From assembly GCA_022711405.1 (NCBI GenBank), contig JAKLFC010000002.1, forward strand, positions 124,001-188,000: a DNA stretch of 64,000 bases, given 5' to 3'. This document shows, piece after piece, positions 1 through 64,000 of this stretch. This DNA is from Bacteroidota bacterium. Lineage in GTDB: Bacteria; Bacteroidota; Bacteroidia; Bacteroidales; JAGONC01. The notes under the pieces were generated by a model. The model made no database searches. It had not been told where the DNA came from and saw only the letters and a list, made by a program, of their open reading frames with translations. The position numbers and the translations under genes were made by a program. Each line of letters starts with the position of its first letter. The stretch's first letter is position 1.

Positions 1-1059
1 AGAAATAGTATTTCTAGCGTTTAGCCGAACGCCGATGGCTCCGATGAGCCTGCCGCAGCGCATCTGGTGCACGCTTCCCGAAGCAAGCCATGCCGCGTAC
101 CAGCCAGGAGCATAGATCTGGCTGGTATGTTCCGCGGGGTCGCTCCATGTCAGACCATTATCCTGACTGCGGCAGACCTGGAAGCGGATGGGATTGAGCG
201 GCGTGGATTGAAACAATCCCTGATGTGAAGCAAACATGCACAGAAGATCACCGGTGTTCCGGTCCCTGACCAGTGAGGGATCGCTGGCGCCATACAAGTC
301 GAAATCGGCGATGGTGATGGCATCCGACCAGGTATCGCCCATATCGGTGCTGCGGCGTACCATAATATCAATATTGCCGGGCAGGTCGCCAGCCCTGTCC
401 CGTCGCGCATCCACCGCCACGACAATGGATCCGTCATCCGCCGTTTTCACGGCAGGGATGCGGAAATTGACCGACCCGTAATCCCCGCCGGAAAACAGCA
501 GCTTATGTTCCAGCACGATCAGCCGTGCGTCGCTGGTGGTTCCGGGAGTGACCGGGTAAACCTGGCCCCCGACAGTAACTGACAGGATCTCACCCTTCAG
601 GAAATCTCCTTCGATGGCAGTGGGTGACAGGTCCGCCGTTACCCAGAAATGGTTCGATCCTTCGTTGAGCAGCTGGCTGCCGGTGACCGTGATGATTCCT
701 TCCTGAACGGCTGCCGTCCCAAACAGGTGATCCGTGGTCAACCTCGGATTCCCGGCCGTGAAATAAACTTTAAGACCTTCAATATCCGTCAGGCTGGTAG
801 TGCCCTCCACTGAGAATTCCAGTTTCGATAATTCAAGGGGATTTTCACTCCCTTCAGTTTCAACCCTGACTGCAATGACCCGCTCATCCACTTCGCCCCT
901 GCCGACCGGGGTACTGGTTGTCATGACAGTACTTCCCTTGTAAACCATCGCTGTGCCGATTCCGTCTCCATTTCCGGCAGAACGTGTCATGCCACACGGA
1001 AGGAAAGCTACTGAAACACTCGCCCCAAGAATCAGTGCGAGGAGATATTTATTCTTCAT
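1..1059 (-). CDS. Exo-alpha-sialidase (GH33, BNR repeats), 5' part; runs off the left edge
   Basis: The reading frame is open from an ATG at 1059 to the window edge: 353 codons with no stop. Residues 1-22 look like a secretion signal ending in FLPC, so it may be a lipoprotein. Residues about 35-180 resemble the N-terminal domain found in front of BNR-repeat neuraminidases. The catalytic propeller begins near 185: the FRIP motif (R200 would be the first arginine of the carboxylate-binding triad), then VDARRD at 217-222, then two Asp boxes, STDMGDTW (237-244) and SQDNGLTW (298-305). The family releases terminal sialic acids from glycans outside the cytoplasm. The rest of the propeller, with the nucleophilic Tyr and the other arginines, lies outside the window, so activity cannot be judged. 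No neighbouring glycan gene is visible. Confidence 0.85.
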   Translation of the reverse strand, partial: MKNKYLLALILGASVSVAFLPCGMTRSAGNGDGIGTAMVYKGSTVMTTSTPVGRGEVDERVIAVRVETEGSENPLELSKLEFSVEGTTSLTDIEGLKVYFTAGNPRLTTDHLFGTAAVQEGIITVTGSQLLNEGSNHFWVTADLSPTAIEGDFLKGEILSVTVGGQVYPVTPGTTSDARLIVLEHKLLFSGGDYGSVNFRIPAVKTADDGSIVVAVDARRDRAGDLPGNIDIMVRRSTDMGDTWSDAITIADFDLYGASDPSLVRDRNTGDLLCMFASHQGLFQSTPLNPIRFQVCRSQDNGLTWSDPAEHTSQIYAPGWYAAWLASGSVHQMRCGRLIGAIGVRLNARNTIS

Positions 1060-1225
1060 CGGGTTTGAGCATTATCATTATACGCTGTCAGAAGAATACC
1101 ACCTTCTCACTGGCAAATCGAATTCGAACAATACACAAATTTAGTAATTATATCATAGTGAGGTTCTTTAGTACCCTGTACGAATTGACTCAGCCCTTCC
1201 TCTTAAGATGTTGTATCATAAATAC

Positions 1226-1333
1226 TTAACCACAGAGGCGCACAGAGGATTCACGGAGGTGCGCAGAGGTTCCTGCGATCTTATTAAGGCCTCTGGGCGC
1301 CTCTGTGCTCCCTCTGAGCGCCTCTGTGGTTAA
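1226..1333. repeat. Gene-boundary hairpin repeat, family R1 (full copy)
   Basis: Perfect 16-bp outer arms: TTAACCACAGAGGCGC at 1226-1241 and its reverse complement at 1318-1333. The interior is built of degenerate units of about 11 bp of the type CACAGAGG/CACGGAGG. A second full copy is at 30700-30800, and half or degenerate copies are at 35391-35434, 37281-37326 and 41886-41932. Confidence 0.85.
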
Positions 1334-1386
1334 AACAAAAACTACCTTTTGGTAAAACCTTTATTCTTTCGGTTCATCTCTTCCCC

Positions 1387-1416
1387 TTGTTTTTAATGAT
1401 TTAATCTTTATATTTA
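1387..1416 (+). promoter_or_regulatory. Predicted sigma-ABfr-type promoter of the cyclase pair
   Basis: TTG at 1387-1389, a 19-bp spacer, and TATATTTA at 1409-1416 fit the Bacteroidetes -33 TTG / -7 TAnnTTTG form. The ATG is 41 bp downstream. Confidence 0.5.
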
Positions 1417-1456
1417 CTCCCTCTGATATTCCATCCGGATCATAATTCTTTCATTC

Positions 1457-4129
1457 ATGAAAGAACGCCGCCAGCTTGCCGCCATCATGTTCACCGACGT
1501 TGTCGGGTATTCCGCCCTGATGTCAAGGGACGAAAATAGGGCGATGGAGATTCTGGGGAAGAACAGGGAGCGCCATAAATCGGCCATTGCAACGTTCAAC
1601 GGTGAATACATCAAAGAGATCGGCGATGGGACACTGGCCATCTTTCCCAGCGCCTGGGATGCGGTAAGCTGTGCCCTGGAGCTCCAACGAACAGTACTGA
1701 CAGAAGGCACTTACCGTTTGAGGATCGGGATCCATATTGGGGATGTGGTTACTGAGGAAAATGATGTTTTTGGCGATGCCGTGAATATCGCTGCCCGGAT
1801 CCAGGGAATCTGTGACCCGGGCAAAGTGTTCATATCCGCCCGGATCCTTGAAGACATCAAGAACAAGCTGGAAACGGAAGCAGCCTACATCGGCGAGAAA
1901 TCACTGAAAAACATCGATCACCCGGTGGAGATCTATGCCATCTCCACTTCAGGTAAAAAGCTTCCAGCGGAAGATCAGTTAACCAGGGCCAGGGGGAAAA
2001 AGGAACATTTTGTTTATACGAAAAGAAGCAGGCTTAACAGAATCACAAAAGGCATTCTGTTCGTGCTGGCAGGACTGATATTAACTGCCCTGATGATTCT
2101 CCTCTTCCGTCCCACACTGCTGAGTGCATTCAATAAGGCCGGATCGACCCCAATCGCTGTGATCAGTTTCGAGAACCAGACAGGCGATTCATCGTTTAAT
2201 TTCCTGCAGAAAGCCATCCCCAACCTGCTGATCACCAATCTTGAACAGTCCAGGTTGTTCCAGGTGGTCACCTGGGAGCGCATGAAGGATGTGATGGCTC
2301 AATTGGGTAAAAAGGATGTGGAAAACATTGATGCCAACCTGGGATTTGAGATATGCAGCAAAGAAGGCTGCCAGGTCATTGTCACAGGCAGCTTCGTCAG
2401 GGCGGGAGATGTGTTTGTGACCGACGTCAAGGTGCTGGACGTGGCTTCGAAAAAGATCCTGAAAAGTGCAAGTTCCAAAGGGAGCGGCGTGGGCAGCATC
2501 CTTGACAGCCAGATCGATGAGCTGAGCAAAGCCATTGCCCGCGGAGCAGGCATTTCAGCGCTTAAAGTGGAAACTGCCCCCATGCGGATACAGGATGTTA
2601 CCACCACTTCAATGGAAGCGTATGATTATTATTTAAAAGGTCTTGATGCATATGATGATTATTATTGGGACGAATCCAGTCAACTGTTTGAAAAAGCCAT
2701 CAGGATCGATCCGGGCTTTGCCAGTGCTTATTTTTATCTGTACGCGTCTTACAATGGGCTTGATAACAGGGAAAAAGCCCTGGAAGCACTTGAAAAAGCC
2801 TACCAGGCTTCTTCTAAGGCCACGGAAAACGAACAGCTGCTAATCCGGGCCTTCTATACGAGTAATATTCAGAAAGACAAGCAGAAGGCATTCGGCTTTA
2901 TGCTGGAACTGGCTGAAAAAGCACCACGGGATAAAAGAGTACACTTTTATCTGGGAAGGTGGTATTTAAGCGATCACCGCCGGGATGACGCGATAGAACA
3001 GTTCATGAAGGCAGTTGAGCTTGATCCGGAATGGGGGGAAGCCCTTAATCAACTTGCTTATCTTTATTTCGCCAGAGGTGACTTTTCCACGGCAATGGAA
3101 TACCTGAAGAAATATGCCGCTCTGAATCCCGATGACGCCAGTCCTTTTGATTCCATGGGAGACATGTACTTCGCCATGGGAAAGCTCGATGAAGCCATGG
3201 AGCAATTCAAACAGGCAGTGAAAATAAAGCCTGGCTTTTACTGTACAACGGAAAAAATAGCCTATATCTATGCCTTGAAAGAAGATTACCCCCGGGCTGA
3301 CCAATGGCTTGAAAAGGCACTGAAAGATGTTCCGTCAGAAGGTTTAAAGGCCTATCTGTACTATACCATTGCTTTCATGGACTATCATTTTGGTAAATTG
3401 GACAGGGCAATGCAATCCCTCGACAAATGTATCGCTCTGGGAACCAGTCAGAAGGTGAGGAATATCAATCTGGATGCCGACGACCTGAAAGCCAGCATTT
3501 ATTTCGACCTTGGACAATATGAGGAAGCAGAGAGACTCAGCCTGGCCAATCTGAATTATATACTGGGATTGGATACTGCCTACTGGGCGGAGTCGTATAA
3601 AGGGTATTATATTTTTAGCGGTTTGATACAGATCAGGAAGCACCAGATGGATTCTGCCTGGAATAATATCCAGCGGGTCAAAGCATACTCAACGGATCTG
3701 GCAAAGGATGCGGATTATAATTACCTCTTAAGGGAATTTCAAATAGCGTCAGCTCAAAAAGCGGCAGACCTCGATAGTCTCACTCCGGAAATAGCCCGGT
3801 CTTTCTCAACTTTTTACTTTCCCTGGTATCTGACCAAGAGCCTCCCTTTCAGGTCCAATAGCCTTGCAGAAGCCTACCATCGGTTTGGCATGCTGGATAA
3901 AGCAATTATGGAATATGAACGCCTGATCACATTCGACCCTGACAGAAAAAATCAGTGCCTGGTCAATCCCCGGTATCACTACTACCTGGGGATCCTGTAC
4001 CAGGAAAGAGGAATGAAGGAAAAGGCCGTCGAACAGTTCCGCACCTTCCTCGGCCTCTGGCAGGACGCCGATCCAGGATTCCCTGAACCGGCTGATACAA
4101 GAAAAAGGCTGAAGCAACTTTTTAAATGA
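1457..4129 (+). CDS. Membrane class III adenylate cyclase with FlgO/CsgG-like domain and TPRs (copy 1)
   Basis: 890 aa. Residues 1-165 form a class III cyclase domain: metal aspartates D14 (MFTDVVGYS) and D57 (IGDGT), purine-selecting K53 and D103, and transition-state residues N110 and R114 (VNIAAR). The Lys/Asp pair predicts ATP, hence cAMP, as in adenylate cyclases. One membrane segment lies at about 198-218. Residues about 228-370 resemble the alpha/beta fold of TolB-N/FlgO/CsgG-type domains, and from about 385 to the end there are TPRs. The single helix puts the cyclase in the cytoplasm and the FlgO/TPR part in the periplasm, which suggests a receptor cyclase. The ligand is unknown. The gene overlaps the next, near-identical gene by 4 bp (ATGA), implying co-transcription and translational coupling. 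Confidence 0.85.
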   Translation: MKERRQLAAIMFTDVVGYSALMSRDENRAMEILGKNRERHKSAIATFNGEYIKEIGDGTLAIFPSAWDAVSCALELQRTVLTEGTYRLRIGIHIGDVVTEENDVFGDAVNIAARIQGICDPGKVFISARILEDIKNKLETEAAYIGEKSLKNIDHPVEIYAISTSGKKLPAEDQLTRARGKKEHFVYTKRSRLNRITKGILFVLAGLILTALMILLFRPTLLSAFNKAGSTPIAVISFENQTGDSSFNFLQKAIPNLLITNLEQSRLFQVVTWERMKDVMAQLGKKDVENIDANLGFEICSKEGCQVIVTGSFVRAGDVFVTDVKVLDVASKKILKSASSKGSGVGSILDSQIDELSKAIARGAGISALKVETAPMRIQDVTTTSMEAYDYYLKGLDAYDDYYWDESSQLFEKAIRIDPGFASAYFYLYASYNGLDNREKALEALEKAYQASSKATENEQLLIRAFYTSNIQKDKQKAFGFMLELAEKAPRDKRVHFYLGRWYLSDHRRDDAIEQFMKAVELDPEWGEALNQLAYLYFARGDFSTAMEYLKKYAALNPDDASPFDSMGDMYFAMGKLDEAMEQFKQAVKIKPGFYCTTEKIAYIYALKEDYPRADQWLEKALKDVPSEGLKAYLYYTIAFMDYHFGKLDRAMQSLDKCIALGTSQKVRNINLDADDLKASIYFDLGQYEEAERLSLANLNYILGLDTAYWAESYKGYYIFSGLIQIRKHQMDSAWNNIQRVKAYSTDLAKDADYNYLLREFQIASAQKAADLDSLTPEIARSFSTFYFPWYLTKSLPFRSNSLAEAYHRFGMLDKAIMEYERLITFDPDRKNQCLVNPRYHYYLGILYQERGMKEKAVEQFRTFLGLWQDADPGFPEPADTRKRLKQLFK

Positions 4130-6792
4130 AAGAAAACCGCAAACTCGCCGCCATTATGTTCACCGACGTTGTCGGGTATTCCGCCCTGATGTCAAGGGAC
4201 GAAAAGTTTGCGTTGATCATCCTTGAGAAAAACCGGGCGCTGCACAAAGACCGGATCAGCCAATACAACGGGGAATACATCAAAGAGATCGGCGATGGGA
4301 CGCTGGCCATCTTTCCCAGCGCCTGGGATGCGGTAAGCTGTGCCCTGGAGCTCCAGAATACTGTCATTAAAGCGGACACCTACCGGCTTAGGATCGGGAT
4401 CCATATTGGTGATGTGGTTGCTGAGGAAAATGATGTTTTTGGCGATGCCGTGAATATCGCTGCCCGGATCCAGGGAATCTGTGACCCGGGCAAAGTGTTC
4501 ATATCCGCCCGGATCCTTGAAGACATCAAGAACAAGCTGGAAACGGAAGCAACCTATATCGGCGAGAAATCACTGAAAAACATCGATCACCCGGTGGAGA
4601 TCTATGCCATTTCCACGACAGAGAAAAAGCTTTCAGCATTAGATCAACTGAAGAGGACCAGAGGAAAAAAGGAACATTTTATTTATACCAAAAGGAGCAG
4701 GCTTAACAGGATTACAAAAGGCATTCTGTTCGTGCTGGCAGGACTGGTATTAACTGCCCTGATGATTCTCCTCTTCCGTCCTACACTGCTGAGTGCATTC
4801 AATAAGGCCGGATCGACCCCTATCGCCGTGATCAGTTTCGAGAACCAGACAGGCGATTCATCGTTTAATTTCCTGCAGAAAGCCATCCCTAACCTGCTGA
4901 TCACCAACCTTGAACAGTCCAGGTTGTTCCAGGTGGTCACCTGGGAGCGCATGAAGGATGTGATGGCTCAATTGGGTAAAAAGGATGTAGAGAACATTGA
5001 TGCGAACCTGGGATTTGAGATATGCAACAAAGAAGGTTGCCAGGTGATCGTTACCGGGAGCTTCGTCAGGGCGGGGGATGTATTTGTAACTGACGTGAAA
5101 GTACTCGACGTAGCTTCGAAAAAGATTCTGAAAAGTGCAACTTCCAAAGGGAACGGCGTGGGCAGCATCCTTGACACGCAGATCGATGAGCTGAGCAAAG
5201 CCATCGCCCGCGGTGCGGGCATTTCAGCCCTTAAAGTGGAAACCGCTCCCATGCGGATACAGGATGTGACTACCACTTCAATGGAAGCGTATGATTACTA
5301 CCTGAAAGGACTTGACCAATGGAGCAATGCGAACTGGGAGGATGGACGGCAATTCTTTGAAAAAGCCGTAAAGATCGATCCGGGATTTGCCATGGCTTAT
5401 TTTTACCTGTATGGCTGTTATGCCGGGCTCCAAAATGTTCAAAAAAGCATTGTAGCTCTGGAAAAAGCCTACCAGGCTTCTTCCAGAGCTACGGAGAATG
5501 AACAGCTCCTCATCGGTGCCTGGTATGCAGGTAACATCCTGAAAGATAAGCAAAAAAACCTTGACCTCCTGCTTGAACTGGTTGAAAAAGCACCGAAAGA
5601 CAAAGGGGCACACTTTCTACTTGGACTCTGGTACTCGTACAATGGGAAGAAGGATAAAGCGATCTCTGAGTTTCAGAAAGTACTGGAACTCGATCCGGGC
5701 TATGGAGCAGCCCTTAACCAGCTTGGTTATTTTTTTGCTGCGAAAGGCGATATGGTAAAAGCGATGGAATACATGGAAAGGTATGCCGGTCTTAATCCCG
5801 GTGATGCCAATCCATTCGATTCCATGGGAGATCTGTACTATTTCAGGGATCAGTTTGATGAGGCGCTGGTAAAATATAAAAAGGCATGGGAAATAAAGCC
5901 GGGTTTTATCTATACAGCAGAAAAAATAGCCTATATCTATGCCCGGATGGAAGACTACCTCCAGGCAGAACAATGGATGAAAAATGCACTGAAAGAGGTC
6001 CTTTCGGAAAGCACGAAGGCCTATATGTATCTCTCCATCGCCATGATGGACTATCATTTTGGGAAACTGGACCACGCCCAACAATCCCTTCATCAGTATA
6101 TCGTTACCGGGACCAGCCAGGATCTGCCGCGCGTTCGTTCTGATTCTGCTTGGCTGATGGCCTGGATTCAGTACGACCTCGGGCACTATGCGGAGGCAAA
6201 GCGATGCAACCTGGCCGCTGTCCAGAAAGCACCGGATGATACCTCCTCGCATGAACATAAAGAGTATTACAAGGGATACCATTTTTTAAGTGGTTTGATC
6301 CATATCAGGGAGGGCCGGATGGATTCTGTCCTGATGAATATCGATAGGGTCAAATCGTATGCAACCAACCTGACAAGGGACTTTGAATATCATTACCTCC
6401 TGAGGGAATTTCAAATAGCCTCCGCTGAAAAACCAGCAGACCTGGACAATATCCCTCCGGATACGGTTCGCCCCCGTGTAAATTATGAATTCCCGGAGTA
6501 TCTCACAGCCAACCTTCCCTTTCAACGCAACAGCCTGGCAGTTACGTACCAGAAATATGGTTTGACGGACATAGCCATTGCCGAATATGAACGAATGATC
6601 ACTCCTGTTCCCGGAAGCAAAGACCGCCGCCTTGTCAATCCAAGGTATCACTATTACCTGGGGATCCTTTACCAGGAAAAAGGGATGAAAGAAAAAGCGG
6701 CTGAACAGTTCCGCACTTTCCTCGACCTGTGGCAGGATGCTGATTCGGGATTCCCTGAACCGGCTGACGCAAGACGGAGGATAAAAGAATAG
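4126..6792 (+). CDS. Membrane class III adenylate cyclase with FlgO/CsgG-like domain and TPRs (copy 2)
   Basis: 888 aa, a tandem duplicate of the preceding gene; its ATG overlaps the upstream stop as ATGA. All cyclase active-site residues are kept (FTDVVGYS, IKEIGDGT, DVFGDAVNIAAR), as are the membrane helix and the FlgO-like domain. Long DNA stretches in the first 1.2 kb are identical to copy 1. The copies differ in two short cyclase segments (residues about 27-48 and 80-85) and are clearly diverged throughout the TPR region after about residue 395. The pattern suggests recent duplication or gene conversion of the N-terminal part, with specialisation of the sensor/TPR part. Co-expression could allow heterodimers, since class III cyclases act as dimers. 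Confidence 0.85.
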   Translation: MKENRKLAAIMFTDVVGYSALMSRDEKFALIILEKNRALHKDRISQYNGEYIKEIGDGTLAIFPSAWDAVSCALELQNTVIKADTYRLRIGIHIGDVVAEENDVFGDAVNIAARIQGICDPGKVFISARILEDIKNKLETEATYIGEKSLKNIDHPVEIYAISTTEKKLSALDQLKRTRGKKEHFIYTKRSRLNRITKGILFVLAGLVLTALMILLFRPTLLSAFNKAGSTPIAVISFENQTGDSSFNFLQKAIPNLLITNLEQSRLFQVVTWERMKDVMAQLGKKDVENIDANLGFEICNKEGCQVIVTGSFVRAGDVFVTDVKVLDVASKKILKSATSKGNGVGSILDTQIDELSKAIARGAGISALKVETAPMRIQDVTTTSMEAYDYYLKGLDQWSNANWEDGRQFFEKAVKIDPGFAMAYFYLYGCYAGLQNVQKSIVALEKAYQASSRATENEQLLIGAWYAGNILKDKQKNLDLLLELVEKAPKDKGAHFLLGLWYSYNGKKDKAISEFQKVLELDPGYGAALNQLGYFFAAKGDMVKAMEYMERYAGLNPGDANPFDSMGDLYYFRDQFDEALVKYKKAWEIKPGFIYTAEKIAYIYARMEDYLQAEQWMKNALKEVLSESTKAYMYLSIAMMDYHFGKLDHAQQSLHQYIVTGTSQDLPRVRSDSAWLMAWIQYDLGHYAEAKRCNLAAVQKAPDDTSSHEHKEYYKGYHFLSGLIHIREGRMDSVLMNIDRVKSYATNLTRDFEYHYLLREFQIASAEKPADLDNIPPDTVRPRVNYEFPEYLTANLPFQRNSLAVTYQKYGLTDIAIAEYERMITPVPGSKDRRLVNPRYHYYLGILYQEKGMKEKAAEQFRTFLDLWQDADSGFPEPADARRRIKE

Positions 6793-6873
6793 CCATTACC
6801 GATTACCCTGGTAGAAGGAGAAGTAGAGAGGAGAGGTGAAATAAGAAATAGCAATTCATTTTAGCATTTCTAC

Positions 6874-6904
6874 TTGTTTTCCCACGATTATTGTAATATA
6901 TTTA
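6874..6904 (+). promoter_or_regulatory. Predicted promoter of the susCD operon
   Basis: TTG at 6874-6876, exactly 20 bp, then TATATTTA at 6897-6904. This leaves a leader of roughly 80 nt before the SusC start, with a small GC-rich dyad (CCGAAAGCTTCGG) just after the -7 element. Confidence 0.55.
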
Positions 6905-6993
6905 CGCCGAAAGCTTCGGTACTTTCAACATCATGCCTTCCTAAAATGAACAAGGATAATTCCAGGTAGATACAAATCTTAAGATGATTACCC

Positions 6994-9900
6994 ATGGGAA
7001 AATCTACGCTTTTCATTATGCTCCTGTTGTTTACAGGAATGCAGGCATTGCATGCCCAGAAGACGATCTCGGGTAAAATTACCAGTTCGGAAGATGGCAG
7101 TCCCATCCCGGGTGCCACGGTCGTGGTCAAGGGAACCACCATCGGTACTACCTCCAGTGCCGATGGTACTTTCCAGCTGGAGGTCCCGGATTACGCAAGG
7201 ATCCTGGTGTTCTCCTTCGTGGGCAGGATCACCAGGGATATCGAACTGGGAACAGCCGAAGAGTTCAATGTGATCCTCGAGCCAGATATCATGGACATTG
7301 AGGGCGTTGTGGTCACTGCCCTGGGTATTTCGCGTGAAAAGAAAGCGCTCGGTTACTCGGTGCAGGACATCAAAGGGGAAGACCTCGAAGCCGCCAAAGA
7401 GAACAATATCGTCAATTCCCTCGCAGGGAAGGTGGCCGGTGTGCAGATCATCAATGCCAGCGGAGCAGTTGGCTCTTCCTCGCGCATCACCATTCGAGGG
7501 AACAGCTCTTTTGGAAACAATCAGCCACTGTTCATTGTCGACGGTGTACCAGTCTCCAATTACTCATCTACCGTAAGTCAATATGGTGGTGTGGACTGGG
7601 GTAATGCCATCATGGACATTGACCCGGCCAACATCGAATCGATGAGCGTACTGAAAGGTGCCAATGCCGCGGCACTCTACGGAGCAAGAGCCGCCAGCGG
7701 CGTTATACTCATTACCACCAAATCAGGCAATAAAAGTACTTCAAAAGGTATCAGCGTTTCCTTCACAACGGCTTACCAGATGGATAACCTTGCGTATCTT
7801 CCCCTGTACCAGGATAAGTATGGCCAGGGTTACGCAGGGGATGAATCATTTGCCATTGAATCTGGGATCGACCCTACCGACATTGCCGCTTACGAAGCAT
7901 GGGCGAGGGAAAATTCCTTCTCATACTATGACGGTGCATTTGGAGGAGTCATTGACGGAATCGATGAATCGTGGGGACCAAGGCTGGATATCGGCCTCAA
8001 TATACCCCAGTTCGACAGCCCCCTGACTGATCCCCGGGACCCCGATACACGCACAGCTACCCCCTGGATCTCTCATCCCGACAATCTGAAAGATTTCTAC
8101 CAGCCCGGAGGCACGTGGGACAATAACCTGTCCTTTGCTGCAGCCAGCGATAAGGCGTCCGGACGTCTTTCATTATCCTCCCAGAATACAACCGGCACTA
8201 TTCCCAATACGGACATGGATAAGTATACCGTCCATTTCAGCGGAACGATGAATATCACCAAACGCTTTAAGGCAGGAGCCATTATAACCTATGTCCAGAA
8301 CCATAGTGATAACCTTCCCACCGGGGGTTATGGCGGTCTCATGTCACCCCTCAGTAACTGGTTCGGACGCCAGGTGGATATGAAATCCCTGAAAGATCAC
8401 TGGCAGGAACTGGACGTATGGGGCAATCCGTATAACTGGAATTCTCTATGGAACGACAATCCTTACTGGACCACGGGCAAAAACACCAATTCCAGGACAA
8501 GGGACCGGATATTCGGCAATTTTAACCTGACGTACCAGTTCACAGACTGGCTGAGTGTTACGGGCCGTGTGGGCACCGACTGGTACAATGAGTACAGGAA
8601 GGCGGTCAGGTACAACAATCCGGCAACCCTGCCCGAGGGTGCTTTCTCCCAGTCGCAGCGGTACGAAAATATAACGTACATGGACCTCATCTTAACTGCT
8701 GACAGGGAATTGGGTGAGGACTTCGGACTGAGGGTATCGCTGGGTGCAGATTATTCTGACCGGAAATTTCATTCCATGTCGGAAACAGCCACTGCACTGA
8801 CAGTCCCTGACCTCTTTACTATTGCCAATGTGAAAGGCACTCCCAGTGTCACCATGTATGATTCACATGGACGGGAAAACTCTGTGTTTGGAACGCTGAA
8901 CCTTAACTTCAGAAGGATGCTGTATCTGGATATCACAGGCAGAAATGACTGGAGTTCCACATTGCCCAAAGACAACTGGTCTTATTTCTATCCTTCCTTT
9001 GGGTTGAGCTGGGTATTCACCGAAGCATTTGACATTCCGCAAAACATACTGACCTTCGGTAAAATAAGAGGCAGCTGGGCCCAGGTAGGTAACGCCACCG
9101 ATCCTTACCAGCTTACTCCGACGTACGCTGCCGATCCCGCTACATTCAACGGGGTTGCCTGCTATTACTTCACCGAAACCATGCCTCCTCTTGATCTGAA
9201 ACCTGAGAAAACGGCCAGCCTTGAGGTGGGTACTGACCTCAAATTCTTTAACAACAGGTTAGGAGTGGATTATACCTATTATGACAAGACCACGAAAAAT
9301 CAGATACTTGGCGTCCAGGTCTCTTCAGCTACTGGATTCGCTGACATGCTGCTGAACGCAGGAGTGATCCGCAACTGGGGTCACGAGCTTATGGTCACCG
9401 GTGTCGCCCTTAAATCCATGAAAGGTCTCAACTGGGAGATCACACTCAACTGGTCCAGGAACCAGAACAGGATCGAAGAACTCTATGGAGATCTTACGAC
9501 GTACTATCTTTCCTATGCCTGGGGGGTCACCCTGGAAGCTCCGGCACCTAAAAAAGATGAAAACGGCGATATCGTGGAATACTATCCCTGGGGCGTCATC
9601 AGGGGAGGAGGCTTTGTCCGCGATGATCATGGCAACATTGTCGTCGGTGAAGACGGCATTCCAAAATATACGGATACACCGGTCGATATAGGACACGCCA
9701 TGCCCGACTGGTTTGGCGGCCTGCGTAATGCATTCCACTGGAAAGACCTTTCCCTGAGCTTCCTCATCGATTTTCGCAAAGGCGGCGACATATTCAGCCT
9801 GACGGACTGGTTTGGTGCGTACACGGGCACGAGTAAAGAGACAGCAGAAGACATCGATGGAGACCATGTCATGCCGGCAGGTGATACGTATGAAATAAGA

Positions 9901-10278
9901 AGGGACGGGATCATTTTCGACGGTGTAAAAGAAGATGGTACCAAAAATGACATCATCGTCAGCCCTTTCTATTTCTATAAAAGTTACTACCCGCAATTTC
10001 ATGAGTCCTCCGTCATTGACGGCAGTTTCATAAAACTGCGTGAAGTCCTGATCGATTACTGGATACCGGATGAAATCATGGCCAGGACCGGTTTCATTAA
10101 GTCCTGTACCCTCTCCCTGTATGGCCGTAACCTGGCACTCCTGTGGACGCACAAATCAAATGACATCCGAATCGATCCCGAAGTTGGCTATGGAACCACG
10201 AACGATGGCGTCGGTGTTGAACAGAATCAGTTACCTCCGACCATGTCGACAGGGATCAAGCTGAGTCTGACCTTTTAG
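6994..10278 (+). CDS. SusC/RagA-type TonB-linked outer-membrane transporter
   Basis: 1094 aa. The signal peptide ends near residue 22 (ALHAQ). A carboxypeptidase-D-like beta-sandwich follows (about 23-100; ISGKITSSEDGSPIPGATV), then the TonB plug (about 105-235) with the SusC hallmarks LAGKVAGVQI, IRGNSSF, PLFIVDGVP and LKGANAAALYGARAASGVI, and a long beta-barrel ending in LSLTF with a terminal aromatic residue. SusC proteins form the TonB-driven channel beneath a SusD lid. The partner SusD follows after 43 bp. There are no glycosidases in the operon, so the substrate is unknown and may be a peptide or other oligomer. Confidence 0.95.
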   Translation: MGKSTLFIMLLLFTGMQALHAQKTISGKITSSEDGSPIPGATVVVKGTTIGTTSSADGTFQLEVPDYARILVFSFVGRITRDIELGTAEEFNVILEPDIMDIEGVVVTALGISREKKALGYSVQDIKGEDLEAAKENNIVNSLAGKVAGVQIINASGAVGSSSRITIRGNSSFGNNQPLFIVDGVPVSNYSSTVSQYGGVDWGNAIMDIDPANIESMSVLKGANAAALYGARAASGVILITTKSGNKSTSKGISVSFTTAYQMDNLAYLPLYQDKYGQGYAGDESFAIESGIDPTDIAAYEAWARENSFSYYDGAFGGVIDGIDESWGPRLDIGLNIPQFDSPLTDPRDPDTRTATPWISHPDNLKDFYQPGGTWDNNLSFAAASDKASGRLSLSSQNTTGTIPNTDMDKYTVHFSGTMNITKRFKAGAIITYVQNHSDNLPTGGYGGLMSPLSNWFGRQVDMKSLKDHWQELDVWGNPYNWNSLWNDNPYWTTGKNTNSRTRDRIFGNFNLTYQFTDWLSVTGRVGTDWYNEYRKAVRYNNPATLPEGAFSQSQRYENITYMDLILTADRELGEDFGLRVSLGADYSDRKFHSMSETATALTVPDLFTIANVKGTPSVTMYDSHGRENSVFGTLNLNFRRMLYLDITGRNDWSSTLPKDNWSYFYPSFGLSWVFTEAFDIPQNILTFGKIRGSWAQVGNATDPYQLTPTYAADPATFNGVACYYFTETMPPLDLKPEKTASLEVGTDLKFFNNRLGVDYTYYDKTTKNQILGVQVSSATGFADMLLNAGVIRNWGHELMVTGVALKSMKGLNWEITLNWSRNQNRIEELYGDLTTYYLSYAWGVTLEAPAPKKDENGDIVEYYPWGVIRGGGFVRDDHGNIVVGEDGIPKYTDTPVDIGHAMPDWFGGLRNAFHWKDLSLSFLIDFRKGGDIFSLTDWFGAYTGTSKETAEDIDGDHVMPAGDTYEIRRDGIIFDGVKEDGTKNDIIVSPFYFYKSYYPQFHESSVIDGSFIKLREVLIDYWIPDEIMARTGFIKSCTLSLYGRNLALLWTHKSNDIRIDPEVGYGTTNDGVGVEQNQLPPTMSTGIKLSLTF

Positions 10279-10321
10279 GTCCCCAAAAATCGGTATGAAT
10301 CATACACTTAAAATCGCGGCA

Positions 10322-11803
10322 ATGAAAAAGATCTTCAAAATAAATATCATCCTGGTCACAGGATTCCTAATTGCATCCATTTCATGTACCAGGGATTTTG
10401 AGGAAATCAACCAGGATCCCAACGAGCCCCTGGAGGTTCCCAACACGAACATTCTTGCACGTGCCCTCCGGTATACCGGGGATAATTTTTACAGTTACTG
10501 GCAGAAGACTGAAATGTGCAGCTATGCAGGTCAAATCACCAATATCATGTATCCTGTCGAATCCAGCTATCAATTCAGGGAAGGGACAGTCATCGCTTTA
10601 TGGTATAATTCTTTTGTGACGCTTAACAATCTGAAGCAGATCATCATCAGGGCTTCTGCTGACGGAGATAAGAACATGCAGGCTGCTGCCATCACATTCT
10701 CCTGCGTGCTCTGGCAGATGACTACCGACCATTGGAAAGCCGTTCCCTTCTCACAGGCCCTGCGGGGTCTGGAGGGCATCACCAACCCGGCATATGATAC
10801 CCAGGATCAGATCTATTACGGCATTGCCGACACATTGAAAATGGCTGCTGACCTCTTCGCAGAAGGTAACGGTGACGATCTGGGGGAAGGTGACCTTCTT
10901 TTCTACGGAGATGCTTTCAAGTGGCAGAAGTTCTGCAACTCGCTCCGCCTGCGCGTGGCCATCCGGATGTCAGGGGCTGATCCTGCCAGGGCAAGGGAAA
11001 TCATCGAAGAGGTTATGGGTGATCCGGTAAGATACCCGGTGATGTCGGGTAATGATGACAATGCCTTCCTGTGGTGGCCGGGGACTGCTCCATACCGGGA
11101 ACCGTATGCGGAAGATGCCATGGAAAATGACTTCAACGGCATGTGTGATGTCCTTGTCAATACGCTTATCCAGTACAATGACCCGCGTCTGCCCGTTTAT
11201 GCACAGCCCGCTTACTTCGACGAGGATAATAATCCGGTCTACCGCGGTATTGATCCGGGGGCTGTTCTGAATTCCTTCCAGCTGGATACGATTTCCCGGA
11301 TAGGAGCAAGGTTCTGTGATGATCCTGCAGGATTTACACCTTTCCTGAGGTACGCTGAAGTTCTGTTCGACATTGCCGAAGCTTCTTTCCTTGGATGGAA
11401 CACCGGATGGAATGCACAGGAGGCCTATGAAGCCGGCATCATCGCTTCCATGGAGGAAAATGGTATCACTGACCAGGCCACCCTCGATGCTTACCTGTCA
11501 CAGGCTGGGATTGCATGGAACAATGATGTCAGACAGATCCATCTTCAGAACTGGATCTGTATCTTCAAGGAGGGCCAGGAAGCCTGGGCTGAGGTGCGCA
11601 GGACCGACGTCCCGGTCATTGATATGTCGAAAGGCGCAACCAATCCTCCTTATGGCACGCATAACCGTCAGCCGTTCCGCTATCCCTATCCGACGGATGA
11701 ATATAACCTGAATGGGGCCAACGTCCAGGCGGTCAGCGGCGGGATCGTGGATGAGTTCTGGGGACAGCAGATGTGGTGGGATAAGAGAACCGGTGTTTAT
11801 TAA
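10322..11803 (+). CDS. SusD/RagB-family outer-membrane lipoprotein
   Basis: 493 aa from the ATG at 10322 (MKKIFKINIILV). This start is preferred over the in-frame ATG at 10295 because it begins the lipoprotein signal directly. The lipobox is IASISC, and CTRDFEEINQDPNEP is the typical SusD opening. The alpha-helical body resembles the SusD-like_2 subgroup. It should sit on the cell surface as the hinged lid and binding protein of the SusC transporter encoded immediately upstream. The stop is only 14 bp before the acetoacetate-CoA ligase start, so that gene may be co-transcribed. Confidence 0.93.
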   Translation: MKKIFKINIILVTGFLIASISCTRDFEEINQDPNEPLEVPNTNILARALRYTGDNFYSYWQKTEMCSYAGQITNIMYPVESSYQFREGTVIALWYNSFVTLNNLKQIIIRASADGDKNMQAAAITFSCVLWQMTTDHWKAVPFSQALRGLEGITNPAYDTQDQIYYGIADTLKMAADLFAEGNGDDLGEGDLLFYGDAFKWQKFCNSLRLRVAIRMSGADPARAREIIEEVMGDPVRYPVMSGNDDNAFLWWPGTAPYREPYAEDAMENDFNGMCDVLVNTLIQYNDPRLPVYAQPAYFDEDNNPVYRGIDPGAVLNSFQLDTISRIGARFCDDPAGFTPFLRYAEVLFDIAEASFLGWNTGWNAQEAYEAGIIASMEENGITDQATLDAYLSQAGIAWNNDVRQIHLQNWICIFKEGQEAWAEVRRTDVPVIDMSKGATNPPYGTHNRQPFRYPYPTDEYNLNGANVQAVSGGIVDEFWGQQMWWDKRTGVY

Positions 11804-11817
11804 AAATCTTTACAGCC

Positions 11818-13830
<2,013 letters not shown>

Positions 13831-14025
13831 AATCCTCGAAGAAAGTGTAATCAGATCCCTGCTTGCGCAGGGACAAGCATTGACAAATAAGGCTAGCTTT
13901 AAGGATAGACTACAGATATGCGCCTTCTAAAAATCTAGTATTTACAAAGGTATATATCATTATTTTGATTAATTTTAGAAGCCATTTCATTAAAATCAAT
14001 TTCTTAATATCTAATCTTATTCCAT
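13831..14025. other. 195-bp intergenic region
   Basis: AT-rich spacer between the ligase and the lyase-like gene. TAATTTTA near 13969-13976 may be a -7 element for the downstream gene, but no paired TTG was found. No terminator hairpin was recognised. Confidence 0.35.
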
Positions 14026-15036
14026 ATGATGAATTACCCCAAAAAAGTAACCATCGGTGAAATAACCGTGCGCGACGGTTTTCAACATGAAGAACATTTC
14101 ATTCCGACCGAAGCCAAACTTTGGATCCTGGAACAGTTGATATTGGCCGGATTCAAATACATCGAAGTGACCAACCTCGGCAATCCCAGGGGGATGCCCC
14201 AGTTCAGGGACGCCGACGCCCTGTTCAAGGGAATACGAAACAGCAAAAAAGTGAAAGATAAGCTGCAGGATGTGGTACTGACGGCCATCACCATTCGCGA
14301 AAAAGCCATCGAACGCGCGATACAGGCCCGTCAGGAAGGTTTTGGGCCCGACCGTATCCTGCTGATGGTCTCCACCAGCGAGTCGCATCATGTCCGTAAC
14401 TCCGGGCTGAGCCTTGCCGACTATTGGAAGATGTCGGAGGAATGGATCCCCAAAGCGCATGATGCGGGCATCCTGGTCAACGGTACGGTCAGCACCATCT
14501 GGGGCTGTCCCATCGAAGGCCCCACGGAAATGTCGAAAGCCATCGAATTCACCAAACACTGGTTCGACATCGGCGCCGACGACGTGGAACATGCTGACCA
14601 CGACGGTTCTGCGTCCCCCGACCGTGTCTACAAATACTATTCGATGCTGCTGGATGCCATCCCTACGCCGGAAAAACACATCGCCCACTTCCATACCACC
14701 CGAGGATGGGGTCTGGCCAACGTGCTGGCAGCCCTGCAGGCAGGCATGACCAACTTCGAAAGCACCATGGGCGGCATCGGCGGCCAGCCAGCCAACTTCA
14801 TCGACGGTTATCCCGTGGCCGGAACAGGAAAATATTACTATGACGATCCGAACATCGTTGGGCTGGTAACCACCGAAGATATGATCGTAATGATGGATGA
14901 AATGGGCATCGATACGCAGGTGAATGTGGATAAGGTGCTGGATATCGGCCGGATGGTCGAGAAGATCATCGGGCGCCGCCTCCGCTCCGAAGCCATCCGC
15001 AATGGACGGATTCCCAAGGAGTTGACGGGGAGATGA
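14026..15036 (+). CDS. HMG-CoA-lyase-like DRE-TIM metallolyase lacking the catalytic cysteine
   Basis: 336 aa, HMGL/DRE-TIM barrel. EITVRDGFQHEE (12-23) matches the RDGxQNE signature, with D17 as a metal ligand. STSESHHVRN (116-125) matches the SxSxxHxxxN region, and HFHTTRG (221-227) supplies the two metal histidines. In true HMG-CoA lyases the segment GGLGGCP carries the catalytic Cys; here it is GGIGGQP, with Q254. About ten extra residues follow before VTTED, and the Asn metal ligand normally preceding VATED is replaced by Leu. The neighbour is acetoacetate-CoA ligase, which fits the HMG-CoA/ketone-body theme, but the lost residues leave the reaction uncertain. The start may be either of the first two adjacent ATGs. 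Confidence 0.7.
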   Translation: MMNYPKKVTIGEITVRDGFQHEEHFIPTEAKLWILEQLILAGFKYIEVTNLGNPRGMPQFRDADALFKGIRNSKKVKDKLQDVVLTAITIREKAIERAIQARQEGFGPDRILLMVSTSESHHVRNSGLSLADYWKMSEEWIPKAHDAGILVNGTVSTIWGCPIEGPTEMSKAIEFTKHWFDIGADDVEHADHDGSASPDRVYKYYSMLLDAIPTPEKHIAHFHTTRGWGLANVLAALQAGMTNFESTMGGIGGQPANFIDGYPVAGTGKYYYDDPNIVGLVTTEDMIVMMDEMGIDTQVNVDKVLDIGRMVEKIIGRRLRSEAIRNGRIPKELTGR

Positions 15037-15037
15037 T

Positions 15038-15130
15038 GATATCTGATTAACGATTAACCGATATTTGATGTTTGATTTAAATCGCAAATCAAATCAGATA
15101 TCAGATATCTGTTAATCATTTAATCAGATA
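15038..15130. repeat. Dyad-rich AT repeat between convergent genes
   Basis: Contains repeated GATATCTGATTAA/TTAATCAGATAT elements in both orientations and tandem CAGATAT heptamers. It fills the whole gap between the convergent lyase-like gene and buk and extends over the buk stop codon. It could act as a two-way terminator, though no U-tract is present. Confidence 0.55.
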
Positions 15131-16200
15131 TATTCCAGAATCTCCGCTTCCCCGTTCATGATGCTGATGCCCGACATCATCAGCGCCTCGAAACTATTGA
15201 CGCTTGGATAGAGCATCACGTCGGCGATCTTGCTGACGCGGCCGGTCACGTTCTTGATGAACCGCTGGCTGTTGAAAATATTTCCGGATAAAAGGATCGC
15301 ATCCACGTTGCCTTCCAGCACCGTGGCCATGGCGCCGATCTCCTTGGAAACCTGGTACGCCAGGGCATAGGAATAGAAGGTCGCCGTGTCGTCACCCGAC
15401 ATGATCCGCTTGTCGATCTCATTGATGTTGCTGGTACCAAGATATGCAGCATAGCCTCCTCCTTCGGTGATCATCCTGATCATGTCCTCTTCGGTGTATT
15501 CTCCGCTGAAGCACATCCTGACCAGGTCCCCCACCGGAAGGGTACCCGTTCGTGAAATGGAAAACGGCCCGTCGCCGTCAAAGGTGTTGTTCACATCGAT
15601 CACCCTGCCCTGCTTGTGCGCCCCGACCGAGATCCCCTCACTGCCAATGTGCACCACCACCAGGTTGAGCTCCTCGTATTTCCGGTGCACCGACCGGGCG
15701 TATTTTTTGGCGACAAACTTATGACTGAGTGCATGGAAAATGGACTTCCGCTGGAACAGGGGATGCCCCGAAACCCTGGCCACATCGTCCAGTTCGTCCA
15801 CCACGATCGGATCCATGATATAGGCCTTCTTTCCGAGCGATTCAGCGATATCCGCTGCGATCAGCCCTCCCAGGTTGACCGCATGCTTGCCCAGCAACCC
15901 GACCCGAAGATCCTCTTTCATCCTGTCGTTGACCTCATAGATGCCTGACTTGAGTGGTTTGACCAGCCCGCTCATCCCCATGACCACCTCGATCAGGTCG
16001 GTGTTGATATCATTCTCTGTGAGTTCCTTCCAGATAAGTTTCCTGCGCCAGTCCTTCTGATCAATGACATCCCTGAAACGTGCTATTTCCTGCGGTGAAT
16101 GCTTGAGGGTCTTCAGAAAGATCAGTTCTGTACCCAGATACACGGCAACCCTGGTTTCATAGGGTTCCGGGTAAATGATAAGGATTTTCCGGTCAGCCAT
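15124..16200 (-). CDS. buk: Butyrate kinase
   Basis: 358 aa, the usual size. An ASKHA-fold acetate/butyrate kinase: butyryl phosphate + ADP to butyrate + ATP, and the reverse. Family landmarks include HALSHKFVAKKYA, VVHIGSEGISVGAHKQGRVIDVNN (Gly-rich phosphate loop), DGDGPFSISRTGTLPVGDL and the C-terminal ILLSGNIFNSQRFI. It begins 12 bp after the stop of icmF on the same strand and is evidently its operon partner. No phosphotransbutyrylase gene lies in the window, so the acyl-phosphate/acyl-CoA step must be encoded elsewhere. A branched substrate (isobutyrate or 2-methyl acids) is possible given the mutase partner. Confidence 0.93.
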   Translation of the reverse strand: MADRKILIIYPEPYETRVAVYLGTELIFLKTLKHSPQEIARFRDVIDQKDWRRKLIWKELTENDINTDLIEVVMGMSGLVKPLKSGIYEVNDRMKEDLRVGLLGKHAVNLGGLIAADIAESLGKKAYIMDPIVVDELDDVARVSGHPLFQRKSIFHALSHKFVAKKYARSVHRKYEELNLVVVHIGSEGISVGAHKQGRVIDVNNTFDGDGPFSISRTGTLPVGDLVRMCFSGEYTEEDMIRMITEGGGYAAYLGTSNINEIDKRIMSGDDTATFYSYALAYQVSKEIGAMATVLEGNVDAILLSGNIFNSQRFIKNVTGRVSKIADVMLYPSVNSFEALMMSGISIMNGEAEILEYI

Positions 16201-16212
16201 AACTTGATTTAT

Positions 16213-19200
16213 TTACATGTTTCTTCTGTACTGCCCCCCCACCTCAAAGAGGGAGTCGGTGATCTGTCCGATGGAACAATATTTTGAGCACTCCATGAGC
16301 TGTTCGAACACATTACGGTTGTTCAGCGCCGCATGCTGGAGATCCTGCAATGCCCTGCCCGCTTTCTCAGCCTGCGTTTTATGAAGCTCCTTCAGCATAG
16401 AGATCTGGTACTTCTTTTCCTTTACGGTGGCCCGGATCACTTCACCGGGTGTCACGGTTGGTGAGCCCTTCGACGACAAAAAGGTGTTCACTCCCATGAT
16501 CGGAAGCTTCCCGCTGTGCTTCATGTGCTCATAGTAGAGCGACTCCTCCTGGATCTTGCCCCGCTGGTACATGGTCTCCATGGCTCCCAGCACACCGCCG
16601 CGTTCAGCAATCCGGTCAAACTCGGTCAATACGGCCTCTTCGACAAGGTCGGTCAGCTCCTCGATGATGAACGAACCCTGCAGCGGATTCTGGTTCTTTG
16701 CCAGTCCCAGTTCATGGTTGATGATCAGCTGGATGGCCATGGCCCGGCGCACCGATTCCTCGGTCGGGGTCGTGATGGCCTCGTCGTAAGCATTGGTGTG
16801 CAGCGAGTTGCAGTTGTCGTATATGGCGTACAGGGCCTGCAGCGTTGTTCGGATATCGTTGAAATCGATCTCCTGGGAGTGCAGCGAACGGCCAGACGTC
16901 TGGATGTGGTACTTCAGCTTCTGGGAGCGTTCGTTGGCTCCGTATTTCAGCTTCATCGCCTTGGACCAGATCAGCCGTGCCACACGCCCGAGCACCGAGT
17001 ACTCAGGATCGATACCGTTGGAGAAAAAGAATGACAGGTTGGGGGCAAAATCATCCACCTTCATGCCACGGGAGAGATAGTACTCCACGTAGGTAAATCC
17101 GTTGGACAACGTGAAAGCCAGCTGGGAGATGGGATTTGCACCTGCCTCCGCGATATGATATCCCGAAATGGAAACAGAATAGAAATTACGGACATTATGC
17201 CTGATAAAATACTCCTGGATGTCGCCCATGAGCTTCAGGGAGAAATCCGTCGAATAGATGCACGTGTTCTGCGCCTGGTCCTCCTTGAGGATATCCGCCT
17301 GCACCGTGCCCCTGACCGTCCGCAGCGTATGCGCCTTGATCCTTTCATAGACGTCCGCAGGCAGTACCTGATCGCCGGTGATTCCCAGCAATAGCAGACC
17401 CAGCCCGTCGTTTCCCCTGGGAAGCTCTCCCTGGTACTGGGGACGCCGGGTTCCTTTCTTTTGATAGATCGCTTCGATCTTCCGGGTGATTTCCTCCACC
17501 AGTCCGTGTTCATGGATATACAGCTCACACTGCTGGTCGATGGCCGCATTCATGAAGTACCCCACCATGGTGGGCGCAGGCCCGTTGATGGTCATCGAAA
17601 CGGAGGTCTTCGGGTCACACAGGTTGAAACCTGAGTACAGCTTTTTTGCATCATCCAGGCAGGAGATGGATACGCCGGAATTACCGATTTTACCGTAAAT
17701 ATCCGGCCGGATGTGAGGATCGTTGCCATACAGGGTGACTGAATCGAAAGCTGTGGAAAGCCTCACAGCAGGCATTCCGTACGAAACGTAATGGAACCGC
17801 TTATTGGTGCGTTCCGGCCCGCCTTCTCCGGCGAACATGCGGGTAGGATCTTCCTCCTCCCGCTTGAACGGGAATACCCCTGCAGCATACGGAAACTCTC
17901 CCGGTACATTCTCACGAAGATTCCATTTCAGGATATCTCCCCAGGCTTTGTATCCAGGCAATACGATCTTCGGGATCTTCAGATGGGAAAGGGACTCCGA
18001 ATGGGTCTCCACTTTGATCTCCTTTTCCCTGACCTTATAGATAAAATGCGGATCCCGGTAACACTTTTTCTTCTCCTCCCATGTTTCCAGCACCTTTTTA
18101 CTGGCTCCGTCCAGCTTCAGCTCATGATCATGATACAGTTTTGCCAGCCGGTCCCTGACCGGTTTATCCTGAATGGTCTCGCTGAGAGAATCCAGAGATG
18201 TCTGCAGGCTATAAAGTTTTTGTGCAACGTCGGCCTGGTCTTCCGTCCAGCGGTTATAATTTCGGACCGTGTCGGCAATCTCGGCCAGGTAACGGGTCCG
18301 GTTGGGAGGGATGATGTATATCTTTTCGGATAGTTCGGGGATGATCCTTGCTTTGGTGGCAAAGCTGATCCCTGTTTTATTTTCGATGAGATGAATAAGA
18401 TTCTTATAGAAGTTATTCACGCCCGGATCGTTGAACTGGGAGGCGACAGTACCGTAGACCGGGATGGTCTCGGGGTCGGCGTTCCAGAGCAGGTGGTTGC
18501 GGGTGTATTGCTTTTTCACATCGCGGAGGGCATCCATCGAACCGCGCTTGTCGAACTTGTTCAGTGCGATGATATCGGCAAAGTCCAACATGTCGATCTT
18601 TTCCAGCTGGGTGGCGGCTCCGTATTCGGGGGTCATCACGTACATGGAAACGTCGCTGTGGTCGATGATCTCCGTGTCCGACTGGCCGATGCCCGATGTT
18701 TCGAGGAGGATCAGGTCGAAGCCGGCGGCCTGAACGATGCACAGGGCGTCCTTCACGTACTTCGACAGGGCGAGGTTGGACTGACGCGTGGCCAGGGAGC
18801 GCATATACACGCGGGGGTGGTGGATGGAGTTCATCCGGATGCGGTCGCCCAGCAGGGCGCCGCCGGATTTGCGCTTGGAAGGATCCACCGAGATGATGGC
18901 GATCCTTTTCTCCGGGAAATCGATCAGAAAGCGCCTGACGATCTCATCGATCAGCGAGGATTTACCGGATCCTCCTGTGCCGGTGATGCCCAGCACGGGC
19001 GATTGTTTGCCTTTTTTTGCTTCCTGGAGGGCTCCGATGATCTCCCCGACCGACTCCGGGAAATTCTCTGCTGCCGAGATCAGCCGCGCGATGGACCGGT
19101 AGTCCCTGGCAATGATTCTTTGTACGTCGATGTGGTTATCAGATCCGGTCGGGAAATCGCTCCTGGCCATCACGTCGTTGATCATTCCCTGCAGTCCCAT

Positions 19201-19587
19201 CTTACGTCCGTCGTCGGGCGAGTAGATGCCGGCGATGCCGTAGGCATAAAGCTCGTCGATCTCATGGGGCAGGATGGTCCCGCCGCCACCGCCGAAAATC
19301 CTGATCTGTCCGCTCTCATTTTCCTGCAACAGGTCGTACATGTACTTAAAAAATTCCATGTGCCCGCCCTGGTAGCAGGTCACGGCAATGGCCTGCACAT
19401 CTTCCTGGATGGCGCACTGGACGATCTCTGCCACGGAGCGGTTGTGCCCCAGGTGGATCACTTCGGCGCCGGTGGATTGCAGGATGCGCCGCATCACGTT
19501 GATGGCCGCGTCATGTCCGTCGAACAGCGACGCGGCGGTGACGATCCGGATGTGGTTTTGCGGTTTGTACGGTTTGGGATCGGTCAT
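16213..19587 (-). CDS. icmF: Fused isobutyryl-CoA mutase (B12-binding, G-protein chaperone and mutase domains)
   Basis: 1124 aa in the IcmF order. The B12-binding Rossmann domain (about 10-145) has base-off ligand H25 in DGHDAA. A MeaB/MMAA-type GTPase (about 195-430) follows, with P-loop GTGGSGKSS (203-211), the [16 protein letters not shown] switch and NKFD. The mutase TIM barrel runs from about 540 to the end, with [31 protein letters not shown] and [11 protein letters not shown]. The domain order and the VFPFKR segment at the acyl-binding site are those of IcmF rather than two-subunit methylmalonyl-CoA mutase. The reaction is butyryl-CoA to isobutyryl-CoA, though related acyl-CoAs are possible. 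Butyrate kinase is co-transcribed downstream. TATCTTTG reads leftward at 19608-19615 as a possible -7 element. Confidence 0.88.
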
Positions 19588-19607
19588 GGGAAAAAGAACT
19601 GTTCAGA

Positions 19608-19615
19608 CAAAGATA
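19608..19615 (-). promoter_or_regulatory. Predicted -7 element of icmF-buk
   Basis: TATCTTTG on the minus strand, a perfect match to TAnnTTTG, 20 bp before the icmF start codon. A well-spaced TTG was not found; the region upstream is occupied by a repeat. Confidence 0.4.
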
Positions 19616-19617
19616 GG

Positions 19618-19846
19618 GTAAATCCCAAATTCCATGATACAAATTCCAAACAAATCCCAGGATTCAAATTCCAATACATTGTTACGAAAGGGCTGTTGAG
19701 CCTGAGAATGAATCTTGATCCACGAATACCGCGTAGCGGTTCAAGCTTTGTAATCCCGTGACATGCCACCCACCACTTGCCCCTCCCAGATCCCCGTTTA
19801 AACGGGGACCAATTGGGGAGGGGTTGGGGTGGGGCTGACTGCTTGT
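19618..19846. repeat. Composite intergenic repeat, copy 1
   Basis: Consists of an R2 part (19618-19680, AAATCCCAAATTCC-type), a middle part (about 19681-19765, containing CCGCGTAGCGGTTCAAGC), and an R3 G/C palindrome (19766-19846). The same three parts occur in the same order and orientation at 22157-22360. It lies between the stop of the ATPase gene and the icmF promoter. Confidence 0.85.
19815..19834 (+). other. G-quadruplex-type motif in R3 repeat
   Basis: GGGGAGGGGTTGGGGTGGGG: four runs of four guanines with loops of 1, 2 and 1 nt. Closely similar motifs are at 22333-22352 and 28677-28696, all on the + strand. Confidence 0.7.
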
Positions 19847-19866
19847 ATTTCGGGAGAAATGCAAAA

Positions 19867-21087
19867 TCACCACAGAAAGCCGAACAGAATCAGGGGAATG
19901 CCTTTTTTAAATCCGGGCTGGGTCAATACCAGCTTCTCTTTCTCAACGACACCTTTAAACTGGGATGTACCCTTTCCTGCACCGCCTATTTCGATGATCA
20001 GCTTTTGGTCATGAATATAAAGTACATAATCGGGAAGTTTTTGTCCTCGCTTACTCTTAAGATAATTGACAGTAAAACCGGCCCCGGTGACATGATGAAT
20101 GAAAAATTCTTCACGCATAGCTCCGATAAGCCTGTCTTCGTCAATGCCTTGAGCAAGACTGGATCGTAAGACGGGCACAAGCATGATCTTCGGCTCCGGC
20201 ATGACATTGGTACCGTGAGGCAACAGAATTTTTAAAAGGGATGCTTCCTCCATCATACCAATAAATTGCTGGGCTTTGTATTTCGTTATCCCGACATTCC
20301 TGGCAATGGATGAATAACTGCAACCGTCTGTTCCCGCTCTTGCTATGAATAATAAAATTGCCCTTACGGATTGTATGTCCTCCTGTGATAACTTGCTTAC
20401 CGTCAACATATCCTTTTGAGTCACCATATCAATAGTAGAAATGACAACGGAACGCAATGGTGAATCCAGACAGGCAGGAAATGCGCCAAGCTCTGAATAG
20501 GTCCTGAAATATGATTCGAAGGAAAACAGCTTGTGATACAGCTCTTTATGATTTGTTAAGATCTCTTCCACCGTAATCAGCGGTACATCAGCTTTCTTGC
20601 TGAATATCAGATACTCACGGAAAGAAAAAAGTGGTAATGAAAATAGGGTCAATCTTCTTGAAAGGTCGAATTTGCTTTTCGACAGTTCAAGGGATGATGA
20701 GGAAGTAAAAAGAATCTTCAGATCCAGGAAATCATGGATCTTCTTGAGTTGTCCCTGCCAGTCCTTCACTGTATGGATTTCATCAATCATGAGATACCTG
20801 ATCCCAAATGAGCTGAAAAGCGTGGAGGAGAGTTCAAAAAGATCGGTGCCCACGGGCAATGTATCACCGCTTATGTAAAAGGATTTATCCAATTCAACGG
20901 CCAGCTGCCTTAGCATGATGGTCTTGCCTGTCCCTCTTAATCCCATGATACCCGCCATCTGGCGTGTATTGGCCAGTAAATATTTTAATTGCGGATGAAG
21001 GAACCGCTTCTCAGGATACTGCACGGCCTGATCTTTTGACAGCCTGTCAAGATGAATCAATTCCTCAATTAAGTCGTTCTGGACCAT
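19867..21087 (-). CDS. AAA ATPase of the AAA_14/DUF4143 type
   Basis: 406 aa. Walker A GLRGTGKT (about 50-57), Walker B YLMIDEIH (about 98-105), then a typical sensor segment (ILFTSSSSLEL) and an arginine-rich loop. The C-terminal half (about 250-406) contains a winged-helix-like part (YSSIARNVGITKYKAQQFIGMMEEASLL) and a PD-(D/E)XK-like DUF4143 region (KLPDYVLYIHDQKLIIEIGGAGKG). The family is very common in Bacteroidetes and its role is poorly known. The promoter region contains a 51-bp palindrome, which suggests a bound regulator or autoregulation through the winged helix. The segment holding this gene and the next is flanked by two direct copies of a 200-bp composite repeat. Confidence 0.8.
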   Translation of the reverse strand: MVQNDLIEELIHLDRLSKDQAVQYPEKRFLHPQLKYLLANTRQMAGIMGLRGTGKTIMLRQLAVELDKSFYISGDTLPVGTDLFELSSTLFSSFGIRYLMIDEIHTVKDWQGQLKKIHDFLDLKILFTSSSSLELSKSKFDLSRRLTLFSLPLFSFREYLIFSKKADVPLITVEEILTNHKELYHKLFSFESYFRTYSELGAFPACLDSPLRSVVISTIDMVTQKDMLTVSKLSQEDIQSVRAILLFIARAGTDGCSYSSIARNVGITKYKAQQFIGMMEEASLLKILLPHGTNVMPEPKIMLVPVLRSSLAQGIDEDRLIGAMREEFFIHHVTGAGFTVNYLKSKRGQKLPDYVLYIHDQKLIIEIGGAGKGTSQFKGVVEKEKLVLTQPGFKKGIPLILFGFLW

Positions 21088-21106
21088 ATGATGGGTATTT
21101 TTAGGA

Positions 21107-21114
21107 CAAATATA
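21107..21114 (-). promoter_or_regulatory. Predicted -7 element of the ATPase gene
   Basis: TATATTTG on the minus strand, 19 bp before the ATPase start codon at 21087. The upstream -33 position falls inside the long palindrome at 21121-21171. Confidence 0.45.
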
Positions 21115-21120
21115 ATCATT

Positions 21121-21171
21121 TTGATTAAAATATTTTCAAAATGATATATATTTTGAAAATATTTTAATCAA
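21121..21171. promoter_or_regulatory. 51-bp near-perfect palindrome, operator candidate
   Basis: 22-bp arms: TTGATTAAAATATTTTCAAAAT at 21121-21142 (its last 20 bases identify it) and the exact reverse complement at 21150-21171, with a 7-bp AT centre. It lies in the divergent region between the ATPase gene and the T9SS gene and overlaps the expected -33 of the ATPase promoter. There is no U-tract and it sits upstream of both genes, so it is more likely an operator than a terminator. Confidence 0.65.
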
Positions 21172-21222
21172 TTTGGACAAATCACTCCCAGTCGTTCTTC
21201 CTTCAATGGGAAAAGATTTCAC

Positions 21223-21230
21223 TATCTTTA
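21223..21230 (+). promoter_or_regulatory. Predicted -7 element of first T9SS paralogue
   Basis: TATCTTTA, 20 bp before the ATG at 21251. The identical octamer is used at 22450, 35503 and 46987, where a TTG lies exactly 20 bp upstream. Here no TTG is visible. Confidence 0.4.
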
Positions 21231-21250
21231 TACAGTCTATTCTCCCTGCT

Positions 21251-22150
21251 ATGAAAAACATGCATAAAGTAGATCCTTCCGTTTCTGGATGGTTGCTGGT
21301 ACTTATAATTTTTATTCTGCCTCCCTTATCAGCCCAGGTTCACTATCCGGATATCATTCCAGACATCTTAGTAAGTTCGCCTGACTACCTGTATGCCGGA
21401 CAGCATGATAAATCCTATATTCATTATGTTGATATTGAGCCAGATACAGCTATAAGCGCAGGCTATGACTATGGTATATATTACGATCTTGACCTGAATG
21501 GTGATGACACCCTTGACTATCAGTTCTACTGCCGAAGTAGCGGTGGGGTTGGATTCGGGAGCAGTTCTTCGTCACTCAAAGGGCTTAATGCACATAATTT
21601 CGTCATTACCGCACTGGAGCATCCGACCTGGATTAAGAAACTGGCTTTTGGTGATACCATCTCTTTTAAGGATGAGGAAACAGCCTCCGAATATTGCATT
21701 TATTGCTATGAGTTCTACAGCGAATGGGAAAATATCTCCTCCGGATACTGGTGGGGTGAAGATCCTGATCATTATACCGGCCTCATTATGTTCCATGAAG
21801 AGGATACCATCATGGGCTGGATGAAAACAAAGGCTGGAGCAGGAAGTCTTATCCTGGAGGAATATGCCTGGATGTACTATCCTCCCCGCAATGATCATCC
21901 AGCATGTGAACTAACGGTATACCCGATGCCGGCAGGCGATCAATTTTCGGTTCAGACCTGCCTGCCATCCCAGAGATGCGATTTCTGCCTTTATGACCTT
22001 TCCGGTCACCTGATCACCGCGTTCCGTCTTGACCTGATCAGGAACGAACCTGTCACCATTGACCTTGGCACCGTCAGGGCTGGTATCTACGTCTTAAAGG
22101 CCATTTTCGTGGAAGACATCATTAACAGGAAGATCATTATTATGCGATAG
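21251..22150 (+). CDS. T9SS-secreted protein with the YAGQ/DLNGDG module (short paralogue)
   Basis: 299 aa from the ATG at 21251 (MKNMHKVDPSVSGW), chosen because a signal peptide follows directly (LVLIIFILPPLSAQ). The mature protein opens with VHYPDIIPD, then one copy of the module found in the three downstream genes: PDYLYAGQ, IHYVDIEPDT, a DLNGDDTLDYQFYC calcium-type motif, GLIMFHEEDTIMGW and EEYAWM. Residues about 220-299 are a T9SS type A sorting domain (LTVYPMPAGDQF ... GIYVLKAIFVED ... KIIIMR). It lacks the PKD and fibronectin-like repeats of its relatives and looks like their minimal form. Cell-surface or extracellular; function unknown. Confidence 0.8.
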   Translation: MKNMHKVDPSVSGWLLVLIIFILPPLSAQVHYPDIIPDILVSSPDYLYAGQHDKSYIHYVDIEPDTAISAGYDYGIYYDLDLNGDDTLDYQFYCRSSGGVGFGSSSSSLKGLNAHNFVITALEHPTWIKKLAFGDTISFKDEETASEYCIYCYEFYSEWENISSGYWWGEDPDHYTGLIMFHEEDTIMGWMKTKAGAGSLILEEYAWMYYPPRNDHPACELTVYPMPAGDQFSVQTCLPSQRCDFCLYDLSGHLITAFRLDLIRNEPVTIDLGTVRAGIYVLKAIFVEDIINRKIIIMR

Positions 22151-22156
22151 TATCCA

Positions 22157-22360
22157 GGCAAATCCCAAATCCCAAGCACCAAATTCCAAACAAATTCCAG
22201 GATTCAAATTCCAATACAATGTTACGGAAGGGCTGTAGAGCCTGAGAATGGATCTTAATCCACGATTACCGCGTAGCGGTTCAAGCTTTGTAACGCAATG
22301 ACATCCACCCCACCCCTTGCCCCTCCCCGGGTGGGGAGGGGTTGGGGAGGGGCTGACCGC
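22157..22360. repeat. Composite intergenic repeat, copy 2
   Basis: R2 part (22157-22222), middle part with CCGCGTAGCGGTTCAAGC, and a shorter R3 palindrome (CCCCTCCCCGGGTGGGGAGG) with a four-run G motif at 22333-22352. It is closely similar to 19618-19846 and in the same orientation. It follows the stop of the first T9SS paralogue. Confidence 0.85.
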
Positions 22361-22426
22361 TGATCCTGATTTCGCGTAGTTTATCCCGACGAAAGTCGGG
22401 GCTCATCAGGACAGACCGCTAACCGC

Positions 22427-22457
22427 TTGCTATTCCCCCCCAATTCCACTATCTTTA
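22427..22457 (+). promoter_or_regulatory. Predicted promoter of second T9SS paralogue
   Basis: TTG at 22427-22429, exactly 20 bp, TATCTTTA at 22450-22457. The ATG follows 22 bp later, giving a short leader. Confidence 0.55.
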
Positions 22458-22478
22458 CAACGCCCAAACATTACAGCA

Positions 22479-25253
22479 ATGGAATACCTCATTAAAGCAG
22501 GTTTTTCCCTCACCATATATCTGCTGGTTCTTATCTTTTCCGGACCTATTCCATCATCTGCCCAGGTTCACTATACCGATATCATCCCCGATCAGGAAAT
22601 TGAAGTTTCAATACCTTATCCCACAGACTGCAATGGTGAGCAGTACCCACTTGATATCAACGGGGACGGTGATGTGGATTTTACAGTGAATGCCAGGTGT
22701 AATTTAGGATACCCGGATACAACGATTATTTCCATTGAATCAGTAAGCTCCCTGGATTTTTTTGTGGCTGATGCCTTCGTCGACACACTGAATCTTAATG
22801 ATATCATTGATCCATCACTGCCATGGGTCACGGGTGAGATGTTGCTGTATGGACAAGAAGTATATCATGGCAATTCCTTTGGGAACTGGACCATTGATAA
22901 TGAGCATTACGTAGGTCTTAAAATCATTAAAGGATCATTAACCTACTTTGGCTGGCTGAGAATGATGATTACCGATCCACCCGTTGGTTGTGGCTACATA
23001 AAAGGAGCTGTTATGAAGGATTTCGCATGTAATCCTCAACCTGGTGAACCGTTATTTGCCGGAGAAGGGCTTCTGAACTTCGCACTGAATATCCAGGTTA
23101 CAGACGTGGGTGACCAGAAGAATGGTGCTGATATGAAAGTGAGCTTCGATCCTGCATACATTGAAGCAGGACTCGTAAGATACAGGATCATGGTGGTCAA
23201 CGCCACACAGGCGGGAACCTTCACTTTGGATTCAGCCAATGCAGTCACAGCCGATCATTATTCAAGCATCACTGCTGACGGTACTTCGCATTCTTTACAA
23301 CTTGCTTCCACCGCCACATCCACCGATGGACAGCTCATCACCAATAGGATCGGTTATTCGGTCTTTATCCTTAGTTGCTATGAGAATACGTCAGAAAATG
23401 TCCTTTCCTACCCGGTTCCCTTCCTGCTTCAAACCCAGACCCAGGCAGTCACAAGCGTCCTGGGTACCGACAGCGGCAATGCGGGAAATGGAAGTGATGT
23501 GAAGGTCTCCTTTAACAAAATTCCCAATGAAGACGGTATATCGGAATACAGGATCATGGTGGTACCCGGGGAACAGGGAGAGATCTTCAATCTTGACATG
23601 GCTGACCTTGTTGGACAGGCCAATTATACTGCCATCGAACCTTCCGGTACTGACATCAGTGCTCTTTTAGATCCTGAGGCGACCGATATCAACGGGGATA
23701 CCATCATGGAGGAAAAAAGCTATTATATCTATGTGCTGAGCGTTGCTGATGGAATCCTTGCAGACAAAAATGCTCTTTCTGCACCTTCCAATGTGCTGAT
23801 TCTCTCTGTTCCTGATTATTTGTATGCCGGCCAGAGGGATATGTCATGTATCCATTATGTTGATATTGAACCTGATACAGTCGTCTGGGCTTCATACGGG
23901 GAGCCATCAAATACCAGGTACAGGCTTGATCTTAATGGCGATGGCACAAATGATTACCTCTTCACTTGCTATGATGGTGGTTCAATTGGATATTGGGAGA
24001 GCGGTTCAGGGCTCGAGGGATTAAATCAAAACAATAAAATAATTACAACAGGGAGTTCACTGTGGATCAAAAAATTTAACCACGGGGATCCCCTCACTTT
24101 TATGGACGGTGAAAGATCGGAAGATTGTCTTTTAAGCAGGTTTGCCCAGGGAGAGATGAGTGGCCCATCCATCTCCGGCTATTGGAACGGAGCAAAAAAT
24201 AAATATGCCGGTCTGATTATGTTCCATGGAAATGATACCATTATGGCCTGGGTAAAAATGACCGTCGGAGGGTACTGTTATGTTACCATTAAAGAATATG
24301 CCTGGATGGTTTATTGCCATCAAACGGTTGCTGATTTTACGTATGAGAAGGATGAATATGAGGTTCATTTTGCTCAAACTTCAAAAATGGTAGATTCATT
24401 GATCTGGAACTTTGGTGATGGAAGCTTTTCCACTGAAGCAAATCCGGTTCATGTTTTTTCTCAGGAAGGGGATTTCCTGGTCACACTGATCGCTTCGGGA
24501 CCTTTTGGAACCGATACGGCTGCTCAGCTTATCAATATCTGCGAAATGCCGACCGCCAGCTTCTGGTTCAACTTATCCAGGTGGGGGGAACTGATCCTGT
24601 ACAATGAATCGCTAAAAGCAGATACCTATTACTGGAACTTTGGTGACGGGAACGTTTCAAATGAAGAAACTCCTGAATATACCTATACGGAGAACGGAAC
24701 ATACAAGCTCTCGCTGATAACCGCACGGGGAAGCTGTAGGGATACATTAAAGGCAAATGTGATTGTTTGCATCTATCCAAAAGTGGACTTCTATTTTGAG
24801 GAACTGGATTCGACAGTACATTTTCATAGCACCAGCCTTTTTTTAGACTCCATATACTGGGATTTTGGGGATGGATTCGGGTCATTTCTCACCGACCCGG
24901 TTCATACATTCAATCAAAGTCAGCAGTTCCAGATCACTCTTCATGGATGGAATGCCTGCGGCCATGATTCCATCACTAAAATGGTCCTTTCGATGGAGGA
25001 ATTCCTGAGCGTTCCCTTCATTTACCCAAATCCGGTCAGAGATCAATTGTATATAAAACCTCCCTTCCCCGTTAAGAAAACCACAGCTCATTTATATGAT
25101 CCATCCGGACAACCGATCTCTCTTCAATATTCACTGACACATGGCAATGAAACTACGATCCTGGATCTGTCGGGTATCAAGGAAGGTATATACCTGCTGG
25201 AAATTCTTCTGGATGACCGGATCGTCAGGGAAAAAATCATCGTCATAAGGTAG
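22479..25253 (+). CDS. T9SS-secreted multidomain protein with FnIII-like repeats, YAGQ module and three PKD domains
   Basis: 924 aa. Signal peptide 1-28 (ending SSAQ). First beta domain about 30-205 with its own calcium-type motif DINGDGDVDF. Two related beta-sandwich repeats follow (about 205-315 and 318-440; both contain RYRIMVV or EYRIMVV and a conserved NGxDVKVSF), then the YAGQ module (about 445-610; DLNGDGTNDYLF, GLIMFHGNDTIMAW). Three PKD domains come next, each with the core WNFGDG or WDFGDG, and a T9SS sorting domain (YPNPVRDQL ... GIYLLEILLDDRIVREKIIVIR). Probably a surface adhesin or structural protein; no catalytic motif is seen. It belongs to a four-gene family cluster on the same strand. 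Confidence 0.82.
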   Translation: MEYLIKAGFSLTIYLLVLIFSGPIPSSAQVHYTDIIPDQEIEVSIPYPTDCNGEQYPLDINGDGDVDFTVNARCNLGYPDTTIISIESVSSLDFFVADAFVDTLNLNDIIDPSLPWVTGEMLLYGQEVYHGNSFGNWTIDNEHYVGLKIIKGSLTYFGWLRMMITDPPVGCGYIKGAVMKDFACNPQPGEPLFAGEGLLNFALNIQVTDVGDQKNGADMKVSFDPAYIEAGLVRYRIMVVNATQAGTFTLDSANAVTADHYSSITADGTSHSLQLASTATSTDGQLITNRIGYSVFILSCYENTSENVLSYPVPFLLQTQTQAVTSVLGTDSGNAGNGSDVKVSFNKIPNEDGISEYRIMVVPGEQGEIFNLDMADLVGQANYTAIEPSGTDISALLDPEATDINGDTIMEEKSYYIYVLSVADGILADKNALSAPSNVLILSVPDYLYAGQRDMSCIHYVDIEPDTVVWASYGEPSNTRYRLDLNGDGTNDYLFTCYDGGSIGYWESGSGLEGLNQNNKIITTGSSLWIKKFNHGDPLTFMDGERSEDCLLSRFAQGEMSGPSISGYWNGAKNKYAGLIMFHGNDTIMAWVKMTVGGYCYVTIKEYAWMVYCHQTVADFTYEKDEYEVHFAQTSKMVDSLIWNFGDGSFSTEANPVHVFSQEGDFLVTLIASGPFGTDTAAQLINICEMPTASFWFNLSRWGELILYNESLKADTYYWNFGDGNVSNEETPEYTYTENGTYKLSLITARGSCRDTLKANVIVCIYPKVDFYFEELDSTVHFHSTSLFLDSIYWDFGDGFGSFLTDPVHTFNQSQQFQITLHGWNACGHDSITKMVLSMEEFLSVPFIYPNPVRDQLYIKPPFPVKKTTAHLYDPSGQPISLQYSLTHGNETTILDLSGIKEGIYLLEILLDDRIVREKIIVIR

Positions 25254-25317
25254 TCCGGGCATAAACGACTCTTATACAAGTATCCTCCCTGTATTGAAAA
25301 CAAGAACCACAGATATA

Positions 25318-28300
25318 ATGAACATAATTAAAGCGGGTATTCCGGCCTTCTGTCTTTTTATATGGATATGTCCTGTCATTTCGTTATCCCAGGTACCGGT
25401 AATAAAATGGGCCCATATGTATGGGGGGACCAGGAATGATTTTTTAACTGTTGGTCAGCCTGTAACGGGGGGAGGAACTGTTCTGGCCGGTTCCTCAGAA
25501 TCTAAAAATGGATTTGTTATCAATAACAATGGCCAGTTTGACTTCTGGATAGTGAAGATGGACAGGGAAGGTGAGATTATCTGGACGAAATGCTTCGGGG
25601 GATCTGCCAGGGAAAACGTCTCAGATATCAGACTGACTTCGGATCATGGGTATATCGTTGCCGGGACCACCAATTCCAATGATGGCTTGGTTTCAGGGAA
25701 TCACGGGCTTTCAGACATCTGGGTGATCAAACTCGATGACACAGGGGAACTGGTCTGGCAAAAATGCCTGGGAGGAAGCAATAACGACACGGCAAATTCT
25801 ATCCGGGAAACGGAAGATCATGGATACATCGTTGCAGGAAACACAGCCTCGAATGATGGCGATATCTCCTCCGGCAATCATGGAGGAAAAGATTACTGGA
25901 TAGTGAAACTTGATTCGGTTGGTAATATATTATGGGATAGATGCTATGGAGGCTCGGGCCATGAATCAGCTTCATGCATTGAAATCACATCCGGGGCGGA
26001 ATATGTCATTTCCGGCTCTTCGGCTTCTACTGACGGAGATGTAACCGGTAACCACGGTGGATCGGATTACTGGATCATCAACATTGATTCGACGGGTAAC
26101 CTGATATGGCAAAAATCACTGGGCGGCACCCGGAATGACAACGCCGATTATGTCATTACCACCAGTGCGGGTAACTTTTTGATATCCGGCACAACCTATT
26201 CAAACAACGGGAATGTGACAGGAAATCATGGAGGCTCTGATGTATGGCTTGTCAATCTGAATGACCAGGGGGGTATCAACTGGTCGAAGTGCTATGGCGG
26301 CGATGAAAATGAAATACGGTTCACCCTTCAATCCCTACCGGATGAGAATATCCTTGCAACCGGTACAACGCTATCAAACCACTCAGGAGACGTGACAGGA
26401 GGAGATTATTACAGCTATCCGCAAGAAGACTACTGGATCTTTACGATTACAGAGAATGGAACCCTTCAGTGGCAAAAACGGTTAGGGAGTGAGACCAGCT
26501 ATATGACTTTCTACTATGAACATGGTTATTTTTCTGTAGTGGATGAAGAAGGGAATTTCCAGGTCATAGGAACCAAAAAACAGGTCATTACCCTGAACGT
26601 TTATGGGGAGGTGGAGGGTTGGATCGTAAAACTGGGTCCTGCCAGCCAGGAAAGTGTATATGATGTAAAACAACTGATTGTTGACGATATCGGAGACAAC
26701 CACAATGGTTCTGATCTGCAGGTGTCATTCCTGCAGCCGGATAGTCAGAATGTCGTTGAAGAATACAGGATCATGGTGAGAGAATATGACTATTACTGGC
26801 AGTTCAACCTTGACTCGGCGCTGGCTGTACTGCCTCAGGATTATACGTCGGTCATTCCCGGAGATTCAATGTATACAGTCGGGCTCAGTGAAAATTCCAC
26901 CACGGTTTCCGGTTCACTCATTGCTAACCAGGTACCTTATAAAATTTTCATTTTGAGTATGTTAAAAAACGGGATGACTCCTTTTCTTTCTCCTCCTTCA
27001 GACAGGATTGTACTCAGCACCCCTTGTGAATCTATGCCGGAAATTTCCGCCATGGATGAAAAAGATTTCTGCAATGGCAAAGACATTCATCTGACTTTCC
27101 AAAAGATCCCGGATGAATCCACCGTTGCGGAATACAGATTCATGATCGTACCAACATCAGCAAAAGGATATTTTGACCAGGTGCTTGCAGAGCTGATACC
27201 ACCGGGCAATTATCAAGCCGTTGCTCCACAGGGAACAGATGCTGACCTCTGGCTGGATGAAAATACAAGGGATGTTTACGGAGTTCCCGTTACATGCGGT
27301 GTCCCCTACCTGACTTACATCCTTACGATGCCCGATGGATTAAATGCGGATATGAGCAGTCTTTCCTGCGGCAATGTCCTGATCCTGGAAACACCGGGAT
27401 ATCTTACAGCCGGACAACCAGAAGATTATCACGTGCATTACAGGGATCTTGCACCTGATATTGAACTTTCTACCCCGGTGGAAGGATATCAGGAATACGC
27501 TCTGGATGTAAATAATGATGGGACCGATGATTTTATCATTTATTGTCAGAATTGGCAGAGCGAAATGGGCCCTATCCTCAGGAGCCAGATCAAAGGTCTG
27601 GGCAGTAACGTAATTTTAAAGATTCAGGAATCACAGGATTGGATTGAAAAACCTGGCCCTGATGACCCCATTGACCTGATCAGACCCTGCATCACGGATG
27701 GGATCCTTTCTAAACTTACCTATACTACAAGTTGGGAGGAGAATATTCTGGGTGTATGGAATGATGGCAAAGATCACTATGCAGGATTGATCTTTTATGC
27801 TGATGAAGATACACTTACCGGCTGGGTTAGATTAAATGTTTCTGATTATTCGCGGGTGATCATAAAAGATTATGCGTGGAAAAAATATTCACGATCTGTT
27901 CAATCTATATTTACGTACCAATGGAATGGGATGACGCTCCATTTTTTCAACCATTCACTGGCAGCGAATGAAATTATATGGGATTTTGGAGATGGCAATG
28001 ATTCTGACCAAAATAATCCCTCCCATACATACTCTGATGAAGGCGAATATATGGTTTCGCTGACTGTATCCGGATTACTGGGTATGGATTCATCGGCGCA
28101 GGTTGTGAATGTCTGCCTGCCTCCCGAAGCAGGCTTTATTTATGCTTTTAACGAATCAGCTCAGGTTGTCTTCAGCAATACATCTTCCAACGCATCCTCT
28201 TTCTTCTGGGATCTCGGTGATGGAAATGTTTCATTTCAGCAGGATCTGACCTACACCTATTCAGCGTATGGTGAATATCAGGTAATGCTGATCGCCTCCA

Positions 28301-28620
28301 ATAATTGCAGTGCTGATACAGCCTGGCAGATCATCCAGGTCACCGGATTCGCTGAAAAACCAGATGAAAGATCCGTCATCTTGTTCCCGAATCCGGCCAG
28401 GGATGTCCTTACCATCATTTTCAACGACCAGGTGTATCAAAAAGCATTACTGGAAATTTTGGACTCCATGGGAAAGCAGGTGCTCCCAGCCATGGAAAAA
28501 GAAATCCATGCCGGTTCCAGAATGGATATGAATATCGCTCCGTTGCCTGAAGGTATGTATTTCCTGAAATTCATCCTCGATGATCGGGTCATCACCCGGA
28601 AGATGATCATTATGCGATAG
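25318..28620 (+). CDS. T9SS-secreted protein with seven propeller-type repeats, YAGQ module and PKD domains
   Basis: 1100 aa from the ATG at 25318; an in-frame TTG at 25294 would add 8 residues. A signal peptide is present. Residues about 35-450 hold seven repeats of about 58 aa of the form GG(S/T)xxDxAxxI ... DHGYIVAGxTxSNDGDVSGNHGG (consensus partly quoted) ... DYWIVKLDxxGNIxWQKC, suggesting a seven-bladed beta-propeller. Next come two fibronectin-like repeats (EYRIMV, EYRFMIV), one YAGQ-type module (YLTAGQPEDYHVHY, DVNNDGTDDFIIYC), two PKD domains (WDFGDG, WDLGDG) and a T9SS sorting domain ending KMIIMR. Surface or extracellular; the binding partner is unknown. Confidence 0.8.
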   Translation: MNIIKAGIPAFCLFIWICPVISLSQVPVIKWAHMYGGTRNDFLTVGQPVTGGGTVLAGSSESKNGFVINNNGQFDFWIVKMDREGEIIWTKCFGGSARENVSDIRLTSDHGYIVAGTTNSNDGLVSGNHGLSDIWVIKLDDTGELVWQKCLGGSNNDTANSIRETEDHGYIVAGNTASNDGDISSGNHGGKDYWIVKLDSVGNILWDRCYGGSGHESASCIEITSGAEYVISGSSASTDGDVTGNHGGSDYWIINIDSTGNLIWQKSLGGTRNDNADYVITTSAGNFLISGTTYSNNGNVTGNHGGSDVWLVNLNDQGGINWSKCYGGDENEIRFTLQSLPDENILATGTTLSNHSGDVTGGDYYSYPQEDYWIFTITENGTLQWQKRLGSETSYMTFYYEHGYFSVVDEEGNFQVIGTKKQVITLNVYGEVEGWIVKLGPASQESVYDVKQLIVDDIGDNHNGSDLQVSFLQPDSQNVVEEYRIMVREYDYYWQFNLDSALAVLPQDYTSVIPGDSMYTVGLSENSTTVSGSLIANQVPYKIFILSMLKNGMTPFLSPPSDRIVLSTPCESMPEISAMDEKDFCNGKDIHLTFQKIPDESTVAEYRFMIVPTSAKGYFDQVLAELIPPGNYQAVAPQGTDADLWLDENTRDVYGVPVTCGVPYLTYILTMPDGLNADMSSLSCGNVLILETPGYLTAGQPEDYHVHYRDLAPDIELSTPVEGYQEYALDVNNDGTDDFIIYCQNWQSEMGPILRSQIKGLGSNVILKIQESQDWIEKPGPDDPIDLIRPCITDGILSKLTYTTSWEENILGVWNDGKDHYAGLIFYADEDTLTGWVRLNVSDYSRVIIKDYAWKKYSRSVQSIFTYQWNGMTLHFFNHSLAANEIIWDFGDGNDSDQNNPSHTYSDEGEYMVSLTVSGLLGMDSSAQVVNVCLPPEAGFIYAFNESAQVVFSNTSSNASSFFWDLGDGNVSFQQDLTYTYSAYGEYQVMLIASNNCSADTAWQIIQVTGFAEKPDERSVILFPNPARDVLTIIFNDQVYQKALLEILDSMGKQVLPAMEKEIHAGSRMDMNIAPLPEGMYFLKFILDDRVITRKMIIMR

Positions 28621-28622
28621 CT

Positions 28623-28716
28623 TCATCCACCCCACCCCTTGCCCCTCCCAGATCCCCGTTTAAACGGGGACCAATTGGGGAGGGGTTGGGGAGGGGCCGA
28701 CCGCCGACTGCCGACC
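28623..28716. repeat. R3 G/C palindrome with R4 tail
   Basis: The copy contains the perfect palindrome CCCCGTTTAAACGGGG and the outer CCCCTCCC/GGGGAGGGG arms, followed by CCGACCGCCGACTGCCGACC heptamers. The four-run G motif is at 28677-28696. It starts directly after the stop of the upstream T9SS gene. Confidence 0.85.
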
Positions 28717-28762
28717 AATGAACAATTCCCTCCCATCCGGCGTTTCTTACCCGGATATTGCC

Positions 28763-28770
28763 TAATTTTG
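28763..28770 (+). promoter_or_regulatory. Predicted -7 element, possible leaderless start
   Basis: TAATTTTG, a perfect TAnnTTTG match, only 5 bp before the ATG at 28776. If transcription starts at the usual distance, the mRNA would begin at or next to the start codon. Confidence 0.4.
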
Positions 28771-28775
28771 AATTC

Positions 28776-30674
28776 ATGAATTTCAGATTTTTGTGGATAA
28801 AACTGATCATCCTGGCGGGAATGTTACCGTTCAATCTTCTTTCCCAGGTGGATGCCGTTACAGGATTGCTGGCCACTGATTGCGGGAACCAGGGCAATGC
28901 AGGGGATATTTGCGTGGCTTTCAATAAAGCAGCGAATGAAGACACGATTTCTGAATACAGGATCATGGTGATCCCGGGTGAAATGCTCAGCACCTTCACT
29001 GTTGAGATCGCCAGCCTGATCCATCACTACACAGAGGTGACTCCTTCCGGATCCGATGTGTCCATCCGTATTGAGCAGCAGGCTCCCGATGTCAATGGCA
29101 ATCCGGTTGTGGAAGAGATTGAATATTACGTGTTTGCGCTCAGCGTGGCAGAAGATACATCCTCAGGACAGAATGCCCTCTCCGAACCCTCCAACCTCCT
29201 GATCCTGTCCACGCCGGACTATTTATATGCAGGACGAGCCGATGTTCCCCCACTGCATTACTCGGATCCGGAGCCGGATATCCTGATCCACGCGGAATGG
29301 GACAGCAGCCAGGAGTATTTCCTGGACCTGAACGGGGATGGCCTGGATGATTACCGGTTCTATTGCTATTTCAGCGGCGCGATGGCATCCTACACCCGTA
29401 TCGCTTCCATTTCGGGTACTGCACCCGATAACCGGATCATCTCATCCCAGCCGCTCTCCAATTTTCTGGTCAACAGATTCAACCAGGGCGATCCCCTGAC
29501 TTTTAACGATACCCTGGTATCCGAACAAAGCTTTTTAAGCCATTATGTATATAACGACGAGCAGCCTGATTTTACAGAAGGGTACTGGACAGGGATTGAA
29601 GATAAATATGCCGGACTGGTCATGTTCAATGGTACCGATACCCTCGTCGGATGGATCAAATTGAGCGTTCCTGATTATTCCACGATACAGATAAAGGAAT
29701 ATGCCTGGACGGTCTACAGCCATCATACATATGCAGCCTTTACTTATGAGATCAATGACTACGAGGTCAGTTTTACGAGTTTGGCGGAAGGGGAAAGTTT
29801 TGTCTACTGGGATTTTGGAGATGGCACATTTTCATGGGAAAGAAATCCCATTCACCTATATACACAGGAAAAGGACTACATGGTCCTGCATACTGCATAT
29901 AGCCTATCAGGATCGTTCATGGCCTCGGAGACAATCAACATCTGTGAAATGCCCACCGCCGGCTTTATCTATGAACTGACGAAATGGGGCCAACTGATCA
30001 TCCTTGACCAATCCAGCAAGGCAATCAAGTATCGCTGGGACTTCGGTGACGGTACTTCTTCTACCGAAGCGTCTCCGGAACATTATTACCAGGAGGATGG
30101 CACCTATCCTGTTTCACTGCTGGTGACCAGAGGGGAATGTACCGATTCTGACAGTACAGTGGTGGACGTCTGCATCTATCCGAAAGCAGAATTTTACTAC
30201 GAAATCAATGGCATTGAAATCTACTTTTACAATACCAGTCTCAAAGCAGATTCTTTATCCTGGGATTTCAGGGATGGCTCCGGATCAAACGAATCCAATC
30301 CGGTACATTCTTTTAACGTGACAGGCGAATACGACGTTGTGCTGCGGACATTTAACCAGTGCGGACAGGATTCTGTGACCCATATGGTGTATGTGGGTCT
30401 GGAAGAAACGGATAAGGATATCCGCGTGATGGTCTATCCTATACCTGCCAGTAATCGTTTATTTATTGAACCCATCTTTCCGGTGAACATACGAAAAACA
30501 GAGTTGTTTGATCCTTCTGGTCATTTGATTGTGTCAATAATGGATGAAAAGACCGGATACGGGATATCGGAATTTGACCTTTCTACCGTTAAAAACGGTT
30601 TTTATATACTTAAGCTTCATCTTGACCATAAGCTGCTTATACAGAAAATCCTTGTTCTGAATCGAAGGAATTAA
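28776..30674 (+). CDS. T9SS-secreted protein with FnIII-like repeat, YAGQ module and PKD domains
   Basis: 632 aa from the ATG at 28776 (MNFRFLWIKLIILAG); the signal peptide ends near LLSQ. One fibronectin-like repeat (about 27-145; EYRIMVIPGE) is very like the second repeat of the 22479 gene. The YAGQ-type module (about 148-310) has YLYAGRAD, LHYSDPEPD, DLNGDGLDDYRFYC and GLVMFNGTDTLVGW. Three PKD domains have the cores WDFGDG, WDFGDG and a degenerate WDFRDG. The T9SS sorting domain is VYPIPASNRLF ... GFYILKLHLDHKLLIQKILVL. It is the last member of the four-gene T9SS family cluster and a probable surface protein of unknown function. Confidence 0.82.
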   Translation: MNFRFLWIKLIILAGMLPFNLLSQVDAVTGLLATDCGNQGNAGDICVAFNKAANEDTISEYRIMVIPGEMLSTFTVEIASLIHHYTEVTPSGSDVSIRIEQQAPDVNGNPVVEEIEYYVFALSVAEDTSSGQNALSEPSNLLILSTPDYLYAGRADVPPLHYSDPEPDILIHAEWDSSQEYFLDLNGDGLDDYRFYCYFSGAMASYTRIASISGTAPDNRIISSQPLSNFLVNRFNQGDPLTFNDTLVSEQSFLSHYVYNDEQPDFTEGYWTGIEDKYAGLVMFNGTDTLVGWIKLSVPDYSTIQIKEYAWTVYSHHTYAAFTYEINDYEVSFTSLAEGESFVYWDFGDGTFSWERNPIHLYTQEKDYMVLHTAYSLSGSFMASETINICEMPTAGFIYELTKWGQLIILDQSSKAIKYRWDFGDGTSSTEASPEHYYQEDGTYPVSLLVTRGECTDSDSTVVDVCIYPKAEFYYEINGIEIYFYNTSLKADSLSWDFRDGSGSNESNPVHSFNVTGEYDVVLRTFNQCGQDSVTHMVYVGLEETDKDIRVMVYPIPASNRLFIEPIFPVNIRKTELFDPSGHLIVSIMDEKTGYGISEFDLSTVKNGFYILKLHLDHKLLIQKILVLNRRN

Positions 30675-30699
30675 AACAAATGCCATCGGTTATTCTTTT

Positions 30700-30800
30700 A
30701 CCACAGAGGCGCTTGGAGGTTTCACGGAGGCGCACAAAGTTAATTATCGACTCATTTAATCTTTGTGCGCCTCGGTGTTTCCTCTGTGCGCCTCTGTGGT
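30700..30800. repeat. Gene-boundary hairpin repeat, family R1 (full copy 2)
   Basis: Outer arms ACCACAGAGGCGC (30700-30712) and the reverse complement (30788-30800), with a nested GGCGCACAAAG / CTTTGTGCGCC stem. It sits between the convergent T9SS gene and rfbB and could terminate both. Confidence 0.85.
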
Positions 30801-30817
30801 TTAATAAACAAAGAACC

Positions 30818-31870
30818 TCAACGTTCTTTATACATCTTTTCGTAATACTGCAGATAACTCCCGGAAGTAACATCGTCAAGCCACTTCTGGTTGGCCAGGT
30901 ACCAATCAACGGTCCTTTCGAATCCTTCGTCGAACTTCACTTCCGGCTTCCAGCCCAGTTCATTCTGTAATTTTGAAGAATCGATGGCATACCTGAAATC
31001 ATGACCGGCACGGTCGGTCACGTACGTGATCAGCTTCCCGCTCTCTCCGTCCTTCCTGCTCAACTTGCGGTCCATGATCCGGCAAAGGGTTCTTACGATA
31101 TCAATATTCTGCCGTTCATTGTTACCTCCGATGTTGTATGTCTGGCCATCCCTCCCTTTCTGATAGATCAGGTCGATGGCCTTTGCGTGATCCTCCACGT
31201 ACAGCCAGTCGCGGACATTCAGCCCTTTACCATAAACCGGTAAAGGCCTGTTCTGTCTTATGTTATTGATAATCAATGGTATAAGCTTTTCTGGAAATTG
31301 ATTGGGCCCGTAATTATTGGAGCAGTTGGAAATCACCACCGGTAATCCGTACGTATGGTGATAAGCCCTGACCAGGTGGTCGCTGCTGGCCTTGGATGCC
31401 GAATAAGGACTACGCGGATCATAGGGAGTGGTTTCCAGAAATTTTCCTTCATCACCCAGCGAACCGTATACCTCGTCGGTGGACACATGATAAAACCGTT
31501 TCCCGTTAAACTGTCCGTTCCAGAAATGCCGTGCTGCATTCAGCAGGTTGACGGTGCCCACGATGTTGGTCATGATGAATTCCTTCGGACTCAGGATGGA
31601 ACGGTCGACATGCGACTCCGCAGCAAGGTGGAATACACCATCGAAACGATGGGTTTCAAATGCCGTCATGACGGATTCCTCATCCACGATATCCCCTTTT
31701 ACGAACCGGTAGTTGGAGGCATTTTCAAGGTCGGTCAGGTTGGCCAGGTTCCCCGCATAAGTGAGTTTGTCAAAATTGACGACAAGGGTGTCAGGGTACT
31801 TATTGACCAGCAGCCTGACAAGATGGGAGCCGATGAAACCCGCTCCGCCGGTGATCATGATGGAATGCAT
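30818..31870 (-). CDS. rfbB: dTDP-glucose 4,6-dehydratase
   Basis: 350 aa, extended SDR fold. NAD-binding ITGGAGFIGSHLV at the N-terminus; catalytic STDEVYG supplies the Asp-Glu pair that separates dehydratases from epimerases; YSASKASSDH gives the Tyr-xxx-Lys pair; the family signature NCSNNYGPNQFPEKLIPL follows. It converts dTDP-glucose to dTDP-4-keto-6-deoxyglucose, the first committed step to dTDP-rhamnose and other deoxysugars of cell-surface polysaccharides. The other rfb genes are not in the window; galE lies 99 bp upstream on the same strand. Confidence 0.95.
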   Translation of the reverse strand: MHSIMITGGAGFIGSHLVRLLVNKYPDTLVVNFDKLTYAGNLANLTDLENASNYRFVKGDIVDEESVMTAFETHRFDGVFHLAAESHVDRSILSPKEFIMTNIVGTVNLLNAARHFWNGQFNGKRFYHVSTDEVYGSLGDEGKFLETTPYDPRSPYSASKASSDHLVRAYHHTYGLPVVISNCSNNYGPNQFPEKLIPLIINNIRQNRPLPVYGKGLNVRDWLYVEDHAKAIDLIYQKGRDGQTYNIGGNNERQNIDIVRTLCRIMDRKLSRKDGESGKLITYVTDRAGHDFRYAIDSSKLQNELGWKPEVKFDEGFERTVDWYLANQKWLDDVTSGSYLQYYEKMYKER

Positions 31871-31897
31871 AGTTTATGCGCTTTTATTTATGGTCAT

Positions 31898-31968
31898 TCA
31901 TTGTTAAATTGATAAATTGTCAAATTGTTATTGATTGACTGCCTGCTGTTGACTGCTGACTCCTGACC
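31898..31968. repeat. R6 octamer plus R4 heptamer repeats
   Basis: TTGTTAAATTGATAAATTG-type octamers (about 31898-31930) followed by GACTGCC/GACTGCT-type heptamers (about 31935-31966). They fill the gap between galE and rfbB. Confidence 0.65.
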
Positions 31969-31969
31969 C

Positions 31970-32995
31970 TCATCCGACACCCTTCGCCAGCGCCTTCTCC
32001 CAGTTCCAGGCCGAAAGCATCATCTCGTCGAGGGAATGAACAGCCTTCCAGCCCAGCGTTTCGTTGGCAAGGCGGGTGTCGGCCCACACTTTTTCAACAT
32101 CACCCGCCCGGCGCGGCGCTATCCTGTAATTCAGCTTCACTCCGCTTACCCTCTCAAAGGATTGAATGACCTCCATGACCGTAAAGCCAATGCCAGTCCC
32201 CAGGTTGAAAACTTCCAGGTTGTGCAGGCAATTTCCCTGGATCATCCGTTCAACCGCAACTACGTGAGCCCTGGCAAGATCCACCACGTGGATATAATCA
32301 CGGATCGCGGTACCATCCGGTGTATCATAATCATTCCCGAAGACACTCAGGCATTCGCGCTTACCGATGGCAGTCTGGGTGATGAAAGGCACCAGGTTAT
32401 TGGGCACACCCAGGGGCAGTTCGCCGATCAGGGCTGAATCGTGGGCACCGATCGGGTTGAAGTATCGCAGGGCGATAACCCGGATTGGCAGCAGAAGAGT
32501 ATTGAACCGGAGAATATCCTCACAGATCTGCTTGGTGTTTCCATAGGGTGACCAGGCAGTCTTGAAGGGTGCGTCCTCGGTGACCGGAAGCTGGTCCGGC
32601 TGGCCGTACACGGTACACGAAGAGCTGAAAACAATATCTCTTATCCCATGCATCTTCATGCCATCAAGGATGTTCAGCAACGAAACCACATTGTTCCGGT
32701 AATATTCCAGTGGCTTTTCCATCGACTCCCCTGCAGCTTTGAAGGCGGCAAAATGAATGATGCCCGAAAGCTGTTCATGCCTGGCAAAAAAATCGGCGGT
32801 CCTTTCCCTGTCAACCAGGTCGAACTGTTCGAAGGCAGGCCTGATCCCGGTGATCTTCCTGATTTGATCCAGCACCTCAACGGAAGAGTTCGACAGATCA
32901 TCCACGATCACCACCTCATACCCATGCTGCTGCAGCTCCACCACGGTGTGCGAGCCGATAAAGCCCGTGCCTCCTGTGACCAGTATTTTCTTCAT
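31970..32995 (-). CDS. galE: UDP-glucose 4-epimerase
   Basis: 341 aa, extended SDR. Opens with MKKILVTGGTGFIGSHTVVEL (NAD loop; partly quoted), contains the catalytic SSSCTVYG serine region and YGNTK (Tyr-xxx-Lys), and the family segment RYFNPIGAH. It interconverts UDP-glucose and UDP-galactose for Leloir metabolism and surface glycan synthesis. It is followed on the same strand by rfbB after a repeat-filled 99-bp gap. Confidence 0.94.
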   Translation of the reverse strand: MKKILVTGGTGFIGSHTVVELQQHGYEVVIVDDLSNSSVEVLDQIRKITGIRPAFEQFDLVDRERTADFFARHEQLSGIIHFAAFKAAGESMEKPLEYYRNNVVSLLNILDGMKMHGIRDIVFSSSCTVYGQPDQLPVTEDAPFKTAWSPYGNTKQICEDILRFNTLLLPIRVIALRYFNPIGAHDSALIGELPLGVPNNLVPFITQTAIGKRECLSVFGNDYDTPDGTAIRDYIHVVDLARAHVVAVERMIQGNCLHNLEVFNLGTGIGFTVMEVIQSFERVSGVKLNYRIAPRRAGDVEKVWADTRLANETLGWKAVHSLDEMMLSAWNWEKALAKGVG

Positions 32996-33057
32996 GTGGA
33001 TCTATTATTCAATGAGTAAAAGTACGTCCTTTTTGGAACTTGTGCTCCATTATTCAC

Positions 33058-33116
33058 CTGGAATTTGGATTTTGGGATTTGTTTGGAATTTGGATTTTGG
33101 GATTTGGATTTTTTTC
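33058..33116. repeat. R2 repeat (reverse orientation)
   Basis: Two tandem copies of a unit of about 25 bp of the type GGAATTTGGATTTTGGG, the reverse complement of the R2 family. It lies in the leader region of the Fe-S reductase gene and creates a false in-frame extension rich in Phe, Gly and Trp. Confidence 0.8.
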
Positions 33117-33151
33117 CCTATCCTTGTGTGACTTTCAAAACCAACGTCATC

Positions 33152-35257
33152 ATGCTTAAACAGATCCTTTTCGCCGTTGCCCTTGCCATCACCCTGGGCA
33201 TCTTTGCCTTTACCATCATCCGCATCGTCAACTATTTCAGGCTGACGAAATCCTTTCCTGTCGGGAACTGGGGAAAACGCATTTCCCTGATGCTGAAGGT
33301 GGCTTTCGGTCAGACAAAGATCCTGCGCAAACCCGTGATCGGCTTCATGCACGCACTGGTCTGGTGGGGCTTCCTGGTGATCCTGGTCGGAAGCATCGAG
33401 ATGGTGATCGACGGGCTGTTCGGCACCGAAAGGGCGCTCTCCTTCCTGGGGCCCGTCTACGATGCGATCACCGTGCTGGCCGATCTTTTCGCGCTGGTCA
33501 TCGGTATCGTGATCCTTGCCTTTCTTATCAGACGTATCTTTATGCATATCAGGCGATTTACGGGGATCGAGATGAAGCATACCTCCCATGCCGATGCCAA
33601 CTTCGCCCTGACCCTGATCCTGCTGTTGATGGTTTCCCTGGTGGGTATGAATGTCTTCTATCTCGTCGGGGCCAGAATGTCCGGAGAGGAAATCAAGGGT
33701 GTGTTCATCACGAGCAAGGTCATTGCTGACATCTCCGCCCTGAATCATTTGCCAGCATCCACGGTGCATACCTGGCACGAGATCTTCTGGTGGTCGCATA
33801 TCCTGCTGATCTTCATCTTTGCCAACGTGCTACCGTACTCAAAACACTTTCACGTGTTTATGTCAGTTCCCAATGTTTTCCTGAGCCGGCTGGAGCCCCT
33901 GGGATATCTTCCGAACATGGAGAATGTCACTAAAGAGGTCAAGCTGATGATGGATCCGGCGACCGCGTATGCCCCGGCGCCGGAAGGGCAGGCCGAAGCT
34001 CCCGCGCGATTCGGTGTGCTGGATGTGGAAGATATCACCTGGAAAAATTACCTTGACTCGCTCACCTGCACCGAGTGCGGCCGTTGCACCGCCTCCTGTC
34101 CGGCCAATATCACCGGTAAGCGCCTGTCTCCCCGCAAGATCATCATGGACGTAAGGGCGCGTATGAAAGAAAAAGGGCCCGGGCTGATCAGGGACAGAGC
34201 CTACTCCGATAAAAAATCCCTCATCGGCGACTACATCACTGCCGAGGAGCTCTGGGCCTGCACCACCTGCAACGCCTGTGCTCGGGAGTGCCCGGTGAAC
34301 ATCAACCACCCCTCGCTCATCGTCGACATGCGGCGCTACCTGGTCATGGAGCAGGCCGCCGGCCCGGGCGAGCTCAATGCCGTGTTCACCAACATCGAGA
34401 ACAACGGCGCCCCCTGGCAGTTCTCACCCGAAGACCGCCTGCTGTGGGCCAATGACCTTAACGACAGCCAGAACAATCCGATCCAGGTCCCGGTCATGGC
34501 TGACCTGGCCGCAAAAGGTAAAAAACCTGAATACCTTTTCTGGGTGGGCAGCGCCGGCGCCTTCGACGACCGCTACAGGAAGGTCACCCGCGAATTCGTG
34601 AAGATCCTGCATCACCTGGGAACCAATTACGCGGTGCTGGGAGTGGAGGAGACGGATTCGGGCGACGTGGCACGGCGTGCCGGAAACGAAATGCTCTTCC
34701 AGATGCAGGCCCTGATGCTCATCCAGATCCTGAAGGGATACGAGGTACAAAAGATCATCACTTGCGATCCGCACGATTACAATACATTCAAAAACGAATA
34801 CCCCGACCTGGGCGGGAGGTTCGAAGTGATCCACCATACTCAATTTCTGGTGGATACGATACGTGCAGGTAAATTACAGCTCAACAGCGGTTCATGGAAG
34901 AATACAAAGATCACCTATCACGATCCCTGTTACCTGGGCCGGGCCAACGGTGAGTACGCCGCCCCGCGTGAGGTACTGGCAGCCCTGTCGGCCACGAACG
35001 TGGAGATGGCGCGTTGTAAAAGCTTTGCCCTGTGCTGCGGCGCCGGCGGCGGGCAGATGTTCAAGGAGGCCGAGAAGGGCGATAAGGAGGTGTTCATCGA
35101 GCGCATCGAAGATGCAATGGCCACCGGAGCCGGTATCGTGGCCACCGCCTGCCCGTTCTGCATGACGATGATGACCGACGGGATCAAGTACAAGAACCGC
35201 GAGGAAACGATGAAGAACTACGATATCGCCGAACTGGTGGCGATGGCGATGAAGTGA
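33152..35257 (+). CDS. Membrane Fe-S reductase, probable ETF:menaquinone oxidoreductase (EtfD/Rv0338c type)
   Basis: 701 aa from the ATG at 33152 (MLKQILFAVALAI); upstream in-frame codons come from a repeat. Residues 1-245 form a NarI-like membrane domain with about five helices and histidines suited to haem binding (GFMHALVWW, VHTWHEIFWWSH). Two 4Fe-4S motifs follow, CTECGRCTASCP (about 307-318) and CTTCNACARECP (about 371-382). Two CCG-type domains then supply HDPCYLGR, LCCGAGGGQM and ACPFC. This layout matches the proteins proposed to take electrons from ETF into the menaquinone pool. The location, 2.2 kb from the end of the etfBA/acyl-CoA dehydrogenase cluster, supports that role. It is not co-transcribed with them. 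Confidence 0.82.
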   Translation: MLKQILFAVALAITLGIFAFTIIRIVNYFRLTKSFPVGNWGKRISLMLKVAFGQTKILRKPVIGFMHALVWWGFLVILVGSIEMVIDGLFGTERALSFLGPVYDAITVLADLFALVIGIVILAFLIRRIFMHIRRFTGIEMKHTSHADANFALTLILLLMVSLVGMNVFYLVGARMSGEEIKGVFITSKVIADISALNHLPASTVHTWHEIFWWSHILLIFIFANVLPYSKHFHVFMSVPNVFLSRLEPLGYLPNMENVTKEVKLMMDPATAYAPAPEGQAEAPARFGVLDVEDITWKNYLDSLTCTECGRCTASCPANITGKRLSPRKIIMDVRARMKEKGPGLIRDRAYSDKKSLIGDYITAEELWACTTCNACARECPVNINHPSLIVDMRRYLVMEQAAGPGELNAVFTNIENNGAPWQFSPEDRLLWANDLNDSQNNPIQVPVMADLAAKGKKPEYLFWVGSAGAFDDRYRKVTREFVKILHHLGTNYAVLGVEETDSGDVARRAGNEMLFQMQALMLIQILKGYEVQKIITCDPHDYNTFKNEYPDLGGRFEVIHHTQFLVDTIRAGKLQLNSGSWKNTKITYHDPCYLGRANGEYAAPREVLAALSATNVEMARCKSFALCCGAGGGQMFKEAEKGDKEVFIERIEDAMATGAGIVATACPFCMTMMTDGIKYKNREETMKNYDIAELVAMAMK

Positions 35258-35546
35258 TATGGATTATAATACCTTTTCATGCCGGAAAAACCTTACATCC
35301 TAAAATAGTCAAGCAGGTACTGAAAGCCTGTGAGTTATAAAAATCAAGCGGATACCCGATCAGTATATTTCTACATGATTTTGCTCCCCCCCTCCATCCG
35401 CCTCCGTGATCCCTCTGTGCGCCTCCGTGGTTAAAGAAAAAGAATCTCTTTGCCACACCTCCTATCCTTCGGTCACTGGTTGTTTTTCCCCATTAAATGT
35501 ATTATCTTTACATACTTATTATACCTGATTTCCATTCAACCCTGTC
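35258..35546. other. 289-bp intergenic region
   Basis: Holds a half-copy of R1 (35391-35434: CCTCCGTGATCCCTCTGTGC then GCCTCCGTGGTTAA) and the promoter of the next gene at 35480-35510. Nothing else was recognised. Confidence 0.6.
35480..35510 (+). promoter_or_regulatory. Predicted promoter of the 35547 T9SS gene
   Basis: TTG at 35480-35482, 20 bp, TATCTTTA at 35503-35510; the ATG is 36 bp downstream. Confidence 0.55.
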
Positions 35547-36638
35547 ATGAAAAAATTCAAAGCTCTCCTTTTTTTCGGCCTGATGGCCCCCTTCCTGCTG
35601 AGAGCAAATCCCATTGAGCTGCGCATTTTCAGCGAAATATATTTTGAGGGGGATGACTGGTTTATCGAGTTGGTTCATTTTAATCAGTTGTTCGGTGAAT
35701 CCAGCCTGGACAATTTCGGTATCCTTTGTTCTTCAGGTTCCGCCCAGTTCAAACCGGGGATCGATGTAACAGAATCAGGTTGGGTCATCATCACACAGGA
35801 TAGTATGCTTTCCCCATTGGCAATCAATAAGTACGGTGATTTTATTCAATTTCGTTTTTATCATAATGGGAGCTGGAATACAGTCAATTCACCGACCTAT
35901 TTCGGTGATATGGAAGACTCCCAGGTAAATTATCCGTTCGAAGGGCAATCCATCGTCAATACCACAATCATTTATGGGCAAAACTGGATGGATTTCTGGA
36001 CAGTGAAAGAAAATGATCCAACGCTGGGTAGCTCTTTTTACCAGGTGACGACATACGGAACATTATCCGGAAGGGTGCTTAACCAAAACCTTGAACCTGT
36101 CGCAGGGATACAGGTGCAGTATTGCCCTCCCTATTTTCTTGGGCAGAGCCTATCGCCCATTTTCACGGATAATGAGGGATATTTCTGCTCTCCACCTGAA
36201 ATGCTGGCCCGCAATTATGCGATTTCGCTGATTTGGAATGAAACCTCTCTTCTGGACACATGTGTCACAGTTGAGCCTGACTCCACTACCTGGTGCGACT
36301 ATATCCTGGATACGGTCCTGGTCAAAGTTCCATCATCCATTAAGGGTCAGGAACTTTCTTTTGGAAATTTCCCGAATCCGTTTTCGGACAACACCACATT
36401 CGTGATACAACTTCCCGAAGATACCCATTACCAGGAAGGACGGATAATCGTATACGATATGACAGGCAGGGAAGTATATGACCGGGTGATCGGACAGGAA
36501 ATGACGGGTACCGCACCGGTATTCCACCATTGGGATCTGGCCGGCAATCCGGCCTCGGTATCCCCTGGCGAATACATCAGCTGCCTTGTGCTGGACGGGA
36601 TCGTGGTTGCAAAAAATAAGTCCACCTGCGTCCGATAA
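35547..36638 (+). CDS. T9SS-secreted protein with carboxypeptidase-regulatory-like domain
   Basis: 363 aa. Signal peptide MKKFKALLFFGLMAPFLLRA. Residues about 20-165 form an unrecognised beta-rich domain (IELRIFSEIYFEGDDWFIELV, partly quoted) describing no known family to me. Residues about 170-255 resemble a carboxypeptidase-regulatory-like fold (GTLSGRVLNQNLEPVAGIQVQ). From about 270 there is a T9SS type A sorting domain (FGNFPNPFSDNTTF ... VYDMTGREVYD ... GEYISCLVLDGIVVAKN). It is not part of the YAGQ-module family. The next gene starts 17 bp downstream and is probably co-transcribed. Confidence 0.78.
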   Translation: MKKFKALLFFGLMAPFLLRANPIELRIFSEIYFEGDDWFIELVHFNQLFGESSLDNFGILCSSGSAQFKPGIDVTESGWVIITQDSMLSPLAINKYGDFIQFRFYHNGSWNTVNSPTYFGDMEDSQVNYPFEGQSIVNTTIIYGQNWMDFWTVKENDPTLGSSFYQVTTYGTLSGRVLNQNLEPVAGIQVQYCPPYFLGQSLSPIFTDNEGYFCSPPEMLARNYAISLIWNETSLLDTCVTVEPDSTTWCDYILDTVLVKVPSSIKGQELSFGNFPNPFSDNTTFVIQLPEDTHYQEGRIIVYDMTGREVYDRVIGQEMTGTAPVFHHWDLAGNPASVSPGEYISCLVLDGIVVAKNKSTCVR

Positions 36639-36655
36639 CATTCAATCTGCGCCGA

Positions 36656-37240
36656 ATGAGTGCAAAATTCCGGATCATCCTGGTTTCATCCACATTGCTT
36701 GCTGTATTGATCCTGAGCCATCTCCGGTTGCACTCCCAATCCCTCGAATTCTTTGAGGAGTCGCTTCTTTTTAAAATTAGCGGGGGCTTTTTTACGGTGG
36801 ACGGACAATATTATTTCAGGAACACCGGGCAAAGCGATATCCACCAGATCTTATTCTATCCCTTCCCTGCTGATGACCATCCAGTGTCAACAGACAGCGT
36901 TTCTGTCACAGAAACTCCTGTGACGGAGGAGCAACTCCTGGTTCATCGTTCCGAAAAAGGATTTTCTTTTCTTGTTCAACTGAAAGCAGGCGAGGAAAAG
37001 GCGTACCACATCCATTACCGGCAGAAAGTCCGCAACCATGCCACATACATTCTCACCTCAACGCGGCACTGGGGAAAACCGCTCGAAAAAGCATTTTATC
37101 AACTTACTGTACCGTTGGATATTCAGATAATCAGATTGAGCTATCCTCCTGATTATCAGGAAAATAATTTAAACGAAAGGATCTATTACTGGTTCAGGCA
37201 GGATTTCATGCCCGACAGGGATTTCGAAATTGAGTTCTGA
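36656..37240 (+). CDS. Secreted protein of unknown function
   Basis: 194 aa. An N-terminal hydrophobic segment (about 7-22, VSSTLLAVLILSHL) followed by HSQ looks like a signal peptide. The rest is predicted beta-rich, with pairs such as ISGGFFTVDGQYYFRN and LVQLKAGEEKAYHIHYRQKV, which recall an immunoglobulin-like or DUF4424-like surface domain. No catalytic motif is visible and there is no sorting domain. It starts 17 bp after the stop of the preceding T9SS gene, so the two are likely expressed together. Confidence 0.65.
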   Translation: MSAKFRIILVSSTLLAVLILSHLRLHSQSLEFFEESLLFKISGGFFTVDGQYYFRNTGQSDIHQILFYPFPADDHPVSTDSVSVTETPVTEEQLLVHRSEKGFSFLVQLKAGEEKAYHIHYRQKVRNHATYILTSTRHWGKPLEKAFYQLTVPLDIQIIRLSYPPDYQENNLNERIYYWFRQDFMPDRDFEIEF

Positions 37241-37280
37241 ATACTGGTTATCACTTTACCCACAGTCGGGTTCAGTTTAG

Positions 37281-37463
37281 TTTAACCACAGAGGCGCACA
37301 AAGGATACACGGAGGCGCGCGGAGGAATGATGATTAACTTTAATTGTCGATTGTCAACTGCCAATATTCAATGGCTGACTGCTGACTGCTGACTGCTGAC
37401 TGCTGATCCCTCGTCACTGCGTTCCTCGGGACAGGCCGCCGACCGCCGACCGCCGACCGCTAA
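37281..37463. repeat. R1 half-copy followed by R4 heptamer array
   Basis: R1 half-copy at 37281-37326. The R4 array at 37373-37463 begins with four or more GACTGCT heptamers, continues through a central GATCCCTCGTCACTGCG / CCTCGGGAC dyad, and ends with GACCGCC heptamers. It separates the convergent 36656 gene and etfA. Confidence 0.85.
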
Positions 37464-37464
37464 C

Positions 37465-38436
37465 CTACTCCCCCTTCATCTCCTTCACTGCCGCGATCAT
37501 CTCCGGCAGCACCTTCATGGCATCGCCCACGATACCGTAATCGGCTGCCTCAAAGATAGGTGCATCAGGATCCTTGTTGACCGCCACGATGCATTTCGAC
37601 GAGCTTACCCCGGCCAGGTGCTGGATGGCACCCGATATTCCGAACGCCATGTAAAGGTTCGGGGCGATGATCTTACCAGTCTGGCCTGTATGTTCCTCGT
37701 GCGGGCGCCAGCCCTCGTCGGAGACGGGCCGCGAGCATGCGGTGGCAGCCCCCAGCTCCCGGGCCAGCTCTTCGATCGGTGCCCAGTTCTCCGGACCTTT
37801 CATGCCGCGTCCGCCCGAAACGACCACCTCCGCATCGGTCAGCAGGATCTTGCCCGTGACCTTGCTCACCTCTTCCACGCTGGTCTTGAAATCATGATCC
37901 GTCAGATCGGGAATGAATGCCTCCACAGCTGCCACGCCACCGTTTTCCTTCAGTCCGAAGGAGTTCTGTAAAAGGGTAAGGATCCTGACCGGTGTTTTGA
38001 TCACGATCGTGGCAAAGGCTTTTCCGTTAAATGCCTTCTTATGGATGGCGAAAGGTTCAACGGTCACGGGAAGGCCGGCGATTCCAGCGCCCACACCCGC
38101 CTTTAGCTTAACGGCCAATCTGGGTGCGATGGCCTTTCCGGTGAAATTATTGGCCATCACCACCACCTGGGCATTTTCCCTGACAGCTGCCTGATACAGA
38201 ACCGATGCATAGGCCTGATTTACCAGCTGGTTCAGTCGTGCATCCCTGACGGACAGCACCCTGCTGGCACCATATTTCCCAAGGGCTGTGAGCTCCGTGT
38301 CGCTCACGTCACCTATGGAAACTGCGACAGTTTCCGTATTCAGCATCCCGGCGATGGCATGCGCGTAGGACACCAGTTCATAGGACAGCTTCTTGAACTT
38401 CCCGTCCCAGTTTTCGGTATAAACCAGTACTGACAT
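37465..38436 (-). CDS. etfA: Electron transfer flavoprotein alpha subunit
   Basis: 323 aa from the ATG at 38436 ([14 protein letters not shown]). Upstream codons in the same frame come from a CT-heptamer repeat and are not coding. The N-terminal ETF domain is followed by the C-terminal FAD domain with [38 protein letters not shown] (partly quoted), [15 protein letters not shown] and [10 protein letters not shown]. With EtfB it forms the soluble carrier that accepts electrons from acyl-CoA dehydrogenase. It is the last gene of the minus-strand fatty-acid oxidation cluster. Confidence 0.96.
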
Positions 38437-38504
38437 AGTGTATTTTTTTGTTACAATACTTAAACACCTACAGTGTAATCGAATAATAATATCAAAAATA
38501 TTTC

Positions 38505-38560
38505 TCCTTTCTCCTCTCTCCTTTCTCCTCTCTCCTCTCTCCTCTCTCCTCTCTCCTCTC
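38505..38560. repeat. R5 CT-rich heptamer repeat
   Basis: About eight tandem TCTCCTC/TCTCCTT heptamers in the spacer between etfB and etfA, reaching the second base of the etfB stop codon. The same family, as an inverted pair, is at 48455-48553. Confidence 0.85.
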
Positions 38561-39308
38561 AAATCACCTTCGCTTCCGTGTGCAGCAACTGCACCAGTTC
38601 CCGCACATTGTCCTCCGCAACCATCCTGCATTTTGCCTTTGAGGGTGGCAGTTCATACCTGATGTGCTCCACCAGCACTTCGGATGTAACCGGTTCAATC
38701 ACTTTCAGCGGCTTGGTGCGTGCCATCATGATGCCCCTCATGGAAGGGATGCGTGGCTCAAGGGCGATCCCTTTCTGAACAACGGCCAAAAAAGGCGCAG
38801 TGACTGAAAGCGTCTCTTTTCCGCCGTCAATCTCCCGTTTTATCTTAAACCGTCCACTGTCGACCGTAACGGAAGAAACAGACGAAACAGAGGGAATATC
38901 CAGGAACTCGGAGATCATGCCTCCCACCATCGAATTGTTGTAATCCGATGACTCGATACCGCACAGGATCAGATCATACCCTTCATTATTGACTGCTTCA
39001 GCGATCTGGCGGGCCACATCGTAAGCATCCGTGGCCTGGCTGTTGATCCGGATGGCATCATCGGCACCGATGGCCAGCGCTTTGCGAATGGTTGGCTCGG
39101 CATCTGCCAGTCCGACCGTGATCACGGTCACCTTCTCAACGCCGCTGCCAGGCTCTTCCTTCAGCTGCAGTGCCCTCGTCAGGGCCAGTTCGTCCCATGG
39201 ATTGATGATCCACTGCACTCCCGTCGTATCCAATGCCGTATTTCCGTCTTTAAACCTGATTTTCGTGGTGGTATCAGGTACGTTGCTCATACAAATCAGA
39301 ATCTTCAT
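38559..39308 (-). CDS. etfB: Electron transfer flavoprotein beta subunit
   Basis: 249 aa. Typical opening MKILICMSNVPDTTTKIRF, the NPWDELALTRALQLKEE segment, and GIESSDYNNSMVGGMISEFL near the AMP site. It partners EtfA to carry two electrons from acyl-CoA dehydrogenase. The stop codon lies at the edge of the CT repeat, and etfA follows 122 bp downstream on the same strand. Confidence 0.96.
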   Translation of the reverse strand: MKILICMSNVPDTTTKIRFKDGNTALDTTGVQWIINPWDELALTRALQLKEEPGSGVEKVTVITVGLADAEPTIRKALAIGADDAIRINSQATDAYDVARQIAEAVNNEGYDLILCGIESSDYNNSMVGGMISEFLDIPSVSSVSSVTVDSGRFKIKREIDGGKETLSVTAPFLAVVQKGIALEPRIPSMRGIMMARTKPLKVIEPVTSEVLVEHIRYELPPSKAKCRMVAEDNVRELVQLLHTEAKVI

Positions 39309-39317
39309 CTTATTCTA

Positions 39318-39362
39318 TTGCTAAATTGTTAAATTGCTAAATTGTCAAATTGTTAAATTGTT
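39318..39362. repeat. R6 octamer repeat (left flank of S23-like gene)
   Basis: Tandem AATTGTTA/AATTGCTA octamers. The flank on the other side of the S23-like gene, at 39743-39775, has the same octamers in inverted orientation (AACAATTTAACAATTTAAC). Confidence 0.8.
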
Positions 39363-39736
39363 AGTTTTTCATTGGTAAATTTGATCAGCTGATTGATTTC
39401 TTTTTCTAATTGCAGCAGTTCTTTCAGGATTTTATCATACTCCTCGTGGCTGATCAATCCTCTTGTTTTCGATTTCTCATTCCAATCGAGAGTCTCTTTG
39501 ATAGATCCCTGACTGATCCGGAAAAACTTAATTTTATCCTTTTTTGAATACCTCCCAAATCCTTCCGCAATATTGGCTGATATGGAATCCACTGCTCTAA
39601 CGAATTGCTTGCCAACCGTATCTTTCTCAAAATAATCCCATTTGATGACAACCTGCCAGATATAATTACTAAGATTATAAGCTAATTTATATGAACTTAA
39701 ATCATTAAGTTTTAAAAATTTCTTCCCCTCAGCCAT
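39353..39736 (-). CDS. Four-helix-bundle protein (23S rRNA-intervening-sequence/S23 family)
   Basis: 127 aa, all-helical. Family landmarks are LSSYKLAYNLSNYIWQVV, AVDSISANIAEGFGRYSKKDKIKFFRIS (partly quoted) and SIKETLDWNEKSKTRGLISHEEYDKI. Proteins of this fold were first found inside 23S rRNA intervening sequences and include the Avd accessory protein of diversity-generating retroelements; in Bacteroidetes they are common as isolated genes of unknown role. Here it interrupts the acyl-CoA dehydrogenase-etfB gene order and is flanked by inverted octamer repeats, as if inserted as a unit. No rRNA or reverse transcriptase is nearby. Confidence 0.85.
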   Translation of the reverse strand: MAEGKKFLKLNDLSSYKLAYNLSNYIWQVVIKWDYFEKDTVGKQFVRAVDSISANIAEGFGRYSKKDKIKFFRISQGSIKETLDWNEKSKTRGLISHEEYDKILKELLQLEKEINQLIKFTNEKLTI

Positions 39737-39742
39737 TCCCCC

Positions 39743-39775
39743 AACAATTTAACAATTTAACAGTTTAACAATTCG
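39743..39775. repeat. R6 octamer repeat (right flank of S23-like gene)
   Basis: AACAATTT-type octamers immediately before the acyl-CoA dehydrogenase stop codon, inverted relative to 39318-39362. Confidence 0.8.
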
Positions 39776-40918
39776 TCACCCCTTCACTAATCCTCTTGAA
39801 ATCACGATCTTCTGTATCTCCGACGTCCCCTCGTAGATCTGTGTGACCTTTGCGTCGCGCATCAGCCGTTCCACATGATATTCCTTCACGTACCCGTAGC
39901 CCCCGTGGATCTGCACCGCCTCGGTAGTGACTTCCATGGCGATGTCGGCCGCATACTGCTTGGCCATGGAGCTGGCCATACCGAAGGATTGGCCCTGGTC
40001 TTTCAGCCATGCCGCCTTATATACCAGGTTGCGGGAATTCTCCACTTTCACGGCCATGTCGGCCAGCTTGAAGGCAATGGCCTGGTGGTCGATCAATAAT
40101 TTACCAAAGGCTTTTCTCTCCTGGGCATATTTCAGGGAGCGTTCCAGTGCACCGGCTGCAATGCCCGTCGCCTGGGCGGCTATCCCGATCCGGCCTACTT
40201 CCAGCATCTTCATGGCAAACTTGAATCCGAAACCATCCTCGCCGATCCGGTTCTCTTTTGGAACCTTCACGTCGGTGAACATCACCGAGTGCGTATCGGA
40301 ACTGCGCATGCCCATCTTATCCTCATGGGGACCGAGGGAAATGCCGGGAGAATCCTTGTCAATAATGAAGGCATTGATTCCTCTGTGCCCCAGCTCCGGA
40401 TAGGTCTGGGCAATGGTGATATACACCGAACCGCTGTTGGCACTGGAGATCCAGTTCTTCGTACCGTTCAGCAGGTAATGATCGCCTTTATCTTCGGCCA
40501 GGGTCTTTTGCCGGGAGGCATCTGAACCCGCTTCCGGCTCGGATAACAGGAACGCCCCGATCTTTTCACCCGATGCCAGCCAGGGAAGGTACTTTTCCTT
40601 CTGGAAATCATTGCCGAATTTTTCGATCCCTCCGCATGCCAGCGAATTGTGGACGGCCAGCAGCACACCTACCGAGGCATCGATCTTTGAAAATTCCTCG
40701 ATGGCCATGCAGTAGCCCACCGTGTCCATCCCAATCCCTCCATAGGCCGGGCTGACCATCATCCCGAAAAATCCAAGTTCCCTCAGGTTCTTTACATGGT
40801 CGTAAGGAAACTCTGCCCTGGTATCACGCCCGATCACATCCATGATCAGTTCCCGTTCGGCAAAATCTCTGGCAGCCTGTTGGATCATCCGCTGCTCTTC
40901 GGTAAAGGCAAAGTCCAT
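39776..40918 (-). CDS. Acyl-CoA dehydrogenase
   Basis: 380 aa from the ATG at 40918 (MDFAFTEEQRMIQQAARDF); a longer in-frame extension is encoded by R2 repeat DNA and is rejected. Signatures: GAFLLSEPEAGSDA, NGTKNWISSANSG, ERKAFGKLLIDHQAIAFKLADM and the catalytic glutamate region QIHGGYGYVKEYHVERLMRDAKVTQIYEGTS (partly quoted). It resembles short/branched- or short-chain (butyryl-type) dehydrogenases. It oxidises acyl-CoA to trans-2-enoyl-CoA and passes electrons to EtfAB, which are encoded downstream on the same strand. Confidence 0.95.
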   Translation of the reverse strand: MDFAFTEEQRMIQQAARDFAERELIMDVIGRDTRAEFPYDHVKNLRELGFFGMMVSPAYGGIGMDTVGYCMAIEEFSKIDASVGVLLAVHNSLACGGIEKFGNDFQKEKYLPWLASGEKIGAFLLSEPEAGSDASRQKTLAEDKGDHYLLNGTKNWISSANSGSVYITIAQTYPELGHRGINAFIIDKDSPGISLGPHEDKMGMRSSDTHSVMFTDVKVPKENRIGEDGFGFKFAMKMLEVGRIGIAAQATGIAAGALERSLKYAQERKAFGKLLIDHQAIAFKLADMAVKVENSRNLVYKAAWLKDQGQSFGMASSMAKQYAADIAMEVTTEAVQIHGGYGYVKEYHVERLMRDAKVTQIYEGTSEIQKIVISRGLVKG

Positions 40919-40959
40919 GAGGAATAATTGGTTGAAAGAAGCAAAAATACGAAAAAGGT

Positions 40960-41105
40960 TAAATCCCAAATACCAGGATCCAAATTCCAGACAAATCCCA
41001 ATACTCAAATTCCAAACCTGCCTTCTACTAACTGCTGACTGCCGACCGCCGACCGCCGACCGCCGACTGCTGACTGCCGACCGCCGACCGCCGACCGCCG
41101 ACCGG
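40960..41105. repeat. R2 repeat followed by R4 heptamer array
   Basis: R2 part at 40960-41017 (AAATCCCAAATACC type). The R4 array, 41028 to about 41105, consists of GACTGCT and GACCGCC heptamers running into the end of the alpha/beta hydrolase gene. Confidence 0.85.
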
Positions 41106-41885
41106 CTACCGGCTACTTAATACGCTCCTGATAAATTCCGTCATCCTCCCCAGCACAAACTCCTCCGCTTGCTGATGGGGGATATGTCCGCAATCAGAAA
41201 TGATCTCCGCTTCTATGGGTGCTTTTACATGTTTGCAGATTGCCCAGAGCTGTTCCTCCGTTCCGTATTCATCCTGTCTTCCCTGGATAAACAGAAGAGG
41301 TGCTGTGATATGAGGCAGGTAAGATTCAATGTTCCATTCTCCGGACCGTTCATCCGTCCAGACATTGGCCCATCCCCAGAACGCTGAGTCGGTATTCGTA
41401 TCGTGGTATTTTATAAGCCGTTGTCTCAGGTCGCCGTACCGGTAAGCCCAGATGGCGGCTTTAAGTCCCTGGGCCGATAGGTCTTCGATTTTTACGTGAG
41501 GAGCTTCAAGGATCAGTGCCTGCACGCGTTCAGGAAATTTTGAAGCAAATAAAAGGGCAATGGAACCACCGTCGCTGTGCCCGACCAGGATCAGGGGTTT
41601 ATGGATGTTCAGCTTTTCCAGCAGCTCCGGCAGTACCTCAAAGGCTTCATGAAACAGGAAATCCTGCTGCCGCGGTTCCAGAAGTTCATCGGATGTGCCG
41701 TATCCGTAACGGTCATAAACGATACCCGTCAGCATGGTTGCTTTGCAAAGCTGATCAGGGAAGTCCTTCCATTTTGCGATACACCCGAGGCCTTCATGCA
41801 GGAAGACCATGACAGGGGACCAGACAGATTTCCGGATGATCCTGTAACCCAGCGTATGACCCTGAACCTGTATCTTACGAACCAT
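41106..41885 (-). CDS. Alpha/beta hydrolase
   Basis: 259 aa. Nucleophile elbow VGHSDGGS, oxyanion region FLHEGLGC, acid region LLFIQGRQDEYGTEEQ and terminal ISDCGHIPHQQ with the catalytic histidine. It could be an esterase, thioesterase or carbon-carbon bond hydrolase. Its place inside the beta-oxidation cluster suggests an acyl ester or thioester substrate, but nothing in the sequence fixes it. No signal peptide, so cytoplasmic. Confidence 0.85.
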   Translation of the reverse strand: MVRKIQVQGHTLGYRIIRKSVWSPVMVFLHEGLGCIAKWKDFPDQLCKATMLTGIVYDRYGYGTSDELLEPRQQDFLFHEAFEVLPELLEKLNIHKPLILVGHSDGGSIALLFASKFPERVQALILEAPHVKIEDLSAQGLKAAIWAYRYGDLRQRLIKYHDTNTDSAFWGWANVWTDERSGEWNIESYLPHITAPLLFIQGRQDEYGTEEQLWAICKHVKAPIEAEIISDCGHIPHQQAEEFVLGRMTEFIRSVLSSR

Positions 41886-42091
41886 CCCTCCTCCGTGTCC
41901 TCCTTTATTCCTCCGTGTTCTCAGTAGTTAAATGTAATGTATGAATCCCAAGGCATCCCGATTGATAGCCGGACTAGGGCTTTATTCCGGTGCAATGACC
42001 GGGGAATCTACCTAATACCCCTCCCCCGTCCCCTCCCCTGCTAGCAGGGGAGGGGTGCAGGGGTAGGGTATATTGAACGTATCCTTTACTC
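41886..42091. other. 206-bp intergenic region with R1-like and R3 repeats
   Basis: Degenerate R1 units at 41886-41932 (CCTCCGTGTCC ... TAGTTAA) and an R3 copy at 42017-42069 with the palindrome CCCCTCCCCTGCTAGCAGGG extended by GAGGGG. This gap probably ends the upstream part of the cluster transcript or modulates read-through. Confidence 0.6.
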
Positions 42092-43039
42092 TTAAAACTT
42101 TTCCCCTGCCAACTCCTGCTTCGCCTGATGAAACTCCCGCATGATCTCCTCCACGATCTCCCCCGCCGGCCTGATCTCATCGATCAGTGCCGACACCTGC
42201 CCGATCTCCAGTTCCCCTTCTTCCGTATTGCCTTCGAACATTCCCAGTTTTGCCCGGCCCCGGCCCAATAGTTCCAGCAGTTCTTCCCGCGATGCTCCCC
42301 GGGCTTCCAGTTCCTCCACCTTCCGGACGAACTCATTTTTGATCAGCCTGACCGGGATGATGCTTTTCAGTGTCAGTTTGGTATCCCCGTCCCGGGCTTC
42401 CACGATCTTTTGTTTGAAAGCCGTGTGCGCGGATGACTCTTCCGAGGCGGCAAAGCGGCTGCCGATCTGTACGCCTTCCGCCCCCAGGGCAAAGGCGGCC
42501 AGCATAGCCCGGCCGGATGCGATCCCGCCGGCAGCGATCAAAGGGACCTTCACCGACTTTCGGATCAGCGGGATCAGTGCCAGGGTGGTGGTCTCTTCCA
42601 TGCCATTATGCCCCCCCGCCTCAAAGCCTTCGGCGACAATGGCGTCCACGCCGGTTTCCTCGCACTTGACAGCAAACTTCTGATTGGCAATGACATGGAC
42701 CACTACCATACCCTGCTGTTTAAACATTGAGGTGTATTTTTTGGGATTGCCGGCCGACGTAAATACGATCCTGACTCCCTCTTCGATCACGATGTTCACC
42801 ATGTCATCCACCTGGGGGTAGATCAGGGGTAGGTTGACCCCAAACGGCTTCTGTGTAGCGGCCCTGGCCTTTCGGATATGCTCCCGGAAAACATCAGGGT
42901 ACATCGATCCGCCTCCGATCAGCCCCAGTCCACCGGCGTTGCTCACGGCTGTAGCCAGCTTCCATCCGCTGCACCATATCATCCCTCCCTGAACGATGGG
43001 ATACCGGATCCCGAACAACTCAGTTACCCGGTTGCTCAT
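42092..43039 (-). CDS. Nitronate monooxygenase-family FMN protein (NPD/enoyl reductase-like)
   Basis: 315 aa from the ATG at 43039 (MSNRVTELFGIRYPIVQGGM). TIM barrel with FMN-site segments PIVQGGMIW, AGGLGLIGGGS, FTSAGNPKKY, VAEGFEAGGHNG (the His used by class I nitronate monooxygenases) and PLIAAGGIASGRAMLAAFALGAEGVQIGSRF (partly quoted). Related proteins include FabK-type enoyl reductases. The start lies 20 bp inside the upstream DUF4342 gene. Its place in the beta-oxidation cluster suggests it handles propionate-3-nitronate-like or acyl substrates, but this is inference. Confidence 0.85.
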   Translation of the reverse strand: MSNRVTELFGIRYPIVQGGMIWCSGWKLATAVSNAGGLGLIGGGSMYPDVFREHIRKARAATQKPFGVNLPLIYPQVDDMVNIVIEEGVRIVFTSAGNPKKYTSMFKQQGMVVVHVIANQKFAVKCEETGVDAIVAEGFEAGGHNGMEETTTLALIPLIRKSVKVPLIAAGGIASGRAMLAAFALGAEGVQIGSRFAASEESSAHTAFKQKIVEARDGDTKLTLKSIIPVRLIKNEFVRKVEELEARGASREELLELLGRGRAKLGMFEGNTEEGELEIGQVSALIDEIRPAGEIVEEIMREFHQAKQELAGEKF

Positions 43040-43301
43040 CTTTTTTTGCCTCAGGTTCCTCCTCCGACTTATATACCTCAATGGTATAGTCGGCTGCCAG
43101 GGCTGCTACCGCTCCAACAGCCGCCAGAATGGGTGCGAAGACGGCACCGATCACCCCAAAGGTAAGGGGTAACTCCATGATGGTCTTGCCTTCATCATTC
43201 TTAATGATGATCCTCCGGATATTCCCTTCATGAACGATATCCTTAATCTTGTCAAGAAGCTCCTGGCCCTTGACTTTAAATTCCTCTTTAAATTCAGCCA
43301 T
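43020..43301 (-). CDS. DUF4342 small membrane-associated protein
   Basis: 93 aa. The N-terminal helical region (MAEFKEEFKVKGQELLDKIK) is followed by a short beta hairpin (RRIIIKNDEGKTIMELP) and one hydrophobic segment, about 47-70 (LTFGVIGAVFAPILAAVGAV), with a charged tail. This pattern is DUF4342, function unknown. The 3' end overlaps the start of the nitronate monooxygenase-like gene by 20 bp, pointing to translational coupling. Confidence 0.8.
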   Translation of the reverse strand: MAEFKEEFKVKGQELLDKIKDIVHEGNIRRIIIKNDEGKTIMELPLTFGVIGAVFAPILAAVGAVAALAADYTIEVYKSEEEPEAKKDEQPGN

Positions 43302-43372
43302 AGGTTTGTAGTTATTTGTAGTTATTTGCTCGGCGCTTACAGCGCCTCGCGTTATTCATGGTTATTCGTGGT

Positions 43373-43414
43373 TACCCCTCCCCTTAAGGGGAGGGGCCAG
43401 GGGAGGGGCTACCC
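43373..43414. repeat. Short R3 palindrome at the thiolase 3' end
   Basis: CCCCTCCCCTTAAGGGGAGG-type palindrome followed by a second GGGGAGGGG, overlapping the thiolase stop codon at 43409. Confidence 0.75.
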
Positions 43415-44656
43415 CGCTCTCCTGTACACAATCACCACCACCGTTACGTCATCGCCACCCATATTGATCGTCATGCCGTAGGGCCGGTCTTTCGGAATTT
43501 CGATCTGCGCTGCACCTGCAATACCGGTAAGTTGTTCCCATATCGTCACCGCCTGGTGCACTCCTGTCCCTCCGGTAGGATGGCCCCAGCCAATCAATCC
43601 TCCCGTTGTATTGATCGGTATCTTACCATCTCTGGCGGTATGCCCGGCAGCAATGAAATCGGCTCCTTCACCGGGACTGGCAAATCCAAGGGCTTCCACC
43701 GACAAGACGCCGGCGATGCTGAAGCAGTCATGCAGCTCGATCGTGGCCAGGTCGTTGATGGTGATGCCGGCGGACTCCAGTGCCTGGGCGACAGCTTTTT
43801 TAATGGTGGTCAGTTCGGTCAGGTCAGGAGGATCTTGGGTGATGTTCCTTTCGGCCTGCGCCCAGCCCACCACCTCCACTGCCTGGTCTTTCGGGATACC
43901 GCAACGCTGAAGGCCCTCTTCCGAAAGGATGGCAATGGCAGAGGCACCGTCAGTCACCTTCGAGCAATCCAGCACGTTCAAGTTGTCGACGAACGTTTCG
44001 CCGTTGAGCTTCATCCTATGATAGAAAGCTTCAAGGTCTTCGACTTTATTTTCATATTCCTGGGCTGTGGGACAGAGCCGTGCATTTTCCACTGCATTGC
44101 GGAACCACCGTCCCATGCCTTTGCGGGCCCGTTCCTGTCCGTATTTTGCATAATATGCTCCAGCCCGGTCGCTGAACTGTCCCGGGAAAAAATAGGCATG
44201 TCCGTTCTTCCGTTTCTGATACCAGCCTGCACCGGCAAGGATATCAGCTCCGTAAATAGCCTTGACCGTATTCTGGACCTCTACACCTACCGTAAGGACC
44301 ACTTCTGCTGTCTCGGCCAGTACTGACCGGATACCTGCCATCAGTGCCAGGGCGCCGGATGCACAGGCGCCTTCGGTCCGTGTGCAGGGTTTGAATTGAA
44401 GCCCTTCATCGATCATCGGTATGAAGCCCGCAAGGTGCCCCTGTTTGTTGAAGCGTGATGCCATAAAATTGCCGATCGCTCCTTCATCCACATGTGGAGC
44501 GCCTCCTATCTGCCGCAGCGTTCCCTGTCCGGCTTCACGGATGTAGTGTTCAATCCCCGGACGAGGTTTCTTTGGATTGAACTCGCTGCGGCCGGTTCCC
44601 ATGGCTATCGTGTTATACCCTGCAGCCATGTAAACTTTTCTTCTGAGCTGTTGCAT
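43409..44656 (-). CDS. Thiolase (acetyl-CoA C-acyltransferase family, SCP2-like)
   Basis: 415 aa. The nucleophilic cysteine is C98 in RTEGACASGALA; the histidine motifs are IELHDCFSIA and GGLIGWGHPTGGTG. The classical second cysteine (CxG near the C-terminus) is replaced by GGDD, as in SCP2/DitF-type thiolases. It should cleave 3-ketoacyl-CoA to acetyl-CoA and a shortened acyl-CoA as the last beta-oxidation step. It lies 20 bp from the 3-hydroxyacyl-CoA dehydrogenase gene, clearly in one operon. Confidence 0.9.
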   Translation of the reverse strand: MQQLRRKVYMAAGYNTIAMGTGRSEFNPKKPRPGIEHYIREAGQGTLRQIGGAPHVDEGAIGNFMASRFNKQGHLAGFIPMIDEGLQFKPCTRTEGACASGALALMAGIRSVLAETAEVVLTVGVEVQNTVKAIYGADILAGAGWYQKRKNGHAYFFPGQFSDRAGAYYAKYGQERARKGMGRWFRNAVENARLCPTAQEYENKVEDLEAFYHRMKLNGETFVDNLNVLDCSKVTDGASAIAILSEEGLQRCGIPKDQAVEVVGWAQAERNITQDPPDLTELTTIKKAVAQALESAGITINDLATIELHDCFSIAGVLSVEALGFASPGEGADFIAAGHTARDGKIPINTTGGLIGWGHPTGGTGVHQAVTIWEQLTGIAGAAQIEIPKDRPYGMTINMGGDDVTVVVIVYRRAG

Positions 44657-44676
44657 GGTAATATCGTTATTTGTGG

Positions 44677-46014
44677 TTATTCAAAAAATGTATTTATCGG
44701 CCCGTACGCATGGAAGAATCCTGTAAGTAAAACTGTGTTGACATCCTCTTCACTGAAGGCAACCCCACTGGTCACCAGTTTACAGCCGATTTCGTTTGAT
44801 TTTCTCCCATAACTGACAGCCAGTTTAGCTCCCAGCGTGTCCGAATTCTTAAGATCATGGAAAAATGCAGCCAGCTTTTCATCCTTATTTCTCAGCTTCA
44901 CGGCCGTTTTCCAGTTAATGGCCGAGGATGGCACCGGGCCCAGCTTTTCATCGCATTTCCCGCTGATTGTCACCAGTGTGACATACTCTTTCTTTTCCGG
45001 ATCAAAAATGCCGACCGGCTTTCCCTTTTCATACTGCAGAAAACCATTTTTCTGCGAACCGTCAGCAAACTGTCCTCCCCTGACACCCATCTCCATCATC
45101 TTATCCAGCAGGTCGCTGTGAAGATCTTCGTCAGGCAGGAATGGATTCATTACCTTCATGATGAACTGCGTGACATCAATGCCGACATAATCGATCAGCT
45201 GGAAAATTCCCATCGGCCGTACCAGGTAATCCTGCGTCACCTTGTTGACCATATAAAGGGCTTCGCAGAAAGGCATTTCCGCCGATAGACGTTCCGCCTC
45301 ATGGATCCCGTACAGTGCATCGCGCATAAAATGGCCATTGCCAATGAAACCGGCAAAATCATTCGAGGGAACCACCACTTTTTTAAGGTTTTTGGCATAA
45401 TCCAGTGCGAAAGCTTTTGCCTCAGGCAAAGTGCTGTCCGTAACGATCAGTTCGGCAAGCTTTTGCACGGCAGGGGGATTGTAAAAATGAAATCCCAGCA
45501 CACGTCCTCCCAGATTGGCCCCTTTATCCAGCAGGTGGATCGGGACGGAGGAGGTATTGGTAAAGAACCACGGCTTGTAGGGATTGTTCTGGTCGATCTG
45601 GCTGAAAAGTTTGATCTTCAGGTCCTTATTCTCATTCACCGCTTCAAAGATCAGGTGAGAGTCATAAGCTGCCTCCACCCGCGTGACCCGTCTGACAATG
45701 CTCAGGGTATCCCTCACATACTGATCGATGATCTCGCTGTTCTCGATCAGGTCCGGCCGGTCGTCATATGCTTTGCGAAGCCAGACCATCTTTTTCTCCG
45801 CGATCTTCAGGACCTGGGGCCCAAGGTAATCCTTCAGGCCTGCCAGTGCTTCCTGGGAGATATCGATGGCATTCAGCGCAAAAGGTTTCCCCTTATTCTC
45901 CGGCTTCAGGCTGAGATCCATCATCTCAACGACAGTCAGCAACAGGATGCCGCTGCCCATTTTTCCGGCAGCGCCCAGAATGGATACATTTTGTAATCGT
46001 TCGTCGTAGGTCAT
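44677..46014 (-). CDS. 3-hydroxyacyl-CoA dehydrogenase
   Basis: 445 aa. NAD-binding loop VSILGAAGKMGSGI, catalytic region FTNTSSVPIHLL and GFHFYNPPAVQKLAELI (His and Asn), then FAGFIGNGHFMRDALYGI and two C-terminal dehydrogenase domains. It oxidises 3-hydroxyacyl-CoA to 3-ketoacyl-CoA with NAD. It is longer than the usual single-function enzyme of about 290 aa because of the extra C-terminal portion (about 330-445). It sits between crotonase and thiolase genes with gaps of 28 and 20 bp. Confidence 0.92.
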   Translation of the reverse strand: MTYDERLQNVSILGAAGKMGSGILLLTVVEMMDLSLKPENKGKPFALNAIDISQEALAGLKDYLGPQVLKIAEKKMVWLRKAYDDRPDLIENSEIIDQYVRDTLSIVRRVTRVEAAYDSHLIFEAVNENKDLKIKLFSQIDQNNPYKPWFFTNTSSVPIHLLDKGANLGGRVLGFHFYNPPAVQKLAELIVTDSTLPEAKAFALDYAKNLKKVVVPSNDFAGFIGNGHFMRDALYGIHEAERLSAEMPFCEALYMVNKVTQDYLVRPMGIFQLIDYVGIDVTQFIMKVMNPFLPDEDLHSDLLDKMMEMGVRGGQFADGSQKNGFLQYEKGKPVGIFDPEKKEYVTLVTISGKCDEKLGPVPSSAINWKTAVKLRNKDEKLAAFFHDLKNSDTLGAKLAVSYGRKSNEIGCKLVTSGVAFSEEDVNTVLLTGFFHAYGPINTFFE

Positions 46015-46042
46015 AGAATTTGGATTGTTTGTGATTATTGAT

Positions 46043-46810
46043 CTACCAGTTCGCCTTCCTTTTCTCCAAAAACGCCTTCATCCCCTCCTCTCCCTCAGCC
46101 TTGAACTGAGAGCTGAAATATTCCGATTCAAGTTCGCAGCCTTCCATAAAATCTGCCTGAATGCCATTGCGCGTCACATATTTGACTTTCCGTATCGCCT
46201 CAGGCCCCTTCGACAGGATCGTACGGGCCATCTTCAGGGTTTCTTCCATCAATTGTTCATGCTCAACAACTTTCTGGACGAGTCCCATCCGGAGCGCTTC
46301 CTCTGCACCGATCACCTCGGCCGTCATTAAAAGATAAAGTGCGTTGCCCAGTCCGATCAGTCTTGGCAAACGCTGGGTTCCGCCATAACCGGGGATCATG
46401 CCAAGATTGACCTCGGGTTGACCGAACTTCGCTTTGTTACTGGCAATTCGGATATCGCAACCCAGCGTCAGCTCCAGGCCTCCGCCCAGCGCATATCCGT
46501 TGATGGCTGCGATCACAGGGATCTTCATGGTAAAGAACCCGCGGAAGGTTGCCTGTCCCATCTTCGAAAAAGACTTGCCCTGTTCCGGGGTCATATCCGC
46601 CATCTCCGCAATATCAGCACCCGCCACGAACGCCTTCCCCTCGCCGGTGAGGATCATGATCCTGACCGAATCATCATCCGATATCCGCGCAATCAGGTCA
46701 TCCATTTCACGGAAAAAATTGGAATTCAACGCATTCAGCGCTTCCGGACGACAGACTGTCACGATGGCAATGCCATCCTCGATCTGAACTTTTAAATTTT
46801 TGTACTCCAT
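46043..46810 (-). CDS. Enoyl-CoA hydratase (crotonase)
   Basis: 255 aa, normal size. CoA/oxyanion-hole segments AFVAGADIAEM and INGYALGGGLELTLGCDIRIAS (partly quoted), and the catalytic glutamates in GGGLEL and GQPEVNLGMIPGYGGTQRL. It hydrates trans-2-enoyl-CoA to 3-hydroxyacyl-CoA. It is the first gene of the minus-strand beta-oxidation cluster, with a plausible promoter just upstream (46836-46863). Confidence 0.94.
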   Translation of the reverse strand: MEYKNLKVQIEDGIAIVTVCRPEALNALNSNFFREMDDLIARISDDDSVRIMILTGEGKAFVAGADIAEMADMTPEQGKSFSKMGQATFRGFFTMKIPVIAAINGYALGGGLELTLGCDIRIASNKAKFGQPEVNLGMIPGYGGTQRLPRLIGLGNALYLLMTAEVIGAEEALRMGLVQKVVEHEQLMEETLKMARTILSKGPEAIRKVKYVTRNGIQADFMEGCELESEYFSSQFKAEGEEGMKAFLEKRKANW

Positions 46811-46835
46811 AGGGTTCTTTCTTTTAAAAGCCTCA

Positions 46836-46863
46836 CAAATATAGAGAATAGTGATGAGAGCAA
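46836..46863 (-). promoter_or_regulatory. Predicted promoter of the beta-oxidation cluster
   Basis: On the minus strand: TTG at 46863-46861, 17 bp, TATATTTG at 46843-46836, then 25 bp to the crotonase ATG. The spacer is a little short; the -7 match is perfect. Confidence 0.45.
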
Positions 46864-46963
46864 AAAATTTCCTTCTATTTGCAAGGATTAAAGAAGATTT
46901 GGTACTCTGTCCTTTTCATGGTAATCAATTATTCACAATTCTTGATAAAATCTATGAAAGCAC

Positions 46964-46994
46964 TTGCGAAGACTGCTTTTCAATCGTATCTTTA
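46964..46994 (+). promoter_or_regulatory. Predicted promoter of the 47074 gene
   Basis: TTG at 46964-46966, exactly 20 bp, TATCTTTA at 46987-46994; the leader to the ATG is about 72 nt. Confidence 0.55.
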
Positions 46995-47073
46995 GCCACT
47001 TTAAATACGGAGAGAATCACGTATTCACATTCATCGACAACAAAAAAGCAATGGTTCATAAAATCACATCACA

Positions 47074-47616
47074 ATGAATGCAACGAAAAAACACTGGTTC
47101 TTATTTACGATCGTGCTGACATTATGTTCGGCAACCGCTTCCGCTCAACCAAGCTTTGGAATCCTGTACTGCAGCAGCAATGTCAGCGATGAGTATTGGA
47201 CCCAGGATTTAGCAAATGATATCGCACATCTGCTGCTTTCTGAGCTGGCACCCCTCGGTATCGTTCGACCTCTCGAACGTGAGCATATTCTTTTGCTCAT
47301 GAAGGAAATTGATCCACCCAAAGTAGATAACCTGGAGGGAAACGTAATCCAGGAGATCGGGCAGAGGGAACGGTTGCAGTACCTGGTCAAGGGAAACCTG
47401 CTGGCTCTTGAGCTGAAGGGCAACATAGTCACTTATAAGCTACGGCTCGCCATTTACAAAACGAACGACGCTACTATGGTATGGGAGAAGGCCCCTGAAA
47501 TCACCCGCGAGTTGACAGATAAGGAGTTAAAAGAACACATACTCTTAAGTGCAGATTTCTATAAACCAACCATCCTTTCCATGACCAGGGAGATCAGGAA
47601 ACTTAAGTTTCAGTAG
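47074..47616 (+). CDS. Secreted FlgO/CsgG-fold-like protein of unknown function
   Basis: 180 aa with a clear signal peptide (LFTIVLTLCSATASAQ). The mature part has the strand-helix pattern of TolB-N/FlgO/CsgG-type domains: FGILYCSSN, a helix ending LLLSELAPLG, then PLEREHILLLMKEI, YLVKGNLLALELKGNIVTYKLRLAIYK (partly quoted) and MVWEK. The extracytoplasmic domain of the two cyclases at 1457-6792 shows the same order of elements (VISFENQ, LEQSRLFQVVTWERMKDVM, VIVTGSFVRAGDVFVTDVKVL; partly quoted), so the two are probably related in fold. No lipobox and no sorting domain; likely periplasmic. Confidence 0.65.
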   Translation: MNATKKHWFLFTIVLTLCSATASAQPSFGILYCSSNVSDEYWTQDLANDIAHLLLSELAPLGIVRPLEREHILLLMKEIDPPKVDNLEGNVIQEIGQRERLQYLVKGNLLALELKGNIVTYKLRLAIYKTNDATMVWEKAPEITRELTDKELKEHILLSADFYKPTILSMTREIRKLKFQ

Positions 47617-47677
47617 GATTACTCTAAACGGTCAATGATGATTAATTACTTAGGCCAGGGTTTTTCAATCAGGGTCA

Positions 47678-48499
47678 ATGAAAGCTATTGTCATTAATAC
47701 AGGATTTCTGCGTATTCCCGTTGAGGATATGTTTTCGGATGCCCGACCAGAAAGGAAAAGCACGATCCTGTATCCAATTGATCAGGAAAAGCGATGTCTT
47801 TGCGTGATCAGGTCATTACTGTGTAGATCCGGTTCAATGAACATACTGATCGATGCCGGAGTGGGAGAACTTATTGATCAGAGGATTCTTACCCATTATG
47901 ACTACCGGTCAGAGGGAGACTGGAACACATTACTGAAGCCACATGGGCTTTCTCCCGCTGATATCACCGATGTGATCCTGACGCACCTGCACTTTGATCA
48001 CTGCGGGGGTGTTGTTCAGCATCTTCCGTGCTCTATTGATCCGGAAGAGGTAATCCTGACTTTCCCGAAAGCCACCCACTGGGTCAGTAGTATCCAGTGG
48101 GAGTGGGCACAGAACATAGTGGAAAGGGAGCCGGATTCCTTTTTTGAACACACGTTCCTTCCCATTCAGACAGCCGGCCGGTTACAACTTATCGAAAACA
48201 ACACAGAGATCCTACCGGGCATTCAGGTGCGCCTGTTCTCCGGCCACACCAGGGGGCTCATGGTTCCCATCATCGCCACAGAGAATGAAACCATCGTTTT
48301 TGCCGGCGATCTGATCCCGACCTCCATTCATCTTGATCCTAATATTGGAATGTCGTACGATCGTGATCCGGAACTTGTCCGGGAGGAAAAGAAGGGATTC
48401 CTTGCGGAAATTAAGTCACACGACTGGAAACTCTTATTTCAACATGATCCTGTTTCTGAGAGGAGAGAGGAGAAAGGAGAGAGGAGAAAGGAGAAATAA
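47678..48499 (+). CDS. MBL-fold metallo-hydrolase with repeat-encoded C-terminus
   Basis: 273 aa. Metal motif THLHFDHCGG (HxHxDH), second-site His in FSGHTRGLM, Asp in FAGDLIPTSIH and a last His in LLFQHDP. It belongs to the broad family of cytoplasmic lactonase/phosphodiesterase-like MBL proteins; the substrate is unknown. After QHDP the frame runs into the R5 repeat and ends with SERREEKGERRKEK. Relatives normally continue for a few tens of residues after this HDP motif, so the natural C-terminus appears to have been replaced. Confidence 0.82.
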   Translation: MKAIVINTGFLRIPVEDMFSDARPERKSTILYPIDQEKRCLCVIRSLLCRSGSMNILIDAGVGELIDQRILTHYDYRSEGDWNTLLKPHGLSPADITDVILTHLHFDHCGGVVQHLPCSIDPEEVILTFPKATHWVSSIQWEWAQNIVEREPDSFFEHTFLPIQTAGRLQLIENNTEILPGIQVRLFSGHTRGLMVPIIATENETIVFAGDLIPTSIHLDPNIGMSYDRDPELVREEKKGFLAEIKSHDWKLLFQHDPVSERREEKGERRKEK

Positions 48500-48553
48500 T
48501 TTCTCATCTCTCCTCTCTCATCTCTCCTCTCTCATTTCTCATTTCTCATTTCA
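48455..48553. repeat. R5 heptamer inverted repeat
   Basis: GAGAGGA/GAAAGGA heptamers (about 48457-48495) facing TCTCTCC/TCTCTCA/TTTCTCA heptamers (about 48501-48553) around GAAATAATTTC, forming a long imperfect hairpin. It encodes the last residues of the MBL protein and contains the stop codon of the convergent glyRS gene (48546-48548). Confidence 0.9.
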
Positions 48554-50069
48554 ATAAAAGCCTCTTCCTGATAATCTCATCAACCTTTTCCACCGGAATC
48601 CGATCCTGATGCATTGTATCTCTCTCCCGGATCGTAACAGTATCATCCTGCAGCGTCTGATGGTCAATGGTGATGCAATAGGGTGTGCCGATGGCGTCCT
48701 GGCGGCGGTATCGCCGGCCAATGGTATCTTTTTCCTCGTAGAAGCACATGAACTCTTCTTTCAGCCCGTCCATGATCTCACGGGCCTTTTCAGGCAGCCC
48801 GTCCTTCTTGATCAGTGGCAAAACGGCCACCTTGATGGGAGCAAGGAAAGGCGGCAATGCAAGCACAGCGCGTTCGGAACCATCCTCCAGGACTTCTTCT
48901 TTATACGCCTGACTTAAAACCGCAAGGAAAGTACGGTCCAGACCAATGGAGGTTTCAATAACATAGGGAACATACCCCTCATTGCGCTCCGTATCAAAAT
49001 ACTGCATCTTCTTACCGGAGTATTTCTCATGCGAGGCCAGGTCGAAATCGGTGCGGGAGTGGATCCCTTCGATCTCCTTGAAGCCGATCGGGAAATCAAA
49101 CTCGATATCGGCAGCAGCGTTGGCGTAATGCGCCAGCTTCTCATGATTATGGAACCTGTATTTCGAAGCCGGTATCCCCATGCCCAGATGCCATTTCATC
49201 CGCTCCTGCTTCCAGTATTCGTACCACTGCATCTCCTCGCCGGGCCTGACGAAGAACTGCATCTCCATCTGCTCAAATTCGCGCATGCGGAACAGGAACT
49301 GTCTGGCGACGATCTCATTTCGGAAGGCCTTCCCGATCTGGGCGATCCCAAACGGGATCTTCATGCGGCCGGTTTTCTGCACATTCAGAAAATTGACAAA
49401 GATCCCCTGGGCCGTTTCCGGACGAAGGTATATCTCATTGGTCTCATCGCTGACCGAACCCAGCCTGGTGGAGAACATCAGGTTGAACTGGCGCACTTCA
49501 GTCCAGTTTTTCGAACCCGAGACCGGGCAGGCGATCTCCAGGTCTTCGATCAGTTTCTTCATGTCAGCCAGATCGTTCCTGTCCATGGCTGAATAAAGTC
49601 TTTTCGCAATGGCATCCCGTTTTTCCCGGTACTCCAGCACACGCGGATGGGTGGTCATGAACTTTTCCCTGTCGAACGATTCCCCAAACCGTGCAGCCGC
49701 CTTTTCCGCCTCTTTTTCGATCTTTTGCTCGATCTTCGACATGTACTCCTCCACCAGCACATCCGCACGGTAGCGCTTCTTGGAGTCTTTGTTGTCTATC
49801 ATGGGATCGCTGAATGCATCCACATGCCCTGATGCTTTCCATACAGTTGGGTGCATAAAGATGGCCGCATCCAGCCCCACAATGTTCTCATGGTACTGCA
49901 CCATGGCTTTCCACCAGTAGTTCTTGATGTTGTTCTTCAGCTCAACGCCATACTGTCCGTAATCATATACGGCTCCCAGTCCGTCGTAGATCTCGCTCGA
50001 CGGGAATACAAACCCATACTCCTTGGCATGGGCGATGATTTTCTTGAAAAGTTCCTCGTTGTTTGCCAT
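48546..50069 (-). CDS. glyS: Glycine--tRNA ligase (alpha2 type)
   Basis: 507 aa, single-chain class II synthetase of the eukaryote/archaea-like form also used by Bacteroidetes. Opening EYGFVFPSSEIYDGLGAVYDYGQYG (partly quoted), motif 2 FRNEIVARQFLFRMREFEQME (partly quoted), and motif 3 ETSIGLDRTFLAVL, followed by an anticodon-binding domain (PIKVAVLPLI). Charges tRNA-Gly. A minus-strand TACCTTTG at 50075-50082 lies only 5 bp before the start codon, suggesting a very short leader. The stop codon lies in the R5 repeat. Confidence 0.96.
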   Translation of the reverse strand: MANNEELFKKIIAHAKEYGFVFPSSEIYDGLGAVYDYGQYGVELKNNIKNYWWKAMVQYHENIVGLDAAIFMHPTVWKASGHVDAFSDPMIDNKDSKKRYRADVLVEEYMSKIEQKIEKEAEKAAARFGESFDREKFMTTHPRVLEYREKRDAIAKRLYSAMDRNDLADMKKLIEDLEIACPVSGSKNWTEVRQFNLMFSTRLGSVSDETNEIYLRPETAQGIFVNFLNVQKTGRMKIPFGIAQIGKAFRNEIVARQFLFRMREFEQMEMQFFVRPGEEMQWYEYWKQERMKWHLGMGIPASKYRFHNHEKLAHYANAAADIEFDFPIGFKEIEGIHSRTDFDLASHEKYSGKKMQYFDTERNEGYVPYVIETSIGLDRTFLAVLSQAYKEEVLEDGSERAVLALPPFLAPIKVAVLPLIKKDGLPEKAREIMDGLKEEFMCFYEEKDTIGRRYRRQDAIGTPYCITIDHQTLQDDTVTIRERDTMHQDRIPVEKVDEIIRKRLLLK

Positions 50070-50074
50070 AGCGG

Positions 50075-50082
50075 CAAAGGTA
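50075..50082 (-). promoter_or_regulatory. Predicted -7 element of glyRS, possible leaderless start
   Basis: TACCTTTG on the minus strand fits TAnnTTTG and ends 5 bp before the ATG at 50069. No clear TTG partner was found. Confidence 0.35.
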
Positions 50083-50142
50083 GTTAAATTCCATTACCGA
50101 TTACCCAGGTAGAGGTGAAAGGAGAAGTCGGGGGAGAAGTCC

Positions 50143-52437
50143 TTAAAGCACCACCAGCTTTTTCACAGCAATCTTTTGCCCGATTTGTATCCGGGCAATG
50201 TAAATTCCACGGGCCAGTCCGTCAGCATTCCAGTCATAGGTAGCTTCACCAGAAGGCAACTGTTCCGATATAATGGTAGTGACTTTTCTTCCCTGCAGAT
50301 CATAGATGGAGAGCTCAACGAGGTCTGGTTTGATGACGCTAAACGTAAACCTTGCTGATCCTGAGAATGGATTGGGATATACTGTCAGCGATCGATCGCC
50401 TGCCTCATCCTCATTTTCGGGAACTCCAATGATCATATTGAATTTCTCTTCCATGACATAATGAATGAATTCAGCAGCATCGGCAGTATCCATGTAATAC
50501 AGAGGGAAACTCAGAAGAATGGTCTTGAAATCATCGCCCATGTATTCCAGTCCAATCGGTTTGTCCTGCTGGGCTCCCATAGGCGTGGAAGGATTGTAGT
50601 AGGAATCGAACCGGTAAATGACCGAAGCTTCGGTGGAGGGCACAAATACGTCAATATTATAGATCTGTCCGGGGAAATTGGGATGTGTATATTTTTCGCT
50701 ATCCACCCGAAGGGTATCATAGCCTCCTTCATCGGGATAAGCCTGGAACATCATGCTGTTGGCAACACGCCTGACCGAATCCACCTTGAACACTTCGTGC
50801 AACAGCGATCCTTCCGGATATTGCATGGGATAGGTAGTTACATTCTCCAGGAGCCGGCAGGGATTGAAGGCACTCACCAGCATATTTCCCCCGTTCAGGA
50901 AAAAATTGGCCATATCGGAGTACGACGGCCTCAGGTTCAGGCTGTAATCTGCCGTATTGCCGAGCCACAAAATATGACGATGGGATGACATCCTCCCCAA
51001 AGTAAGTGGCTGCAACAGGTTCAGGTCGAACCATTCATAAGGGATACCCTGGAGGATGGCATCATAGAACTGGTAAATGCTGTCGGGAGTGGTTTCATTG
51101 TTTGTCAATGAATTGATCACCAGCAGTGTCTCGCTGAAAGCAAACCGGGCCCCGTTCACTTCGGGCGAGGGCAGGCTTTCTTCCATCTCTTCATTGACCG
51201 TCGTGACAAGGTAATAATAGTCAACTCCGGCTGGCACATCCTCGTCTGCATATTCATTTTGATTGACCGGCGAGGAATTGATCTTTTCAAATCCGGCACC
51301 GGATGTTTCTGAGCGATAGATGTTATACCCTGCCACATTGGCATTCTGGGTTGAAGCCCAGTGGATCGTAACGCCCTCGGGAGAAGAAAGAGCATAGACA
51401 TCCCTGGGATACGGCAGCGACTGCTCTTCCATTAGAAGAGCACATGCCCCGCGTGTGATCTCAGTGCAATACTCAATATTGCAGTTGCCAAGGGTGTCGG
51501 ATAACTGATGCCAGTGCGGGCTGAAATCCCTTTCTTCCACGTACATCGAAGGAAATCCCCAGAGCCAGTACGGATAGGAATCGGATCCCGTGTTGATGCC
51601 TTCAGGCAGGTACACATCCAGGGAGGTGTACCGTTCCATCAGATCAGCTGCAAGGTAAGCAGCCCAATCAAAGCCTGTGTACCGGTAAATGGTCACCTCC
51701 TCCAGGTTATCTGGATTATTGGAGATCATGTCCATATTGTACATGAAACGAATATCGGTGCCGTTTGTCCTTGCTGTTTCTGCCTGGTAGCGGGAGCCGA
51801 ACAACCCCAGTTCCTCCGCGGCAAACAGAATGAAACGGATCGTGGCTTCAGGCTGATATCCGTTCAGTTTCATGATCCTGGCTATTTCCATGGTGGCCGC
51901 CACAGCCGACCCGTTGTCGTTGGCGCCGGGGGCAGCCTGATAAGGATCAGGGTAACTGAAGGAGTCATAATGGCCTCCGATCACGTACTCTTCGCCGGGT
52001 GCACTGGCACCGGTCAGGGAGGCGATCACATTGTACTGGATGTTGGTGTCAACATAGATCCCTCCCCAGTTCACGTAACAAAGAAAGGAATCTATCTTTA
52101 CATCCGTATACCCATAGGAGGTGAACCGGTCAGCCAGCCATTCAGCCACCTCTTTCCGGCTGTCCAGCATCAGAAATCGGGTCCCGAAATCCTGCAGTCC
52201 CCTGATCACCGATCGCACACTATCCGAATTGATCTGAGCGATCATATCCGAGATCTCAGGATCCTGGTCCCGCACAGTCTGTACCGGGAAAATATGGCTT
52301 CGATCGAATCGTGCACCGGTACCGTCCAGGGGGGACCGGTCCTCGAAAAGTTGAGCAGAAGCCTGAGGCAGTAAACATCCGAGTGTTAAGATAAGCAGGA
52401 CATAGAGAATTCTTCCGAAGGGTAAGGGTGCTTTCAT
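50143..52437 (-). CDS. T9SS-secreted M28-family metallopeptidase
   Basis: 764 aa. Signal peptide 1-28 (ending PQASAQ). The M28 catalytic domain spans about 85-325: zinc ligands in GGHYDSF (His), GANDNGSA (Asp) and AAEELGLFGS (catalytic and zinc Glu), with a later metal Asp in YNMDMISN. A fibronectin type III domain follows (about 333-425; SPEGVTIHWAS, YNIYRSE), then an unassigned beta/alpha region, about 430-660, resembling a DJ-1/PfpI-like or ThuA-like fold. The T9SS type A sorting domain is at the end (VYPNPFSGSARF ... IYDLQGRKV ... GIYIARIQIGQKIAVKKLVVL). Probably a secreted aminopeptidase that liberates amino acids. Confidence 0.9.
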   Translation of the reverse strand: MKAPLPFGRILYVLLILTLGCLLPQASAQLFEDRSPLDGTGARFDRSHIFPVQTVRDQDPEISDMIAQINSDSVRSVIRGLQDFGTRFLMLDSRKEVAEWLADRFTSYGYTDVKIDSFLCYVNWGGIYVDTNIQYNVIASLTGASAPGEEYVIGGHYDSFSYPDPYQAAPGANDNGSAVAATMEIARIMKLNGYQPEATIRFILFAAEELGLFGSRYQAETARTNGTDIRFMYNMDMISNNPDNLEEVTIYRYTGFDWAAYLAADLMERYTSLDVYLPEGINTGSDSYPYWLWGFPSMYVEERDFSPHWHQLSDTLGNCNIEYCTEITRGACALLMEEQSLPYPRDVYALSSPEGVTIHWASTQNANVAGYNIYRSETSGAGFEKINSSPVNQNEYADEDVPAGVDYYYLVTTVNEEMEESLPSPEVNGARFAFSETLLVINSLTNNETTPDSIYQFYDAILQGIPYEWFDLNLLQPLTLGRMSSHRHILWLGNTADYSLNLRPSYSDMANFFLNGGNMLVSAFNPCRLLENVTTYPMQYPEGSLLHEVFKVDSVRRVANSMMFQAYPDEGGYDTLRVDSEKYTHPNFPGQIYNIDVFVPSTEASVIYRFDSYYNPSTPMGAQQDKPIGLEYMGDDFKTILLSFPLYYMDTADAAEFIHYVMEEKFNMIIGVPENEDEAGDRSLTVYPNPFSGSARFTFSVIKPDLVELSIYDLQGRKVTTIISEQLPSGEATYDWNADGLARGIYIARIQIGQKIAVKKLVVL

Positions 52438-52596
52438 GGTGAGATGTTTTTTAGAACAGGAAACAGAGAGTTACAAAACCTATGCCATCGACATAATATA
52501 TTGATTAACAGGTGCTTATTATAATCCTCGCGCTTGGAATGTGTGCGGTTTTTTAGTCTTATATGTTCGATAATGAAATTCAATTGCTGATTTCCG

Positions 52597-52604
52597 TAAT
52601 TTTG
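52597..52604 (+). promoter_or_regulatory. Predicted -7 element of lysRS
   Basis: TAATTTTG, 16 bp before the ATG at 52621. The leader would be short (about 10 nt). Confidence 0.4.
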
Positions 52605-52620
52605 GCAAAATTTTACCTAT

Positions 52621-54132
52621 ATGCCCGAAGAACTCAAAGAACAGGAGATCATCCGCCGGAACTCGTTAAAAGAACTTATCCAGCTTGGAATCGATCCGTA
52701 TCCCGCGGAAGGTTTTGAAGTAAATGCCACCACAGCGGAAATCCTTGAAAAGTTTCCCGGTGACCAGTCAATCTATCAGGACGTTAGCCTGGCCGGGAGG
52801 ATCATGAGCCGCCGCATCATGGGGGCAGCTTCGTTTGCCGAGATCCAGGATGCCACGGGCAGGATGCAATTCTACATCCGGCGTGATGACATCTGCCCGG
52901 GAGAAGATAAAACCTTATACAATACCGTATTTAAACGCCTCCTGGATATTGGAGATATCATCGGTATAAAAGGATTTGTGTTCATCACCCACATGGGTGA
53001 GATCACCGTTCACGTCCGTGAAATGAAAGTGCTCAGCAAATCACTCCGGCCGTTGCCCATCGTGAAAGAGAAGGACGACCAGGTATTCGACGCCTACACA
53101 GATCCTGAACAACGTTATCGTCAGCGCTATCTTGACCTGATCGTGAACCCGCAGGTCAGGGAAACTTTCCGTAAACGGACCCGGCTTGTGGATTCGATGA
53201 GAAACTTTCTGAACGACAAAGGCTACCTGGAAGTGGAAACCCCCATCCTTCAGCCTCTGTACGGAGGTGCTGCAGCACGGCCTTTCACCACACATCACAA
53301 CTCACTCGATATGACCCTGTACCTCCGTATAGCCGACGAGCTTTACCTCAAACGGCTGATCGTGGGTGGCTATGATGGAGTCTATGAATTTTCAAAGGAT
53401 TTTCGAAATGAAGGCATGGACCGGTTCCATAATCCTGAATTTACGCAGATGGAACTGTATGTGGCCTATAAGGACTATCAGTGGATGATGGACCTTGTGG
53501 AGGAAATGGTTGAACGGATTGCCATGGATATACACGATTCTCCGAAGGTTAAGGTGGGTGACCATGTCATTGATTTCAAACGTCCCTGGAAAAGGTATAC
53601 CATGTATGAAGTCATCCGGAAATATACCGGGGAAGATATCTCGGGGATGGATGAAGCAACCCTGACTGCCTTGTCGCGGAAGCTCGGCATCGAGACCGAT
53701 GCCTCCATGGGCAAGGGGAAGCTGATCGATGCCATCTTCAGCGAAACATGCGAGCCCAACCTCATACAGCCGACTTTCATCATGGACTACCCTGTGGAAA
53801 TGTCGCCCCTGGCCAAAAAACACCGCTCACAGGAAGGTCTCGTCGAACGTTTTGAGGCCATCTGCAATGGCAAGGAGATCTGTAATGCCTTTTCCGAGCT
53901 GAACGATCCCATTGATCAGCGGCTCCGCTTTGAGGCCCAGAAGGAACTGGCAAAACGGGGAGATGAAGAATACATGGTGCTGGACGAGGATTTCCTCCGC
54001 GCCCTTGAGTTTGGCATGCCACCCACCGCAGGCCTCGGGATCGGCATCGATCGCCTGGCCATGATCATGACCAACTCGCCCTCCATCCAGGATGTGATCT
54101 TTTTCCCCCAGATGCGCCCGGAACATCACTGA
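52621..54132 (+). CDS. lysS: Lysine--tRNA ligase (class II)
   Basis: 503 aa. N-terminal OB-fold anticodon domain (about 55-150; [21 protein letters not shown], partly quoted), then the class II core: motif 1 near [25 protein letters not shown] (partly quoted), motif 2 [18 protein letters not shown] and motif 3 [13 protein letters not shown]. Charges tRNA-Lys. A monocistronic gene with a short leader. Confidence 0.97.
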
Positions 54133-54173
54133 AAGCGCCATTTTGGCAGTATTTCTTCTTTTATATCCCTCTT

Positions 54174-54194
54174 TTTATGCCATAATGGCATAAT
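54174..54194. promoter_or_regulatory. Small palindrome upstream of hsp20
   Basis: TTATGCCATAATGGCATAA, 9-bp arms around a single base, lies between lysRS and hsp20. It could be an operator for the heat-shock gene or part of the lysRS 3' end; there is no U-tract. Confidence 0.35.
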
Positions 54195-54276
54195 AATTCT
54201 CATTTTCCCTTTATTTTTCCGTCGGTACAAAATTTGAATGGTCGGGATAGTCAACTAAAAATCACCATCAAATTAT

Positions 54277-54282
54277 AGGAGG
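54277..54282 (+). promoter_or_regulatory. Strong Shine-Dalgarno site of hsp20
   Basis: AGGAGG, 8 bp before the ATG at 54291. Genes around it have no comparable site, which is the norm in Bacteroidetes, so this one stands out. Confidence 0.65.
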
Positions 54283-54290
54283 ACCAAGCT

Positions 54291-54722
54291 ATGTTACCAG
54301 TAATCAGACGTAAATCATTCGTTCCGGGTTTTGTGGACGAGTTTTTCGGCAGGGATTTTCTGTCCGATCTCTTTGAAGACAAAACCGGTATCAGCATGCC
54401 TGCTGTCAACATTCTGGAGGCAAAAGAGGATTTCAAGCTGGAAATTGCAGCACCCGGTCTCACGAAAAAGGATTACAGGATCCAGGTGGAGAACAATGTG
54501 CTGACCATTTCTTCAGAAAAAGAAGAAAAGCAGGAAGAGAAGGACAGCCGTTTCATGAGGAGAGAATTCAGCTACAGCTCGTTCACACGATCCTTCACCC
54601 TCCCCATGACAGTGGCTGCTGACCAGATCACTGCCAGTTATAACGAAGGAATCCTGACCATCACCATCCCAAAGAAGGAAGAAGCGAAGGAAAAACCGGC
54701 CAGGGAGATCAAGATTTCCTGA
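54291..54722 (+). CDS. Hsp20/alpha-crystallin small heat-shock protein
   Basis: 143 aa. Short N-terminal arm (FVDEFFGRDFLSDLF), alpha-crystallin domain about 36-125 (PAVNILEAKEDFKLEIAAPGL, partly quoted; VENNVLTISSEKE; YNEGILTITIPKKEE) and a C-terminal tail with the EIKIS form of the I-x-I oligomerisation motif. An ATP-independent holdase chaperone. It is preceded by an unusually strong Shine-Dalgarno site and followed by a clear terminator. Confidence 0.95.
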   Translation: MLPVIRRKSFVPGFVDEFFGRDFLSDLFEDKTGISMPAVNILEAKEDFKLEIAAPGLTKKDYRIQVENNVLTISSEKEEKQEEKDSRFMRREFSYSSFTRSFTLPMTVAADQITASYNEGILTITIPKKEEAKEKPAREIKIS

Positions 54723-54741
54723 GGTCTTTTGCCCGGAATAG

Positions 54742-54778
54742 AAAAAACCAGGATCCCTTTGGTTCCTGGTTTTTTTTA
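54742..54778 (+). terminator. Intrinsic terminator after hsp20
   Basis: AAAAAACCAGGA stem pairing with TCCTGGTTTTTT around a loop of about 10 nt, followed by an uninterrupted T run. Located 20 bp after the stop. Confidence 0.85.
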
Positions 54779-54814
54779 TTATGAAACAGTCCATAGAATA
54801 ACCATTTAATGCGC

Positions 54815-54822
54815 TATTTTTG
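54815..54822 (+). promoter_or_regulatory. Predicted -7 element of mrdA-rodA
   Basis: TATTTTTG fits TAnnTTTG, 39 bp before the mrdA ATG and just after the hsp20 terminator. No TTG is found at the usual distance. Confidence 0.4.
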
Positions 54823-54861
54823 CAGGAATCAACCCTGTTTTCCAGGGATTGATCACCTCTT

Positions 54862-56667
54862 ATGAAAGCCCAGGATGAACAACGCAAACTCATCATCATC
54901 GGCCTTATCCTGCTGGTAGGGGTGGTCTTCATTGGCAGGCTGTTTTATATCCAGATCATTGATAAAAGCTATCTTCTGTCGGCGCAAAACAATGTCGTCA
55001 GGGTGATCACCCAGTATCCCGCCAGGGGACTGGTCTATGACCGCCACGGGGAGTTGCTGGTCTACAACGAAGCCGCATTCGACCTGATGGTCATTCCTTC
55101 CCAGGTTACTGCCTTCGACACCCTGGAGTTCAGTCAGCTGATCGGGCTTGACAGGGCAGAGATCAAAGACCGGCTGGTGAAAGCGAAGAACTATTCAATG
55201 CGCAAGGCTTCAATTTTTGAGAAACAGATCTCCAAAGAATCCTTCAGCTTTTTCAAGGAAAAACTTCACAAGTTCCCGGGATTTTATGTCCAGTCGCGTA
55301 CCCTGCGCTATTACCCGACCCGCATAGCAGCCCATACATTGGGTTACATCGGTGAGGTGGACCGGAGTACCATTGATTCAAATTCTTATTATAAATCCGG
55401 TGACTATATCGGGATCAGTGGCCTGGAGAATTCGTATGAAGAATATTTACGGGGACAAAAGGGTGTCAAACGGGTACTGGTCGACGTATTCGGACGTGAA
55501 AAAGGCTCATTTCAGGAAGGTAGATTCGACTCGAGCGCCGTAAAAGGTCAGGATATTTACATTTCCATAGATGCAAAGCTTCAGGCTTACGGTGAGCGCC
55601 TGATGACGAACAAAAAGGGAAGCATCGTAGCCATCGAACCCTCCACAGGAGAAATACTGGCTCTGGTCTCTTCTCCCTCCTACGATCCCAACCTGCTGGT
55701 CGGCAGGATTCGAAGCGCCAATTATCAAATGCTTTCCGACGACTCATTGCAGCCCCTGTTCAACCGGGCACTGTCGGCCACCTATCCCCCGGGATCCACC
55801 TTCAAATCGCTCAATGCCCTTGTTGCTCTCCAGGAAGGTATAAGCACACCCTCTACCTCTTATTACTGTCAGGGTACTGCCACGGCACCCATCAAGTGCA
55901 GCCATTACCACTCCACGCCGCTCAATATGTACCGTGCCATCGAGATATCATGCAATCCCTATTTCTGGCAGACATTCCGGTCGATCATGGTCAGCCGGAG
56001 CGACATACACGATGCGTATAATATATGGCGGAAGCATGCGCTGAGCTTTGGTTTCGGGACCCGTTTCAATTCGGATCTGTTCAACGAAAGCAAGGGTTTT
56101 ATCCCGCTTCCGGATTATTACGATAAATATTACGGTAAAAACGGCTGGCGGGCGATGACCATCCGCTCCCTTTCCATCGGGCAGGGAGAGATCCTGGCCA
56201 CTCCTTTGCAGCTGGCCAATTTCGCATCCATCATTGCCAACAGGGGATACTATTACAAGCCTCACCTGATCCGGTCCATCAATGATTCGATTCCCGATCC
56301 GGAGTTCAGGGAAAAAGTCGTGACCACGATCAGTCCGGTCAACTGCCAGGTAGTGGTGGAAGGGATGAGCAGGGTGATGGACGGACCGGAAGGGACGGGA
56401 CGCTGGTACCGGTTGGAAGACATTGCCATTTGCGGGAAGACAGGAACGGCGGAAAATCCCCACGGGAAGGACCACTCCATCTTCGTATCCTTTGCCCCGA
56501 AAGACAATCCCAGGATCGCAGTGGCAGTAGTGGTGGAAAACAGCGGCTTCGGGGCCACGTGGGCAGCTCCTATTGCAACACTGATGATCGAAAAATACAT
56601 CAACGGTGAAGTCAAACGACTGAATGTGGAAGAAAACATGGTAAACAGCAATCTGATCAATCCATAG
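54862..56667 (+). CDS. mrdA: Penicillin-binding protein 2 (peptidoglycan D,D-transpeptidase)
   Basis: 601 aa. One N-terminal membrane helix (about 10-30), a pedestal domain (35-220) including PARGLVYDRHGELL, and a transpeptidase domain with active-site Ser in STFK (PPGSTFKSL), SxN as SCN (EISCNPYF) and KTG (CGKTGTAENPHG). It cross-links peptidoglycan in the elongation machinery as partner of RodA. Its stop overlaps the GTG start of rodA (TAGTG), a sign of translational coupling. Confidence 0.96.
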   Translation: MKAQDEQRKLIIIGLILLVGVVFIGRLFYIQIIDKSYLLSAQNNVVRVITQYPARGLVYDRHGELLVYNEAAFDLMVIPSQVTAFDTLEFSQLIGLDRAEIKDRLVKAKNYSMRKASIFEKQISKESFSFFKEKLHKFPGFYVQSRTLRYYPTRIAAHTLGYIGEVDRSTIDSNSYYKSGDYIGISGLENSYEEYLRGQKGVKRVLVDVFGREKGSFQEGRFDSSAVKGQDIYISIDAKLQAYGERLMTNKKGSIVAIEPSTGEILALVSSPSYDPNLLVGRIRSANYQMLSDDSLQPLFNRALSATYPPGSTFKSLNALVALQEGISTPSTSYYCQGTATAPIKCSHYHSTPLNMYRAIEISCNPYFWQTFRSIMVSRSDIHDAYNIWRKHALSFGFGTRFNSDLFNESKGFIPLPDYYDKYYGKNGWRAMTIRSLSIGQGEILATPLQLANFASIIANRGYYYKPHLIRSINDSIPDPEFREKVVTTISPVNCQVVVEGMSRVMDGPEGTGRWYRLEDIAICGKTGTAENPHGKDHSIFVSFAPKDNPRIAVAVVVENSGFGATWAAPIATLMIEKYINGEVKRLNVEENMVNSNLINP

Positions 56668-57932
56668 TGCGGAGAGAACAAAACATATTCTACAATATCG
56701 ACTGGGTCATGGCAGGCCTGTACCTGGCACTGGTGCTGATCGGCTGGATCAATATCTACGCTGCTGTCTATAATGAGGAGCACCGGAGCATCTTTGATCT
56801 CAGCCAGAATTACGGCAGGCAGCTGGTCTGGATCGTGACCTCCATGGCGCTGGCGTTGTTTGCCCTGGTAGTGGACGCCAAATTCTATAACGCCTTTTCG
56901 TTCATCATCTACCTGTCCATGCTGATCATCCTGGTGGCTGTTTTGTTTCTGGGTACGACCATTTCGGGTGCAAAAGCATGGTTTCAGCTGGGATCCTTTT
57001 CCATCCAGCCATCAGAATTTGCTAAAGTGGCCACGGCACTGGCCCTGGCAAGGTACCTGGGTACCATGGACATCAACCTGAAAAGCTTCCGCACCCAGAT
57101 GAACACAGCACTGATCATTGGTGTTCCCATTGCACTGATCCTGCTGGAAAACGATACCGGTACGGCCCTGATGTTCATTGGATTTATCATTGTCCTGTTC
57201 AGGGAGGGAATATCCAGTAAAGTAATGCTGACAGGATTGTGCCTCGTTATTCTGTCGATCCTGAGTCTCTGGCTCGACAGGCTCTTACTGATCGGTATCC
57301 TGGCGGGGATTGCCATCATCGCGATCTTTGTCAAACGCCGTGGCCGGACCCTGAAACGCATCCTTTTCATCGTCGCCCTGCTGGTTCTGGCCATTGGTTA
57401 TGTCTTTGCGGTTGATTTTGTGTTCGATCATGTGCTGGAACCGCATCAGCAAAACAGGCTGAATGTCCTGCTGGGTATTGAAGATGACCCCAGGGGAATT
57501 GGTTATAACGTGAACCAGTCGAAAATTGCCATTGGATCGGGTGGTTTTTTTGGAAAAGGATTTCTTCAGGGCACCCAGACCAAATTCGATTTCGTTCCGG
57601 AGCAGAGCACCGATTTCATTTTCTGCACCGTTGGGGAAGAGTGGGGATTTTTGGGCAGCACGCTTGTGGTAGCCCTCTATGTCTGGCTTATTGTGCGGAT
57701 CATTCTGAAAGCTGAACGACAGCGAACCTCGTTCAGCAGGATTTATGGGTACGGGGTGGCCTCCATTCTGTTCACCCATTTCATGATCAATATCGGAATG
57801 ACGATTGGAGTTACTCCGGTCATAGGCATTCCCCTGCCTTTTCTCAGTTACGGAGGTTCCTGCTTATGGGCATTCACGATCCTGTTGTTTATTTTTATAA
57901 AACTGGATAGTAAACGGCTGGAGTTGATATAA
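56667..57932 (+). CDS. rodA: Rod-shape-determining peptidoglycan glycosyltransferase RodA
   Basis: 421 aa, about ten membrane helices, SEDS family. It begins with GTG at 56667, overlapping the mrdA stop by one base. Landmarks: GAKAWFQLGSFSIQPSEFAKV (partly quoted), the loop LGIEDDPRGIGYNVNQSKIAIGSGG (partly quoted), FVPEQSTDFIFCTVGEEWGF carrying the conserved Asp needed for polymerase activity, and IGIPLPFLSYGGS. It polymerises lipid II during elongation, paired with PBP2. It ends at a strong bidirectional hairpin. Confidence 0.96.
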   Translation: MRREQNIFYNIDWVMAGLYLALVLIGWINIYAAVYNEEHRSIFDLSQNYGRQLVWIVTSMALALFALVVDAKFYNAFSFIIYLSMLIILVAVLFLGTTISGAKAWFQLGSFSIQPSEFAKVATALALARYLGTMDINLKSFRTQMNTALIIGVPIALILLENDTGTALMFIGFIIVLFREGISSKVMLTGLCLVILSILSLWLDRLLLIGILAGIAIIAIFVKRRGRTLKRILFIVALLVLAIGYVFAVDFVFDHVLEPHQQNRLNVLLGIEDDPRGIGYNVNQSKIAIGSGGFFGKGFLQGTQTKFDFVPEQSTDFIFCTVGEEWGFLGSTLVVALYVWLIVRIILKAERQRTSFSRIYGYGVASILFTHFMINIGMTIGVTPVIGIPLPFLSYGGSCLWAFTILLFIFIKLDSKRLELI

Positions 57933-57970
57933 AGAAAAAGTGCGCGCCTCCTGGCGCGCACTTTTTCTTT
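57931..57970. terminator. Bidirectional hairpin terminator between rodA and ppiD-like gene
   Basis: Perfect 18-bp arms (57931-57948 and 57953-57970) with a 4-nt TCCT loop: AAAGAAAAAGTGCGCGCC and its reverse complement. A-rich and T-rich ends give a U-tract in both directions. It overlaps the last bases of both convergent stop codons. Confidence 0.93.
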
Positions 57971-60105
57971 TAGTAAAATTTGATCCGGTTATCTTCCAGG
58001 TCGGAGTGTTCAAGAAGGGCACTGTAGGCATCCCTTCCGGCCCTTCCCTTTACAGCATTGAAGAGCGTTTTCTTTTGTTGGGAATAGTCAGAGAGGACGG
58101 CCGGTTTATCAAAGGCATCCACAGTCACCACATACACACCCTGAGTGCCTTTTATGGGACCTTCCGTCTGGCCCTGATTCATGGCGAATATCCTCCCGAT
58201 CACATCTTTCTCAGGTCCATATCCAGCCGGTAAATTGGTAGATCCGAAATTAATATTCTGGAGGGTATCCACTTTGGCATTCAGCTGACGGGCAATGGTG
58301 CTGATATCCTTGCTCTGGTTGACGGCCTGCTGCACCCGGCCGATCAGGATCTCCGCTTTTTTCTCACGTTTGACAAGCGGTTCTATTCTGGTCTTCACAG
58401 CTTCCAGGGTGGCATCACCTTTTTCGTAGCGTTTTTTCAGCAGGGCCACCACACAGCTTTTACCCATATCGTACACCTGTGATACATTACCTTCCTCTGT
58501 CTTCTCGTTGAATGCCCAGAAAAGGATCTGGCGTGGAAATTCGATACCCGGTATGGAATTGGACATGATCCCCTGGTTATCAGCCGTCCGCTTGTTCAGA
58601 CCCTGGTCGACCACAGCCCTGTCAAATTCCTCCCGTGTGTTGTTACGGGTGGCAAAATCGCTGGCGGTAAGAAATACCTGCTGGTAGGTTTCTTTGCTAG
58701 GCTCAACCTTGCGGGTGACCAGCGCTACCCTGACCTTTTTCACAGGATCTTTTTTGCCGGTAATATAAATGATATGGTATCCAAATGGGGTTTCCGCCTT
58801 CACGATGTCGCCCACTTTTCCATCGAGTACAGCCTTATTGAAGGCAGGTACCATGGCGCCATCGGCAAACCAGTCAAGATCACCTCCATTTTGTTCTGCA
58901 GAGGGATCATCCGAAAATTCACGGGCGTAAAAAGAAAACCTTTCCACAGCGTTCTTTACCACGTTCATCAAACTGTCGGCTTTTCTATCAGCCTGTTCCT
59001 TGGTTCGTGTGATCGATTCGGCGGCTCCCTGGGCACCCTGGTAAGCGATCAGCACATGGCTGGCACGAAGTGAGTCAGAACGCATCTGAACATCCATCAG
59101 CCTGGCCATGTAATAGGTATCATTCTCCAGATAGGGAGGATAAAATGTCCCGACCGGAGAATTGAACATCGTTGAATCGATACGGACCGGGAGCTTGCCC
59201 TGGCCGAACCAGGAACTGTCGTAGCGGACATCGGAATAGGAATTGACAAAGGATGGAATATTCAATGCATTCTGAAAATCCTTATAGGCCTTTGTAATTT
59301 CATCTGCCTGCACCTTCCGGTCTTCCATGGAAGGCAGCACCTCAAATACGACATAATCAAGGTCCACTGAAGGCTCCTGTTTGAACTCACCCCTGTGTTC
59401 ATCATAATATTTCTGATAATCAGCTTCCGTAAGGGAAACCGCTGTATCGGGCATGGATGTATATTTCAATCCGGTGATCCTCACCGTCGCCCTGGTGTTC
59501 TTTTCTTCGTAATCCTTTTGTGCAAATACGGTGGGCACATAATATCCCAATCCGACCAGATTATTGTATTTGGTTCGTGCCCTGTCATCCTTGATCATCT
59601 TCTCCAGCATCATATAACGTTGTTGGATCGAAGGATCCAGCTGGTTGAAATTCTGGAGGAAATTGGTAACGGTTTGCGGATCGTAGGTACCTGTGTTGGG
59701 ATCCCTGAAGTTCTGCATGATATAGCTGTGAGGTTCAGGTCCGCGTATCTGATCATCCAGTTCGTCAACCGAAACGCCCAGCCCCAGTCTGTCGTACTGT
59801 TTTCCCATGATGATCCCGCTGACCAGTTCATCCCAAACCGACTGGCGGATGCTGAAGGCCTGCTCACTGGTCACATTTTCCGACTGACTGTTCTGGCGCT
59901 GCACTTCGAGATTTTCTTCCACCTTATTGTTGAATTCCTTGCCGGTGATCTCTACTCCGTCCACCACACCAATGTTCACCGATTGCTGTGCTAACTTGCT
60001 CTTCCGGGGATTTAAAAAATCGCCGAGTATAAAGGAAGCCAGGGCAACACCAATGATAATGATCAATAACGTCGACTGTTTTCTGATTTTTGAGATAACT
60101 GCCAT
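57970..60105 (-). CDS. Peptidylprolyl isomerase/periplasmic foldase (PpiD/SurA-like)
   Basis: 711 aa. N-terminal anchor at about 10-30 (STLLIIIIGVALASFILGDF), SurA_N-type chaperone region (about 40-250, starting VGVVDGVEITGKEF-like), and a parvulin PPIC domain at about 345-450 (ASHVLIAY ... FSDDPSAEQNGGDLDWF ... TPFGYHIIYITGKK). A C-terminal region of about 250 aa has further parvulin-like features. The layout follows PpiD: inner-membrane anchored, facing the periplasm and helping outer-membrane and secreted proteins to fold. The organism's many TonB receptors and T9SS cargoes are plausible clients. Confidence 0.9.
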   Translation of the reverse strand: MAVISKIRKQSTLLIIIIGVALASFILGDFLNPRKSKLAQQSVNIGVVDGVEITGKEFNNKVEENLEVQRQNSQSENVTSEQAFSIRQSVWDELVSGIIMGKQYDRLGLGVSVDELDDQIRGPEPHSYIMQNFRDPNTGTYDPQTVTNFLQNFNQLDPSIQQRYMMLEKMIKDDRARTKYNNLVGLGYYVPTVFAQKDYEEKNTRATVRITGLKYTSMPDTAVSLTEADYQKYYDEHRGEFKQEPSVDLDYVVFEVLPSMEDRKVQADEITKAYKDFQNALNIPSFVNSYSDVRYDSSWFGQGKLPVRIDSTMFNSPVGTFYPPYLENDTYYMARLMDVQMRSDSLRASHVLIAYQGAQGAAESITRTKEQADRKADSLMNVVKNAVERFSFYAREFSDDPSAEQNGGDLDWFADGAMVPAFNKAVLDGKVGDIVKAETPFGYHIIYITGKKDPVKKVRVALVTRKVEPSKETYQQVFLTASDFATRNNTREEFDRAVVDQGLNKRTADNQGIMSNSIPGIEFPRQILFWAFNEKTEEGNVSQVYDMGKSCVVALLKKRYEKGDATLEAVKTRIEPLVKREKKAEILIGRVQQAVNQSKDISTIARQLNAKVDTLQNINFGSTNLPAGYGPEKDVIGRIFAMNQGQTEGPIKGTQGVYVVTVDAFDKPAVLSDYSQQKKTLFNAVKGRAGRDAYSALLEHSDLEDNRIKFY

Positions 60106-60139
60106 AGGTCACGATTTTATACTTAGTATCAAAATGATT

Positions 60140-60223
60140 CAGGTTACACGTTGCAAGTTTCAGGTTTCAGGTTACTGGTTTCTGAAAACAAGCTTGTGGC
60201 TTGCAACTTGTAACTAGTAACTT
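60140..60223. repeat. Heptamer repeat with dyad upstream of the foldase gene
   Basis: CAAGTTT-CAGGTTT-CAGGTTA-CTGGTTT heptamers (60154-60181) facing CTTGCAACTTGTAACTAGTAA (partly quoted) on the other side of an AAGCTTG core: another inverted heptamer family, distinct in sequence from R4 and R5. Confidence 0.65.
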
Positions 60224-60312
60224 AAAAAGGACTGCAAATGTATGAAGATTTTTATTTTCAATAATGAAATGGCTAAAAAAAGGTTCTCCCACCATGGTAA
60301 ACACTCCGTGCC

Positions 60313-62661
60313 TCAGAACCAGTACCCCACCTCCACTTTCCACCATCTCCCCTCCTGCGGGTAAGGAAACACCGTACTTCCACCCTGTGTGGAGGAAGTG
60401 CCAAAAAGATTGTAAATGCGTGCATCCAGCGAAAAATCCCGGAGTTTCTCCACCCGGACGCCTACATTCACCAGAAAGACATCATCCACGTCATTGCCGG
60501 GATCATTGAAAGGCTGGCCATTCAGGTAAGTATTCGTGACAGGGGAAAGCTGCGATCCGATATACCGCAGCGTCATATTGAACCACAGGTTCCTGAAGTG
60601 TCTGTACACAGGATTGAAATCGAGGAGAAGGTTTGCCTGCCACTGGGGCACGTCGTGGATCCGGCTGCCTGTCACCCCGTAATCTTCAGCGTCAAGCGCA
60701 TACTGCCAGGTGACGTTGGCATGAATGCGCAGCGGATCAAGGGCATATTTCACGCTGCCTTCCAGTCCGACCGACTCCAGGCTGCCGGCGTTACGGTAGC
60801 GCGGCTCATCGCCGGTGGCCTCCGGATCCCGGTATATAAAATCCTTCAGGTGATTGTAAAACATATTCCCCTCCAGTTCCATTTTACTATCCATTGCACT
60901 GAGATCAGCAGTGAGCTGCAGTGATGTAAGATGCTCCGGCAAGAGGTTCTCCGAGCCCTTGTAACTCGGAAGCGAATTGTATCGGTACCAGTACGGGGCG
61001 TCGACGAACGACCTGGCGAAGGATGCCTTCAGGGCGAAGGTTTCCGCAGGCAGGTAAATGACGGATAGGCGGGGACTGAAATTGGTCACCTCATTTCCTT
61101 TGTGCCGTTGTTTGTAATCATAGCGACCGCCCATGTTCAGGATGAACTTCTTGCCCAACCATTGCTTCACCTGGACAAAACCGGAATAGATCGTCTCATA
61201 ACCCCTCTCAAGAACGGGTTCGGCGTTGGAGTCAACCACGGTATCCACTTCTCCGTCATCCCCGATAAGGTAATTACTATCATAAAGATCCATCCCGTCG
61301 AGCTGAAAACCAGCAAGAAGATTTCCTTTACCAACGGACTTCAGGGTATAATCCTTCCTCACCTGCAAGGTGCCCCCGTAACTGTACTCATTCCAGCTCA
61401 CCCTGCCTGCCCTGCCAAGGGAAGGATCACTCACGATGATGACACTGATGTTGTTCAGGTCAAGATCGATATTGCCCATGATCTCCCAGCCGCCTTTCAT
61501 GCTTCTGTCGTACTTCACCTCGCTGTGGGCTGATCCGGAACCCAGACCAGGGCCGGCTCCGTTGAAGGTCCGGTACTCATCATAATCGTAGGTTTCTCCC
61601 GTGAGCCCCCCGCCCGAAAAAGGCTCCACCAGCTTGGCATACCTTACATTTCCCATGATGGACAGGTAGTCCGAATGAAAAGAGAAGCCGGCATCATAGG
61701 CGGGCTTATCCTTGAAAGCACCCACATGGGCGTACCCATCCACCGGATGTGGAGAATGATCTTCCTCAGCAGGCACATATACCTCTTCCCCTTCCGACCG
61801 GTAATAATTACCCCAGACCACCAGACCGTTCTTACGGTCGAACTGCTTTCCATACAGCAGAGAGGCTTTCATCTGCCCGTAATTCCCCATGCCTGCAGAA
61901 AAAGAGCACCCGTCCACATCCTGGCCGCTTTTGGAGATGATGTTGATCACGGAAGTCAACGCCACGTTGCCATACAGGGAGGATGCCGGCCCGCGCAGCA
62001 CCTCGATTTGTTTGATCTTTTCCAGCGAGATGCTGAAGTCGGGATTGGCCTCAGAGTAAGCACGGGAATTGAGCCGGTGACCGTCGAGCATGACGAGTAT
62101 CTTCTGCTGGGATGAGCCATATACCCCCCGCATGGCAATGTTCAGCTCATTCTGGTCCTCCACGGCGGTCATGCCAGGTACATAAAAGGCAAGCAATTCC
62201 TTCAGGTCGCGCGCTCCGCTGAAAAGGATCATCTCTCCGGTGATCACCGTGACGGGAACAGGGGATTCCTTGAGGGATTCCACCTGTTTGGAGGCGGTCA
62301 CCAGACTGGTGACAGGCTTCCGTATCGTCTCCACGATCTGTACGTAACGGGGTGGATCAAATAATACATTTGGAGTGTAAAAAGGATCCAGCCTGAGGAT
62401 CTCTTCGATCATGGACCTGGACGTGACGGGGTCATCCTTGGCCATGTAGGATAAAGCCAGCAGCCGGTAAGCCTGTTTCTTTTCTTCATCGGAAAATCCA
62501 CTTTTCAGGCATGGCTCGATCAGACTGATCAACTCTTCAAAACGGCCAGTCTCATAATATTCCTGACCCCCCTCCAGCGTCATCTGTCCGCAACCGGTTT
62601 GCGACCTTAGCATCAGCGGCACGGATAATACAATACCTATGAGCAGTAAGGATGCCCTCAT
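60313..62661 (-). CDS. TonB-dependent outer-membrane receptor with N-terminal TPR-like region
   Basis: 782 aa from the ATG at 62661 (MRASLLLIGIVLSVPLML), which begins the signal peptide; an in-frame ATG 90 bp upstream is less likely. Residues about 25-115 look like a TPR-type helical region (GGQEYYETGRFEELISLIEPCL, partly quoted; AYRLLALSYMAKDDPVTSRSMIEEIL, partly quoted) in place of the usual carboxypeptidase-like domain. The plug follows (about 130-260; VTVITGEMILFSGARDLKELL, partly quoted; IEVLRGPASSLYGNVALTSVINI, partly quoted) and then a 22-strand type barrel ending VEVGYWF with terminal Phe. It resembles siderophore, cobalamin or metal receptors rather than SusC; the ligand is unknown. 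Divergent from the sulfatase-like gene. Confidence 0.88.
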   Translation of the reverse strand: MRASLLLIGIVLSVPLMLRSQTGCGQMTLEGGQEYYETGRFEELISLIEPCLKSGFSDEEKKQAYRLLALSYMAKDDPVTSRSMIEEILRLDPFYTPNVLFDPPRYVQIVETIRKPVTSLVTASKQVESLKESPVPVTVITGEMILFSGARDLKELLAFYVPGMTAVEDQNELNIAMRGVYGSSQQKILVMLDGHRLNSRAYSEANPDFSISLEKIKQIEVLRGPASSLYGNVALTSVINIISKSGQDVDGCSFSAGMGNYGQMKASLLYGKQFDRKNGLVVWGNYYRSEGEEVYVPAEEDHSPHPVDGYAHVGAFKDKPAYDAGFSFHSDYLSIMGNVRYAKLVEPFSGGGLTGETYDYDEYRTFNGAGPGLGSGSAHSEVKYDRSMKGGWEIMGNIDLDLNNISVIIVSDPSLGRAGRVSWNEYSYGGTLQVRKDYTLKSVGKGNLLAGFQLDGMDLYDSNYLIGDDGEVDTVVDSNAEPVLERGYETIYSGFVQVKQWLGKKFILNMGGRYDYKQRHKGNEVTNFSPRLSVIYLPAETFALKASFARSFVDAPYWYRYNSLPSYKGSENLLPEHLTSLQLTADLSAMDSKMELEGNMFYNHLKDFIYRDPEATGDEPRYRNAGSLESVGLEGSVKYALDPLRIHANVTWQYALDAEDYGVTGSRIHDVPQWQANLLLDFNPVYRHFRNLWFNMTLRYIGSQLSPVTNTYLNGQPFNDPGNDVDDVFLVNVGVRVEKLRDFSLDARIYNLFGTSSTQGGSTVFPYPQEGRWWKVEVGYWF

Positions 62662-62693
62662 GGAGTAAAAAATTCCCCCGTGATTTGAATAGT

Positions 62694-62701
62694 TAAAGAT
62701 A
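62694..62701 (-). promoter_or_regulatory. Predicted -7 element of the TonB receptor gene
   Basis: TATCTTTA on the minus strand, 32 bp before the start codon at 62661. No TTG partner at the usual distance. Confidence 0.35.
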
Positions 62702-62723
62702 TGAAATTCATCTGTCCTGTTCT

Positions 62724-62731
62724 TATCTTTG
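62724..62731 (+). promoter_or_regulatory. Predicted -7 element of the sulfatase-like gene
   Basis: TATCTTTG, a perfect TAnnTTTG match, 30 bp before the ATG at 62762. Confidence 0.45.
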
Positions 62732-62761
62732 TCCAGGATAAATTTTTCCATTCTTTATTTA

Positions 62762-64000
62762 ATGATCATGATATACCGGACAAGGATTAAAATAATTTTT
62801 CTGCTCTGGATGTTCCTGGCAGCATTCAGTGCGATACCCCAACCTGCCGGTACAGGGATCCTGCCCAACATCATCCATATCCTGGCTGATGATATAGGCT
62901 ACGACGATATCGGTTGTTACGGGGCCAAAGATATCCAGACACCCTATCTTGATCAGCTCGCATCAGAAGGCGCACGTTTTACGGGCTTTTATGCCCCGCA
63001 CGGTTCAGGAGCAGCCACCAGGGCCGCCATCCTTACGGGAAGGTATGCACCGCGGCTGAACAATGGAAAAGGCTTGCCCATGCTCACGCCGGATTCACAG
63101 ACCGGTTTGAATCCGGCATCGGAAATCACCATTGCACAGCTTCTGAGATCAAAAGGATATACAACCGGGATCATCGGATCCTGGCAGCTTGGTCATCGCA
63201 CCAGGTTCCTCCCTGTGAACCACGGCTTCGATCATTTCCTCGGGATACCCTATTCCCATGACCTGGGACCCGAGCGGGCGGCTGGCACCGGCTCACTGGA
63301 ATATCCTGAAATTCCTCTCATCAGGGATACATTGACCACTGAGCATTGCAACCTTCAGGATCTGGCAGGATTGCCAGCCCTTTTCCGTCGGGAAGCCTGC
63401 CGTTTCATACGGGATGCCGTCAGGGAGAACAAACCGTTTTACCTGTACTATTCCCCCATCGAAACTCATATTCCCTGGTTCGTGCCACCGGGATTTGAAG
63501 GGGAAAGCACAGCAGGGCCCTACGGCGATGCCGTTGGATTTCTTGATCAAACAGTGGGAGCTATTCTGGCTACCTTAAAGGAGCTGGGCATCGAACAAAC
63601 GACACTCGTGGTCTTTTCATCCGCCAACGGACCCCAGACCGTCCGGAATAAAGAGCTGGAGGCCTGTTACGGCAACTTTGCACGAGTGGATACCAGCCGT
63701 ACACGCTCTTTCAGGGGAGGAAGGGACCAATCGAGGTACGAAGGCGGTATGCGGATCCCGTGCATTGTCAGCTGGCCCGGTACCATCCCAGGTAATACGA
63801 CCATTGGTGCGATCGCTTCCGGACTGGATCTCCTTCCGACATGGGCTGCTGCTGCAGGGGTGTCATTACCCGCCGGGAGGATCCTTGATGGAAAGGATCT
63901 GCTGCCACTGATGACTGGAAGGCAAAAAGAACCGTTACATCTGCTGTATTTCGGATTTGAGCCGGATGGGATGCTCATGAGCATCAGGTACAAAAACTGG
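62762..64000 (+). CDS. Sulfatase-fold protein lacking the catalytic residues (pseudosulfatase), 5' part
   Basis: 413 codons, open to the window edge; the ATG at 62768 is an alternative start. A signal peptide ends near residue 26. The fold is clearly arylsulfatase: IIHILADDIGYDDIGCYGA (37-55), ILTGRYAPR, GYTTGIIGSWQLGH, ETHIPW, YEGGMRIPCIVSWPG. The active site is not kept. The formylglycine motif CxPSR is GAATR, so Cys/Ser is G83; the KWHLG motif is SWQLG, losing Lys and His; the SDNGP metal motif is SANGP, losing an Asp; the basic residue of the late GGK motif is Arg (RGGRDQ). The metal pair D43-D44 and H236 remain. It is likely inactive as a sulfatase and may bind a ligand or do something else. 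Confidence 0.85.
   Translation, partial: MIMIYRTRIKIIFLLWMFLAAFSAIPQPAGTGILPNIIHILADDIGYDDIGCYGAKDIQTPYLDQLASEGARFTGFYAPHGSGAATRAAILTGRYAPRLNNGKGLPMLTPDSQTGLNPASEITIAQLLRSKGYTTGIIGSWQLGHRTRFLPVNHGFDHFLGIPYSHDLGPERAAGTGSLEYPEIPLIRDTLTTEHCNLQDLAGLPALFRREACRFIRDAVRENKPFYLYYSPIETHIPWFVPPGFEGESTAGPYGDAVGFLDQTVGAILATLKELGIEQTTLVVFSSANGPQTVRNKELEACYGNFARVDTSRTRSFRGGRDQSRYEGGMRIPCIVSWPGTIPGNTTIGAIASGLDLLPTWAAAAGVSLPAGRILDGKDLLPLMTGRQKEPLHLLYFGFEPDGMLMSIRYKNW

Follow-up and report, generated by a model that had tools for sequence, protein, structure and literature searches.

The gene at the end of the window (the whole 64,000-nucleotide stretch of Bacteroidota contig JAKLFC010000002.1 analyzed here) quite likely encodes a secreted pseudoenzyme of the sulfatase fold, a former sulfatase that is now non-catalytic and whose likeliest use is in binding or scaffolding, away from the former sulfate and calcium site. 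Its closest intact relatives read, from their sequences, as Ser-type formylglycine sulfatases. All members of its clade lack the nucleophile and the catalytic Lys and His in the alignment. Erosion of the metal ligands and remaining pocket residues differs from species to species, while the scaffold has stayed under strong purifying selection. Because the nucleophile is missing, sulfate ester hydrolysis would be impossible for this protein under the established mechanism.

The pseudo-sulfatase gene occupies positions 62762-64207 (+), with its ATG at 62762, and encodes 481 amino acids and a stop. The initial annotation described an intact frame of 413 codons to the window end and allowed for a frameshift or stop just past it. 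The 413 codons are open from the ATG, and neither defect is present in the contig beyond, where 68 more open codons are followed by the stop at 64207. The gene and its N-terminal region are placed as follows:

62762-64000, + strand: pseudo-sulfatase gene within the window, its last 207 bases being contig C12:188001-188207 (PF00884, SGSH_C, and AlphaFold2 model)
62762-62860, + strand: probable type I signal peptide and linker, residues 1-33 (sequence reading and AlphaFold2 model)

Pfam matches are to Sulfatase (PF00884, E 9.6e-48, across the full length) and SGSH_C (E 1e-9), both over the cut-off. At the N-terminus, the AlphaFold2 model has a helix at residues 2-23 and then a low-confidence stretch. 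As read from the sequence, residues 1-33 probably hold a type I signal peptide and have no lipobox Cys. The model, built from an input of 53 relatives, has a mean pLDDT of 93.3 and a pTM of 0.91, and it is predicted to contain both the N-terminal catalytic-type domain and the C-terminal subdomain of the S1 fold. Human arylsulfatase A (ARSA) is the best PDB sequence match, and the closest solved sequences are ARSA, GALNS, STS, and S1_15/S1_19. Alignment of the model to human ARSA with VIA-align gives a Z of 48, with 414 residues aligned at 2.3 A and 38% identity. The earlier statement that the sulfatase structure is kept is thus borne out by a full arylsulfatase-A-like fold in the model (pLDDT 93, Z 48). 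Like human ARSA and other S1 sulfatases, the protein has the complete two-domain fold. Unlike them, it has no Cys or Ser for formylglycine, no catalytic Lys or His, and no Asp of DNG.

Positional orthologues are found in two other species of the genus, a Bacteroidales MAG (G002, JAQUQD010000008.1; 75% identity) and a Lentimicrobiaceae MAG (G001, JAGONC010000003.1; 64% identity), both with open frames. A tree of 101 relatives groups the three orthologues as a clade (SH-aLRT 100). Sequencing or assembly error as the cause of the losses is ruled out, as the same losses are present in three independent assemblies.

The Cys or Ser of the CxPSR motif is the formylglycine precursor in S1 sulfatases. 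In the window copy, this motif reads PHGSGAATR, GKWHLG reads GSWQLG, and SDNGP reads SSANGP; the initial readings of GAATR, SWQLG, and SANGP are exact. The active-site positions are:

62888-62893, + strand: D43-D44 (ARSA D29-D30, calcium ligands), present here, AG in the G001 orthologue
63008-63022, + strand: residues 83-87, GAATR replacing CxPSR, with Arg87 kept
63179-63193, + strand: residues 140-144, SWQLG replacing KWHLG
63467-63469, + strand: His236 (ARSA H229), present here, Gln in the G001 orthologue
63623-63628, + strand: residues 288-289, AN replacing DN, with GN and DC in the orthologues
63722-63724, + strand: Arg321, replacing ARSA Lys302

In ARSA numbering, the changes in the window copy are C69 to Gly, K123 to Ser, H125 to Gln, D281 to Ala, and K302 to Arg (GGRD), and the residues unchanged are D29, D30, R73, S150, H229, and N282. 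All three orthologues have Gly at the position where S1 sulfatases carry the Cys or Ser nucleophile (3/3), within a common GxA[ST]R. They also share [SN]WQLG, in which the catalytic Lys and His of GKWH have become Ser or Asn (Lys123 is Ser, Ser, and Asn) and Gln (His125). The calcium site is incomplete in each, with DD and AN in the window copy, DD and GN in G002, and AG and DC in G001. D281 is lost in the window copy (Ala) and in G002 (Gly), both of which retain DD and N282. The G001 orthologue keeps D281 and has the further losses D29 to Ala, D30 to Gly, H229 to Gln, N282 to Cys, and S150 to Ala; it has lost most calcium ligands. The monophyletic clade proposed in the initial annotation is therefore recovered for GxA[ST]R and [SN]WQLG, but SANGP is no clade signature (SANG, SGNG, and SDCG). 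Likewise, several catalytic residues are gone from an intact gene as described, but their loss looks stepwise rather than coordinated in one event. On the simplest reading of the alignment, the loss of the nucleophile, Lys, and His would be shared, and the metal site would then have eroded independently.

A clade-profile scan of the genome contigs returned only the two orthologues and four distant relatives, three with canonical CxPSR (L042, L043, and L044) and one with CTPAR (L045). Searches at the family, order, class, and phylum levels found no further clade member, and the clade is known from three species. Among the viral contigs searched, there was one distant match only. A second frame of the sulfatase fold, L036 (G096:C47:10586-12097; L184:2557-4122), has also lost its active site but is only distantly related. 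It has Asp at the nucleophile position, Leu for Arg, Gln for Lys, ND for DD, and Gln for His, and its nearest relative, L030, looks intact.

Purifying selection, suggested as a check in the initial annotation, is evident across the three orthologue pairs. The dN/dS values (NG86, partly YN00) are 0.12, 0.09, and 0.12 by NG86; only the dS of the closest pair (1.25) is firm, as the other two pairs approach saturation. For comparison, neighboring genes have values of 0.05-0.19, and a pair of intact sulfatases (L130/L133) has 0.07. Intact orthologues with a common loss and a dN/dS well below 1 are what is expected of a retained pseudoenzyme. In a neutral simulation run without indels, 1.2% of copies kept an open frame after 0.1 substitutions per site, whereas 0/500 did so after 0.3 or 0.6. 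The altered positions are also not spread evenly. Among 50 active-like relatives, 71 columns show a conservation of 90% or more. One or more of the three orthologues departs from it at 8 of the 9 columns with a catalytic or metal role, versus 8 of the 62 others (Fisher p = 9.7e-6). With the catalytic columns selectively altered and dN/dS low, selection preserves the scaffold but specifically not the chemistry.

The gene lies beside a divergent TonB-dependent receptor, and a promoter-like box had been noted upstream of it:

62724-62731, + strand: TATCTTTG, a Bacteroidetes -7-type promoter box, 30 bases upstream of the ATG (three-species comparison)
60313-62751, - strand: TonB-dependent receptor, divergent, neighbor in all three species

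The TATCTTTG box is identical in all three species, and the bases around it diverge, although the window as a whole shows no enrichment of the motif (23 occurrences vs 28 expected). Gene order in all three species is SurA, TonB receptor, pseudo-sulfatase, and Usp. The Usp gene (L039:12273-13127), downstream of the pseudo-sulfatase, carries a TATnTTTG box of its own. In G001 and G002, the pseudo-sulfatase and Usp sit between the TonB receptor and a thioesterase. A sister genus (G004) has PBP, RodA, SurA, TonB receptor, and thioesterase in that order, with neither pseudo-sulfatase nor Usp. Because G004 lacks both genes at this place, a joint arrival is possible. The difference could reflect either their insertion on the genus stem or their loss in G004. 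If inserted, the pseudo-sulfatase gene would have come with Usp between the TonB receptor and thioesterase genes, and the sulfatase would have been converted to a pseudoenzyme on the stem of the genus. Elsewhere in the window, two adjacent and very similar frames of ~890 amino acids (1457-4129 and 4126-6792) form a tandem duplication, each apparently with a nucleotide-cyclase domain ahead of TPR repeats. A run of three large secreted proteins (22479-30674) carries PKD-like repeats, and their similar C-termini resemble type IX secretion signals.

The closest relatives of the clade are L130 and L133, two paralogues with 47% identity to the pseudo-sulfatase, encoded in a genome (G714) from a different family of Bacteroidales, which are sister to it with a support of 100 in the tree of 101 relatives. 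They belong to the same subfamily as the pseudo-sulfatase and have many subfamily-specific residues in common with it. Unlike the pseudo-sulfatase, they have every catalytic and metal residue present (Ser nucleophile, KWH, DNG, and Lys). L130 adjoins other sulfatases and apparent glycoside hydrolases (enzymes named by eye), and its neighborhood is a glycan-utilization cluster.

It is possible, though less likely, that the pseudo-sulfatase is lectin-like and has kept the inherited cleft as a binding site for sulfated or similar glycans, perhaps supplying the adjacent TonB receptor. The placement of the intact homologue in a glycan-utilization cluster is in keeping with this, as are the two sulfate contacts present in 3/3 orthologues, Arg87 and Lys/Arg321. 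However, each species has lost different sulfate and calcium ligands. There are 48 subfamily-specific residues common to the clade and the intact homologues, and several are beside the catalytic motifs (N100, G102, G104, E171, R172, E234, T235, W239, D310, T311, R313, Q323, and R325), but retention near the old active site (14/43) is not preferential over retention far from it (34/124; p = 0.56, by sequence distance only). The divergent TonB receptor does adjoin the gene, but it is not of the SusC type, and the sister genus has the receptor without the pseudo-sulfatase. Binding of sulfated glycans at the old site, as put forward in the initial annotation, is thus not supported, because the ligands erode differently and the nearby residues are not preferentially retained. 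The more general proposal of a retained non-catalytic role stands, given catalytic loss in an intact gene under selection.

The other initial suggestion, a different hydrolytic chemistry, is disfavored. A new nucleophile could be Ser82 beside the old position, a new residue that, like His80, is invariant in the clade. Enzymes of the sulfatase superfamily need their metal-binding residues, and since these ligands have been lost to a differing degree in each species, the old pocket is very unlikely to have gained a new chemistry.

The chance that the gene is a decaying copy heading for loss is similarly slim. It does evolve somewhat faster than its neighbors (closest-pair dN of 0.15 vs 0.05-0.13), and its pocket residues are still changing. 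However, it is intact in three species at dS > 1 with a dN/dS of ~0.1 and a kept promoter box. The initial annotation had raised the case of a lone decaying copy whose close homologues keep CxPSR. The closest homologues also lack CxPSR, and the gene is not such a copy because two other species carry positional orthologues.

The genomes of the three species differ in their other sulfatases. The window genome encodes further sulfatases (Ser-type) whose motifs look intact and an anSME, the sulfatase-activating radical-SAM enzyme, over the curated cut-off. One contig of this genome (G000:C31:15119-55650) holds a Ser-type sulfatase and, besides an intact anSME, a fragment resembling one, and no counterparts to these sulfatase and anSME genes were found over the cut-off in G001 and G002. 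Neither an anSME match over the cut-off nor another S1-type sulfatase was found in these two assemblies, which are 99% complete, and the sole other PF00884 match is an LtaS-like protein. Matches to PF03781 (FGE-sulfatase) do not demonstrate a formylglycine-generating enzyme; of the three examined, L099 is confidently named as GldK, and L102 and L103 match only EgtB/SenA-like models, below the cut-off. Within the bounds set by 99% completeness, the G001 and G002 proteins therefore have no sister S1-type sulfatase to serve. A regulator or decoy for an active sulfatase or maturation enzyme of the same cell, for which the window genome has candidates in its Ser-type sulfatases and anSME, is therefore very unlikely, since neither was found over the cut-off in two of the three species.

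A non-catalytic job remains the likeliest one for the pseudo-sulfatase because the gene is intact in three species and under purifying selection, and two of them are without another S1-type sulfatase or anSME. The sulfatase scaffold would then act in a binding or scaffold role away from the old sulfate and calcium site. A more specific account, in which a sulfatase acquired by the ancestor of the genus became a secreted non-catalytic lectin for glycan binding or adhesion in species without sulfatase maturation, is speculative and rather doubtful.

In SulfAtlas, all 4058 aligned sequences have Cys or Ser at the nucleophile position, and inactivity is suspected in only nine S1 proteins, from Lentisphaerae and Planctomycetes, in which Arg is replaced by Ile or Leu (PMC5066984). 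Those nine are, like the pseudo-sulfatase, sulfatase-fold sequences suggested to be inactive. They lose the Arg and keep Cys or Ser, whereas the pseudo-sulfatase keeps the Arg and loses the nucleophile, Lys, His, and metal ligands. A retained pseudo-sulfatase clade was not described in a full-text literature search, whose coverage mostly excludes subscription journals. Sulfatase-fold proteins are commonly annotated as sulfatases and taken as a sign of sulfated-glycan use, and this clade warns against such counting. It also provides a natural series for the passage from enzyme to pseudoenzyme, with an intact homologue, shared ancestral losses, and later species-specific losses.
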